IMG/VR virus record: IMGVR_UViG_3300037246_000136
Span: 1 to 43,542 of that record
DNA length: 43,542 nt
Strand: one strand, 5' to 3'
DNA from: a virus
Shown here: positions 1 through 43,542 of the stretch, piece after piece
Position numbering within the stretch: position 1 is the stretch's first letter
Layout of the letters: every line of letters starts with the position of its first letter
Notes under the pieces: generated by a model
What the model saw: only the letters and a program-made list of their open reading frames with translations
Told to the model about the DNA's origin: nothing
Database searches by the model: none
Program-made: the position numbers and the translations under genes

Positions 1-192
1 AAGCAGCAAAAGATACTGCTGGCTAAGCATGGCACTGTTCGCCCTGCTAACTTCGTGGCCTCTCTCCTCCAGGAGAAGCGACTGCGAGACAAAATGCAGC
101 AGAAGGCCTGGAAACAGACTCGTGTCTGGAAACGTCGTTGGCTGGAGAACGAGGGGGAACTGGTAGAAGGTAACAAGTACTACCGCTACGAA
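1..192. repeat. Left copy of window-end direct repeat
   Basis: These 192 bases reappear at 43351-43542. I see only one difference, three adjacent bases at 69-71 (CCA here, GGC there), which changes a Gln codon to Ala. Both copies are open in the same frame. The copy here lacks the gene's start and the other lacks its end, which fits a circular map cut within a gene better than a natural terminal repeat. A true terminal redundancy is still possible. Confidence 0.9.
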
Positions 193-243
193 GACCTGCC
201 TGTCTACGCTCAGGGTGAAGCTGATAGGAGGCACAATGCCTGA
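1..243 (+). CDS. Small basic hypothetical protein, 3' part of a gene split by the window ends
   Basis: Open in frame from base 1 to TGA at 241-243. The missing start is present at the other end of the window (ATG at 43339, four codons before the repeat begins), so the joined gene would encode about 84 residues. The protein is rich in Lys, Arg, Gln and Trp in its middle (KQTRVWKRRW) and has no motif I recognise. Its stop overlaps the next start by eight bases. A basic, helical, possibly nucleic-acid-binding early protein is a guess only. Confidence 0.75.
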   Translation, partial: KQQKILLAKHGTVRPANFVASLLQEKRLRDKMQQKAWKQTRVWKRRWLENEGELVEGNKYYRYEDLPVYAQGEADRRHNA

Positions 244-415
244 TCGTGATGGCAATTCTAGCTCATGCCCCTTGGGTAATGGGTACTCGGAGGAACCCGT
301 CAAGGAGTTCTTACGCCAACAGGCAGAACGCGAAGAGCGTGATGCTAACCCTGGCCTTATTCGCAGGGCTTTCTCAATGTGGTGTGAGTACGTGGGGAAT
401 CTCTTCGCTGGTTAA
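236..415 (+). CDS. Small hypothetical protein (59 aa)
   Basis: ATG at 236 follows an AGGAGG-like site at about 226-231 and overlaps the end of the previous gene (ATGCCTGA). The product has a charged middle (RQQAEREERDA) and a hydrophobic aromatic C-terminus (MWCEYVGNLFAG). It is not recognised. It is the last gene before a 258-base gap, so it probably closes the early transcription unit that begins at 41685 across the window ends. Confidence 0.65.
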   Translation: MPDRDGNSSSCPLGNGYSEEPVKEFLRQQAEREERDANPGLIRRAFSMWCEYVGNLFAG

Positions 416-673
416 TATACACCTTCGGTGCCTAGCACTGGAGGTCTTTACTAAGGATACTTATTCTAAGTGTTCTTACAAAGGCCTTTGTTTACTCTTT
501 CAGAGTGTCTGTTTTTAAACAGATTTTGTTTAGTAAAAACAACTACAAAGCAACTACACTCTCCTCGCTCGCTTCGCTCACTCGTCTCTTTCTTATCCTT
601 CTATAAGTATAGACTCTTTTTTTAGGGTGTTTGTGACAAAGATTGTGTAATTAACTGAAATAAGGTGATATTT
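416..673 (+). promoter_or_regulatory. Gene-free AT-rich gap, probable early/middle junction
   Basis: No convincing gene is visible here. The gap holds a small CACC-TTC-GGTG hairpin (about 421-431), a hairpin followed by T-rich sequence (508-530), a C/T-rich stretch near 560-590, and CTATA-AG-TATAG near 603-614 followed by a run of seven T. The position, between the short early genes and the middle genes, suits a terminator plus a new promoter. No clean -35/-10 pair can be assigned by eye. Confidence 0.45.
508..530 (+). terminator. Candidate weak intrinsic terminator
   Basis: TCTGTT (508-513) pairs with AACAGA (518-523) across a four-base loop, followed at once by TTTTGTT. The stem is AT-rich and short, so termination may be partial. 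It lies 93 bases after the last early gene. Confidence 0.35.
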
Positions 674-925
674 ATGGAGATTATACTGGAGGAACCGTTA
701 CCGAACACTCTTGATCGGTGCGAGATGGTGCTAGGGAGAGTCTATGCCCGACGGGACAAACCCGAGCATCCGTACATTCGTTCCCAAAACCCACAGAGTC
801 GAGGACACAAGGGTCTGGTGCGCCTCAAGAGTGGGAACTTCTACGAAGACAACATCCAAAGTCAGCGGGGTGTTCGATACATCCTGGTCAAGTGTCGTAT
901 CGTCGTTACGTGTGAGACCTCGTGA
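674..925 (+). CDS. Hypothetical protein (83 aa), first middle gene
   Basis: ATG at 674 is seven bases after AAGGTG; an in-frame GTG at 665 overlaps that site and is less likely. The product is basic in the middle (RRDKPEHPYIR, QSRGHKGLVRLKSG) and ends with a beta-like stretch (VRYILVKCRIVVTC). I do not recognise a family. GTGA overlap with the next gene indicates coupled translation. Confidence 0.6.
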   Translation: MEIILEEPLPNTLDRCEMVLGRVYARRDKPEHPYIRSQNPQSRGHKGLVRLKSGNFYEDNIQSQRGVRYILVKCRIVVTCETS

Positions 926-1203
926 AGACAGTAAACCAATTCGACGAAGGGGGTAACTTTATCCTCTGGTCTGACGACATAGGGGAGGGGTACTCTAGGC
1001 AGGGAGCCATCTCCAAACGAATCATACAGGGACTGCTCTGGCATGTCCTGGATGATGGGAAGAGTCTCGATACCTTCCCGCAGCAGTACGTCACTCGGAA
1101 AGTGTGGGGAGAGATCCTTGCACAGTTCCGTGAGACACAACACCGTGAGGACTGTCACTTCGAAGTCCTCGATATCCAACTCAAGGAGCAACCCAATGGG
1201 TAA
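922..1203 (+). CDS. Hypothetical protein (93 aa)
   Basis: GTG at 922 overlaps the preceding stop (GTGA), a coupling used repeatedly in this arm. The product is mildly acidic with Trp-containing segments and ends in ...QLKEQPNG. Its 3' end holds the AAGGAG ribosome site of the next gene (1183-1188). There is no recognised domain. The start rests on the overlap, since no strong independent ribosome site precedes it. Confidence 0.6.
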   Translation: MKTVNQFDEGGNFILWSDDIGEGYSRQGAISKRIIQGLLWHVLDDGKSLDTFPQQYVTRKVWGEILAQFRETQHREDCHFEVLDIQLKEQPNG

Positions 1204-1387
1204 AGCCACCCATATCAAGAAATACAACAATTTAGTCCGTCAATGTGTCACAAAACACACCATGCATTATGGAGTAGACTCCCCTGAGGCACTTTACGCT
1301 CAGAGCAGGATGTTCCGCATGATCCGTCGTGACTTCCCCTACAATGAACAGGTCTGGAGTATGTCCAATGCACAACCCACAGGCTAA
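1196..1387 (+). CDS. Small basic hypothetical protein (63 aa)
   Basis: ATG at 1196 lies seven bases after AAGGAG, a strong site that fixes the start. The protein is rich in Lys, Arg, His and Met (MGKATHIKKYNNLVRQC at the start). It overlaps the preceding gene by eight bases and the following one by twenty. No family is recognised; a small nucleic-acid-binding protein is conceivable. Confidence 0.65.
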   Translation: MGKATHIKKYNNLVRQCVTKHTMHYGVDSPEALYAQSRMFRMIRRDFPYNEQVWSMSNAQPTG

Positions 1388-2288
1388 AGTAGCCTATATG
1401 ATGGCAGTAGAGTCCCTCACGAGGCACCTGGATGCTGGTGACGGACAGAGAGAAATATCTCGATTCGCTGTCACAGATAAAGGCAACGGAGGCAACGCGC
1501 ATTACCACTCCGGCCCTTGCCACTCTGCACTGAACCGTCACGACAATGTGGCAGCGTTTGTTACATCACCCAACGTGACATCCTGGAGCGACGACGACTT
1601 GTGGACTGGTGCTCGGCACAACGAAGTGCCTATCTGGGAGTTCAAGACGTTCTACAAAGAGGCGTGTCACTGGTGGGAGTGGCTCCTGCACGAGTCACCT
1701 TGGCGTGATGTGTACCTCACGAAGCCCAGCCCGGAGGAAGCTGGTGTGGTGGGTGTACATATCGACGTGAATGTCCCCTCAAACCTGGCCATGTTCGCAA
1801 CGATAGCCACGAGGCATCCCCACGAGTACCCTGCACGAGTTCGTGCTTGGAGCAGGGGGGTTGCTATGGGTGGTGACCCAGCTGTACTGAGCCTCCTTGT
1901 GGAGGGCGTGGACGTACGTGGTGAAGAGGGCGATTTGCTAGTGTCCTGCGACCACGACGGAGGTGGCATCCATGATATGTACTCTCACCGGATGATCGAC
2001 AAGAACGGCATCCGGCAGTTCGTGAAGTGGAGGCTGAAATCGGCTCACATGAACGATCCGTTGACAGTTAACGGACGGTACGGTGGTATCCACTGCTTGT
2101 TCAGCAAGGAAGGGGACAATCCCTTCAGGGACAAGCTGGCCGACATAAAGAAAGACAAGTTCACCACGGTGAATAGGTTCGACTGGGCAGATGGTATGAG
2201 GACTACCAAGCGCAGGGTATTATCCTTCGATGCAGCTGTCGAGGGTCTTTCAACTCTAAGTAAGGAGATTCGTAGTGAATACGGCTAA
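1368..2288 (+). CDS. Uncharacterised 306-aa protein upstream of the amidoligase island
   Basis: I chose ATG 1368, about nine bases after GGAG and inside the previous gene. The protein reads MHNPQAKVAYMM at its start, has a Trp-rich middle (HWWEWLLHESPW) and a basic C-terminal third. His/Asp-rich patches (GVHIDVNVPSN; SCDHDGGGIHDMYSH) could bind metal, but I cannot match them to an enzyme family. The following class I amidotransferase starts inside its last codons, so it is translated together with the island and may supply or receive its product. The role is unknown. Confidence 0.8.
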   Translation: MHNPQAKVAYMMAVESLTRHLDAGDGQREISRFAVTDKGNGGNAHYHSGPCHSALNRHDNVAAFVTSPNVTSWSDDDLWTGARHNEVPIWEFKTFYKEACHWWEWLLHESPWRDVYLTKPSPEEAGVVGVHIDVNVPSNLAMFATIATRHPHEYPARVRAWSRGVAMGGDPAVLSLLVEGVDVRGEEGDLLVSCDHDGGGIHDMYSHRMIDKNGIRQFVKWRLKSAHMNDPLTVNGRYGGIHCLFSKEGDNPFRDKLADIKKDKFTTVNRFDWADGMRTTKRRVLSFDAAVEGLSTLSKEIRSEYG

Positions 2289-2940
2289 AGTTTGGATCGT
2301 AGAAGGCAACCAGCAGTACATCAACATGTTCCAGCACCAGGGATGGGAGGTAGTCTCCTCCATTGAGGAAGCTGATCTCGTACAGTTCACCGGGGGATCG
2401 GATGTTTCCCCCGACATGTACGGTGAGAAAGCACACCCTTACACCAGTGCTAACCCGCTGCGGGACGAGCGAGAGGCTCGGATCTTCCGCATTGCTACTC
2501 ACCTGAAGAAGCCGATGGCTGGTATCTGTCGAGGTGGGCAGTTCCTGAACGTCATGTGTGGTGGTTGGTTGTACCAGCATGTCAACAACCACGCCATACA
2601 CGGCACCCACACGGCGATTAACGTGGAAACCAACTGTATCCTGCCTGTCACCTCGACACACCATCAGATGATGCGTGCGGGGCTTGACGCCAGGATCTTG
2701 GGCATCGCTAGTGAGTCCACTCAGTGCGAGAACATGGAAGGCGGCTCGCTTAACTACCACGATCAGGAAGACGGCACGGATGTCGAGGTCCTGTTCTACC
2801 CGAAAGAGAAAGTGTTGTGCTTTCAACCACACCCTGAGTACATGGAACTCGTGGCCCCGTGCCAGAAGTGGTACTTTAAACTGATCAAAGACAAGCTCGG
2901 AGTAAGCGCGGATGCGGAAGACGAAGAAGGACAAGGTTGA
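2275..2940 (+). CDS. Class I glutamine amidotransferase / peptidase C26-like protein (221 aa)
   Basis: GTG at 2275 is seven bases after TAAGGAG. Class I amidotransferase-like hydrolases free ammonia from glutamine, or cleave gamma-glutamyl bonds in the C26 branch. The nucleophile elbow is GICRGGQ with Cys85, and the usual His-Glu pair lies in FQPHPEY (His186, Glu188). An oxyanion-region TGGSDV motif is near residue 39. The length fits a free-standing domain. It opens a run containing a class II amidotransferase, two amidoligases and an ATP-grasp ligase, so either ammonia supply or trimming of gamma-glutamyl products is plausible. The sequence does not decide between them. Confidence 0.88.
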   Translation: MNTAKVWIVEGNQQYINMFQHQGWEVVSSIEEADLVQFTGGSDVSPDMYGEKAHPYTSANPLRDEREARIFRIATHLKKPMAGICRGGQFLNVMCGGWLYQHVNNHAIHGTHTAINVETNCILPVTSTHHQMMRAGLDARILGIASESTQCENMEGGSLNYHDQEDGTDVEVLFYPKEKVLCFQPHPEYMELVAPCQKWYFKLIKDKLGVSADAEDEEGQG

Positions 2941-3193
2941 GCAGGGAACTGCGAAACTTGTGAAGTTTCACGACGGCAAGTTCGGTGTTCAGACCGACAA
3001 GGGGTACTGTAGTGCCTCTGCTGCCCGCAATGGAGTATACCGTCACGACTGGTCGTACTGGTCACGTGACACACAGATCGAGGAGTACTGTCATATGTCG
3101 CGTGAAGCTGCAGACAGGATCTTCATTGAGCTGACAACCACCCAAGCAGCACCAATTATCATTACGGAGAAAGAAGTATGTGTGGAAATGTAG
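2912..3193 (+). CDS. Small hypothetical protein (93 aa) within the amidoligase island
   Basis: ATG at 2912, about nine bases after GGAG, overlaps the preceding gene by 29 bases and the next by 16. The N-terminus is Lys-rich (MRKTKKDKVEQGTAK), the centre is Tyr/Trp-rich (YRHDWSYWSRD) and the end is beta-like (APIIITEKEV). It has no catalytic motif. Its tight position between two amidotransferases makes it a candidate accessory subunit or substrate of the island, which is inference only. Confidence 0.7.
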   Translation: MRKTKKDKVEQGTAKLVKFHDGKFGVQTDKGYCSASAARNGVYRHDWSYWSRDTQIEEYCHMSREAADRIFIELTTTQAAPIIITEKEVCVEM

Positions 3194-4611
3194 GAATGGC
3201 AGGTGATATCGACAAGGAGGACAGGAGCATGTTTCGGCAGATGCTGATCGTGGATGCCATCCGTGGTCACCATAGTACCGGGGTAGCGTCTGCTACCACG
3301 AAGAAGGGGGAGATCCTGGTGTTCAAGAAGGCCTTGAACCCGATCGACTTCATGCAGCTGCGAGGGTTCGATCAGGTAGTGGACTGGTCGTCACAGGTCC
3401 TGATGGGCCACAACCGCTACGCCACGGTAGGCAAGATCAATCATGCTGGGGCTCACCCGTTTGAGCACAACGGCATGGTGGGAGCACACAACGGCACACT
3501 GGAACGGTGGTTTGCGTTACCCCGGTCAGCTGACTTCGATGTGGACTCCGAGTGTCTGCTCTGGAACATATCAGAGTTCGGCTTCGAGGAGACGATGAAG
3601 AAGGTGTACGGTGCGTATGCCCTCGTCGTATATGATGACAATGCTCACGAGCTGCATCTCCTGCGGAACAAGGAGCGTCCGCTGTACTTCGGCTACAAGG
3701 ATGATCGCAGTGTTATGTACTGGGCGTCCGAGCCGTGGATGATACGCAACATGGCCGCTCGCTGTGGTATCAAGCTGTGTAAGAACATCCAGCAACCGAA
3801 GGAGCACCAGCTGCTCACCTGGAAGTTGCCGAATGTGAAGAACGGTAAGATGCCTGAGCCTATCTACAAGAAGTTGGAGGCCCCTGCAGCAAAACAGATC
3901 ATCGCCCCAGTCACGTACAACCAAGGCCGTCCATACACCACGGCTCCCGCGCGTCAAGGCGGACAGACTGGGGCTTCCTCCCCCCGTAGAGTGTACGCCG
4001 CCGGGAATAACCTTATCCCAGGGGTTAGCGTTGGCGATAATATTGCCTTTTGTCCTGTACAAATCTCGAAAGCCGCGTCGTCCCAAGTTCAGTACATTGA
4101 AGGGATAATGACTAAAGATCCCTGGTCTGAGGTCCGGGTATACAGTGCAGCGCCTGCACTGATGAAGACGCTGGTCGAGGGTGAACGTGTAGTGATAGGT
4201 AACATCACTGCGATAGCACCAGGTCTGGTGGCAAAGGATGATCCGTACATCATTATGAGTTCGGCGTTCTTGAAGCAGACCTCGGAGTCTTCCAACATCG
4301 TTGGGGACGTGGAGTTCAAGACTCTGGAGACTGCCCTCAATGTAGTACTGACCAAGAAACAGACTGCTGAAGCTGAGACTGTGGCGTACATTGAGAAGGC
4401 CCGCAAGGAAGCACATGATGCGGACAATCGTGTCGTCATGGAGATATTCTATCCCGGTCCCGGTGGCAAGATGATTACATCAGCACGATGGAATGATCTT
4501 ACCAAGCATGGCTGTGGCTACTGCACAGCTGCAATCAACGACGCAGAAGATGTGAAGTGGGTAGGTGACTCTCCCGTATGCAGCGACTGCGAAGACCACA
4601 ATATCCATTAG
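3178..4611 (+). CDS. Class II (Ntn) glutamine amidotransferase with C-terminal zinc ribbon (477 aa)
   Basis: The sequence starts MCGNVG, so Cys2 becomes the N-terminal nucleophile after Met removal, as in the PurF/GlmS type. Other class II signatures are RGHHSTG (29-35), GHNRYATVG (77-85) and GAHNG (102-106). The domain ends near residue 210. The remaining 260 residues have no synthase domain that I recognise and finish with CGYC (446-449) and CSDC (468-471), a probable zinc ribbon. The protein should release ammonia from glutamine for a partner ligase. Class II amidotransferases are known beside amidoligases in phiEco32-like phages. The start is fixed by Cys2 and a GGAG site. Confidence 0.9.
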   Translation: MCGNVGMAGDIDKEDRSMFRQMLIVDAIRGHHSTGVASATTKKGEILVFKKALNPIDFMQLRGFDQVVDWSSQVLMGHNRYATVGKINHAGAHPFEHNGMVGAHNGTLERWFALPRSADFDVDSECLLWNISEFGFEETMKKVYGAYALVVYDDNAHELHLLRNKERPLYFGYKDDRSVMYWASEPWMIRNMAARCGIKLCKNIQQPKEHQLLTWKLPNVKNGKMPEPIYKKLEAPAAKQIIAPVTYNQGRPYTTAPARQGGQTGASSPRRVYAAGNNLIPGVSVGDNIAFCPVQISKAASSQVQYIEGIMTKDPWSEVRVYSAAPALMKTLVEGERVVIGNITAIAPGLVAKDDPYIIMSSAFLKQTSESSNIVGDVEFKTLETALNVVLTKKQTAEAETVAYIEKARKEAHDADNRVVMEIFYPGPGGKMITSARWNDLTKHGCGYCTAAINDAEDVKWVGDSPVCSDCEDHNIH

Positions 4612-4623
4612 CGAGGTACTACT

Positions 4624-5451
4624 ATGACGATACTTATAGGGGCTGACCCTGAAGTGTTCGCAAAGAAGAAAGGGGTGTACGTCTCAGCCCACAACATGGT
4701 TCCCGGCACGAAGGAGAACCCCCACCCCGTTGACAACGGAGCAGTGCAGGTAGACGGCATGGCTCTCGAGTTCAACATCCACCCCGCTGGTTCACGGCAG
4801 GAGTTCGTCCACAACATGGGCTCCGTGATGAAGCAGCTCAAGGCCATGTGCCCCGGGTACAGGTTAGTTGCTGACCCCGTGGCTGAGTTCGGCAAGGCTT
4901 ACATGGATGAACAGCCTGAGGAAGCGAAGGAGTTAGGGTGTGATCCCGACTACAATGCTTGGCGTATGGGCCGCGAGAACCCCCGACCGGATGGCGATGC
5001 TGACTTCCGGACAGGTGCAGGTCACATCCACATCGGGTTGTGGTCTCCCGACATCGTGGTTAAGAACCATTATCACATCGCGATAGAGCTGGTGAAGCAG
5101 CTGGACTTCTATCTGGGCCTGCCTTCCCTCGTGTACGACAAGGATACCCGACGACGCGAGCTGTACGGTGCAGCAGGGGCGTATCGCATCAAGCCCTATG
5201 GTGTTGAGTACCGTGTGCTCAGCAACAAGTGGGTGAGCAGTGTGAGGCTCCAGCGGTGGGTGTATGATAACACTCTGGATGCTATTGCTAACCTGAAGAT
5301 GGGTAACAACCTGGCCGAGCGGTACGGCAGTGTACAACAGATGATCAATCGGTCAGACACTCGTGCAGCCGCCCGTGTGGTCAAGCAGTACAAGATCAAG
5401 CCTGCACCCTTACCATTAGTGAAGAAGAGGAGAGCGAAACGTGTGGGATAA
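4624..5451 (+). CDS. COOH-NH2 amidoligase, phiEco32 type (275 aa)
   Basis: This matches the phage COOH.NH2 ligase family, which has a glutamine-synthetase-like fold and joins a carboxylate to an amine using ATP. Visible motifs are GADPEVF (6-12), ALEFNIHPA (47-55, Glu and Asn for metal/ATP), GAGHIHIGLW (131-140, the paired-His strand) and EYRVLS (195-200). The Lys/Arg-rich tail (VKKRRAKRVG) could contact nucleic acid or a partner. It sits 12 bases after the class II amidotransferase and overlaps the next gene by 11 bases. The substrate is unknown. Confidence 0.88.
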   Translation: MTILIGADPEVFAKKKGVYVSAHNMVPGTKENPHPVDNGAVQVDGMALEFNIHPAGSRQEFVHNMGSVMKQLKAMCPGYRLVADPVAEFGKAYMDEQPEEAKELGCDPDYNAWRMGRENPRPDGDADFRTGAGHIHIGLWSPDIVVKNHYHIAIELVKQLDFYLGLPSLVYDKDTRRRELYGAAGAYRIKPYGVEYRVLSNKWVSSVRLQRWVYDNTLDAIANLKMGNNLAERYGSVQQMINRSDTRAAARVVKQYKIKPAPLPLVKKRRAKRVG

Positions 5452-6031
5452 CTATGATGACGCCCGTATGCGGTGCAGTGGCACTGTGGTACGGCACAAG
5501 GGCATGCCTATGTACATCGTGGACCTGACCCAGAACCTGGCTGTGCACGCTACCAACCTGTTGACGCAGCTGACCGTAGTGGAGCCTCTCAACAGTGAGA
5601 ACTGGAACTGGAAGCCGGTGCCTCTGGGATACGTCAACACTGGACCCCAGGCGGTGTACGTGTTTCGTCGTCCGATCCGCAAATGGAAGCAGGGCCTCCA
5701 CCGCGACAACATGGGTGTAGGTAACCGGGCAGACCTGGCCCCAATCCGTCTCCGTCATGCTGATATCCTCCGCAGCCGGGAACTGGGTCGGTGTATACAG
5801 AGGGACTACCCGTCCTTCGAGGATGCATCGAAGGCCGTGATGGAAGGGGACGCGAGGGGTAAGGTAGCATCTCGCTCGTTCCACCCCGAGTTCAGCCTGG
5901 AGCGCAACGAGTTAGGCCTGTTGTGGTTGGCATACCGGGGTACCCGTGTGGGTTGGTATGAAAAAGGACATCTTCGTCTCGGCGAGGGGATGCAACACTT
6001 GATTCAATTGTATGAGGAGGTAGTAGCATGA
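5441..6031 (+). CDS. Uncharacterised island protein (196 aa)
   Basis: GTG at 5441 follows an AAGAGGAGAG site, within the end of the first amidoligase gene. The product starts MWDNYDDARMRC, has a beta-like first half and a helical second half, and contains ERNELGLLWLAYRG and RLGEGMQHLIQLYEE. I see no catalytic motif. It is flanked on both sides by amidoligases with start/stop overlaps, so it very likely acts with them, possibly as a substrate-recognition or carrier protein. Confidence 0.8.
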   Translation: MWDNYDDARMRCSGTVVRHKGMPMYIVDLTQNLAVHATNLLTQLTVVEPLNSENWNWKPVPLGYVNTGPQAVYVFRRPIRKWKQGLHRDNMGVGNRADLAPIRLRHADILRSRELGRCIQRDYPSFEDASKAVMEGDARGKVASRSFHPEFSLERNELGLLWLAYRGTRVGWYEKGHLRLGEGMQHLIQLYEEVVA

Positions 6032-7416
6032 GGATGATAGAGATGTTAAACGTCGAGCCCAAGGTGGGCGAGATCGGCATCGAGGTGGAGCTAGAGGGAG
6101 AGGGACTTCCCAAGCGACACACTGCATCGTGGCGTGTGGAAGGGGACGGTAGCTTGCGTGGCGAATCCATCGAGATGGTACTGAAGACCCCGGTCAAGCG
6201 TATCAGTATGCAGGCAAAGTTACGAGAGTTCGAGAAGGCCATCAAGGGAGCGAGGATAGAAGACTCCGGTCGAGCGGGCATCCATATCCACATCAACATC
6301 CAAGAGCTTACATCCCGTGAGCTGGCACAATTCATGTGCTTGTACCTTGTCTTTGAGAACACACTCGTAGAATGGTGTGGCCAGGGCCGGGTAGGGAACC
6401 TATTCTGCCTGCGGTGCGAAGATGCACCGGGCTTGCTCGATCAGTTACAACTCGCGTTCAAGTCGGAGGACTGGCAGCACCTGAATACCGACGAGCTTCG
6501 GTATGCCTCGATGAATGCGAAGGCCGTGTGTACATACGGCAGCCTTGAGTTCCGTGCAATGCGGAGCACCCGGGACATACGTCTCATCAGTCAGTGGGCT
6601 AAGATGTTGTTAGCCATCAAGGACAAGGCTGTTAAGTTCAACAGCCCGATGGAGATCGTCGAAGGGTTGTCTCTCCGAGGTGTCGAAGCGTTCTACGACG
6701 ACGTGGTCGGGGGTTTCCCGGGCCTGAAGTTCCGCAACACTGATCTCATGACCGGTGTTCGGAATGCCCAGCAGCTAGCCTATGCCCGTCAGGACTGGGG
6801 CAAGTTGGTAGTAAAGACGTATGATTACGACGGCCTCGACGTAATCCAGGACGAAGAGGCAGCTGCACCCAAGGCGTTCAGGCAAATGGACTTCGGCATC
6901 CCTAAGATGATGAAGCCAGAGAAGAGGGGTCCTCTACGTAATCACCCGATCCCTCCCGATCTGCTGGATGAACGGGATGATGAGGAACCCGTACAGGGAG
7001 ATGTGTTAGTTGACCCAGACATGGCCCCAGCTGCTGTGGAGATGCCTATGGCAGGACAGGCGGTGCGTCATCAGGACAGGGGTGAGGGCTTACCTGCGGG
7101 AGACCGGGGTAGAGACCGGGGTAAGCAGCGTGTCTTGAGGAACGGAGGTATGTACTACCGCATCAGGACTCGAGGTCAGTATCATTGGCTGACAGTCATG
7201 GACATAGATCACTTGGCACGACGTATGGTACTGGATACACTGAGTGCTGCGGGGATTGAACGTCTCAATTCCTTCTTCTCCAACCACTGGATGGATATCA
7301 TACTGGGTAAGCACACAAACGCTCGTCTGCCTATGGCTCTCTTGCAAGCTGTGAGAGAGATAGAGATCGCAGAGATGGACGAACAACTAGACGAAGACGA
7401 GGAGGACATGGAATGA
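6028..7416 (+). CDS. Second amidoligase (amidoligase_2-like) with long C-terminal extension (462 aa)
   Basis: ATG 6028 overlaps the previous stop (ATGA) with AGGAGG eight bases upstream. The catalytic region shows GIEVELEGEGL (17-27), a GDGSLRG turn (39-45), AGIHIHINIQ (83-92) and GSLEFRAMRST (171-181), the conserved pattern of glutamine-synthetase-fold amidoligases. After about residue 290 comes a Pro/Arg/Asp-rich linker with repeated GRDRG, then a folded-looking segment (GMYYRIRTRGQYHWLTV) and a very acidic end (DEQLDEDEEDME). The extension is unusual for a plain amidoligase and may bind the substrate. ATGA overlap couples it to the ATP-grasp gene. Confidence 0.87.
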   Translation: MRMIEMLNVEPKVGEIGIEVELEGEGLPKRHTASWRVEGDGSLRGESIEMVLKTPVKRISMQAKLREFEKAIKGARIEDSGRAGIHIHINIQELTSRELAQFMCLYLVFENTLVEWCGQGRVGNLFCLRCEDAPGLLDQLQLAFKSEDWQHLNTDELRYASMNAKAVCTYGSLEFRAMRSTRDIRLISQWAKMLLAIKDKAVKFNSPMEIVEGLSLRGVEAFYDDVVGGFPGLKFRNTDLMTGVRNAQQLAYARQDWGKLVVKTYDYDGLDVIQDEEAAAPKAFRQMDFGIPKMMKPEKRGPLRNHPIPPDLLDERDDEEPVQGDVLVDPDMAPAAVEMPMAGQAVRHQDRGEGLPAGDRGRDRGKQRVLRNGGMYYRIRTRGQYHWLTVMDIDHLARRMVLDTLSAAGIERLNSFFSNHWMDIILGKHTNARLPMALLQAVREIEIAEMDEQLDEDEEDME

Positions 7417-8180
7417 AATCATTCATCTACCCGTACAAGGCGGGTTCACACAGTGCCAAGGCTCTCGCCAAGGCATCTAACTCCCGCCGCATCAAGCGGG
7501 AGGGAAGCAAGTTCGTTGGCACCGCCCTCAAGGTGGTTGTCAACTGGGGCAGCAGTACCATGCCCCGAGGGGTGGCAGAGGCTAACGTGCTGAACAGGCA
7601 CATAGCTGTCAAGCAGGCGGGCAATAAGCTGGCTGCCTTCCGAGCTATGGAGGAGGCGGGGGTTAGTATCCCTCCCTTCACCGACGACATAGCCTACGCC
7701 AAGAGCTGGATACTCCACGGCCAAGAGGTGGTGTGCCGTAAGAAGCTCACCGGCTACGGTGGTGATGGCATAGTCATGGCCAGCACTATGGAGGAGATGG
7801 TTCCTGCTCCTCTGTACACACGGTACATCAAGAAGATCTCAGAGTGGCGTGTTCACGTCTTCCGTGATGAGATCATCATGCTCCAGCGCAAGGCGCGACG
7901 CCTCGATGTGCCGGACGACCAGGTCAACTGGCAGGTACGGAACCACGACAACGGGTTCATCTTCGAGCACATGGAGGTCAACCCTCCCGTGCAGGTGGTG
8001 GATCAGTCAATGAAAGCTGTCGAGGCATTGAAGCTGGACTTCGGTGCTGTCGATGTTGTCTTCAACGAGAGGGACGATGAAGCATACGTCCTTGAGATCA
8101 ACTGTGCACCGGGGCTGGAGGGTACTACTCTCGAGCGTTACTCCGCTGCTATTGAGAGGTACAAGCATGACGCAGGATGA
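7413..8180 (+). CDS. RimK-like ATP-grasp ligase (255 aa)
   Basis: ATP-grasp enzymes activate a carboxylate as acyl phosphate and join it to an amine or thiol, typically adding an amino acid to a peptide. Visible elements are a Lys before the nucleotide loop (VVCRKKLTGYGGDG, 106-119), the central strand RYIKKISEWRVHVF (137-150) and the metal-binding LEINCAPGLEG (227-237) with Glu229 and Asn230. The size matches a compact phage ATP-grasp without a pre-grasp domain. It closes the catalytic part of the island and is coupled to genes on both sides. It probably extends or ligates the peptide that the amidoligases modify. Confidence 0.88.
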   Translation: MKSFIYPYKAGSHSAKALAKASNSRRIKREGSKFVGTALKVVVNWGSSTMPRGVAEANVLNRHIAVKQAGNKLAAFRAMEEAGVSIPPFTDDIAYAKSWILHGQEVVCRKKLTGYGGDGIVMASTMEEMVPAPLYTRYIKKISEWRVHVFRDEIIMLQRKARRLDVPDDQVNWQVRNHDNGFIFEHMEVNPPVQVVDQSMKAVEALKLDFGAVDVVFNERDDEAYVLEINCAPGLEGTTLERYSAAIERYKHDAG

Positions 8181-8373
8181 GATCATTAAGAGGTACAAGC
8201 TGCAGACGTCCGCAGTGATGGTCAACGGGCAGGGTCGAGTGATGTATGAGTGGGATGCTGTTGTATTCAACACCCCCATCATCGGTCGCCGTCGCTACGT
8301 TGGCAAGGCGGGAGCCTTGGGTTCAGGCCTGAAGTTCTTCAATGCACTAGAGTCGGAGTATGATTATGAGTAA
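8167..8373 (+). CDS. Small hypothetical protein after the ATP-grasp gene (68 aa)
   Basis: ATG at 8167 follows GAGAGG by eight bases and overlaps the ATP-grasp gene by 14 bases. The C-terminal half is Gly/Arg-rich (GRRRYVGKAGALGSG) and the end is acidic and aromatic (ALESEYDYE). An acidic Glu/Asp tail would suit a substrate of a RimK-like ligase, which adds residues to C-terminal glutamates, but this is only a hypothesis. No family is recognised. Confidence 0.65.
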   Translation: MTQDEIIKRYKLQTSAVMVNGQGRVMYEWDAVVFNTPIIGRRRYVGKAGALGSGLKFFNALESEYDYE

Positions 8374-8665
8374 GTGGTACTGCCCTATCTGCGGGGAGGA
8401 GTCCCGCATCAAGGAGCTGGAGGCTAGGAGTAAAGCCTATGAAGAAGGGCTTGAGCAGACGAAGAGGGTTCTGGGTGCTGAGATACTGAGGCTGGAGGAG
8501 AAGGTAAAGTTCCTGAAGGCACAACGTACCATTATGCAGGATCAGGTGCATGAGCAGAGCCAGTACATCGGGACGGCTAAAGTCCTGTTGAGTGAGGCCA
8601 AGTTCAATCAGGTCGATCACGACTGGGATGATAGGTACGACGCACTACAGGGGGATGACTCATGA
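8366..8665 (+). CDS. CxxC plus coiled-coil protein (99 aa)
   Basis: ATG 8366 is preferred to ATG 8360 because GGAG lies eight bases before it. The N-terminus has a single CPIC knuckle (residues 6-9). It is followed by a long charged helix likely to form a coiled coil (about 17-80, repeating Leu spacing) and an acidic end. A dimer or tetramer could complete a zinc site. It overlaps both neighbours and its role is unknown. Confidence 0.7.
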   Translation: MSKWYCPICGEESRIKELEARSKAYEEGLEQTKRVLGAEILRLEEKVKFLKAQRTIMQDQVHEQSQYIGTAKVLLSEAKFNQVDHDWDDRYDALQGDDS

Positions 8666-8823
8666 ACGGATGCAAGTGCAAGGAAGGGGGTGGTGACCTG
8701 TGCCCCGTCGTAGCACTCGCTCGTATAGAGAAGCTGGAGGAGAGAGTGGAAGCACTGATCAAGAGTCTCCAGCAGGAGAAGTGGAGGAAACACCATCGTT
8801 GGGATAAGATAAATCGAGATTGA
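8662..8823 (+). CDS. Small Cys-containing helical protein (53 aa)
   Basis: ATG 8662 overlaps the preceding stop (ATGA) and follows a GGGGG-type site. The product starts MNGCKCKEGGGDLC, then forms one charged helix (ARIEKLEERVEALIKSLQ) and ends in His/Trp/Lys. It resembles the previous protein in plan, with Cys at the start and then a coiled coil. It is the last gene before a short AT-rich gap. Confidence 0.6.
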   Translation: MNGCKCKEGGGDLCPVVALARIEKLEERVEALIKSLQQEKWRKHHRWDKINRD

Positions 8824-8910
8824 ACTTTTTAGAAAAATCACAGATCTCACTGTCACAAAAACGGTCTGGTCTTAGTCTATATATATACAAGATCCGAAAA
8901 GGGATAGGCA
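8824..8910 (+). promoter_or_regulatory. AT-rich gap with candidate promoter
   Basis: This 87-base gap is one of the few breaks in the plus arm and precedes the replication genes. It carries TATATATATA at 8878-8887, which could serve as a -10 element, but no host-type -35 is seen 17 bases upstream. A promoter for the phage's own sigma factor is possible. A usable AGGGATAGG ribosome site follows at about 8900. Confidence 0.35.
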
Positions 8911-9126
8911 ATGGTTGAATACCCAACAGAAGAAATGATCAAGGCAGGATGCGACATGGCTGAAGAGATGATGGATGCTCACATTACCCACTCGTTCGGG
9001 GATCTAGGGGGAGGTGACCCGGACATGTCTCGGTTCTCTCCCCTCGCACTACGGTACGCCATCGAAGATGACTTCACTAGTGTGACTGGAATCTACTTGG
9101 CGATGGAAGCTGTAAGAAATAACTAG
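8911..9126 (+). CDS. Small acidic hypothetical protein (71 aa)
   Basis: ATG 8911 follows an AGGGATAGG site. The sequence YPTEEMIKAGCDMAEEMMDAH resembles short phage proteins of unknown role, with a predicted helix at each end (the second near SPLALRYAIEDDFTSVTGIYLAMEAV). It is strongly acidic. It starts the operon that leads into the primase-helicase. Confidence 0.65.
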   Translation: MVEYPTEEMIKAGCDMAEEMMDAHITHSFGDLGGGDPDMSRFSPLALRYAIEDDFTSVTGIYLAMEAVRNN

Positions 9127-9136
9127 GAGATAGTAA

Positions 9137-9226
9137 GTGTTAGAGTTAATGTCTAAAGGTTGGACAGTCTACACTATGTTAATGCTTGGAGCATTAGCAG
9201 TGTGGGTTGCCTTCAGGGAGTCGTAA
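9137..9226 (+). CDS. Tiny single-pass membrane peptide (29 aa)
   Basis: GTG at 9137 follows AGGAGA by six bases; ATG 9149 is in frame but lacks a site. The product is almost entirely one membrane span (TVYTMLMLGALAVWVAF) with a basic N-terminal flank. Its TAA overlaps the ATG of the primase-helicase by one base (TAATG), and its 3' end carries that gene's AGGGAG site. It may be a real membrane peptide or a leader that couples translation. Confidence 0.55.
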   Translation: MLELMSKGWTVYTMLMLGALAVWVAFRES

Positions 9227-10872
9227 TGGGTGACTGTGTAGAGAAGCTACCTCATAGTTGTGGTAGTAGCGACGGCTTGCAAGTGTTTCAACAAAAGGAT
9301 GGGTCGGTCAATGGGTACTGCTTCCCATGTGGTACCATAGTTGACGACCCGTATGGCGACAAGCCAGTGCCTGTGTTCCATGTTAAGAACGCGGCGGAGA
9401 AGAGGGCAGAGGTTACGCAGATAGGATTAGACTACACGACAGTAGCTTTACCTAAACGTAAGCTCAAGAAGTATGCACTCGAGTACTTCGGTGTCAAGGT
9501 AACCGTCAACGAGGGGGACGGAGTCACACCACAGGGTGTGTTCTTCCCTTACGGTAAGGACGGTGGCCTTGCAGCGTACAAGTTCCGTGATCTTCAAGAC
9601 AAGACACGGATGTATACGATGGGTACCTTCAAGGGTGCCAACATGTTTGGATGGGGCCGTGCACTACGCAGTGGTGAGCGGGTACTTTACATAACAGAAG
9701 GAGAGTTCGATGCGGTTGCGCTCTATCAAATACTCAAGGACGGGCAAGCAGGTACGCAGTACGCCGACAATAACCCAGCCGTGGTTTCGATCACAAGCGG
9801 CGCAGGCAGTGCTGCGAGAGATGTCCTCCGTCACTCCGAAGCAATTAAGAAGCACTTCCAAAGCGTTGTCCTTGTATTTGACACTGACGAAGCGGGGGTG
9901 GAGGCTGCTGAACAGGTGTGCCGTGTCTTTCCAGAGGCCCAAGTCGCTACGCTACCATGCAAGGATGCAAACGCTTGCCTTATGGAGGGGGCATCTAAAG
10001 CTGCGAAGTCAGCAGTCGTGTTCAGAGCATCGAAGCCGAAGAACTCCCGACTGGTTTATGGTGCTTCTCTCCGAGAGGTTGCACGGGAGCCACCGGTCGC
10101 CGGGCTCAGTTGGCCTTGGAAGAAGCTTACTGAATACACGAGGGGTATTCGTAGGGGTGAAACAATATACATAGGCGCCGGTGTCAAGATGGGTAAGTCA
10201 GAGTTCGTTAACGCTATAGCTAAGCATTTGATTGTAGAGCATGGCTTGCGAGTGTACATGGCGAAGCCCGAGGAGGCAATGGCAAAGAGTTACAAGATGT
10301 TAGTAGGCAAGGCAGCTGGCCGTATCTTCCACGACCCGAACATGGATTTCGATAGGGAGGCGTGGGATGCAGCTGAACCCTTGATCGGAGACAACGCAAT
10401 CTTCTGTGATGCTTACCAGTTTGTGAACTGGGACCAGCTGAAGGAGGACATACTGTACACCGTCGTGAACGATGGGGTGCGGGACGTTATGATAGACCCG
10501 ATCACATGCCTAACCAATCAGATGTCAGCGGGTGAAGCTAATGAGAAGCTCACTGGCATAGCAGCAGAGATCAGTGCGATGGCTAAGGATCATGAGTTCA
10601 CCGCCTATCTATTCTGTCACTTGAAAGCACCGCTGATGGGTGACCCACATGAGAGAGGGGGCAGGGTATTGTCAACTCAGTTTGCGGGGAGCCGTGCGAT
10701 GATGCGTTCATGCAACTATATGTTTGGGGTACGTGGAAACAAAGACCCCGAGCTTCCACTAGAGGAACGGAACATACGTTACCTCGACATCCTTGAGGAT
10801 AGGGAGTTCGGAGTGTCCGGTACCGTGCCACTGTACTGGGACTTTAACACAGGAATGTTCAATGAGATATAG
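9226..10872 (+). CDS. T7-type primase-helicase (548 aa)
   Basis: The N-terminal zinc motif is Cys4, His10, Cys12, Cys32, Cys35 as in the T7 gp4 primase (LPHSCGSSDGLQVF, YCFPCG). The TOPRIM core has Glu158 and Asp162 (YITEGEFDAV) and DTDEAG (219-224). The DnaB-like helicase domain begins near residue 295 with Walker A GAGVKMGKS (317-325). It primes lagging-strand synthesis and unwinds the fork. ATG 9226 is chosen because AGGGAG lies six bases upstream and the zinc motif starts at residue 4; an in-frame TTG further upstream would add 22 unrelated residues. Confidence 0.95.
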   Translation: MGDCVEKLPHSCGSSDGLQVFQQKDGSVNGYCFPCGTIVDDPYGDKPVPVFHVKNAAEKRAEVTQIGLDYTTVALPKRKLKKYALEYFGVKVTVNEGDGVTPQGVFFPYGKDGGLAAYKFRDLQDKTRMYTMGTFKGANMFGWGRALRSGERVLYITEGEFDAVALYQILKDGQAGTQYADNNPAVVSITSGAGSAARDVLRHSEAIKKHFQSVVLVFDTDEAGVEAAEQVCRVFPEAQVATLPCKDANACLMEGASKAAKSAVVFRASKPKNSRLVYGASLREVAREPPVAGLSWPWKKLTEYTRGIRRGETIYIGAGVKMGKSEFVNAIAKHLIVEHGLRVYMAKPEEAMAKSYKMLVGKAAGRIFHDPNMDFDREAWDAAEPLIGDNAIFCDAYQFVNWDQLKEDILYTVVNDGVRDVMIDPITCLTNQMSAGEANEKLTGIAAEISAMAKDHEFTAYLFCHLKAPLMGDPHERGGRVLSTQFAGSRAMMRSCNYMFGVRGNKDPELPLEERNIRYLDILEDREFGVSGTVPLYWDFNTGMFNEI

Positions 10873-10969
10873 TAAAGTTAATCCTTACTACCTTTGGGGT
10901 GGTCGGGCAATACCATTTGTGCTGGCAGCCCTTGTGGTTGTCGAGTACATAAGTAGGCACGGATCGTGA
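10862..10969 (+). CDS. Tiny membrane peptide A1 (35 aa)
   Basis: ATG 10862 overlaps the end of the primase-helicase gene. The peptide has a basic N-terminus (MRYSKVNPYYLWGGR), one hydrophobic span (AIPFVLAALVVVEYI) and a short basic tail. It overlaps the next tiny gene by four bases (GTGA). The three consecutive coupled membrane peptides argue against chance. The function is unknown. Confidence 0.5.
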   Translation: MRYSKVNPYYLWGGRAIPFVLAALVVVEYISRHGS

Positions 10970-11049
10970 TAGGTTTATTCGTGGCTGGATTCTTATGCGC
11001 GGCAATAGCCGGGCTTCTTTGGGCCGAGAGAACGGAGAGATACAAATGA
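10966..11049 (+). CDS. Tiny membrane peptide A2 (27 aa)
   Basis: GTG 10966 overlaps the preceding stop. The peptide is a membrane span (MIGLFVAGFLCAAIAGLLW) followed by a charged tail (AERTERYK). It overlaps the next start by four bases (ATGA) and supplies its GGAGAG ribosome site. Confidence 0.5.
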   Translation: MIGLFVAGFLCAAIAGLLWAERTERYK

Positions 11050-11120
11050 CAACTATGATATGTGTAGCAGCACTCGCTGCCTTATTGGTGTTCTCTTACT
11101 ACGACGGTGGCTGGTCATGA
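11046..11120 (+). CDS. Tiny membrane peptide A3 (24 aa)
   Basis: ATG 11046 lies about eight bases after GGAGAG. The peptide is a short hydrophobic span (MICVAALAALLVFSYY) with a DGGWS end. It is the third coupled membrane peptide in 260 bases. A possible eight-codon reading frame starts in its stop (11117-11143) and leads into the next gene; I do not list that as a gene. Confidence 0.45.
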   Translation: MTTMICVAALAALLVFSYYDGGWS

Positions 11121-11139
11121 AAATGCCTGAGGTGACCGC

Positions 11140-11322
11140 TTGAACATCTGGCGTGTGGTGTGGCGGGAGGCCTGGGAGGACGACGCCCGTGAGGAGTTGT
11201 ACTCATCGGAGGCTCTAGCCCATGTACAGGCAGACCGCTGGCGCAACGAGGGCGGGTTCTGTCATGAGTACAACAGGATAGATGTGATCAAGGTGTACGT
11301 CAACGACGGGGTGTCCCTATGA
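11140..11322 (+). CDS. Small hypothetical protein (60 aa), TTG start
   Basis: TTG 11140 is the only credible start after the in-frame stop at 11128-11130, with AGGTG about seven bases before it. The product is charged and Trp-rich (MNIWRVVWREAWEDDAREEL) with a C-terminal beta-like end (IDVIKVYVNDG). The ATG of the sigma factor overlaps its stop (ATGA). Family unknown. Confidence 0.65.
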   Translation: MNIWRVVWREAWEDDAREELYSSEALAHVQADRWRNEGGFCHEYNRIDVIKVYVNDGVSL

Positions 11323-11852
11323 GGATAGCAAAAGCGGACAAGCTCAAGGTACTCGAAGGGTACTACACCCACAACTTCGAGAAGCTATGCAAGAAGCGGT
11401 CGGGCTGGGTGGGTGGCCTCGGTAACGCAGAGGACTGTGTGCAGGAGGGGTTCACTCGAGCCCTGAAGTACATAGAGGGCTGGACTGGACCGCAACCCTT
11501 CTCTCACTGGGTCAACACCATCATCAACAACGCATGCCGTGACTTCAAGAAGGCGGACAGGTTGCAGGGTGGTAATCGTGACACGGTGGACGCAGACGAG
11601 GAGGCCGGTGAGCCTCTCGAGCAGGTGCAGCTCACGGAAGAGATGGCCAAGATCATCATGGAAGAGATCGCCGACAAGCCAGCACCGAAACAAACAGCAA
11701 TCCGGGACTACCTCATACTGGGGTACACCTGCAAGGAGATAGCTGAGTACGTAGACATGAGCCAGGCCAACATACGTAAGGTAGTGCAACGGTTCAGGGA
11801 AGAGATGGAGAATAAGTATGGGAAGGACGTGTGTAGCGGACCTCGAAGCTGA
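11319..11852 (+). CDS. ECF-like RNA polymerase sigma factor (177 aa)
   Basis: Region 2 is visible at about 37-80: AEDCVQEGFTRALKYIEGW, then PFSHWVNTIINNACRDFKK, the core-binding and -10-melting helices of group IV sigma factors. Region 4 (about 122-165) has the helix-turn-helix GYTCKEIAEYVDMSQANIRK. A short acidic linker joins them and no anti-sigma gene is adjacent. It would bind host RNA polymerase core and direct it to phage promoters. A comparable factor in phiEco32 does this. No phage RNA polymerase was found in the window, which supports the role. Confidence 0.85.
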   Translation: MRIAKADKLKVLEGYYTHNFEKLCKKRSGWVGGLGNAEDCVQEGFTRALKYIEGWTGPQPFSHWVNTIINNACRDFKKADRLQGGNRDTVDADEEAGEPLEQVQLTEEMAKIIMEEIADKPAPKQTAIRDYLILGYTCKEIAEYVDMSQANIRKVVQRFREEMENKYGKDVCSGPRS

Positions 11853-13698
11853 TGGTCTCTTGGAGAGTGCCACCGTTGTCTGGTGTGGAGTATTCAAAGA
11901 CATCAAAACTGGGGAGGTATTTAGATTCGGACCTGAAGATGTGGAAGGCATGCTCCGATTCATGGATGGATGCGATTGCCTCATCATGCACAACGGCATC
12001 GGCTACGACATGCCACTTCTGCGGAAGGTCCACGGATATAAGTACAAGGGTAAGGTTGTTGACACTCTTCTCATGTCACGACTGCAAGACCCGTACCGTA
12101 GGATTCCGAAAGGATGTCGTACACCTCACTCAGTAGAGGCGTGGGGTGTCCGCTTCGGCAGGCACAAGCCGGAGCATGAGGACTGGAGCAAGTTCAGCCC
12201 CGAGATGATGCATCGGTGCAGTGAGGATGTTGAGATACAACACATGATCTTCAACTCACTGGTGCAAGAGGGGAAGGGTGGCGACTGGGCACCAGCTAAC
12301 CGGCTGACACATAAACTGTTTGAGATACTACAACTACAGGAGGAATACGGATGGTTGTTCAACGACGTCCAAGCAACAAAGAGGGTTCATCAACTAACCA
12401 CGTGGATGGAAAGAATAGATCGGGTGCTTCTACCTATCCTGCCTTTCCGTTGTCTACGCAGTACAAAGAATCAAGGGGTATATTCGTGGACGAAGAAACC
12501 GTTCAAGAAGAACGGCCAGTACGCTCAAGCTACGATGAATTTCATCCAGCTCTCCGGGCTCCCATTGAAATGCCGCCCAGTGATGGGGCCGTACTCTCGA
12601 CTGGACTTCCAGAAGGTGGACTTGGGGAGCAACGCACAGGTGAAGGAGTACCTGTTGAGTCAGGGGTGGATACCGAGGGAGTGGAACTACAAGGATGGGA
12701 AACCGACCTCCCCGAAGATGAAGCACGACGACCCTTTCGAGGGAATAAACGGGGGCGTTGGTCGTCTGATAGCGAAGCGGGTGCAGTGCAGACACCGGAG
12801 GAGTCAGATCCAGGGATGGGTGGACAACCAGAGGAAGGATGGGAGAGTGGCGCAGTCAATAGGAACCATCGCTACCACGGGTAGGCTTACTCATCGTGGG
12901 ATAGTCAACGTCCCGGGTGGTGGTACGTTCTACGGTACAGCCATGCGGAAACTGTTCATAAGCAAACCCGGGTACAGCATCATTGGTGTTGACTCGGCTG
13001 GTTGCCAGAACAGGATGCTCGCTGGCCGGGTGGGTGACCCCGCCTTCACCAAGACCCTGATCGAGGGTGCCAAAGAAGCCAAGACATCTATACACTATGT
13101 CAATCAGCGTGCTATTAAAGCAATAGCAGGGATTGATGCAACGTACAAGGTGTGCAAGAATCTTAACTACGCATTCATGTTCGGTGCGACAGACCCCAAG
13201 CTCGCTAGTGTAGCAGGGGTGTCCACACAACAGGGTGCTATGATCAGGAAGGCATTGCTTAGCGTGTCACCCGGGCTCGAGAGGTTGGTCAACGAACTAA
13301 CAACGGAGTGGCGGAGGACAGCTAAGAAGGAATACAAGTGGGGCAAGGTGAGGTACTCCGGTGGAATCATAACCGGGTTGGATGGTAGGCCCATCAGGAT
13401 TGAGAAGGAACACACCCTACTGGTGTACGTGCTTCAATCCGATGAGGCTATCATGATGCAGTACGCACTGTGCTTCTTATATAAATGGTGTACAGAAAGA
13501 GGATGGACACATGGGAAAGAATACGGATTCATCGCCAACATCCATGACGAGTTCCAGACTGAGGTCCGAGATGATTGCCGAGAGGAATTCGCCCGTCTCG
13601 GGAGAGACAGCATCAGGAAAGCGGGAGAGTTCCTCGGAATCGCGTGCGAGCATAAGGGAGAAAGCGAAGTTGGACGAGACTGGAGCGAGACGCACTAG
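11818..13698 (+). CDS. Family A DNA polymerase with 3'-5' exonuclease (626 aa)
   Basis: The exonuclease domain has Asp8/Glu10 (ADLEADGL), HNGIGYD (Asp64) and CSEDVEI (Asp137). The polymerase motifs are A, GVDSAGCQNRMLA (Asp392); B, KVCKNLNYAFMFG with Lys447; and C, NIHDEF (His576, Asp577). It replicates the phage genome with the primase-helicase. The residue matching Klenow Phe762 is Tyr451, as in T7. The Glu of the usual motif A (Klenow Glu710) reads as Gln397, which is uncommon. ATG 11818 follows GGAG and lies inside the sigma gene. It is somewhat shorter than T7 gp5. Confidence 0.95.
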   Translation: MGRTCVADLEADGLLESATVVWCGVFKDIKTGEVFRFGPEDVEGMLRFMDGCDCLIMHNGIGYDMPLLRKVHGYKYKGKVVDTLLMSRLQDPYRRIPKGCRTPHSVEAWGVRFGRHKPEHEDWSKFSPEMMHRCSEDVEIQHMIFNSLVQEGKGGDWAPANRLTHKLFEILQLQEEYGWLFNDVQATKRVHQLTTWMERIDRVLLPILPFRCLRSTKNQGVYSWTKKPFKKNGQYAQATMNFIQLSGLPLKCRPVMGPYSRLDFQKVDLGSNAQVKEYLLSQGWIPREWNYKDGKPTSPKMKHDDPFEGINGGVGRLIAKRVQCRHRRSQIQGWVDNQRKDGRVAQSIGTIATTGRLTHRGIVNVPGGGTFYGTAMRKLFISKPGYSIIGVDSAGCQNRMLAGRVGDPAFTKTLIEGAKEAKTSIHYVNQRAIKAIAGIDATYKVCKNLNYAFMFGATDPKLASVAGVSTQQGAMIRKALLSVSPGLERLVNELTTEWRRTAKKEYKWGKVRYSGGIITGLDGRPIRIEKEHTLLVYVLQSDEAIMMQYALCFLYKWCTERGWTHGKEYGFIANIHDEFQTEVRDDCREEFARLGRDSIRKAGEFLGIACEHKGESEVGRDWSETH

Positions 13699-13849
13699 GG
13701 AAGGTGAGCTGGAGGAGCGTATCAAGCAACTCCTGCTTGTGATGGCGGATGATGCTTTCATAATAGAGAACCAAGCACGGACGATCAAGCAACTGTCACA
13801 TCAGTTGTCTGGTCTCCAACAAAGACTAATGAAAAGGAAACGAGTATGA
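13670..13849 (+). CDS. Small coiled-coil protein overlapping the polymerase end (59 aa)
   Basis: TTG 13670 lies nine bases after AGGGAG and 29 bases inside the polymerase gene; GTG 13739 and ATG 13742 are later options without a site. The protein is a charged helix with heptad spacing (ELEERIKQLLLV, NQARTIKQLSHQLSGLQQRL) and ends in KRKRV. Its stop overlaps the next ATG. Coiled-coil dimer likely; role unknown. Confidence 0.55.
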   Translation: MDETGARRTREGELEERIKQLLLVMADDAFIIENQARTIKQLSHQLSGLQQRLMKRKRV

Positions 13850-14064
13850 GGATTGGTGAAGTTGTGAAGAACATGGAGGACGGGTACCCTATGCAGCGCA
13901 CCGGCTGGAACGGGGAAGATATGTTCATCATGATACAGGAGCCCGACATCAAGAGTAAGATGACCGAGCCGTATGTCTACATGTCTTCAGCAGTGGGTGG
14001 TAAAATACCTTGGCTTTGTTCTCAAGCTGACCTGTTGGCAGACGATTGGAACTTCGTAGTTTAA
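13846..14064 (+). CDS. DUF2829 protein, Tad2-like Thoeris inhibitor candidate (72 aa)
   Basis: The protein carries the family pattern along its whole length: a first helix (GEVVKNMEDG), RTGWNG (18-23), a beta strand ending in YVYMSS, and the closing PWLCSQADLLADDW (about 55-68). DUF2829 includes Tad2, a tetramer that binds and sequesters the 1''-3' glycocyclic ADP-ribose signal made by Thoeris immunity. Not every family member has been tested, so inhibitor is an inference. ATG 13846 overlaps the previous stop and has AAGGAAACG upstream. It lies between replication genes, as accessory anti-defence genes often do. Confidence 0.85.
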   Translation: MRIGEVVKNMEDGYPMQRTGWNGEDMFIMIQEPDIKSKMTEPYVYMSSAVGGKIPWLCSQADLLADDWNFVV

Positions 14065-14083
14065 ATAACAAGAGGAATATAGT

Positions 14084-14791
14084 ATGACATTAAAAGCTAA
14101 CAACACAGGCGGTGGCGGTGTGCAACAGGATGTTCTGGATGCAGACAACTACCCCGCACGTATTGCACAGGTTATCGACCTCGGCCTGCAAGCACAGCGT
14201 CCCTATGAAGGGAAGCAGAAGCGACCAGCCAACGAGATCATGGTGACCTACGAGTTGGGCACTGAGTTCATGAAGGACGACGACGGTAACGACCGTCCGG
14301 ACAAGGCTCGTTGGGTGAGTGAACGGTTCTGCCTGTTCGGTCTGAACAGTGAGCGTGCCAAGAGTACCATCCGGTACAAGGCACTCGACCCCAAGGGTGA
14401 GTTCGAGGGGGACTGGGCACTGATGATCGGCAAGGCATGTGTAGTGGCCGTGGTGAACAACAAGAGCAAGGCCAATGGTAAGATCTACAACAACGTAGGT
14501 GGTGTGACTGGACCCATGAAGGGGCTGGCTATCGCTGAGTTGGTGAACGAGAGTAAGTTCTTCTCATTAGAGGACCCAGATCTCGAGGTCTTTACCTCCC
14601 TGCCTGAGTGGGTTCAGGGTGTCATCACTAGCAACCTAGAGTTCGAGGGGTCTGTGTTGCAGAAGGAGCTGGGTATCATACCCATCGCTGACCCGCAGGC
14701 TGATGCTGCGAAGGATATTGTAGACGACACCCCCTGCCCTGCTGGCGGTGACAACTACGGTTCCATAGGCGGCGACGACGTACCATTCTAA
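14084..14791 (+). CDS. Single-stranded DNA-binding protein (235 aa)
   Basis: The protein ends GGDDVPF, a match to the acidic-aromatic tip by which bacterial SSB recruits partners (DDIPF in E. coli). The body has OB-like beta segments (NEIMVTYELG, RWVSERFCLF, WALMIGKACVVAVVNN) and a Gly-rich N-terminus (NNTGGGGVQQD). It sits between the polymerase and the flap exonuclease. It would coat single strands at the fork and bring in the polymerase. The ATG has an AAGAGGAAT site. The fold call is inferred from the tail and location more than from motifs. Confidence 0.75.
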   Translation: MTLKANNTGGGGVQQDVLDADNYPARIAQVIDLGLQAQRPYEGKQKRPANEIMVTYELGTEFMKDDDGNDRPDKARWVSERFCLFGLNSERAKSTIRYKALDPKGEFEGDWALMIGKACVVAVVNNKSKANGKIYNNVGGVTGPMKGLAIAELVNESKFFSLEDPDLEVFTSLPEWVQGVITSNLEFEGSVLQKELGIIPIADPQADAAKDIVDDTPCPAGGDNYGSIGGDDVPF

Positions 14792-14806
14792 TAATAAGGA
14801 TAACAT

Positions 14807-15031
14807 ATGTTTGCATTTCAAGTACGACGTAAAGACAACCCCCGTGAGGGGTCTATCGTAGGACCTCTCTGGCAGGACAACGGGATATCATATGTGCCTG
14901 TCATGTGGGAGGACGACTGGTCTTTCTCTGATGAGTGCCTCGGTGACATCATCGCCATACCCCAGGTACCACAGGGTACCGAGCAGGAGAACATCGTAGC
15001 ATTCCCGGGAACAGAGGAGCCAGTACACTGA
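14807..15031 (+). CDS. Hypothetical protein (74 aa)
   Basis: ATG 14807 follows AAGGATAAC. The protein is beta-rich and acidic (QVRRKDNPREGSIVGPLWQDNG; YVPVMWEDDWSF), and looks like a small one-domain fold. It shares a one-base TGATG junction with the next gene. Not recognised. Confidence 0.65.
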   Translation: MFAFQVRRKDNPREGSIVGPLWQDNGISYVPVMWEDDWSFSDECLGDIIAIPQVPQGTEQENIVAFPGTEEPVH

Positions 15032-15216
15032 TGCGCGCGGGGGCAGGGGGTAGGAAGTACACAGTAGAGTACTCCCAAAGAACTCGGAGAGTGGGTGACG
15101 ACATGTGGTGCATATCCTACGACATACTAGAGGAGGCACAGGGTTGGGCTCGTCAGTGTGTTAAGAGGGGAGGGTGGGCTCGTATATGGGGACCCAATGG
15201 GGCGGAAGAAGTATGA
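15031..15216 (+). CDS. Hypothetical protein (61 aa)
   Basis: ATG 15031 uses the last base of the preceding TGA. The product is basic and Trp-rich (MRAGAGGRKYTVEYSQRTRR; GWARQCVKRGGWARIWG) with a beta-hairpin-like pattern. Its last codons overlap the start of the exonuclease gene and hold its ribosome site. Family unknown. Confidence 0.6.
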   Translation: MRAGAGGRKYTVEYSQRTRRVGDDMWCISYDILEEAQGWARQCVKRGGWARIWGPNGAEEV

Positions 15217-16019
15217 TACCGCTCATTGATGCGGACGTCCTACGGTACGAGGTGGGTGCCATCTGCGAACGAGAAGAGGGCGACCCCTCGTCGTGGGACT
15301 ACTGCGAAGAGGTACTACGAAGAAAGATAGAGCAGATCTGCGTGGCCGCTGGCGGCACCAGACCTCCTATCTTATTCCTCACCGGTAAGGAGAACTTCCG
15401 GAACGATGTCGCTGTGAGTAAGCCATATAAGGGGAAGCGAAAGCCTGACAAGCCCTACCACTGGCAGAATATCACAGTGTTCATGTTCAATCAGTACGAC
15501 ACTAGGCTTGTCGAGGGGCTGGAGGCTGACGACCTGATGGCTATCGAACAATGCAGTGCAGCAAAGTGGTACAAGGAAGAGTACCAGACAGTTATATGTA
15601 CAAGGGACAAGGACCTCCGGATGGTGCCCGGTTGGCATTACGGATGGGAGTGCGGTGCTCAACGAGAGTACGGACCCCTCCTGGTGGACGACAAGGGTGC
15701 CATCGAGCTGATTGAACACACTACCCCAAGTGGGAAGGTCGTGAAGAAGCTCAAGGGTACTGGTATGTGGTTCTTCTACTCACAACTACTGACAGGAGAC
15801 GGGGTGGATAACATCCCAGGTCTCCCTCGGTGCGGCCCAGTCAAGGCGTACAGTATCCTGATGGACTCCGACGGGACTGACACCTGGGAGATTGTCAAGC
15901 AGGTATACGAGGAGGGGGGCTACGATGAGGCGTACCTGTATGAGCAGGTTGATCTCCTCTGGATGGTCCGAGAACTACACGAAGACGGGAGCCCTGTATT
16001 ATGGAGGCCAAACAGTTAG
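15213..16019 (+). CDS. 5'-3' exonuclease / flap endonuclease (268 aa)
   Basis: The PIN/FEN acidic cluster is visible: Asp6 and Asp8 (LIDADVL), EADD (104-107), TRDKDLR (Asp132, Asp134) and GDGVDNIPG (195-203), the last leading into the helix-hairpin-helix that grips DNA (RCGPVKA). A basic arch segment (KPYKGKRKPDKPYHW) lies between. The enzyme removes RNA primers or degrades 5' ends during replication and recombination, like T7 gp6. ATG 15213 overlaps the previous stop and puts Asp6 at the expected place. It forms a replication module with the SSB and the endonuclease VII. Confidence 0.9.
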   Translation: MIPLIDADVLRYEVGAICEREEGDPSSWDYCEEVLRRKIEQICVAAGGTRPPILFLTGKENFRNDVAVSKPYKGKRKPDKPYHWQNITVFMFNQYDTRLVEGLEADDLMAIEQCSAAKWYKEEYQTVICTRDKDLRMVPGWHYGWECGAQREYGPLLVDDKGAIELIEHTTPSGKVVKKLKGTGMWFFYSQLLTGDGVDNIPGLPRCGPVKAYSILMDSDGTDTWEIVKQVYEEGGYDEAYLYEQVDLLWMVRELHEDGSPVLWRPNS

Positions 16020-16174
16020 ACGGGTACACCTTGTGCCAGATGGATGACATTATAAGGAACGCAAGGGAGCTTATCAACTATGGAATAGACTTGAATGATG
16101 GAGTGGTCACTGACTTGGGACTTTACATAGAGGGACTAGTCTACTCTATCTTGGATCATCATGACCAAACTTAA
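16001..16174 (+). CDS. Small acidic hypothetical protein (57 aa)
   Basis: ATG 16001 is about nine bases after GGGAG and lies inside the exonuclease gene. The product is helical and acidic (DDIIRNARELINYGIDLNDG; GLYIEGLVYSILDHHDQT). It overlaps the endonuclease VII start by 14 bases. Role unknown. Confidence 0.6.
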   Translation: MEAKQLDGYTLCQMDDIIRNARELINYGIDLNDGVVTDLGLYIEGLVYSILDHHDQT

Positions 16175-16514
16175 GGCAGCAGAGATCAAGCCGTACCGAG
16201 AGCGGCTCGTCAAGAGTCAGAAGGGTGTTTGTCCTCTGTGCAAGGAGGAGTTAATCATTCCGGATGCCACTCTCGACCACTGTCATGAGACAGGCCATGT
16301 GAGACAAGCGTTGCACCGATCATGCAACTCAGCAGAGGGGCGCATACTTAACTGGGCAGGTAAGAGGAGCAGAGGCGACGACCCTGTGTTGTTCCTCACG
16401 AACCTACTTGAGTACTGGGCCACGGAGTACCATGAGAACCCCTTGCATCACACGCATGGGCACAAACGAAGACGACGACGGACTAAGACTAGGAGAACCA
16501 ATGGAAGCAAATGA
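16161..16514 (+). CDS. Recombination endonuclease VII family nuclease (117 aa)
   Basis: The family core is present: CPLC (24-27), then the catalytic LDHCHETGHVRQALHRSCN (38-56), with Asp39/His40 and His42 in the His-Me finger. The second zinc pair is normally Cys-x2-Cys, and here reads His52-x2-Cys55. The enzyme cleaves Holliday junctions and branched DNA, resolving replication intermediates before packaging. The C-terminus is very basic (HKRRRRRTKTRR), suited to DNA contact. It is shorter than T4 gp49, with no long dimerisation region visible. Confidence 0.88.
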   Translation: MTKLKAAEIKPYRERLVKSQKGVCPLCKEELIIPDATLDHCHETGHVRQALHRSCNSAEGRILNWAGKRSRGDDPVLFLTNLLEYWATEYHENPLHHTHGHKRRRRRTKTRRTNGSK

Positions 16515-16728
16515 GCGTATTCAAGGTCACGTAGATGACATGCTCAAGGTAGTGCTTGACAACACTCGGATCATCGACGGCGAACAGAAGGCGTCAGCTA
16601 ACGGAGTTGAACTCCTGCTGGCTGCCCTGATTGCAGTACCATCCGACATTCGCGAGACGGTAGTACACCGGTTCGAGTCCCAACTGAAGAAGGTTATTGA
16701 AGATGGCAGCAAAGATACTGATATTTGA
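16501..16728 (+). CDS. Small helical hypothetical protein (75 aa)
   Basis: ATG 16501 is six bases after AGGAGA; an in-frame ATG at 16456 would add 15 acidic residues but has no site. The protein is mostly helical and acidic (IQGHVDDMLKVVLDN; VELLLAALIAV). It overlaps the next gene by 26 bases. Not recognised. Confidence 0.65.
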   Translation: MEANERIQGHVDDMLKVVLDNTRIIDGEQKASANGVELLLAALIAVPSDIRETVVHRFESQLKKVIEDGSKDTDI

Positions 16729-17476
16729 TATCGAGACAGCACCCCTATCAGCATACGTGTGGGGTATCTGGAAGCAGAACGTTGGTATGAACATGCTGCG
16801 CAAGCAGTGGTACATGCTGACGTGGGCAGCCAAGTGGCTCGGGGAGGACACGATACACTATGACAGTAATCACCTCCACGGTGACCCCAAGTGCGACAAG
16901 GGAATCTGTGAGTCCCTTCACGCTATGATAGACAAGGCGGATATCGTCGTTGCCCACAACGGGAACAAGTTCGACATCAAGAAGATGAACGCTCGCTTCC
17001 TGTTCCACGGTATGGACCCTCCGAGTCCGGTGCGTAAGATCGACACGCTACTGGAAGCACGCAAGTACTTCGCCCTCACCAGTAATAGACTGGATGAGAT
17101 AGGCAAGTTCCTGGGTGTCGGTCAGAAGATGGAGACAGGTGGCTGGAAGATCTGGGAAGGCTGTATGGATGGTGACATCGAGTCCTTCGAGACTATGGTG
17201 AAGTACAACATACAAGACGTGCACCTACTGGAGAATGTATATGTCGCACTACGACCCTGGATGCAGAACCACCCGAACATCGCAGTGTTCGACGAAGCGG
17301 AAGAACCTACTTGCCCGAAGTGTGGAAGCGATGCGCTCCACTACCGAGGGTACACTACCACACAAGCTGGTCGCTATCATCGCTTCCGTTGTATGGACTG
17401 TGGTGGATGGGGTCGAGACCGTCTGTCCGTGCTCGAGAAAGAGAAACGGAAGTCGATGAAGATGAACGTACAGTAG
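16703..17476 (+). CDS. Stand-alone DnaQ-like 3'-5' exonuclease with zinc ribbon (257 aa)
   Basis: DEDD motifs: FDIETAP (8-14; Asp9, Glu11), VVAHNGNKFDIKKMN with its central Asp, and YNIQDVHLLENVY with the last Asp. The C-terminal 45 residues carry CPKCG and CMDCGG, a zinc ribbon, followed by a basic tail. Such proteins trim 3' ends of DNA or RNA. The polymerase already has its own exonuclease domain, so this one may act in recombination, host DNA turnover or RNA processing. ATG 16703 (MAAKILIFDIET) is favoured over an upstream TTG. Confidence 0.88.
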   Translation: MAAKILIFDIETAPLSAYVWGIWKQNVGMNMLRKQWYMLTWAAKWLGEDTIHYDSNHLHGDPKCDKGICESLHAMIDKADIVVAHNGNKFDIKKMNARFLFHGMDPPSPVRKIDTLLEARKYFALTSNRLDEIGKFLGVGQKMETGGWKIWEGCMDGDIESFETMVKYNIQDVHLLENVYVALRPWMQNHPNIAVFDEAEEPTCPKCGSDALHYRGYTTTQAGRYHRFRCMDCGGWGRDRLSVLEKEKRKSMKMNVQ

Positions 17477-17484
17477 GGGGAACG

Positions 17485-17811
17485 ATGGAAGTAGACCCGA
17501 CTGGTCGTGATCAGCACGACCCGGGTGCTAAGGTGGACGCAGGCAAGCCTCGTATGGGGCTTGTTCTGGGTGCATTCTCTAAGGCACTCACACTGGTAGC
17601 AGAGATAGGCACATTCGGTGCAGAGAAGTACACAGACAACGGGTGGCGGGATGTCCCGGACGGGCCGAACAGATACATGGATGCAGCATTGCGCCATATC
17701 TTTCAGTCCTTCACGGAGTACCTAGACACAGAGAGCGGCAAGCCACATGTAGCACATGCTGCATGGAACTTGCTTGCTATCATTGAACTAGAGGAGAATG
17801 ATAATGCGTGA
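17485..17811 (+). CDS. dATP/dGTP diphosphohydrolase-like protein (108 aa)
   Basis: It matches the phage family named dATP/dGTP diphosphohydrolase N-terminal domain (DUF5664 type), a MazG-like all-alpha fold. Visible signatures are DAGKPRMGLVLGAF, TFGAEKYTDNGW, RYMDAALRHIFQ and HVAHAAWNLLAI. It may hydrolyse purine deoxynucleotides to tune pools together with the nearby ribonucleotide reductase. Some relatives act in 2-aminoadenine genome synthesis, but no PurZ-like gene is seen here. ATG 17485 follows AGGGGG. Confidence 0.82.
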   Translation: MEVDPTGRDQHDPGAKVDAGKPRMGLVLGAFSKALTLVAEIGTFGAEKYTDNGWRDVPDGPNRYMDAALRHIFQSFTEYLDTESGKPHVAHAAWNLLAIIELEENDNA

Positions 17812-17953
17812 CTTATACATAGAGAACAAGCAACTCAAGGAGCGTCTGCTCGAAGCTGTCCTACAGAACGGACAACTGATAGCTGACGTGGAGTTCTACA
17901 AGACTGAGTTAGAGAAGCTCCTGACTCAGGTGGAGAACATGGATCTGATATGA
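17804..17953 (+). CDS. Small coiled-coil protein (49 aa)
   Basis: ATG 17804 lies after GAGGAGA and inside the preceding gene; its stop overlaps the reductase start (ATGA). The product is one charged helix with Leu heptads (ENKQLKERLLEAVLQ; YKTELEKLLTQVENM). It may be an adaptor peptide for its neighbours. Function unknown. Confidence 0.6.
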   Translation: MRDLYIENKQLKERLLEAVLQNGQLIADVEFYKTELEKLLTQVENMDLI

Positions 17954-19587
17954 CAGAGTTCAGGAACTCGTTCGCAGAGAACATATTCAAACAGAAGTAC
18001 GCACTATTCCCGGAGCAGACGTGGGCCGAGAAGGCTCACGATATCTCCTTTGATGTAACACAGAACCTCATGCCCCCCGATACACAGGGCGAGCTGGAAC
18101 AGTACATCAAGGACTTCAAGTTCATGCCGGGTGGTCGGTACATATACTACGCGGGGCGTCGTGCCCGGTACTACAACAACTGTTACCTAATGAAAGGTGA
18201 GGAGGATACACGTGAAGAATGGGGTAACTTATGTAAACGAAGCAGCGATGCTCTCATGTCTGGTGGGGGTATTGGCTGTGACTACAGTGTGTTTCGGCCT
18301 CAAGGCTCGCCTCTTGGCAGAACAGGTGGAGTTGCTTCAGGCCCAATCCCACTCATGCACAGCATCAACGAGATTGGAAGGAATGTCATGCAAGGAGGTT
18401 CCCGAAGGTCTGCTATATACGCCTCTCTGAACTGGATGCATGGAGATGCGGAGGACTTCTTACGTGTGAAGGACTGGCACAAGATGGAGGTCGCCCCGGG
18501 CGTGTCACTGCGGGACTGCAAGGCGCACAACTTCAATGCGTACGCACCCCTTGACATGACAAACGTCTCCTTGAACTACGATGACAAGTTCCTCGACCGT
18601 GTGCAGAATGGACAGCTACCTCCTATATTCATTGACAATTGCCGACAAGCCCTCCAGACTGGGGAGCCCGGCTTCAGCTTTAACTTTGGAGATAAAGAGA
18701 ATGAAACGTTACGCAACGCATGTACCGAGGTCACGTCCGAAGACGACTCTGATGTGTGCAACCTTGGTTCAGTTAACATGGGCAGGATCGAAACGCTTGA
18801 CGAGTTCCGTGCTGTTGTTAGGCTGGCATCTGGGTTCCTCGTTTGCGGCACTATCACAGCGGATCTTCCTTACGATAAGGTCTATGCGGTAAGGAAGAAG
18901 AACCGTCGTCTCGGTCTGGGACTGATGGGCATCCATGAATGGTTACTTAAAAGAGGATACCGATATGAAGTTAATGCCGAGCTTCGGAAGTGGCTCGAAG
19001 TCTACCGAGAAGAAAGTGAAAGGTCTGCCAACAGTCTCTGTGATAGGCTTAGTATCTCTCGCCCTGTGGCTTACCGCGCTATTGCTCCCACTGGTACTAT
19101 TGGTATTATTGCTGGGACAACCACCGGAATCGAGCCTCTCTTTGCCGTTGCTTACAAGCGTCGGTATCTTGTTGGTGGTGATAAGTGGAAGTATGAATAC
19201 GTTGTGGACTCAACTGCGGAAGCCCTTATCAAGGAGCATGCGCTCGAGCCTAATGGGATTGAAACTTCGGTGGCCCTTACTGATGACTTCGAGAGACGTC
19301 TTGGTTTCCAAGCGGATGTCCAGGATTACGTGGATATGGCTATCTCGTCAACTATTAACATGCCCAGTTGGGGGAGTGATCTCAATAACGAAGACACAGT
19401 GGCTCCTTTTGCACAGACACTCGCAAGGTATGCCCCTCGTCTACGAGGCTTCACGGTGTACCCTGACGGAGCGAGGGGCGGTCAGCCTCTCACCCCGTGT
19501 GCGTACAAAGCAGCCGTGCGTCACAAAGGAGTGGTCTTTGAAGAAAATAGCGAGCAGCAGTGCAACTCAGGAGTATGCGGAATATGA
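17950..19587 (+). CDS. Class II (adenosylcobalamin-dependent) ribonucleotide reductase (545 aa)
   Basis: It reduces ribonucleotides to deoxyribonucleotides. The redox Cys pair is Cys78 (NNCYL) and Cys270 (VCNLGS). The finger loop is NACTE (256-260) with the radical Cys258. PTGTIG and the C-terminal CNSGVC (538-543), which reloads the active site, are all present. The compact monomeric size, no adjacent small subunit and no N-terminal ATP cone support class II. It needs host cobalamin. The start overlaps the previous stop (ATGA). Confidence 0.92.
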   Translation: MTEFRNSFAENIFKQKYALFPEQTWAEKAHDISFDVTQNLMPPDTQGELEQYIKDFKFMPGGRYIYYAGRRARYYNNCYLMKGEEDTREEWGNLCKRSSDALMSGGGIGCDYSVFRPQGSPLGRTGGVASGPIPLMHSINEIGRNVMQGGSRRSAIYASLNWMHGDAEDFLRVKDWHKMEVAPGVSLRDCKAHNFNAYAPLDMTNVSLNYDDKFLDRVQNGQLPPIFIDNCRQALQTGEPGFSFNFGDKENETLRNACTEVTSEDDSDVCNLGSVNMGRIETLDEFRAVVRLASGFLVCGTITADLPYDKVYAVRKKNRRLGLGLMGIHEWLLKRGYRYEVNAELRKWLEVYREESERSANSLCDRLSISRPVAYRAIAPTGTIGIIAGTTTGIEPLFAVAYKRRYLVGGDKWKYEYVVDSTAEALIKEHALEPNGIETSVALTDDFERRLGFQADVQDYVDMAISSTINMPSWGSDLNNEDTVAPFAQTLARYAPRLRGFTVYPDGARGGQPLTPCAYKAAVRHKGVVFEENSEQQCNSGVCGI

Positions 19588-19940
19588 ATTCGAAACGGGA
19601 CCTTTTACCAATAGTAAAGCAGTGGGACCCATACGGCCACCGCGCCAACAGCTCTACGAGCGATACTGGGAAGGAGACCGGTACGTATATCGACCCGTTG
19701 GTTCAGGCTCTGGAGGATCTGGCGCAGGTGCAGGAGGTGTGGCACAAACAGCGGATACGTCGGGAAATGGACAAGGAATTGGAGACGATAAAAAAGGAGA
19801 GGGATGAGGCACTCGCATTGAATGCTCATCTCACTCTCCATATCGAAGCTCTTATACTCTCGTTGCCTGAGAACATCCGAAAGAGATGTTGCCGTTATGC
19901 GGAAGCTCACTCAGCTGCATCGCTGTCACCTGGCAGCTAG
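19584..19940 (+). CDS. Hypothetical protein (118 aa), last plus-arm gene
   Basis: ATG 19584 overlaps the reductase stop (ATGA) and lies ten bases after AGGAG; ATG 19575 is too close to that site. The N-terminal third has KQWDPYGHRANSS and a Thr/Ser-rich stretch. The middle is a long charged helix (RREMDKELETIKKERDEAL) likely to coil. The end has CCRYAEAHSAAS. Not recognised. It ends 75 bases before the convergent virion arm. Confidence 0.65.
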   Translation: MNSKRDLLPIVKQWDPYGHRANSSTSDTGKETGTYIDPLVQALEDLAQVQEVWHKQRIRREMDKELETIKKERDEALALNAHLTLHIEALILSLPENIRKRCCRYAEAHSAASLSPGS

Positions 19941-19957
19941 CCTCGTTCTTCATAACA

Positions 19958-19990
19958 CCTACAATCTGGGGATCACCCCCGGGTTGTAGG
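19958..19990. terminator. Hairpin at the convergent junction
   Basis: CCTACAA (19958-19964) pairs with TTGTAGG (19984-19990), and an inner GGGG/CCCC stem stacks within. It is the only notable structure in the 75 bases between the two converging arms. No T-run follows on either strand, so it may act as a bidirectional pause or RNA-stabilising end more than as a classical intrinsic terminator. Confidence 0.5.
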
Positions 19991-20015
19991 ATTACCAGTA
20001 ACAACCATACTACCA

Positions 20016-22814
20016 TCAGTCTTCTCCATAGGATTTGAATACCTCGTAAGCCTCCCCAACCTTGGTCTGCTTGTCACGGCCAGCCTTGCCCTGTCTCGGG
20101 AACCAGTAGTAGTTATAGAAGTCTCCAATTATCGGGAACTTCCTAGCTATCTCGTCGTCCCACACCCCATTAAGAATCATATTAGAAGCAGTCTTACCCA
20201 TAGCCCCTACCAATCCCATCGGTGGCAGCACAGATTCCAGGAGGAATGCTGGTGCATCGTCAGCGAGCTTGTGGAACGTATAGGTATCACCTACACGGTT
20301 CAGCGTAGCCACGCTAGCCATCTGCTCCAGTGCCCCAAACAAGATGTCTTCCGCATGGAAGTCCTCTCCCTTGAACACAGTACCACGAGTCTCGTCGATC
20401 AGTCCGTAGCCCAGTCCAGCGAACAGCGTGTACCTAGCTGCGTATGATGCTGCCTCTTTGATGTTGCCCTTGTGTAGCTCATCCAGGAAGTTCTTACGGA
20501 ACATAGCCTTCTGCTTAATAGCAAAGCCAGTCATCGCGTACAGTGGACGTGCGAACGTGTTGTTGGCGTATGCCAGTGGACGTCCAGCCATTGAGATCAA
20601 CTGCTGCTCTCCTAACTTAGAGAACGAAGCCTCCTCAATCAACCTACGAACGTGGAGAGGCATGTCCTCAACCTTCTGAGTACCTGCAAGGTGCTTGCGT
20701 ACACGCTGGAGTTCCTGTGTGGACAGCATGTGCCCCCACTCTTTCACCAGCTCACCCTTACGGGCTGCGTCCCTAGCCTTGTTCAAGGCAGAACGTAACA
20801 CAACTCCCTTACCTATCCGATCCATCGCAGCAAAGCCTGACCACCTGAAAGAGAACTGAGTCACCTTACTGGCCTTGTCAGCTACCTTGTCCCACTTACC
20901 GGGGTTCGAGATGGTGTCGTCGAACTGCTTGACGAACTCTCCTACCGACTGGTCATCACCAATACCCATGTTCTTCAGGGTCTTGCCGAACGCCCCGTTA
21001 GTGGTCTGCATCAGTGCCTTCATAGTGGGCTTGATGCCGTTGTTGGTCATAGACACGAACACGTCGTGAAGGTTCAGCATGGCCGACTTGAACTGCGCCA
21101 GCGTACCAGCGTATCCCATAGCCATGAACGCACGAACAGCAGGGGGCGGTATCTTAGTAGCCCCCTGTTGTGCACCGTGCATCAGGTCGTTGGCCAGCTT
21201 AGCACGCTCGGGGTCTATCCCGTCTGCTACCAGCTTGGCCTCTACACCTTTGAACAGGTCAAGAGTAGTACCGCCCTTCCCCATAGTGGGTGACAGCTTG
21301 AACTTCTTGGCTACCTCAATGAGGGCTTCCTCGTCTGACATGTGCTTCAGGTGTGTCAGGATGGGGTTGGCGTATTCGGCCAGCTCGTCCACCTCCATGT
21401 CCCACCCTGCCTTCCGTCCACGGGCCTTGAGGGCACCGGGCTTTGAGGTGTGCGGGTCAACGGGCTTCTGTACCCACCCCTTCCGCTTCTTCGCCTTCTT
21501 GCTAGAGTGCAAGTAGTAGATGTCATCGAACCCGGAGTCAGGCTTGTACAGGTGCTTACGCCCTGCGGTAGCCTGCTTGCCTGCCTGTTTAATGAAGGTG
21601 TCGAAAGACTTCACAGCCTCATCACCCAGGTTCTCTTGGATCATCTTGCGTGCTTCTGCCATCTTCTGTACAGGACTACGGTGGAAGTCCAACAGCACAG
21701 CCTTGAACGTCTCGTTGTCGTCAGCGAGCTTAGCGATATCCTTGATAGGTTCCCCTATCTCAGCGGCCACTCGAGCCTGCTTACGTGTAGCGGTTTCCAC
21801 CGCACGCTCCCAATGCCCAGCAACATTAGCCCCGACATGACGACGAAGAGTCTCGGTCATCGGTGAGGCGATATGCTCCCACCAGCTGACGTCGATACCT
21901 TCTCGTAGGTTCTCCTGCTTGAACTGCTTGTCTACCGTGCGGAGTGCCAGTGGGTCAGTGTCAACCTTCAGTCCTCCCTTCTTCTTCAGTACTTCTAGTG
22001 TCTTCTTGGGTGATACGCCGTAGATCTCATCCAGGTCCTCTACCACACGGGTGAGGCTCGGCTTGATGTGGGACTCAGGGATAGTGTGCTGAGTGACAAT
22101 CATATCAGTGGGCTTGTACGCAGGTCCCTGCTCCTTCACGATCTTGTCCATAACATCTTGGTGCGTTGCCATGAAGACACGGTTCTTCTCTATCACGTCA
22201 CGCTTACCTGCGAGGTTGGCCATCCGGTAGATGTCCTCGTCCGTCTCAAGGAAGTCATCACCCAGCTTGTGCCAGTCGGCACTGCGGGACTTAGCTATCT
22301 TGACGCCTTGTTCCGTAAGCTCTCGTGCAACGTCATCAGTGACAGTACTCCCGAGGCCAAGCCAATCAAGGGCGTAGTTACCTGTAGTAGCTGCTCTCTT
22401 GACGGACATGAAACCGGGGGCTGTTGTAGCAGCCATACCAGCTGCCTTGGTGATATCTCGGGCGGTGCCTGAGGGCATGAACTGCCGCTGTGTTTCTTGA
22501 TCGTCATTCCCGTATACTGCGTCTTCGATAGCCCGGAACCCATCCATGAAGGTGGGCAACTGTGTGTCCGAGCCAGCAAGACGGAGTCCCGCATTGATAG
22601 TACCGACGGATAGGAAGTCCAGCATCTCCGCAACAGAGGTGTTAGCCCCTCGTGCGAACTCAGAAGCAACACCACCTACTGTGATCTCCTCGGGTACGAA
22701 TGCTTCCTTCTTAGGTGTGTTGAGAGTGATGCCAGCTGGGGCAGTACCGGACAGGGTGATCCCTTTCGGGATACTCGTGTCTTCGTTGAGTGTGATGCCT
22801 GATGGTACTGCCAT
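20016..22814 (-). CDS. Large internal virion / DNA-ejection protein (932 aa)
   Basis: It is the largest gene and the last of the late arm, the usual place of T7-like core proteins. The N-terminus repeats P-x-G-I-T-L three times within 35 residues (PSGITL, PKGITL, PAGITL), and the same motif starts the 212-residue protein at 37902-38540. The rest is largely helical and charged, with Ala/Gly-rich hydrophobic segments around 560-580 and 790-860. No transglycosylase or protease motif is apparent. GAGGAG, shared with the preceding stop, fixes the start. A role in ejecting DNA through the cell envelope is inferred. Confidence 0.7.
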   Translation of the reverse strand: MAVPSGITLNEDTSIPKGITLSGTAPAGITLNTPKKEAFVPEEITVGGVASEFARGANTSVAEMLDFLSVGTINAGLRLAGSDTQLPTFMDGFRAIEDAVYGNDDQETQRQFMPSGTARDITKAAGMAATTAPGFMSVKRAATTGNYALDWLGLGSTVTDDVARELTEQGVKIAKSRSADWHKLGDDFLETDEDIYRMANLAGKRDVIEKNRVFMATHQDVMDKIVKEQGPAYKPTDMIVTQHTIPESHIKPSLTRVVEDLDEIYGVSPKKTLEVLKKKGGLKVDTDPLALRTVDKQFKQENLREGIDVSWWEHIASPMTETLRRHVGANVAGHWERAVETATRKQARVAAEIGEPIKDIAKLADDNETFKAVLLDFHRSPVQKMAEARKMIQENLGDEAVKSFDTFIKQAGKQATAGRKHLYKPDSGFDDIYYLHSSKKAKKRKGWVQKPVDPHTSKPGALKARGRKAGWDMEVDELAEYANPILTHLKHMSDEEALIEVAKKFKLSPTMGKGGTTLDLFKGVEAKLVADGIDPERAKLANDLMHGAQQGATKIPPPAVRAFMAMGYAGTLAQFKSAMLNLHDVFVSMTNNGIKPTMKALMQTTNGAFGKTLKNMGIGDDQSVGEFVKQFDDTISNPGKWDKVADKASKVTQFSFRWSGFAAMDRIGKGVVLRSALNKARDAARKGELVKEWGHMLSTQELQRVRKHLAGTQKVEDMPLHVRRLIEEASFSKLGEQQLISMAGRPLAYANNTFARPLYAMTGFAIKQKAMFRKNFLDELHKGNIKEAASYAARYTLFAGLGYGLIDETRGTVFKGEDFHAEDILFGALEQMASVATLNRVGDTYTFHKLADDAPAFLLESVLPPMGLVGAMGKTASNMILNGVWDDEIARKFPIIGDFYNYYWFPRQGKAGRDKQTKVGEAYEVFKSYGED

Positions 22815-22817
22815 GTG

Positions 22818-23936
22818 TTACTCCTCGTATTTAGATCCGTCGTCGTAGTACCAGCTCCCATCCTTGCCTTCGCTGACTGTCCTGCCATCTGCGACTGTGC
22901 CAGTCTGCCCGGTAAGTGCTGGACCAGCTTGCGCCGGTGCTCTCTCTTCCTCTGAAAGAACAGAGGGCATGTGCTCTCGTGCCACGTCAATGAAGATCTG
23001 ATCGACCGCCTCAGGTGTGGGGTCGTACTCCGGGTCCCGCTTCTTGTAGGCCAGCCGCTTAGCGACAGCGGCCTTCAGTGCCTCGGGGTCCGGCGTCGCG
23101 TCGTTCCAAGGCATTGCCCCAGAGAACATGGAACCCAGTGTCTTGCTGCGATCGAACACTTTGTCCACGTACGCCATAGCGTTCTTGGTCTCGGTAGATG
23201 TCAGTGGTTTGTTCCTCTGTGCAGTGGAACGGCCAATCATCATCTCGTTCTGACGCACCGCCTCGTACTGTTTGAGCAAGAGTTTCTTAGCACCCTGTGG
23301 GTACTGAGTCTTCATCTTCTCGTACACAGCCAACGGGTCCGCCATCCCCTCTGTCTCAGCCATTGCTTCCAACGTCTCAGTACTGAAGGTAGTCTTACCC
23401 TTCGCCTCCTCGTTGTACTGCATCACTGATGTCTCGAACTCCATCTTCTCGATGACAGCCGTACGCACAGCGGACTGCTGTTCCACGGGGAGACCGGCTA
23501 TGATCTCCTCCATCTTCTCGGGCTGCTTGCTGATACGTGCAGCAGCTACAGCCGTTGCCTTCTTCAGCTCATCCGCCTCTTTAGCAGTCTTCATGGTGTA
23601 GTCGTGCTTAGCCACCTGCATCTTGAAGGCTGCCTTCTGCTGGGCTTGGTCCTCCTCCCTGCGTTGGGCTGCCTGACCCTGCTCGATCATGTCAGTAGCT
23701 ATCGTAGGGTCTTGTCCCATCTGTGAAGCTACTGCTGTCATTGAGTTCTGTACCCGGGGATCAGACAGGTCTCCATTCAGCATGATCTGAGTCATGCTCT
23801 CCTTCGCTTCCCGAGCCCTCCGCTGCTGATAGCCAGCTTGGATATCGGCTACACCCCCGGTGATGGAATCACTAAGGCGACCGGCGTACGCGGGGTTCAT
23901 TAAACCCTGTACTAGATTTGAACTTAAACGTGCCAT
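22818..23936 (-). CDS. Internal virion protein (372 aa)
   Basis: The protein is helical, rich in Ala, Gln, Lys and Glu (REEDQAQQKAAFKMQVAKHD; KEADELKKATAVAAARISKQ), with a Gly-poor middle and a flexible Pro/Ala-rich end. This composition and the place between the 277- and 932-residue virion genes fit an internal core/ejection protein. The ATG follows AAGGGG. Its last two Glu codons plus stop form the ribosome site of the next gene. No specific family. Confidence 0.65.
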   Translation of the reverse strand: MARLSSNLVQGLMNPAYAGRLSDSITGGVADIQAGYQQRRAREAKESMTQIMLNGDLSDPRVQNSMTAVASQMGQDPTIATDMIEQGQAAQRREEDQAQQKAAFKMQVAKHDYTMKTAKEADELKKATAVAAARISKQPEKMEEIIAGLPVEQQSAVRTAVIEKMEFETSVMQYNEEAKGKTTFSTETLEAMAETEGMADPLAVYEKMKTQYPQGAKKLLLKQYEAVRQNEMMIGRSTAQRNKPLTSTETKNAMAYVDKVFDRSKTLGSMFSGAMPWNDATPDPEALKAAVAKRLAYKKRDPEYDPTPEAVDQIFIDVAREHMPSVLSEEERAPAQAGPALTGQTGTVADGRTVSEGKDGSWYYDDGSKYEE

Positions 23937-23946
23937 ACTGTACCCC

Positions 23947-24780
23947 TTATCCTAATCCAATTGACGCCAGCAGGTTGTCGAGGAAGTCTCCTCCGCCCGA
24001 TGCTGCGTTACCTAGTAAGTTGCCCGATGCACTTATCAGACTAGAACCTACATTCCCTGCGAGGTTAGCTTGACCCAGCTGTGCACCCAGCGATACATCC
24101 AATCCACCCATTGCTGCTTCAGAGAACATGGTGGCACCTTGACGCCTGCCGATGTCTTGGAAGCCGAACGCTTGGTTGCCTGCCTGTGCTGTGTCCAGCA
24201 GTGCTGACTGCGGGGCGTACTGCAACTGTCCGAACATGCCGGAGGACTGTACGTCCTGTGCCTGCTGAGCCCGTGCATCTCCGATGGACTGGAACGCTGC
24301 TGTGTTGCGAGCTTCAGCGTTAGCCTTCTGCATGGCGAACTCCTGAGGGGTACCTCCGTACATCGCTGTACTGATACCACCACGGCCCTGTTGCTGTAGT
24401 CTGTTCTCCAAGTTCAGAGCTGTTCGCTCCTCCCCTGGTGCTTGCATGGCACGTATGCGTTCGTAGATGTCACCCTCACGTCCCGACTGATCCATAGTGG
24501 CATCAGCCGCGAACCCAGAGGACGCACCCCCGTACTGGTCCATCATGCCCTGCTGCTGTGTGCTCAGGTCGAACTGGGAGTTACCCGCAGCGTCGATGGT
24601 CTGTGATCCTGTAGGACCCGTGACACCGTAGCCTGTGAAGTTCGCCATGTCGGCCCCTTCCTGCCCTATGGCACGACCCTGTTCCAGGCCCTGCTCTCCG
24701 ACATCACCGAGGGTGTCATAGGCATTCTTAACCATCATCCCGCCGCCAGCCAGTCCTAACAATCCTAATAGTTCTTGCAT
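23947..24780 (-). CDS. Internal virion protein, Gly/Ala/Gln-rich (277 aa)
   Basis: An N-terminal hydrophobic segment (LLGLLGLAGGGMMV) is followed by a Gln/Gly/Ala-rich body with the motif RLQQQGRGGISTAMYGGTP, which I know from internal or ejection proteins of marine podoviruses. A second hydrophobic Gly-rich patch closes the protein. It could insert in the cell membrane during ejection. The start overlaps the nozzle stop (TAATG) with AAGGAT upstream. Confidence 0.65.
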   Translation of the reverse strand: MQELLGLLGLAGGGMMVKNAYDTLGDVGEQGLEQGRAIGQEGADMANFTGYGVTGPTGSQTIDAAGNSQFDLSTQQQGMMDQYGGASSGFAADATMDQSGREGDIYERIRAMQAPGEERTALNLENRLQQQGRGGISTAMYGGTPQEFAMQKANAEARNTAAFQSIGDARAQQAQDVQSSGMFGQLQYAPQSALLDTAQAGNQAFGFQDIGRRQGATMFSEAAMGGLDVSLGAQLGQANLAGNVGSSLISASGNLLGNAASGGGDFLDNLLASIGLG

Positions 24781-26342
24781 TATACTATCCTTCCCATGAT
24801 TACATGGACACGTAGCTGTTGAAGGGAGAACTCCCCACCGTTAACATCGACACCAATGCCGACTCGTACCACCTCACCCGATCCTGTTGTGTTCGTATCC
24901 GCGTCTGTCGTGGCCACACCTGTCGAGTACTCTGCTGCTGTGTTGTACTCTGCTATACCGAACTCAGCGACGGACCCCGCTGGTATAGTGAATACCTCGG
25001 ACTCGTAACTAGATCCGTATCCGTATCCCCAGAACACGGTCATACTCCGACCGACTCCGCCGACTATCGTGCTAATCAGCTTCTTGACAATCTTGATTCG
25101 ACTTGCGTCTCCGAATGTCAGGGCAGGTCCGTAGTACTGGAACCTGTACGATGCACCAGCATCTTGGAAACCAGCGTAGGTGCCGAAGCCGCCTAGCCCC
25201 CCTGTGTACAGGACCCCATCGTCGCCACGGTACCACGCTTGAAAGGGCGTGCCGGGCCAGACTGTGCACTTCTTCCTCCCCTCTTCCAGCGTGCTCTTGT
25301 AGTCGAGGTAGTACGTTGTTCCTGAAGTCTTGAAGGTGATGACATACATTGTCTCCTCTTGACTGTAACCGGCAATCGCGTTCTCTGTCTCTTGGACGAT
25401 GTCCGCAATCAACTTGTTGCGTATGTTCGCGGTCAGGTCTCCAGACGGGAGTTGGTTCTGCAACACCGTTCGGGCCAGGGACTTGACCCCTGTGTAGGAT
25501 AAGAACACGATGTCCTCACCTGTGTGTACGATTGAATCCCTCCACACACAACCCACGCCAGCGATGGCGTCTTCTAGTTCCATGTTGGTGGGGTCAGTAG
25601 CCCCTGAGTACACCACAAAGGAGTTACGTCCGAAGATGATTAACCTCTCGTTGTGTGCTGCGATCCCTACCACCTCATCGTACCCATTGGGCCAGACAGT
25701 GGCTAGGTTCAGGCTGCCAGAGAATCCCTCTGTCCAGCCGTCTGCGATCAGGGTGTCAGACCAGTACACCATCTGTGGCTCACCTGTGGGTGCTCCGAAC
25801 CAGAGCCTACCGTATGCTGCTGTTGCGCATGACGCAACGGGTACATCCGGGACTGACTCAGCGGACTCGCTCTCTGTGGTGGTCAGGGCCTTAGTGCCCC
25901 AGTTGGTCTCGTTCAATGTGAGGGGAGCATGACCCTCTTGTATCATGATCAGCTCTTGGTTGAAGTCCAAGAACTGCCACTTGTCACCAGTGATCGTGTA
26001 CCCACCCGGGTATGTGAACGATGTCAGAGTGTCGTTAGCGGCTGAGTCCGTGGTGATGTAGAAGATGTTGTTGTTGCCTGCACATATAAGGACAGGGTCG
26101 TTGCCGGGGCGGGACCACTCACCGATCACCTCAATGGTGTCAGTGGATTCATCGAAGCCAGCATCTGTGGTCGTAGTCTGTAGGTTGAACCCCTTGCGAG
26201 CACCCAACCTACCGAACTTGTCGATCACTGCATGGTTCGCAGTCTCCGCGTAGTCCAGTGATTGCTGGAGCGGGGGGTCCATTGAGTTCACACCAAGGAA
26301 GCCCGCCGCCCCCAAGGATACTGACTGTAGTTGCTTAGCCAT
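24780..26342 (-). CDS. Tail nozzle / stabilisation protein (520 aa)
   Basis: The long beta-rich protein starts with FLGVNSMDPP and continues with NHAVIDKFGRLGARKGF, typical of beta-propeller nozzle proteins of SU10/P22-like podoviruses. Repeated propeller-like strands follow (GRLWFGAPTGEPQMVYWSD, NERLIIFGRNSFVVYSG, DIVFLSYTGVKSL). It would close the tail channel below the adaptor. It lies directly after the adaptor gene, the expected order. The ATG has AAAGGAC upstream. Confidence 0.82.
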   Translation of the reverse strand: MAKQLQSVSLGAAGFLGVNSMDPPLQQSLDYAETANHAVIDKFGRLGARKGFNLQTTTTDAGFDESTDTIEVIGEWSRPGNDPVLICAGNNNIFYITTDSAANDTLTSFTYPGGYTITGDKWQFLDFNQELIMIQEGHAPLTLNETNWGTKALTTTESESAESVPDVPVASCATAAYGRLWFGAPTGEPQMVYWSDTLIADGWTEGFSGSLNLATVWPNGYDEVVGIAAHNERLIIFGRNSFVVYSGATDPTNMELEDAIAGVGCVWRDSIVHTGEDIVFLSYTGVKSLARTVLQNQLPSGDLTANIRNKLIADIVQETENAIAGYSQEETMYVITFKTSGTTYYLDYKSTLEEGRKKCTVWPGTPFQAWYRGDDGVLYTGGLGGFGTYAGFQDAGASYRFQYYGPALTFGDASRIKIVKKLISTIVGGVGRSMTVFWGYGYGSSYESEVFTIPAGSVAEFGIAEYNTAAEYSTGVATTDADTNTTGSGEVVRVGIGVDVNGGEFSLQQLRVHVIMGRIV

Positions 26343-26354
26343 ACATTCTGTCCT

Positions 26355-26999
26355 TTATACCGTATTCCAATCTATCTCTCGGTCGCTCTGTGATGCATCT
26401 CTTGCGATTGCATCGCTGAGCACGGTGTCAGCCATCTCGAAGTACCGCTTGGATGTAGTGCCACCTGTCTCCCCCTTCTCCTCTGCTAGCATTGCTACTG
26501 CCAGAAGGACTACGGGTTTCCAGGGTACGTTCATCTCGTCGGTAGTCAGTACAAGCTCGGCCTGTACGTTGTACACCCAGAACTTGAGGTCATCAACGGC
26601 ATTCGGGTTGGGCCACACAGTGATCTGTGCATCCGTACCGTCGTTGCCTTTGAACGTCCACCACTCGGGTGTACCGTCTTGTGCGACCTGTGAGAACTCG
26701 AGGTGCTTAGACAGAAGCTCTTGCCTCTTGGGTAAGATAGCATTCTGTGTGTCATTCCACGCACCCAGGACCTCCGGGTCCTGACCTGCTCCTGTGAGGG
26801 AGTACACCTGTGTATCCGCCACAGTCGTGACGGTGATCACACTGCGGTTCTGGCTCCAGTCCCAAGCACTCTCGACGATAGTCTTCGCATCGTTCACGAA
26901 GGCAGCGACGAGGGTGCTGTACTTGGTAGCGTCTACTGTAGACGTAGTGGTCTCTCTCAAACGCTTCTGTGTGGCGTTGATTAGTTCTATGAAGTTCAT
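26355..26999 (-). CDS. Head-tail adaptor protein (214 aa)
   Basis: The N-terminal helical part (MNFIELINATQKRLRETT; VAAFVNDAKTIVESAWDWS) and the beta-rich middle (TVTTVADTQVYSL; GTDAQITVWPNP) match the phage adaptor family of SU10-like and T7 gp11-like proteins. It binds beneath the portal and links it to the nozzle. The start overlaps the preceding stop (ATGA), so assembly partners are made together. Confidence 0.78.
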   Translation of the reverse strand: MNFIELINATQKRLRETTTSTVDATKYSTLVAAFVNDAKTIVESAWDWSQNRSVITVTTVADTQVYSLTGAGQDPEVLGAWNDTQNAILPKRQELLSKHLEFSQVAQDGTPEWWTFKGNDGTDAQITVWPNPNAVDDLKFWVYNVQAELVLTTDEMNVPWKPVVLLAVAMLAEEKGETGGTTSKRYFEMADTVLSDAIARDASQSDREIDWNTV

Positions 27000-28951
27000 G
27001 TATTCATCCGCCCTATTAGCATTTTAAGATAGTCCTTAGGCTGAAGGTTCAGCTTGGACAGTACCGGGAAGTGGGTCTTGATGGTGGCCATGAACGGTTT
27101 GAACTCCGGAGAGGTCATCATCATTCCGCCTGCAATCGCGGTACCCAGTGCTGCTACAGATCCTCCACCCTTGTTCGCTGGGATCTCGTCCGGCTGGTCT
27201 ACAGTTCCTGTCGGGAGTTGGTCCCTCTGTACTGTGTTGCCACCAGTGTTTGTGGTGGGAAGGGTGTCCTGCTGTGTGCTCGGCAGTGTGATATCGCTCT
27301 CTGATGACACACCGTTACCTGTCGGCAACACCCTGTCACCCCCACCAGACCCCGCAGGGACGCTGTCCCCCTGCCCATAGTCCGACAACATGCCTGAACC
27401 AGATCCTGAAGTACCCGGGAGACTTCCCTCACTGCCTCCCTCGATGCCGAAGGTGGTGTCTGCTCCAGACGCATACGGGTTCTTCTCGTATATCCCTGAG
27501 AGAGATACGTCCGAGCTGCGCTCTGTGGTTAGATCGAAGTACCTCTCGTCGTAACGTGCAGTATCTGTGTAGTACTGGTTCACCACGTTCTCGATCTGCT
27601 CGTTCCTGTCCTCGAAGGAGAGGGACGTATCAGACCCGATACCGTCCAAATCCTCTTGGGCTTTCTTAGATATCAGACCACCGGGGTCAACGACAGGTCG
27701 TCCTCCCAACCCGATCCAGTCAGCGATGTCACCGATCACGCCGGTAGGCATATAGCTGGAGGTGATGCCGATCTTACTCAGCAGTCCGTTGTCCCCCAGT
27801 ACACCGTACAGGTCAGACGTGTTGGTGAGGCGGTCGATATCGGCTTGTGTGATAGCCACCCCGTTGACTGTGTCTACTCCAATTTGGAGGTTCCCATCGT
27901 TGGTTTGGAGGGCATCACCTCCTAGATCCTTCAGAGTGTCAAACCCCGCCTTCTTTACACCGGCAAGGGCTATGTCTGTTAAGTCCAATCCATCTCCTCG
28001 GATCAAGGAGTTCACGCCCTCGTTGACGCTTCCCTTGATGAAAGACCCACCTATGTTCTGAGCACTGTACGCAGGGGGTAGGTAAGGATCTAGCAAACCC
28101 GCCGAAACGGTACCTGTTGCTGCGCCTGTCAACATATCACCTACGTCAATCTTACCCTCATTGATCAGACCAGTGGTCGCGCTAGATGCAGCACCGCCTG
28201 CACCAGCCCCGACCAATCCTCCACCTACAGCCCCTACTACACCGGCACCTGTTCCTGCGCCTATCGCAGTCGTGACTACGTTCCTAAAAAGCTTACCACC
28301 GAAGGACTCCGAGTTAGATAGGCTGTTTGTATCAACGATCAGGCGGCCCTCAGAATCCAGGCCCCTAGTGTTCATCTCCCTGCCTTCTCCGGGTCCAGGG
28401 ATCTGATTAGTGCGGACGAGGTAGTCCACGTAGTCGTTCCTCTGCTCCGAGTTGAACCCCTCAGGGATTTCTAGTGTGTACCTGTTGCTGCCCTCTATGG
28501 AAGCAGTCACAGGATCACCCATGACATCTTGGAGAGCACTGAACCGTGCATCCGAATTGGTAGTGGACCCTGTCCAGAAACCGTCTGTCTGTAGAGCTGT
28601 GTTACTTATGAGGTCCCATGCTGCGTTACGGTCAGTGACCCCTGCCGTAACATCTCGTAGTGCATCTCTGTTCGGCATGAATGTAGGGTTCGGAGACATA
28701 GTGGCGAAGTCTATGTTGTTTACACTAGACTGTATCTCTTCCAGAGACATGTTGGAGTAGTCGAGCGGAGCGGTGTCCATCATCCCAGCCGTCCGACGCT
28801 CGATGCTGGCTTGGTTGCGCTGTGCCTCTTGACCCGTCATGGCATCTCGGCGAGCGGTGATGTTGCGCTCCATCTGACGACGCTGTTGGTCCGTCCCTGC
28901 TGCATAGCGGGCTTGTTGGTCTGCCGCTAGCGTGTCACTGAATAGTGCCAT
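26996..28951 (-). CDS. Internal virion protein with Gly-rich membrane segment (651 aa)
   Basis: The N-terminus is a charged helix (ARYAAGTDQQRRQMERNITA). Residues about 232-268 form a long Gly/Ala/Val stretch (GAGTGAGVVGAVGGGLVGAG) that could insert in a membrane. The C-terminal third is Ser/Gly/Thr/Asp low complexity, followed by another hydrophobic patch (AALGTAIAGGMMM). It is placed between fibre-linked and adaptor genes. Ejection or channel protein is inferred from composition and position. The ATG follows AAGGAG. Confidence 0.62.
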   Translation of the reverse strand: MALFSDTLAADQQARYAAGTDQQRRQMERNITARRDAMTGQEAQRNQASIERRTAGMMDTAPLDYSNMSLEEIQSSVNNIDFATMSPNPTFMPNRDALRDVTAGVTDRNAAWDLISNTALQTDGFWTGSTTNSDARFSALQDVMGDPVTASIEGSNRYTLEIPEGFNSEQRNDYVDYLVRTNQIPGPGEGREMNTRGLDSEGRLIVDTNSLSNSESFGGKLFRNVVTTAIGAGTGAGVVGAVGGGLVGAGAGGAASSATTGLINEGKIDVGDMLTGAATGTVSAGLLDPYLPPAYSAQNIGGSFIKGSVNEGVNSLIRGDGLDLTDIALAGVKKAGFDTLKDLGGDALQTNDGNLQIGVDTVNGVAITQADIDRLTNTSDLYGVLGDNGLLSKIGITSSYMPTGVIGDIADWIGLGGRPVVDPGGLISKKAQEDLDGIGSDTSLSFEDRNEQIENVVNQYYTDTARYDERYFDLTTERSSDVSLSGIYEKNPYASGADTTFGIEGGSEGSLPGTSGSGSGMLSDYGQGDSVPAGSGGGDRVLPTGNGVSSESDITLPSTQQDTLPTTNTGGNTVQRDQLPTGTVDQPDEIPANKGGGSVAALGTAIAGGMMMTSPEFKPFMATIKTHFPVLSKLNLQPKDYLKMLIGRMNT

Positions 28952-28960
28952 GTGGACTCC

Positions 28961-29131
28961 TTAGTACTTCTCTGCTTTCTTAGAGGACTTGTGGAGTGCC
29001 TCTTCAGCCTTCCGTGCCTGCCCTGACAGGTGCGAGTTGCCGCCGCCTGTAGACTTCTTCTTGCGGCCAGAGATCTTCTTGCCACCGTACTTGGTCTTCT
29101 TTGAACCTGTGTGCGTGTACTTGTTTGCCAT
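28961..29131 (-). CDS. Small Lys/Gly-rich basic protein (56 aa)
   Basis: The start at 29131 (MANKYTHTGSKKTKYGG) is preferred over an ATG five codons upstream, since the intervening GAGGGGAGAG is its ribosome site. About a third of residues are Lys or Arg, with Gly/Ser spacing and no hydrophobic core. It is probably disordered and DNA- or RNA-binding. The location among virion genes suggests it may be packaged with DNA. Unknown family. Confidence 0.65.
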   Translation of the reverse strand: MANKYTHTGSKKTKYGGKKISGRKKKSTGGGNSHLSGQARKAEEALHKSSKKAEKY

Positions 29132-29481
29132 TACTCTCCCCTCCATGAAAAGCCACCAAACCAGCTGACAGCTCTGTATATTAACCTACGTTTCCACGCC
29201 GGAACACCTTCTTCCTTCATGGCTGTATTAAAGATATTATCCGCTGCCTTCTTCGTACCTATGCCGTGCCGGTACAGGTAGTCGTGGATAACTGCGGGCT
29301 TGCGTGTATCACCGTGCCCTGTCACCAACCACCGGAGTCCCCGGGGGATACTGGCGAAGTCCGTACGGAAGAACCGAGGTACCACTACAGTACAGTCGGG
29401 TCCCTCAAAAGAGAATGCCTTCAGGACCATGTAGTCCCCACCGTCCATCACTCGTACATCCAGGTCTCTAGGAAACGGCAT
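29131..29481 (-). CDS. DUF1353 family protein (116 aa)
   Basis: The family signature is clear: FFRTDFASIPRGLRWLV (38-54), then KPAVIHDYLYR with the conserved His-Asp, and KKAADNIFNTAM. DUF1353 genes occur in many phages among tail or lysis genes; the function is not established. The conserved His/Asp pairs suggest an enzyme, perhaps a peptidase. It follows a membrane protein gene, so this may be the lysis cassette. GGAG precedes its ATG by seven bases. Confidence 0.82.
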   Translation of the reverse strand: MPFPRDLDVRVMDGGDYMVLKAFSFEGPDCTVVVPRFFRTDFASIPRGLRWLVTGHGDTRKPAVIHDYLYRHGIGTKKAADNIFNTAMKEEGVPAWKRRLIYRAVSWFGGFSWRGE

Positions 29482-29773
29482 GTTTAATCTCCGTGACGTA
29501 CTCGGTCGTCGAGGTGGGTTCGGGTGTCGTGTTCGTGGATGGTGAGCCTTTCTTCAAGCCTGCGAATACGTTCTCCATGCCTGATGTTTCCGGTGTTGGA
29601 ATTACCTCGGAGTGCAGAGATGCGCTCATCTCGTAGTGCGAAGTCCCTAGCCGCGTCTTCAGCCGTGTAACGGCTATCACCCTGTAAGAGTCCCACAGCA
29701 CTACCACCAGTGCCACTGAGCAAAGCAGCGATGAGAAGACCCCGAAGCCATATTGGATTATCTGCCAAGTCAT
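29468..29773 (-). CDS. Alternative overlapping frame: possible membrane protein (101 aa)
   Basis: This frame lies almost wholly within the 98-residue gene at 29484-29780. It has an ATG seven bases after GGAG and a convincing N-terminal membrane span (YGFGVFSSLLCSVALVVVLW), then a hydrophilic Ser/Thr/Pro-rich tail. No lipobox is visible. It may be an out-of-frame embedded gene, as spanin pairs often are, or a chance open frame. I list it with low confidence because both starts look usable. Confidence 0.3.
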   Translation of the reverse strand: MTWQIIQYGFGVFSSLLCSVALVVVLWDSYRVIAVTRLKTRLGTSHYEMSASLHSEVIPTPETSGMENVFAGLKKGSPSTNTTPEPTSTTEYVTEIKHAVS

Positions 29774-29780
29774 TGTTCAT
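29484..29780 (-). CDS. Membrane-anchored coiled-coil protein, possible lysis-cassette member (98 aa)
   Basis: One membrane span (WLRGLLIAALLSGTGGSAVGLL, about 12-33) is followed by YTAEDAARDFALRDERISAL and a charged helix (ERIRRLEERLTIHEHD). This arrangement is common in podovirus proteins next to tail-fibre and lysis genes. It could be a holin-like or inner-membrane spanin-like protein. The ATG follows AGGAAACGGAG, a site that also serves the overlapping frame starting seven bases later. Confidence 0.65.
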   Translation of the reverse strand: MNNDLADNPIWLRGLLIAALLSGTGGSAVGLLQGDSRYTAEDAARDFALRDERISALRGNSNTGNIRHGERIRRLEERLTIHEHDTRTHLDDRVRHGD

Positions 29781-29807
29781 CTCCGTTTCCTATATATCTA
29801 TGTGTGT

Positions 29808-30275
29808 TCACGGCAGAGGTGCCCACTCGGGCCAACCAAAGGAAGATGAATCCCAGACTTCCAACGCTGCCTTCTCCGCGTCTTCGACAGCATCATCGGC
29901 GTTGTCTAGTACATCAGCCACCGTGTCGAGGAAGTCAGACAGGTGGTCATCATCATCTGTCAGCTTGTTTTTCCCCTTCGACCTGTTGTCTCGTCGGAGG
30001 TTCTGCTTCTCAGTACCTCTCTCGCTCAGGGGGGTGCCTGTTGGGTTAGACTCCGCTGTACGTACTACGCCTGCTGCATATGCTGAGTTTTCTGCATATG
30101 CGGATTCCTTAAGATCCTCCAGCTCCTCGTCCGAATCATCGTAGGGTATGATAGTAGCATCCCCTGTGGCGACTTCCGCCTGCATTCTCTGGAAGTCACG
30201 GTTGCCCTCGTCAGCGGGGATAACAGCCCCCTTGTATTTGAAGCTACCTTGTACTGTCTCTACGTATATATTCAT
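29808..30275 (-). CDS. Acidic virion-associated protein next to the tail fibre (155 aa)
   Basis: The N-terminal segment (YVETVQGSFKYKGAVIPAD, then NRDFQRMQAEVATGDATIIPY) resembles short proteins found after tail-fibre genes in podoviruses. The centre is Arg/Lys-rich and the C-terminus is strongly acidic and helical (DDDDHLSDFLDTVADVLDNA). ATGA overlap with the fibre gene suggests a fibre accessory or assembly role. It is not assigned to a family. Confidence 0.6.
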   Translation of the reverse strand: MNIYVETVQGSFKYKGAVIPADEGNRDFQRMQAEVATGDATIIPYDDSDEELEDLKESAYAENSAYAAGVVRTAESNPTGTPLSERGTEKQNLRRDNRSKGKNKLTDDDDHLSDFLDTVADVLDNADDAVEDAEKAALEVWDSSSFGWPEWAPLP

Positions 30276-31549
30276 AATTCTGCCTCGGCTGTCCAGTGCA
30301 TATTATAGGTTTTTGAAGCTGTTACTGCGTTTGTCGCGTACTGCTCAAACAAGACGGTACCTGTATGCCTGAAACTGGCGGATACACTAACCCCCTCTTC
30401 GTTGAACTCACCAGGAGTTGCGTCGATATCAGAATACGACACCATCGTGGGTGTAGCCCTTTTAGCAACAGCGAACTGCTGTGTTCCATCTACAATTGTA
30501 CTGAGCACGCCAACAGACCTAGTTGTAAACACACCAACTAACGTCAGTGTTCCAGGATCTACACCGGGCTCGTAGGACTTCTCGAAGTACCGTTGACACT
30601 GTCTCAACACATCTCCGGCAGGAAGATACGCGAACGGAGTGTCTGACTCGCCCCTCTCGCACTGCACCAGTGTTGCATCATCTGGTACGATGCAACTAAA
30701 ATTGGTCTGGGCAGACACATCCTCGGTAATGGGTGAAGACCCACCCGTTCCGTTTAGAGAACCTGTACCCCCACCAGTCCACGATAGTGTAACAGACTGA
30801 GCTGGGCCAGTGTATTCGACTACCTGCTCCAGTCCACTAGCATGTCCCTGCCATCTGTCATATCCGTATACTCCTACACCGGGGGTACGAGTACCTCCCC
30901 TTTGATTAATACTGAAATCACCATTGATTACAAGGTTGAATCTGTTTATACCAGTGTATGCAGTAAGGGTCTCTGGGGTAACAACCCTCACTGTATCTGT
31001 GCCTGTGTCTACTTCAGCCTGAGTAGCTATCTCAACGATGCCCTCTGCTGTGGTGGATGCATCGGGGAGGTATGTAGCACCTACTAAGGAGTCTTTCAGA
31101 AGAACACCGTCAACGGTCACACCCGCTGCACCTGTCTTCTCGGATATAGTGTCTGTAGATACGCTAGTGAATACGCCGGATGCGGGGGTCACCGACCCGA
31201 TGATACCATCTACTGATGTCGCTGTGAGAACCGTGAAGTCCCCTGCTGCGGCTACCGCACCGCCGATGGTGGTGCCGTCGATAGTACCACCATTGAGGTC
31301 AACTGTGGCCACTGTACCGAGGTCTGCGATAGTCGCACCTCCAAAGTCAGCAGTGACAGTTACGTCTATGTTTGCGAATGTTGCTGTTCCAGTGAACGTA
31401 GGTCCTGCTGTGTTAGCCTTAGAGGCACTAGCAACTGCAATTGCATTGAACTCATCGTCGAGAGGAGTACCTTTGATAATCTTGTCTGGGTCACCCGAAC
31501 TCAGGGCATCCTTGGCCGCGAAGTCTGTAGCCTTAGTATAGTTACTCAT
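30272..31549 (-). CDS. Tail fibre protein (425 aa)
   Basis: The N-terminus (YTKATDFAAKDALSSGDP; IKGTPLDDEFNAI) is a virion-attachment region seen in many podovirus fibres. The middle is repetitive beta structure rich in Gly, Thr, Ala and Val. RVVTPETLTAYTG leads to the C-terminal receptor-binding region, with NGDFSINQRG, GYDRWQ and the FAYLPAGDVLRQCQRYFE variant of a motif common in fibre tips. It recognises the host surface. The ATG follows AGGATTTC. Confidence 0.82.
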   Translation of the reverse strand: MSNYTKATDFAAKDALSSGDPDKIIKGTPLDDEFNAIAVASASKANTAGPTFTGTATFANIDVTVTADFGGATIADLGTVATVDLNGGTIDGTTIGGAVAAAGDFTVLTATSVDGIIGSVTPASGVFTSVSTDTISEKTGAAGVTVDGVLLKDSLVGATYLPDASTTAEGIVEIATQAEVDTGTDTVRVVTPETLTAYTGINRFNLVINGDFSINQRGGTRTPGVGVYGYDRWQGHASGLEQVVEYTGPAQSVTLSWTGGGTGSLNGTGGSSPITEDVSAQTNFSCIVPDDATLVQCERGESDTPFAYLPAGDVLRQCQRYFEKSYEPGVDPGTLTLVGVFTTRSVGVLSTIVDGTQQFAVAKRATPTMVSYSDIDATPGEFNEEGVSVSASFRHTGTVLFEQYATNAVTASKTYNMHWTAEAEL

Positions 31550-31573
31550 GTTAGAAATCCTGTATTGGGTGAT

Positions 31574-31589
31574 GCCCCCTTGCGGGGGC
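31574..31589 (-). terminator. GCAA-tetraloop hairpin after the head-protein gene
   Basis: Read on the minus strand it is GCCCCC-GCAA-GGGGGC, a perfect six-base-pair stem closed by a GNRA loop. It lies between the 172-residue gene and the tail-fibre gene. No T-run follows, so partial termination or RNA 3'-end protection is more likely than full stop. Confidence 0.5.
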
Positions 31590-31597
31590 GATAGTTC

Positions 31598-32116
31598 TTA
31601 GTGCGTAGGTGCTGAGTTCAGACTGCCAGCTTCCACGTTGGGAGCATGCGGGCTAGACTCTGGACGATCCAGAGGCAGGTTCTTGTCAATGAAGTCAACG
31701 AGCAAAGCGTCGATCTGATCCAGGATACTTATCAGGCGTACCAGATCGTGATCACCAATACCTGAAGACAGGTTGGCGGACTCGCTCTCAGTGAGCTGTG
31801 CTATGATAGCCTCATACAGACGAACCAAGTCACGCAGACTACGGCTATTGATATGGCGGCTGGTGCTCTCGGCTACGAAGTCGATTGAGTACATACGCGG
31901 GTGCGTACGAGGCAGATCCAGCTTGGGGCGTACACTGGCCCAGCTAGCGAAGTCGAGGATTTCCTTGTTGTAAGACTCAATGCGCTTACGGTCAGGGGTG
32001 TATAGGTCGTGGGAGTTGGCTGATTCAGACAACAGCACTTCCTTGATAGCGGAGTCGGTACGTTCCGCGAGGGATGCGATGTGTAGATTGGATACTTCTC
32101 TTACAGCATAGGGCAT
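31598..32116 (-). CDS. Probable head or virion protein downstream of capsid (172 aa)
   Basis: The protein is helical and acidic (LHIASLAERTDSAIKEVLLS; SLRDLVRLYEAIIAQL; LISILDQIDALLVDFID), with a flexible Pro/Ser/Ala-rich tail (PLDRPESSPHAPNVEAGS). It follows the major capsid gene and is bracketed by two strong hairpins, so its dosage is likely tuned with the capsid. No family is recognised; a minor head or connector-linked protein is possible. Confidence 0.62.
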   Translation of the reverse strand: MPYAVREVSNLHIASLAERTDSAIKEVLLSESANSHDLYTPDRKRIESYNKEILDFASWASVRPKLDLPRTHPRMYSIDFVAESTSRHINSRSLRDLVRLYEAIIAQLTESESANLSSGIGDHDLVRLISILDQIDALLVDFIDKNLPLDRPESSPHAPNVEAGSLNSAPTH

Positions 32117-32142
32117 ATATTACTCTCCTAGTTAGGGTAAAT

Positions 32143-32162
32143 GGGAGGCCCGAAGGCCCCCC
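32143..32162 (-). terminator. UUCG-tetraloop hairpin directly after the capsid gene
   Basis: On the minus strand GGGGGGCC-TTCG-GGCCTCCC forms an eight-pair stem with one G-U pair, starting six bases after the capsid stop codon. UUCG loops are exceptionally stable. There is no T-run downstream. It may stabilise capsid mRNA or lower read-through into later genes. Confidence 0.6.
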
Positions 32163-32168
32163 GATCTA

Positions 32169-33161
32169 TCACTCGTCAGCTACGGCAATGATTATGCCAG
32201 CTTCGGGGCGATACACTTCAGCACCATAGATGGTGTCTGCGGTGTACAGAGTACTCAAGTACTCTTGCTTGTACTGCGTCTGCGAACGTACAGACATCTG
32301 CTCAGCCAAGACAAGTGCATCTTGGTGGAAGAACAGACAACCACGTACATCAATAGAACCACCAGAGTTACTAGCAGCGTTCTCCATCAGAGGAGCGTTG
32401 GTAGAAACATAGATGTCAACACCGTAGATAGAACCGATGTAGCCAGAAGCTACAACACGCTCGTCACGGAAGTCACTAGATACATACCGTTCCAGACCCA
32501 TGATGGTCTTACGAACAGCAGGCGGTACAACCAGGACACGGTTGTCCATCGGTACGTTAGCGTCGTCCAGAAGCTTGATAGCATCTCGGAACGCCAGATC
32601 AGTGAAGTTGTCACCAGTGGCTACAGTGTCGTCTGTGTAGATCGTGAGACCTGTAGCAGCGTTGCTGTAGTAGCAGTTGGTGTTTTCCCAAGCAGTACCA
32701 GTTACACCGGGAGCGAAGGTCTTAGTTCCGTCGCCGAACCCAGTAGCACAGTTGATCAGATCAATGTCGATCTGTTGTGCCAGTGCATAGCCAGCGTCAT
32801 CGGTATAGAACCGACGCAGAGAGGCCAGTGCTTGTACGTCCACGATGTCTTCGATCAGACGGGAGTACTCAAAGTGACGGTCGATGACGACAGCCAGATT
32901 GCCTTCCAGATTAGCCTGCATGGTGATAGCAGTTGCTTCCACCTTAGCGTTGGCTGAACCACGGACGGGCTTAGGAATGTTAATGGTGTCGCCTTTCTTA
33001 CCCTTCATGGGCAGACGCTTGACAAGAGGAGCCATCTTGAGGGACAGCTTGTATGCAGCAATTACTTCGTCGGACCAGATTTCTGGTACGAAGGTAGCTA
33101 CTGCGGTGAGGTCAACGGTTGCGTGAGCTGTAAAATACGCACCTGAGGTTTCGTCAGCCAT
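32169..33161 (-). CDS. Major capsid protein (330 aa)
   Basis: The sequence has typical HK97-fold podovirus capsid features: an N-arm (FVPEIWSDEVIAAYKLSLKM), the stretch PLVKRLPMKGKKGDTINIPK, the spine region (RHFEYSRLIEDIVDVQALAS) and the A-domain (DNRVLVVPPAVRKTIMGLE; YGVDIYVSTNAPL). It forms the shell. It follows the scaffold gene directly, as expected, and GGAG seven bases before the ATG fixes the start. A strong hairpin lies just after its stop. Confidence 0.92.
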   Translation of the reverse strand: MADETSGAYFTAHATVDLTAVATFVPEIWSDEVIAAYKLSLKMAPLVKRLPMKGKKGDTINIPKPVRGSANAKVEATAITMQANLEGNLAVVIDRHFEYSRLIEDIVDVQALASLRRFYTDDAGYALAQQIDIDLINCATGFGDGTKTFAPGVTGTAWENTNCYYSNAATGLTIYTDDTVATGDNFTDLAFRDAIKLLDDANVPMDNRVLVVPPAVRKTIMGLERYVSSDFRDERVVASGYIGSIYGVDIYVSTNAPLMENAASNSGGSIDVRGCLFFHQDALVLAEQMSVRSQTQYKQEYLSTLYTADTIYGAEVYRPEAGIIIAVADE

Positions 33162-33173
33162 GATTTATCTCCG

Positions 33174-33962
33174 TTAGATAACCCGACCCTCTGAGTACGC
33201 TAAGAGTATATCTTCTGACATACTTTCATAACGCTCTCGGTCGGTGTTCATTAGTTTTATAATATCAGCACGGCGGTACTTCTTCTTCCGAGTCGGGGTT
33301 TGAGAACCTTGGGCTCCACCGTTGGATGCGTCTTTAACCGCGCCCTTCCGTGATTCCTTGTCTGCCTCAGTAGTCCGCGCAGCTAACGATGTACGTTCTT
33401 TCCAGTTGGAAATCAGTTCATCTGCTGCATCTACATCATACTTTTGGTCAGCAGCTAAGAATAGCTGTGTCCTTATCTTGGATTTCATTACCCACTCAGC
33501 AAAGGCGTTGTCACTTAGGACTTCCTGGAAGTCGCTGTGCTTCGCCTTGAGTGTCGCCAGAGAGTTAGCTCTGTGGCTTTGTAAGTTACTTTCCTCGAGT
33601 GCCTTCATCTTCGGGTGATTGTTGATCCGTTGTTCCAGGGCTTTATCTGGATCGTCGAACCAATCAGTCTGTTCTTCCGCCGCAGGTTGTGGTGCCTGCT
33701 TCTCAGTCTGTTGAGACTGGATGTAATTATCTACCACCTTCCTAAGTTCACCGACCTCCGAGCCCTTACGTCCAAGTGCTTTCTCCGCTTCCTGATGCAT
33801 ACGCACCAACTCTGCTGCACTCTTATTGCGGTACTTTACCGGTACTTCGGTTTCTTCTGGTTGAACTGGTTCCTGCTCGAGGGTTGCTTCCTCTGTGGGT
33901 TTGACCAGTTCGTCTGTGGGTTCCTTATCTGCGTCTACAACGACGTCGAGAAGTGATGCCAT
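33174..33962 (-). CDS. Capsid scaffolding protein (262 aa)
   Basis: Acidic, helical and disordered in part: the N-terminus is Glu/Pro/Val-rich, the middle has charged helices, and the C-terminus is basic (PTRKKKYRRADIIKLM), the usual capsid-binding end. No cysteine is visible. It lies between the portal-side genes and the capsid gene, the standard place for a scaffold that guides prohead assembly and then leaves. GGAG precedes the ATG. Confidence 0.82.
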   Translation of the reverse strand: MASLLDVVVDADKEPTDELVKPTEEATLEQEPVQPEETEVPVKYRNKSAAELVRMHQEAEKALGRKGSEVGELRKVVDNYIQSQQTEKQAPQPAAEEQTDWFDDPDKALEQRINNHPKMKALEESNLQSHRANSLATLKAKHSDFQEVLSDNAFAEWVMKSKIRTQLFLAADQKYDVDAADELISNWKERTSLAARTTEADKESRKGAVKDASNGGAQGSQTPTRKKKYRRADIIKLMNTDRERYESMSEDILLAYSEGRVI

Positions 33963-34005
33963 TATGTATCTCCGTGATTAGTTATCATTATGGAGAGGGT
34001 AGGCT

Positions 34006-34218
34006 TTATACCTGTCCTCCGGCTTTCTCATGTTCACGAACCCACTTCATGTGTGCAGAGGGGAAACCCTCGTCATTGCCATCAAGCATGCTCCTTACAG
34101 GAGAAATTATCCGTTTCGATTCACTGCCACATGCGCACCAGGCCGTGTCAGTTCCTCGCTCAACTAGATGCTCTTCTATATGTTGGTTTTCACACCTAAA
34201 GTCATACAGTATAATCAT
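34006..34218 (-). CDS. Small FmdB-like zinc-ribbon protein (70 aa)
   Basis: The N-terminus YDFRCENQH with Cys9/His13 and WCACGSESKRIIS with Cys28/Cys30 match the phage variant of the FmdB-type zinc ribbon. Such genes often lie near scaffold and capsid genes in podoviruses; their role is unknown. AAGGAG precedes ATG by six bases. It overlaps the upstream gene by 17 bases. Confidence 0.72.
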   Translation of the reverse strand: MIILYDFRCENQHIEEHLVERGTDTAWCACGSESKRIISPVRSMLDGNDEGFPSAHMKWVREHEKAGGQV

Positions 34219-34453
34219 CTTCGTCTCCTTCTGCCTGCTCTATAGCAAGCGACATCATGTGCTCCATGTTTAGGATCGTGTCTATCATAGACAGTTTCCC
34301 TTGGAGTGTATGAAGTTCTTTAGCGTCTTTGATTGACTCCACGCTGCCGAGATCTATCTTGCTGTCCTCTAGGTCTGTTACAAATTGTATCCAGCCTTGG
34401 GAAGCAAACAGCTCGTCGTAGAGATCGTAGATCGCTCTCTCTTGTTCTGTCAT
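34202..34453 (-). CDS. Small acidic hypothetical protein (83 aa)
   Basis: The acidic, helical product (MTEQERAIYDLYDELFASQG; KELHTLQGKLSMIDTIL) ends in GDEDDYTV. AAGGAG lies seven bases before its ATG. It sits between the portal and scaffold genes, where small head-assembly proteins occur. No family is recognised. Confidence 0.68.
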   Translation of the reverse strand: MTEQERAIYDLYDELFASQGWIQFVTDLEDSKIDLGSVESIKDAKELHTLQGKLSMIDTILNMEHMMSLAIEQAEGDEDDYTV

Positions 34454-34502
34454 TCGGACTCCTTAGAGTTACCCGGGATTAGGTTATAGTGCCTACTGTA
34501 TA

Positions 34503-34664
34503 TTAGGCTTTCTTGGTGTCGTTACAAGCTGCCTTGAATGCGGCTACCGTTTCTTTCATCGGCAGATCACCATGACCACCGATCTTATCACTGCGGGTAG
34601 ATACAACTTTCTTGTAGTCTACGCCGAAGCCCGGTGCTTTGTTGCTTTCCTTCTCATAGCTCAT
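34503..34664 (-). CDS. Small basic protein after portal (53 aa)
   Basis: ATG 34664 overlaps the portal stop (ATGA), with AAGGAG seven bases upstream. The product begins MSYEKESNKAPGFGVDYKK and continues STRSDKIGGHGDLPMKE. It is Lys/Gly-rich and probably flexible. Its strong ribosome site and coupling to the portal support a real gene. Role unknown. Confidence 0.65.
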   Translation of the reverse strand: MSYEKESNKAPGFGVDYKKVVSTRSDKIGGHGDLPMKETVAAFKAACNDTKKA

Positions 34665-36634
34665 GAGGGAACTCCTTGGGTGGATGGCCCTACTGGGCCG
34701 GGGACTGGTGCCGAGGGTGTTGCCTTAGGCACCGCCTTCAGTTCCAGGTCTTTATTCTTCAGCATGCGATCCAGCAGCGCAAGACGTCTATCGAAGTCCT
34801 TGCCCTCGGCGTCATCCTGAAGGTCACCCATGCTGGCTTGGATAAGCTTAGCCTGAGTCTCTACTGGTGTAGCTACTGCTTCAGCCCTGTACTTCTCAGC
34901 TCGTGCATCTTCACCGCGTGCGGTAGATACGAGTACTGCGATCTGGGCCTTCATGGTAGCTTGCTGTAACATCTCTTGCTCTTGTTGCTTCTTCTGCTGC
35001 TCTGGGTTGGGCTGTGAAGCCTGTGCCAGTGTAGCCAGAAGCTCTTCACGGTTGGACAAGTTCATGTTCTCTACTACGGACTCAACCAGAGAGGCGTACA
35101 GAGGACTGTCTTGGCCCATCGTTTGCAGCAGGGATATAAGCTGGCTCACCTCGTACTCCCTAGCGATTATGCCGAGGGTAGAACTAGGGGTGAACTTCCA
35201 ATCCTGGAACGGGTAGTTCTCTGGATCGAACTGCATATACCGCCATGCTGCCTTCTGAATGAAGGGCAGAAGGAAGGACTCTTGGAAGTTGATCAAGGTA
35301 CGCTTGTGTCGTTTGATCACTGCGCCGAGGGACATACTGACTGCCCCTGCCTTTGTCTCACCGGAAATCGAGGAGAGAAGCCCTGTCGAATCAACAGCAC
35401 CAGTAGCCTGCTGTACCAACTCTTGTAGGTACGTAGCCTGTTGGAACGTGTTGGTGTCCAAGTTGCCGAACTTGAATGGCATCAGCGTCTCAGCTGGGTT
35501 GCCGTTGGTGAGGATGACCTTACCCGGGCGAACCTCGGGCTTGAAGCCACGGGGTACCTTGGTTGCATCCATCGCCAGCATTGGGTGGACCACTAGGCCC
35601 AGTGCGTCTATGCGGGCACGAAGCTCCGTATCCAACGCCTTTTGTGACATGTAGCCTTTCTCGCAGACACCACGGCCCCAGAACCTGCTGGGTACGATAT
35701 CCCACGGGAATGTAACTACCGGACGATCCTTCATCATGTAAGGGTTGGCACTAGCCTTCAGTACTATGCCTTCGTTGGCCAAGATGACAATCGCTTCCAC
35801 GTATCTGTTGTCTGACTTAGCATCGGGGAGCAGTTCCTTGGGAACCAGTCCGTAGTACTTGGTCAGTCGGATGCGGTCCTCACTGTACATAACCAGATCC
35901 TCATCAGGCTCGATGTCCTGATCAGGTGCGGCAGTACCGACTTCCACGTCCTTATATACTCCACTGTCTTGCAGTATCTCTACTTGGTGCCGAGGTACGA
36001 ACTCGTCGATGATGACCCCTACAGCACTGTCTACACTAGTGGCTGTGGGCTCAATCAGGAAGTTCTTCGGCATGATGGGTCGGAGGCGGACAACCATGCG
36101 ATCATTCTCTTCAACCCCGAACGCACGCATTGTGCCGTCCATGATCTCTCGAGTCGCTGGCTTCAGCTCTCGAACTTCTTCTAACACGATCTCCGCTATG
36201 CCTGTTCCGAACACGGCTGCGTTGATCAGGCACTCGGATACGTCCTTACGTATCTTCTGTGCTGAGAAGTCCTCCATGAGCTTGTTCTTCATCGCCTCTA
36301 CATCCTTGCCCTCAGTATCTCCGAGGTCATCTGCGATATCGAACCACTTACCACGACCGAACGTGGCTTCCTCCATCTCTGCTACTGAGGACTCAACTGC
36401 CTGCTGAAGGGCGGGGGCGATGATCTTGCTCCGCTCGCTCTTCCGCTGCTGGTCCTCTGCTGCCCACTGAGCCCGCCACAGACGATAGTACTCGTCATGT
36501 TGGATCTCATAGTTGGACTCGTAGTCATCTCTCCAATCGTCTCGCTTCTCCATAACCCAAGATGCCAGTGCTTGCTCACTGTCAACACCCGGGCCTACTT
36601 CGAATAGCTCTACTACTTGGCTGTCTTCACTCAT
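34661..36634 (-). CDS. Portal protein (657 aa)
   Basis: The length and pattern fit podovirus portals: ERSKIIAPALQQAVESSVAEM near residues 64-84, a clip/stem region around 170-260, SRFWGRGVCEKGYMSQKALD and the C-terminal helical barrel rich in Gln (NPEQQKKQQEQEMLQQA, about 555-572). It forms the dodecameric ring through which DNA is packed. It follows the large terminase gene, the standard order. AGGG precedes its ATG. Confidence 0.9.
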   Translation of the reverse strand: MSEDSQVVELFEVGPGVDSEQALASWVMEKRDDWRDDYESNYEIQHDEYYRLWRAQWAAEDQQRKSERSKIIAPALQQAVESSVAEMEEATFGRGKWFDIADDLGDTEGKDVEAMKNKLMEDFSAQKIRKDVSECLINAAVFGTGIAEIVLEEVRELKPATREIMDGTMRAFGVEENDRMVVRLRPIMPKNFLIEPTATSVDSAVGVIIDEFVPRHQVEILQDSGVYKDVEVGTAAPDQDIEPDEDLVMYSEDRIRLTKYYGLVPKELLPDAKSDNRYVEAIVILANEGIVLKASANPYMMKDRPVVTFPWDIVPSRFWGRGVCEKGYMSQKALDTELRARIDALGLVVHPMLAMDATKVPRGFKPEVRPGKVILTNGNPAETLMPFKFGNLDTNTFQQATYLQELVQQATGAVDSTGLLSSISGETKAGAVSMSLGAVIKRHKRTLINFQESFLLPFIQKAAWRYMQFDPENYPFQDWKFTPSSTLGIIAREYEVSQLISLLQTMGQDSPLYASLVESVVENMNLSNREELLATLAQASQPNPEQQKKQQEQEMLQQATMKAQIAVLVSTARGEDARAEKYRAEAVATPVETQAKLIQASMGDLQDDAEGKDFDRRLALLDRMLKNKDLELKAVPKATPSAPVPGPVGPSTQGVPS

Positions 36635-36635
36635 A

Positions 36636-37901
36636 TCAATACCCTGCGACGTCGTCTATTGGTTCCCACTCATCACCATCGAAGTCGTCCATGATGGTGT
36701 ACGGGATGTCTGCTAGCTGATCTATATAGGCCAGCGAATCCACGAGATCGTCGTGGGTTAAAGGATCAGGGAACTGAAAGAGCTGGTCAAGGAACTTCAT
36801 GTTCCAATCTGATTGGTTCAGGGTGATGAATCCATTCTCGAACCTGCCCTGTAGTGCCCACATTATTCTGTCGTTCTTCTTCCGGTTGCCATGTGTCAAC
36901 AACTCAATGTTAAAGAACCGCCCTGTCCGCTTCATCAGGTCACGGATTGGGGACATAACAGCTTGTTGTGCTATGCCCTTCTCTATGCCCATACGAACCG
37001 GACGGTGTAATCGTACTGCCTCGAAGATCTTGATGGCTGTGTCATTCAGAGTCCAGCGTCCGCTGATAATCTCCTTAACGAACCATCCATCGTTATTCAC
37101 CTTCACAATCGTTATCGCTGTATCATCCAGAGTACTGGACTGCCGTGAGACGGCCTTGGAGTCTTCAAACCCCGCGAGATCGACTGAGATGTAGAACTCT
37201 CCATCCTTCGGTTCCTCTCCATACTTTATCCAATTCTCATTGAACATAGCAGAACCTTGTGCCTCGAATGAGGCCATGAACTCTTGGCGAAAGGCATAAG
37301 AGGACATAGTCTTCTTTGCCGATGCGATTTCCTCTTTAGGAATGTAAGGGTTGTCTGCTGTGGTGAAGTGCCACGCTGCATACCCTTCTAGTTGGCCAAG
37401 TCTAGCTTTGTTGTATAGGTCGTAGAAATGATTACGTCCCATCGGCGTCCCGATAAAGACGGCATGTCCTTGCCTATCTGACAGGGCGGGACGGATGATC
37501 TCTTCCCACACGTGAGGCTTGATGTCAGCGTACTCGTCAATAACAACGAATCCGATTGACAGGCCGCGCATGGTATCAGGTCTATCCCCACCTTTCAGTT
37601 TGATTGTAACGCCATTGACCAGTTTAATGGTCATGTTATTCATATGACAACCACCGGGTATGATTACGTCCTTACCTAGCTCCTTGATGAGGTCCCAGGC
37701 AATATCCCGGGCCTGACCCTGTGTAGGTGCTACATATAAGTAATCGGCCAGTGGTACGCCTTGTAGGGCCTCTACGAGTAAACGCCAAACAGCGAACCTT
37801 GTCTTACCTCCACGTCTGCCAGCAGCAATCACCTTAAAGCGGTGCGTGTCCTGCCATACTTCTTGCTGCCACGGTAATAGTTCGATGTCTAGGTTAGCCA
37901 T
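36636..37901 (-). CDS. Large terminase subunit (421 aa)
   Basis: The packaging motor ATPase has Walker A AAGRRGGKT (26-34), Walker B FVVIDE (118-123, Asp122/Glu123) and the coupling motif FIGTPMG (149-155). The RNase-H-like nuclease has Asp241 (YISVDLAG) and HDDLVDSLAY (383-392). It cuts concatemers and pumps DNA into the prohead through the portal. The length is normal for this class. AGGAG precedes its ATG, and its stop lies two bases before the portal start. Confidence 0.93.
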   Translation of the reverse strand: MANLDIELLPWQQEVWQDTHRFKVIAAGRRGGKTRFAVWRLLVEALQGVPLADYLYVAPTQGQARDIAWDLIKELGKDVIIPGGCHMNNMTIKLVNGVTIKLKGGDRPDTMRGLSIGFVVIDEYADIKPHVWEEIIRPALSDRQGHAVFIGTPMGRNHFYDLYNKARLGQLEGYAAWHFTTADNPYIPKEEIASAKKTMSSYAFRQEFMASFEAQGSAMFNENWIKYGEEPKDGEFYISVDLAGFEDSKAVSRQSSTLDDTAITIVKVNNDGWFVKEIISGRWTLNDTAIKIFEAVRLHRPVRMGIEKGIAQQAVMSPIRDLMKRTGRFFNIELLTHGNRKKNDRIMWALQGRFENGFITLNQSDWNMKFLDQLFQFPDPLTHDDLVDSLAYIDQLADIPYTIMDDFDGDEWEPIDDVAGY

Positions 37902-38540
37902 TTAGGGCTCCTGTGATTTTCCGTATTTAGCCATCGCATCCGATACGGACTTGATTCTGGCTTTGATCTGCTTCGGTGTCCTCTTGTTCTTGTACTCCGC
38001 GTGGTCCAGGAACTCCTTACTAGCCTCGTCGTACCTGCCAGCCCTGAAGTGGTCCATCGCCAGAGGGCTTATGAGGATGTCTCCTCGATACATAGACTGT
38101 AGAAATTCCTCTTGAAGATACTCAGGGTAAAGGTCGTAGTCCGGCAACTCACGCCTGACCCTTTCCTCGTGCTCTTGGAGCGAGGCAACAAAACCCTTAT
38201 CCATGAACTCGCCAGTTTGACCGACGCCACTTGCAATTTCTCCAACATCATAATACCTCCCATCCACGTACGCTTCTTCTGAGAGGACCCGCTTCTCTTT
38301 ATTCGTAAGAGACCTGCCTAGCTTGTCCCGCATTATCTTCTGCGCCTTGATCGAGTAGTACACAGGCACCCTTCCATCTGGTCCCTCTGTGTACGCATCG
38401 GGCTTCAGCTTAGGCGGCTTAGTCTTCGACGCCGCCTTTAATTGATCCGACACCACAGATGCACCAGCCGACCCTGTGAGTACAGGAGCTTGCTGATCCG
38501 GCACAGTTTCGTTCAGGGTGATCCCCTTAGGTATCGCCAT
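37902..38540 (-). CDS. Uncharacterised late protein sharing the PKGITL N-terminal motif (212 aa)
   Basis: It begins MAIPKGITLNETV, a near copy of the repeated motif at the start of the 932-residue virion protein. The remainder is charged and helical (KEKRVLSEEAYVDGRYYD; EEFLQSMYRGDIL) with a basic end. It lies between the candidate small and the large terminase. The shared tag suggests both proteins reach the same place in the virion or prohead. GGAGG precedes the ATG. No enzyme motif. Confidence 0.68.
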   Translation of the reverse strand: MAIPKGITLNETVPDQQAPVLTGSAGASVVSDQLKAASKTKPPKLKPDAYTEGPDGRVPVYYSIKAQKIMRDKLGRSLTNKEKRVLSEEAYVDGRYYDVGEIASGVGQTGEFMDKGFVASLQEHEERVRRELPDYDLYPEYLQEEFLQSMYRGDILISPLAMDHFRAGRYDEASKEFLDHAEYKNKRTPKQIKARIKSVSDAMAKYGKSQEP

Positions 38541-38928
38541 CTACGTCCTCCCACTCGCCCTCAATAGGGGCGGCTACGACTGTTGATTCAGGTGTCGCGA
38601 CTGAGATACTGATCTGTATCCCTGAGGTACCACCTGACTTCTTAACGTCTTGTTCGAAAGCAGAGAGGGGCGCGACCCTGTCCAGGATCATCTTCCACGC
38701 AGCTGCTTGGTGTTTGTGCTTGTCGTCGAGTGCTGCCTCGAACACCTTATCAAGTACCTTCCGGGACTTCGGTGACGCCAGCATACGAGCCTTGTATTCG
38801 TTGATAATAGAGGCATCCCCCTTGGGACGCCCTACTGCATTGCGGTTACCCTTCTTCTTGGCAGCAACTGCTGTCTTCTTAGGGCGACCTACCCTCTTCG
38901 TAGAAGGTGTGTCGTTATCCTTGTCCAT
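38527..38928 (-). CDS. Candidate small terminase subunit (133 aa)
   Basis: The N-terminus has two AT-hook-like GRPK segments (VGRPKK and VGRPKG) in a Lys-rich context, suited to DNA binding. A helical core follows (INEYKARMLASPKSRKVLDK; AAWKMILDRVAPLSAFEQD) and then an acidic tail. Position two genes upstream of the large terminase and this pattern suggest recognition of the packaging site. The call is by context. AAAGGAATC precedes its ATG. Confidence 0.62.
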   Translation of the reverse strand: MDKDNDTPSTKRVGRPKKTAVAAKKKGNRNAVGRPKGDASIINEYKARMLASPKSRKVLDKVFEAALDDKHKHQAAAWKMILDRVAPLSAFEQDVKKSGGTSGIQISISVATPESTVVAAPIEGEWEDVDGDT

Positions 38929-38942
38929 ACTAGATTCCTTTG

Positions 38943-39953
38943 TTATGTGTCAGGGAATGCCTCTGTCGCCACCTCGTATGCTTCAGTGTATCGTGCCACA
39001 CCCATCGTGACACGGAACTCATCATAATGTCCAAAAGCATTACGTGTTACTCCAGTTGTCTGGCAACCCAGTGTCCAGCCGCCGCTTGCGGCATAGTATA
39101 CAGACCCTGTGAATGCGCCCGAATCCACCAGTGCTCCATTAAGGAAGACGTACACGACGTCTCCCTCTCGTACGATGGCTATACGATTCCATGTGTTAAT
39201 TGTGAGAGCTGTAGCCACAGGGAACTTATCAAACGCATAATTCGATCCGTTGTTGGACAGGGACACGAACCAGCCCGGGCCATCGAGGTTTAGCCCCATA
39301 GATATCCCTGATACGAGATCGCCGTCGTTCGTCTTGAATATACGCCCGTATGTACCGCTACCCCCTACATGGTAGTAGGAGAGCTCGAGAGTGAAGTCAT
39401 CTGATCCGAAGTCCGGTGTGACATTGGGGAGCTGCATACGGATGCCGTTCTTGGCACCGTTGATTGTGTGTAATGAACTGCTACCGAAAAGAGCTTGAGT
39501 ATCGTCTATCCAAGCACCAGCAAAGGAGTCGTCCCAGTCATCACCGCTTCCTGAGTTAACTATAGCGAGGCTTTCGTTTGCTCCCTCGAAGTGAAGTAGC
39601 TGCACGACACTCTCTATGTAAGGGTCGCCACTGCCACCAGGGTTAGGCTTACCACCTGGGTGACCGGGGGGCTTAGGCTTCTTAGGTTTCTTGGGCTTCT
39701 TGGGCTTCTTCACACCCTTAACCAGAGGTGCCGCTTGAACGTTCTTCACCTCTAGGCGACCGGTCCCTATGATCATCCCGTTGGAGAACTCTACCATCAA
39801 CTCTCCGTCCCAGTCTGCGAACATCCTGATGGGGTCCACAGGTATACCCTGGGACGCTATGAATGCCATCTCATCCCCTATTAGGTTCAGTGCGGCATTG
39901 AAGGTCATCGGGGAGTCGAGGAGGTCCTCGTATTCGTAATCCGTGTAATCCAT
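38943..39953 (-). CDS. LamG/concanavalin-like virion protein with KP-rich linker (336 aa)
   Basis: The start at 39953 (MDYTDYEYEDLL) has AAAGGAATC upstream. Residues about 1-75 form a virion-side domain (SPMTFNAALNLIGDEMAF). A Lys-Pro repeat linker (PKKPKKPKKPKPPGHPGG) then leads to a beta-sandwich of the LamG/concanavalin type (VVQLLHFEGANES; DDFTLELSYYHV; NRIAIVREGDVVYVFLNG; YDEFRVTMGVARYT). It likely binds surface glycans or decorates the particle. Confidence 0.75.
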   Translation of the reverse strand: MDYTDYEYEDLLDSPMTFNAALNLIGDEMAFIASQGIPVDPIRMFADWDGELMVEFSNGMIIGTGRLEVKNVQAAPLVKGVKKPKKPKKPKKPKPPGHPGGKPNPGGSGDPYIESVVQLLHFEGANESLAIVNSGSGDDWDDSFAGAWIDDTQALFGSSSLHTINGAKNGIRMQLPNVTPDFGSDDFTLELSYYHVGGSGTYGRIFKTNDGDLVSGISMGLNLDGPGWFVSLSNNGSNYAFDKFPVATALTINTWNRIAIVREGDVVYVFLNGALVDSGAFTGSVYYAASGGWTLGCQTTGVTRNAFGHYDEFRVTMGVARYTEAYEVATEAFPDT

Positions 39954-39954
39954 C

Positions 39955-40551
39955 TTAGATTCCTTTGATCTTGAGGACAGTGGAGTCACACAAGGTTATG
40001 TTGTTTGTGTTCGTGAGATTGGCTATCCAGATCTCTACCCGGTCGTCTACATCCGCTGTGAATGTACCGAACACACCAAGCTGAGCCATGTCATCAGGTC
40101 CAGAGAAGTTAGCTACTGTCCCCTCCATCTCAGTGACGGTGAAGTACGATGCCTCTGAGTCGTCCCATAGTCGCACACGGACTCCGACATCGTTACCAGC
40201 TGTTCCGTCTATACATATGATGGCTGACATATCGAAACCCAGGGGGGAATAGTTCTCATCTGAGTCGATGATAGCCCCACCAGACTCTGCTGCCATGATA
40301 GCAGGTAATGTGGACACGGACTGAGGCTCTCCCGCCTTGATCGTCTCTGTAAGCAGGGAGTCAGCAAGGTAGTACACCCCCGCGTCCGATATAGTGTTCT
40401 CGATCTCGTTCACGTCAGTGACTTCCCAGACGTTACCCAGCAATTGATGCTGTAGCCTCTCGTCTATGTCGTCGAAGTTGCTATCTAGCCTCTTCTTGAA
40501 GGGGTTAGTCACCGACCAGAAGCCAGAATGGAGGAATTTACTGTACGCCAT
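39955..40551 (-). CDS. Probable virion surface protein, first late gene (198 aa)
   Basis: The N-terminus (LHSGFWSVTNPFKKRLDSNF) is followed by acidic, beta-rich sequence (IICIDGTAGNDVGVRVRLWD; VEIWIANLTNTNNITLCDS) that looks like a jelly-roll domain. It is the first gene of the late arm beside the large gene-free region, and its stop lies just before the LamG gene start. A head decoration or fibre accessory protein is plausible. AGGAG precedes the ATG. Confidence 0.62.
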   Translation of the reverse strand: MAYSKFLHSGFWSVTNPFKKRLDSNFDDIDERLQHQLLGNVWEVTDVNEIENTISDAGVYYLADSLLTETIKAGEPQSVSTLPAIMAAESGGAIIDSDENYSPLGFDMSAIICIDGTAGNDVGVRVRLWDDSEASYFTVTEMEGTVANFSGPDDMAQLGVFGTFTADVDDRVEIWIANLTNTNNITLCDSTVLKIKGI

Positions 40552-40591
40552 ACGTGCTCCTGAGGGATGATGTGCTTGATTCTAGGATGTG

Positions 40592-40605
40592 CCCCTTATC
40601 AGGGG
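40592..40605. repeat. Inverted repeat CCCCT-TATC-AGGGG
   Basis: A perfect five-base-pair stem with a four-base loop, 41 bases upstream of the first late gene. In the late transcript it would lie in the leader, where it could affect mRNA stability or translation. Confidence 0.55.
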
Positions 40606-40851
40606 TCTAATTCTGTTCTATCGTCGCTCTGAGAGCCGTACAGGGCCTACGCCTGCGGCAATACTAGCTATTTTCTAATATAGAGAGTTTATACACTGTA
40701 TTGTAGCACTATCTTGGGGTTCAAATCCACTCTTTTGCAAATATGGTAGGTACCCCCGCGCGTGGGCCGTAGCAATACCCCCCTCCCCCCGTCTATACTC
40801 CAGATTGGAGGGTGTATGGATAGGGAGTGTAGCCTCTGGGGTCATGTACCT

Positions 40852-40921
40852 GCACTGTACACGTACACTATGGCTACACGCTGGCACTGATAACGAACGC
40901 TTGCAATTGCACTGTATACGT
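40852..40921. repeat. Two copies of GCACTGTAYACGT
   Basis: GCACTGTACACGT (40852-40864) and GCACTGTATACGT (40909-40921) differ at one base and start 57 bases apart. Such spaced copies may be binding sites for a regulator or initiator protein. Confidence 0.55.
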
Positions 40922-41126
40922 GTGTACACTGAGCACGCCTGACATTTCAGCCTGACGACTTAATACCGCAAAGTTATACGTTATAGTTATATGCTTATGC
41001 GATCACGGTCTAAGTATACCCATATTAAGGGTAGACACCGACATACTGGCATGGCATGATGGGTACATGGATAGGCCAAGCGCCTGACCAGCTGTTTAAC
41101 ATTGCTAATGTACTGCCAGCCACACG

Positions 41127-41157
41127 CTATAGTCCGTGTTCGACGATGCGACTATAG
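41127..41157. repeat. Inverted repeat CTATAGTC / GACTATAG
   Basis: Eight matching bases on each side (41127-41134 and 41150-41157) of a 15-base spacer. Both arms contain TATAGT-like sequence, so the dyad could also hold two divergent -10 elements. Confidence 0.55.
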
Positions 41158-41262
41158 TGCAAGGCTAGAGTGTGCCCAGTAGATTGTGAGCCACTTGTAT
41201 CACTACGGTTTATCTGCCCTTGCTTCTGGTCGGGGTGTCCATGCCGCCAGTGTTACAGAAGA

Positions 41263-41277
41263 CACAATTAGATTGTG
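41263..41277. repeat. Dyad CACAAT-TAG-ATTGTG, operator-like
   Basis: A perfect six-base dyad with a three-base centre, the geometry of a dimeric repressor or activator site. It abuts GTGCCCAATGTATA, and a related TGTGCCCA is found about 100 bases upstream. Confidence 0.5.
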
Positions 41278-41482
41278 CCCAATGTATATCCTCCTGAGTA
41301 TGCTATGCGCTGCGACGGACAAAGGCTAGACATAGGTCCACATCGTAACCATATTGCGCCACTCGCCGGAATGTACATTAGAGTGACAATCGTGACAATT
41401 AGACTAGGGGATGCCTGACAAGCTATATCCCCGACTAGACACCACTGATACCGACAGGTTCAAGTAACTAGTAAAACTGACT

Positions 41483-41526
41483 CCCACTGTTACATCGTGG
41501 GTAGACTGTCCCACTACTTACGTGGG
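41483..41526. repeat. Tandem pair of CCCAC...GTGGG hairpins
   Basis: CCCAC (41483-41487) pairs with GTGGG (41497-41501), and after eight bases (TAGACTGT) the same arms recur at 41510-41514 and 41522-41526. The duplicated stem-loop, absent elsewhere as far as I can see, is a good candidate for an origin or leader RNA element upstream of the first early gene. Confidence 0.6.
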
Positions 41527-41542
41527 TTAGTGTTCAGACTCC

Positions 41543-41559
41543 CTATCTGTTATTGATAG
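41543..41559. repeat. Inverted repeat CTATC-N7-GATAG
   Basis: A perfect five-base dyad with a seven-base loop, 16 bases after the tandem hairpins. It adds to the cluster of stem-loops in front of the early genes. Confidence 0.4.
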
Positions 41560-41643
41560 CACGTATAGCGTGTTAACTTCATAGCATATCAGTATATAGT
41601 CCGACCGCTTGACAATGTGCTGGTACTCAGTGCATTGCAAAGC

Positions 41644-41658
41644 GTAGCATTCTGCTAC
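41644..41658 (+). repeat. Hairpin GTAGCA-TTC-TGCTAC before the first early gene
   Basis: A perfect six-base-pair stem ending 26 bases before ATG 41685. If transcription starts upstream, it forms a 5' stem-loop just ahead of the ribosome site, a typical mRNA-stabilising leader in phages. Confidence 0.5.
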
Positions 41659-41684
41659 ATGACAGTTATTTGAGAGAAACTATT

Positions 41685-42218
41685 ATGAATCTTACAAAGT
41701 TAGAAAATGTACAGGGTTATGAGACTGCACTAAATAACATCCGTACTAGCGAAGCGGCCATTCGTGATGCTGTTAACGAGTGGGCTCCATTGGGTATTAG
41801 TGGCGTACATGCTGGCGATAACATTGCACAGGTTAATAACCTTATCAATGCTTTCGATGGCATCCGCCGGTCTCGTATTGTCGCTATCGTGAAGCGATTC
41901 CTGCCTTATACATTCGACACTGATATGGATGTATTCACCAAGAAGGACACGAAGGAGCCTGTTATTAAGCGTAAGACTGACGCATACCTTGCATTCCTTG
42001 ATTCCGGCGAGACATTCTGGTCACTGGTAGACGAAGTCAAGAAGGCAGACAAAAAGCCTGTTGACCTTGTCAAGCTGTTGACCAAGGCTACAGCAAAAGC
42101 TGTCGAGGGCGGAATGACTATCGAAGGTATTATAGCCATCGTACAAGCTGCTGCTGCTGCACAAGCTGCTGCTGAGTTGCTGGCTGCACCTATTCCTGCA
42201 CTTGCTAATGTAGGCTAA
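41685..42218 (+). CDS. First early gene, uncharacterised 177-aa protein
   Basis: ATG 41685 follows GAGAGAAAC; an in-frame TTG at 41670 has no better site. The product is mixed alpha-beta and charged, with KRFLPYTFDTDMDVFTKK in the centre and an Ala-rich hydrophobic C-terminus (IIAIVQAAAAAQAAAELLAA). Codon use is more AT-rich than in the middle genes. It is followed by a strong terminator, so it forms its own transcript. Its leading position suggests host takeover or anti-defence, but nothing in the sequence proves it. Confidence 0.78.
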   Translation: MNLTKLENVQGYETALNNIRTSEAAIRDAVNEWAPLGISGVHAGDNIAQVNNLINAFDGIRRSRIVAIVKRFLPYTFDTDMDVFTKKDTKEPVIKRKTDAYLAFLDSGETFWSLVDEVKKADKKPVDLVKLLTKATAKAVEGGMTIEGIIAIVQAAAAAQAAAELLAAPIPALANVG

Positions 42219-42239
42219 CACTTCCAGAGTTAGACCATT

Positions 42240-42264
42240 GGGGCTTCGTGCCCCACCCTTTTAT
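42240..42264 (+). terminator. Intrinsic terminator after the first early gene
   Basis: GGGGC (42240-42244) and GCCCC (42250-42254) flank a TTCGT loop and are followed by ACCCTTTTAT. It is the most convincing intrinsic terminator in the window and separates the 177-residue gene from the small early genes. Confidence 0.75.
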
Positions 42265-42337
42265 GGTAGCATTCTATCCTGAGTGTTACTTTATGAAGGT
42301 GTTTATTCCTTAAGCACTACAACTCTATGGTAAATCT

Positions 42338-42442
42338 ATGAAGGTAATACATACCCCAAATGGGGTTATCATTGATGGTGTATTCTACCCTGCATCCTCG
42401 GAAGAAATCCGTAAGTGCAAGGCAGAAGACGCTGTAAAATAG
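42338..42442 (+). CDS. Tiny hypothetical protein (34 aa)
   Basis: ATG 42338 opens MKVIHTPNGVIIDGVFYPAS, a beta-hairpin-like start, then a charged end with one Cys (EEIRKCKAEDAVK). The ribosome site is weak (GGTAA). It is followed by AGGGGAA for the next gene. Plausible small early protein; not recognised. Confidence 0.45.
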   Translation: MKVIHTPNGVIIDGVFYPASSEEIRKCKAEDAVK

Positions 42443-42454
42443 GGGAAACATATT

Positions 42455-42655
42455 ATGCACTACCAAGGCACTATTACGTCCAAATGGAACGACACTCACA
42501 GCACTGTGGGATATGTCGTGGTATACGCTACATCCGCGTTTCTCGCCAATGTGAGGATTAGAGAGAGGGTGGAATCGTTCAATCAGGACAGTATCAGTCG
42601 TGGATCTGTGTCTCGACAGACTGTCACTCACATAGGTCCGATTTCATACGCTTAG
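42455..42655 (+). CDS. Small basic hypothetical protein (66 aa)
   Basis: ATG 42455 follows AGGGGAA. The product has a beta-rich start (MHYQGTITSKWND; VGYVVVYATSAFLANVRI) and ends with QTVTHIGPISYA. Its pattern suggests a small beta-barrel-like fold. Unknown family. It leads the cluster of tiny membrane peptides. Confidence 0.62.
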   Translation: MHYQGTITSKWNDTHSTVGYVVVYATSAFLANVRIRERVESFNQDSISRGSVSRQTVTHIGPISYA

Positions 42656-42667
42656 GAGAAATCTGTG

Positions 42668-42730
42668 TTGTACCTGACAATTTGGGTGGGCGTTGTATAC
42701 GTCTACCTGTTTTACGTTACGAGGAAGTAA
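42668..42730 (+). CDS. Tiny membrane peptide B1 (20-21 aa)
   Basis: TTG 42668 lies eight bases after AGGAGA; GTG 42665 is an alternative giving one more residue. The peptide is nearly all membrane span (YLTIWVGVVYVYLFYV) with a TRK end. It is first of four consecutive membrane peptides. Confidence 0.45.
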   Translation: MYLTIWVGVVYVYLFYVTRK

Positions 42731-42733
42731 TCT

Positions 42734-42811
42734 ATGGAATATCAAGACGCCATTTGGCTGGCGTGGCTGGCCATTATTATATCCGTGATAGCTACGGATA
42801 TGATCCTGTGA
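42734..42811 (+). CDS. Tiny membrane peptide B2 (25 aa)
   Basis: ATG 42734 follows AGGAAG. The peptide has an acidic N-terminal flank (MEYQDA) and one span (IWLAWLAIIISVIA). Its stop overlaps the next start (GTGA). Confidence 0.5.
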   Translation: MEYQDAIWLAWLAIIISVIATDMIL

Positions 42812-42912
42812 CGATTGATAAATTCGTATTCTGGATTGTACTCCTAAACATTGTTGGTGGAATGTCTTGGACATATATCTGTGTAACACTAATTACAGGA
42901 GGATACCCGTAA
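42808..42912 (+). CDS. Tiny membrane peptide B3 (34 aa)
   Basis: GTG 42808 overlaps the previous stop. The peptide has a short flank (MTIDK) and hydrophobic sequence over most of its length (FVFWIVLLNIVGGMSW; YICVTLITGG). Its last codons contain AGGAGG, the ribosome site for the next gene, and the stop shares a base with it (TAATG). Confidence 0.5.
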   Translation: MTIDKFVFWIVLLNIVGGMSWTYICVTLITGGYP

Positions 42913-42974
42913 TGATGATCTTTATACTTGTTGTACTCTTTGCCCTATTGGGCTTCTTTCACTCACAAAGGTAA
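42912..42974 (+). CDS. Tiny membrane peptide B4 (20 aa)
   Basis: ATG 42912 uses the last A of the previous stop and follows AGGAGG about nine bases upstream. The peptide is a single span (MMIFILVVLFALLGFF) with an HSQR end. The AAAGG at its 3' end serves the next gene. Confidence 0.5.
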   Translation: MMIFILVVLFALLGFFHSQR

Positions 42975-42978
42975 ATAT

Positions 42979-43161
42979 ATGCAACCGATAGAATTTGTCA
43001 TGTACTCGGGTGACTCCGAGCCCAACATGCCGATATACAAGGTCGCTGAAGCAATGGAGAAACCCCTTGTTATTCGAGGGGCTGGTGGTGAGTTCGAGGT
43101 TCTGAGCTACTACTGCGACGGCACCAACATGGTTATTGACATCCAGGAGAGATCCACTTGA
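42979..43161 (+). CDS. Small acidic hypothetical protein (60 aa)
   Basis: ATG 42979 follows AAAGGTAAAT. The product starts MQPIEFVMYSGDSEPNMP and looks like a small alpha-beta fold (KVAEAMEKPLVIRG; NMVIDIQERS). TTGA overlap with the next gene. Not recognised. Confidence 0.62.
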   Translation: MQPIEFVMYSGDSEPNMPIYKVAEAMEKPLVIRGAGGEFEVLSYYCDGTNMVIDIQERST

Positions 43162-43328
43162 AGTGGTTCAAACGCAAGAAGAAACCGTGTCCTCACGGCT
43201 TCAGACTGGCTGATGTCCTTCAATCTGCCAAGGACTGGAGCGATACCAAGTGCCACCTCTGTGGTGCAATGGTTGACCTGTCCGAAGATGGCAAGATCTT
43301 TAATAAGCCCGATCAGGGTGTAACCTAA
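43158..43328 (+). CDS. Small zinc-finger-like protein (56 aa), TTG start
   Basis: TTG 43158 lies six to seven bases after AGGAGAG and overlaps the previous stop. The start is very basic (MKWFKRKKKPCPHG). Cys11 and His13 with CHLCG (32-36) form a likely zinc site, typical of small early phage proteins that bind nucleic acid or host proteins. Exact family unknown. Confidence 0.62.
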   Translation: MKWFKRKKKPCPHGFRLADVLQSAKDWSDTKCHLCGAMVDLSEDGKIFNKPDQGVT

Positions 43329-43338
43329 GGAAAACACA

Positions 43339-43542
43339 ATGAAATTGACAAAGCAGCAAAAGATACTGCTGGCTAAGCATGGCACTGTTCGCCCTGCTAA
43401 CTTCGTGGCCTCTCTCCTGGCGGAGAAGCGACTGCGAGACAAAATGCAGCAGAAGGCCTGGAAACAGACTCGTGTCTGGAAACGTCGTTGGCTGGAGAAC
43501 GAGGGGGAACTGGTAGAAGGTAACAAGTACTACCGCTACGAA
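43339..43542 (+). CDS. Small basic hypothetical protein, 5' part of the split gene
   Basis: ATG 43339 follows AAGGAAAAC and begins MKLTKQQKILLAKHGT. The frame is open to the window end and continues at base 193 if the circle is closed, giving about 84 residues. In this copy residue 27 is Ala where the left copy has Gln. Confidence 0.72.
   Translation, partial: MKLTKQQKILLAKHGTVRPANFVASLLAEKRLRDKMQQKAWKQTRVWKRRWLENEGELVEGNKYYRYE
43351..43542. repeat. Right copy of window-end direct repeat
   Basis: It matches bases 1-192 except at 43419-43421 (GGC against CCA). The variant bases lie at the centre of a short inverted repeat (CTCC...GGAG), a place where sequencing or assembly error, or true population variation, is plausible. 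Confidence 0.9.

Follow-up and report, generated by a model that had tools for sequence, protein, structure and literature searches.

A conserved phage cassette of amide-forming enzymes, its additional core gene and a possible gamma-glutamyl chemistry

Gene sets of the type described here are already in print under the name "seven-gene peptidoglycan modification cassette", without an experimental product (PMC5498523), and a second report also has the cassette as peptidoglycan modification (PMC11945000). In its accessible part, the first proposal cites Iyer (2009) and Hardies (2013); the carriers named are RIO-1/PSA-HP1, phiEco32, 7-11, PA11, tf, LUZ24, PaP3 and CW02, and the RIO-1-like cassette is described as including a gamma-glutamyl cyclotransferase (GGCT), with variation across the named carriers (PMC5498523). 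No measured product, substrate or activity of any cassette member was found in the accessible cassette literature, which agrees with the sequence-only reading of the DNA studied here that neither product nor substrate is established. That reading also pointed to related sets in phiEco32-like phages; such sets are indeed known, but their distribution is wider, and in print they carry the label of peptidoglycan modification (PMC5498523, PMC11945000). The cassette itself was known before, and what is new here is gene 0 together with a testable chemical logic.

The window, meaning the whole stretch of 43,542 nucleotides that was analysed (IMG/VR record IMGVR_UViG_3300037246_000136), resembles the podoviral cassette (PMC5498523) in combining two amidoligases, an ATP-grasp ligase and a glutamine amidotransferase next to replication genes, the direct comparison covering phages PA11, PaP3 and CW02. 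It differs in having a C26 hydrolase and no GGCT, and in carrying an orphan ORF (2912-3193) and an extended gene 6, whose C-terminal extension of ~190 aa is absent from most relatives. The cassettes of Zobellviridae (PA11, O4, CVT22, Klyazma, GP100 and oyster phages) have the same order and the same neighbours as the window, namely primase/helicase, sigma factor and DNA polymerase, with the window proteins well below 60% identity to theirs. No close DNA relative of the window was present in the phage collection. The features of the locus are listed in Table 1.

Table 1. Position and family matches of the cassette genes and of ORF2 in the window.
Feature	Position	Strand	Matches and remarks
Core gene 0	1344..2288	+	Unannotated; ~314 aa, with an uncertain start in an ORF that is open from 1329
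Core gene 1, Peptidase_C26/class-I GATase	2275..2940	+	PF07722 6.5e-20; phrog_7218 8.8e-53
ORF2, 93 aa, not a conserved member	2912..3193	+	Sits between both amidotransferase genes
Core gene 3, class-II (Ntn) GATase	3178..4611	+	PF13522 2.4e-18; phrog_4736 1.5e-73
Core gene 4, phage COOH-NH2 ligase, glutamine-synthetase/GCS-like fold	4624..5451	+	PF14395 1.8e-9; phrog_3815 2.5e-85
Core gene 5 (ORF5), 196 aa	5441..6031	+	phrog_11055; modelled SH3-like beta-barrels
Core gene 6, Amidoligase_2	6028..7416	+	PF12224 1.1e-7; phrog_7469 3.1e-71
Core gene 7, RimK/MptN-like ATP-grasp ligase, downstream ("D") clade	7413..8180	+	phrog_2599 2.9e-87; PF02655 3.6e-6; weak RimK

The operon at 2275-8180 consists of overlapping ORFs, among them two of the glutamine amidotransferase fold, two amidoligases of the glutamine-synthetase fold and one RimK-like ATP-grasp ligase. 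The sequence-only reading had described this region as a set of seven genes that overlap at nearly every junction, retain their enzyme motifs and cost about 14% of the genome. The successive junctions of -29, -16, +12, -11, -4 and -4 bases bear out the overlap, and the measured cost is 13.6% of the contig. Alignment found the catalytic residues of all five enzyme families complete in the window proteins, and they are retained in nearly every homologue rather than lost in most. The presence of five enzymes in an overlapping operon therefore stands, but the membership list needs correction, as it omitted core gene 0 and included ORF2, a non-member.

Gene 0 overlaps gene 1 by 14 bases (junction -14), and its HMM matches in 60/66 fully flanked loci, usually directly before the C26 gene. 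Gene 0 is a core cassette member, and the core still comprises seven genes, other than the seven first listed. ORF2 had zero homologues across all loci searched and was rejected as a member on that ground. In the homologue alignment of gene 0, Cys50 and Arg148 are invariant and Glu152, His201 and Ser109 near-invariant (residue numbers count from base 1371). The AF2 model of gene 0 (pLDDT 84.7, pTM 0.86) gave no fold match among PDB structures, and its named matches in BFVD at E<=0.001 all belong to cassette phages. Matches in the PDB to a phosphotriesterase and a designed pentatricopeptide were discarded as chance-level or short helical alignments, and sequence searches of the PDB with genes 0, 4, 5 and 6 gave nothing useful. 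Two Grimontviridae genes at the gene-0 position match gene 0 weakly, while homology to gene 0 was not demonstrable for PaP3 orf49 and orf50. The accessible text on the podoviral cassette does not name gene 0 as a component (PMC5498523).

Scans of viral contigs with single sequences gave almost no matches and alignment-based scans were needed. In all, the cassette is represented by 516 matching stretches in IMG/VR and by 316 records of the phage collection; its carriers include E. coli phage SkaterBoy_Bas90, in which it spans record positions 51104-59558 and GGCT is present. An incomplete set occurs in Cellulophaga phi14:2, in which ORF5 was looked for and not found. The genes are linked rather than scattered, which together with the retained catalytic residues supports the sequence-only reading of a cassette for amide or peptide-bond synthesis. 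Among the 66 fully flanked loci, the order 0-1-3-4-5-6 is kept in 54, genes 3-7 are present in all 66 and gene 1 in 61; when loci were instead retrieved via the C26 gene, all 63 had genes 3-7 and 59 of them had gene 0. ORF5 lies between both amidoligases, in order, in every locus holding all three (103/103). The median dN/dS of genes 1 and 3-7 is ~0.09-0.19, indicating purifying selection. Pairwise protein distances of genes 0, 1 and 3-6 show correlations of 0.56-0.77 with one another.

Such conservation bears on the proposal, made for a Planctomycetes phage with the same gene types, ZRK32, that these genes aid the infected cell in ammonia assimilation and amino acid synthesis (PMC10945688). 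A role of this kind in general nitrogen metabolism is improbable, since the fixed order and strict conservation of the uncharacterised genes suggest a dedicated product, and the cassette is next to absent from cellular genomes (12 ATP-grasp loci in 84,980 of them, chiefly on small contigs). The ZRK32 proposal was itself based on phage-promoted growth and not on gene tests (PMC10945688).

The location of the cassette among replication genes, with primase/helicase, sigma factor and DNA polymerase downstream in the window, could be taken to favour an amino-acid adduct placed on phage DNA bases, and certain phages do produce amino-acid-like adducts of this sort. This is nevertheless highly improbable here, as no base-modifying enzyme was recognised among the scanned window ORFs, and DNA of the LUZ24-like carrier U17 was cut by 11 of 16 restriction enzymes, compared with the other three phages, which resisted 7-10 (PMC11945000). 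The PADLOC scan returned no defence-system match, and promoter and terminator scans gave chance-level signal only.

The central enzymes have well-preserved active sites. Gene 3 has Cys2, Arg80, Asn105 and Asp123, and a conserved CxxC...CxxC pair in its C-terminal half. Gene 4 scores 37.7 bits against PF14395 (curated cut-off 25), and its conserved acidic, His and Arg residues are invariant, eight charged or His residues being complete in 104/104 homologues from loci that were themselves picked using gene 4. Gene 6 scores 32.4 bits against PF12224 (curated cut-off 22) and has the ExExE and HxH motifs. The alignment of ORF5 is too diverged to serve as a search profile; its AF2 model (pLDDT 94.4, pTM 0.89) consists of SH3-like beta-barrels, with PWWP/Tudor matches that are local only.

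Gene 7 is, on its profile scores, RimK-like and not a RimK alpha-L-glutamate ligase, falling below the cut-offs of both the curated NCBIfam RimK model (37.2 bits against 143.4) and PF08443 (16.9 against 21). Two mutually replaceable clades of ATP-grasp ligase occur in the cassettes, that of the window being the downstream one. The distances of this protein correlate with those of the other cassette genes at 0.12-0.31, and being thus out of step with the rest, the ATP-grasp gene may serve variable chemistry.

These two proteins are relevant to the suggestion that an amino acid or short peptide is isopeptide-linked to a host or phage protein that ORF5 would recognise, RNA polymerase and ribosomal proteins being examples. 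The barrel fold of ORF5 is a common recognition module, and RimK, the glutamylator of ribosomal protein S6, is among the ATP-grasp profile matches; these also include peptide maturases, MptN, D-Ala ligase and cyanophycin synthase, however, and the cassette is not accompanied by any one conserved target protein. In known cases, moreover, GGCT-type deglutamylation targets free gamma-glutamyl amines. Protein tagging is consequently unlikely, even though phage R2K-type ATP-grasps have been proposed as host-protein modifiers (PMC4431377).

A chemical indication comes from gene 1, which scores 72.3 bits against Peptidase_C26 (PF07722; curated cut-off 20.5) and whose triad, Cys85-His186-Glu188, is complete in 86/86 homologues. 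Relatives in its C26 profile include the gamma-glutamyl-GABA hydrolase PuuD, and there is a weak match to gamma-glutamyl-CDP-amidate hydrolase. The C26 fold can also occur in amidotransferase subunits that produce ammonia, and gene 1 is therefore a putative hydrolase of a gamma-glutamyl amide. The window has no PF06094 match for GGCT. Among the 66 fully flanked loci, GGCT is present in 5/5 without C26 and 12/61 with it, as scored within the available flanks of metagenomic loci, and among 22 whole phage records it is found in 11/11 without C26 and 1/11 with it. Absence of C26 occurs in five separate clades. The C26 hydrolase thus appears to substitute for GGCT in the window, as in other C26-bearing members. 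With GGCT standing in where C26 is absent, taking off a gamma-glutamyl group seems to be an obligatory step. Comparable logic is found in the butirosin side-chain pathway (BtrJ/BtrG) and the putrescine pathway (PuuA/PuuD), in which a gamma-glutamyl group is attached by a ligase at the expense of ATP and later released by GGCT or a C26 hydrolase. The resemblance is in logic alone; ligase families, partners and hosts differ.

Family assignments, intact active sites, fixed order, purifying selection and the complementary C26/GGCT distribution are the observations; from these we infer that the genes form a single cytoplasmic pathway, in which order its steps run, what genes 0 and 5 do and what is modified. 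Several ATP-driven steps would build a gamma-glutamyl, or other side-chain-linked, amide from which the gamma-glutamyl group is later removed, a reading to which we give an even chance. Also in its favour, none of the proteins shows a membrane-segment-like stretch, and the larger part of the cassette in phage PaP3 belongs to the middle genes, with a peak that coincides with replication (PMC4707531). The class-II amidotransferase (gene 3) would liberate ammonia from glutamine, the amidoligases (genes 4 and 6) would form two amide bonds, assisted by the barrel protein (gene 5) as a scaffold or substrate-recognition subunit, and the ATP-grasp ligase (gene 7) would attach one further amino acid. 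The C26 hydrolase, or GGCT in phages without C26, would then strip the glutamyl group, and gene 0 is probably an additional enzyme acting through its invariant cysteine. As target, a cell-wall precursor or stem peptide is plausible, if short of an even chance; a soluble peptide or amide and a protein are each a tentative choice, and anything else is improbable.

The published alternative is peptidoglycan modification, in which unusual linkages on stem peptides or cytoplasmic precursors would bar superinfection or prepare lysis. UDP-MurNAc-peptides are accessible to cytoplasmic enzymes, and the broad, mainly Gram-negative range of cassette hosts suits a common target. Glutamate in the wall is of the D form, though, whereas the known substrates of C26 and GGCT enzymes are L-gamma-glutamyl compounds. 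Nor does the cassette include a Mur-ligase, transporter or membrane partner. Genes 32-48 of PaP3, among which most of its cassette lies, peak at 10-30 min and not in the first minutes, a poorer fit to early exclusion (PMC4707531). Muropeptide results are absent from the accessible cassette literature, and the accessible parts of the published proposal refer to Iyer and Hardies (PMC5498523; PMC11945000). We regard this alternative as somewhat unlikely. Peptidoglycan modification is a choice of target, and as such compatible with a pathway in which a gamma-glutamyl group is ligated and then removed. A bolder and rather doubtful form of the gamma-glutamyl reading is that ligation and deprotection yield an undescribed natural product or conjugate, with gene 0 as a thiol enzyme of a fold without a solved relative and gene 5 as a barrel scaffold, serving takeover or defence evasion and not wall modification.

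Hundreds of phages devote at least a tenth of a small genome to this cassette, although the accessible literature reports no product for it. Through the complementary pattern of C26 and GGCT, the chemistry is narrowed down to one with a gamma-glutamyl intermediate. Now that gene 0 has been added to the core, attempts at reconstitution that omit it may be expected not always to succeed. Together, this pattern and gene 0 make the long-standing question of the product experimentally testable.

The amide-synthesis island that the sequence-only reading placed at 2275-8180 is real, with all of the named enzyme genes present, and the description of overlap at nearly every junction was accurate, as five internal junctions overlap and one has a 12-base gap, with a further overlap with the upstream gene. 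The seven-gene list itself holds in part. The five enzymes and ORF5 recur across loci, but the 93-aa ORF was without counterpart in the searched loci and is confined to the window, and the list omitted gene 0.

Cassette genes and other features of the window
Feature	Positions	Strand	Assignment
Left end	1-192		terminal overlap
Gene 0	1344-2288	+	upstream core gene
Gene 1	2275-2940	+	C26-type class-I amidotransferase
ORF2	2912-3193		small ORF, 93 aa
Gene 3	3178-4611		class-II amidotransferase
Gene 4	4624-5451		COOH-NH2 ligase (PF14395)
ORF5	5441-6031		phrog_11055
Gene 6	6028-7416		Amidoligase_2
Gene 7	7413-8180		ATP-grasp
Tad2-like gene	13846-14064		PF11195
Right end	43351-43542		terminal overlap

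Profile searches covered 22 loci, followed by another 80 from IMG/VR and 12 on genome contigs, and revealed a consistent order of gene 0, gene 1, gene 3, gene 4, ORF5, gene 6 and gene 7. Genes 3-7 occur in every one of the 66 fully flanked loci; 61 of these carry gene 1, 60 carry gene 0 and 54 show the order 0-1-3-4-5-6. ORF5 lay between the two amidoligases, ordered on one strand, in 103/103 loci. As gene 4 was the selection criterion for the main set, the test was rerun on C26-selected loci with adequate flanks; genes 3-7 were present in 63/63 and gene 0 in 59/63, although the two sets share many contigs, making this an ascertainment check rather than a fully separate sample. Linkage and order are conserved, and the genes are not scattered independently. 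HNH endonuclease genes interrupt the cassette between genes in several phages (loci L006, L010 and L022).

The enzyme motifs reported as intact are also retained in homologues, with no general loss of catalytic residues: the gene 1 triad in 86/86, gene 3 residues in 78/79 complete sequences (the one that differs is phiM6's additional, diverged copy), gene 4 residues in 104/104, a figure biased by the inclusion of two gene 4 motifs in the search patterns, gene 6 residues in 102/103 and gene 7 residues in 106/110. Median dN/dS was ∼0.09-0.19 for genes 1 and 3-7, comparable to primase and polymerase, and a loose 0.4 for gene 0, from only four usable pairs. Gene 3 carries two conserved CxxC pairs in its C-terminal half, possibly a zinc-binding module. 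Gene 6 has a C-terminal extension of ∼190 aa that most relatives lack; a long Amidoligase_2 also occurs in some distant relatives (GAP52, PaP3).

Relatives of gene 4 were found in 516 IMG/VR stretches and 316 phage records, with carriers in Zobellviridae, Bruynoghevirus, Krylovvirus, Grimontviridae, Lahexavirus, Sinorhizobium phage phiM6 and the crAss-like Cellulophaga phage phi14:2. Screening 84,980 genomes of bacteria and archaea with the ATP-grasp profile turned up 12 loci, most of them on small contigs. Distances for ATP-grasp correlated poorly with those of the other genes (0.12-0.31, versus 0.56-0.77 among the others), one reason being that two clades exist, one located 3' of gene 6 (the sole clade in 77 loci) and one 5' of gene 3 or gene 0 (the sole clade in 12), with both present in 10. 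The window has the clade located after gene 6.

No Pfam family was found for ORF5 or gene 0. The ORF5 structure was predicted confidently (pLDDT 94.4, pTM 0.89) and is predominantly beta; parts of it match PWWP and Tudor barrels (probability up to 0.99), although not significantly by E-value (best 0.13). From this model we read ORF5 as a putative non-catalytic SH3-like barrel protein, which may act as a scaffold or in recognition. Gene 0 also gave a good model (pLDDT 84.7, pTM 0.86), which had no match at E <1 in the PDB and 11 at E ≤ 0.001 in a viral structure library; the four carrying a phage name are all cassette carriers (CVT22, CW02, RIO-1 and GAP52; PMC5498523), the rest being unnamed. 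Across 60 sequences Cys50 and Arg148 are invariant, with Glu152 at 97%, His201 at 95% and Ser109 at 92%, residues that suggest a thiol enzyme. In Cronobacter phage GAP52 (L023 5318-7146), two adjacent diverged gene-0-like proteins, with weak profile matches only, occupy the place of gene 0 and the C26 gene in other phages.

Gamma-glutamyl cyclotransferase (GGCT, PF06094) was recurrent near cassettes, in 5/5 fully flanked loci without C26 versus 12/61 with it (Fisher p = 0.0007). Eight further phages were added, picked by gene 4 similarity; seven lacked C26 and all seven had GGCT, and the eighth had C26 without GGCT. Across 22 whole phage records, four of which had already served to form the idea, GGCT was present in 11/11 without C26 versus 1/11 with it (p = 3e-5). 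Since related phages are non-independent, the pattern was placed on the gene 4 tree, where five separate clades lack C26 and GGCT is present in each. The window has C26 and no GGCT. Cleavage of gamma-glutamyl amides is a known activity of both enzyme types, pointing to a gamma-glutamyl intermediate that would have to be removed. Phage phi14:2 has a compact block of GGCT, ATP-grasp, COOH-NH2 ligase and class-II amidotransferase (L126 3629-7721), in which ORF5 was not detected.

The 43,542-base IMG/VR record probably represents an entire genome of ∼43.35 kb, assembled as a circle, as its ends match at 189/192 positions, the three mismatches being adjacent (69-71); the record is not classed as circular, despite this overlap. 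The plus strand carries the early and replication genes up to ∼20 kb, and the other strand the structural genes. A Tad2-like protein (Thoeris anti-defence 2-like; E 1.1e-19) is encoded near the replication genes.

The same set is known from RIO-1-like phages, where it was called a seven-gene peptidoglycan modification cassette, with carriers including PA11, PaP3, CW02 and phiEco32 (PMC5498523), a view repeated alongside a lysis hypothesis (PMC11945000), and nitrogen metabolism has also been proposed (PMC10945688); none of the three reports a product. The cassette singled out from sequence was a sound observation of something known, widespread and unexplained, to which the window contributes a diverged new example. 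Our additions are the revised gene membership, a reading of ORF5 and gene 0 from structure models, C26/GGCT complementarity and two ATP-grasp clades. The cassette is best read as a predicted ligate-then-remove pathway, in which a gamma-glutamyl group would be ligated first and removed later.
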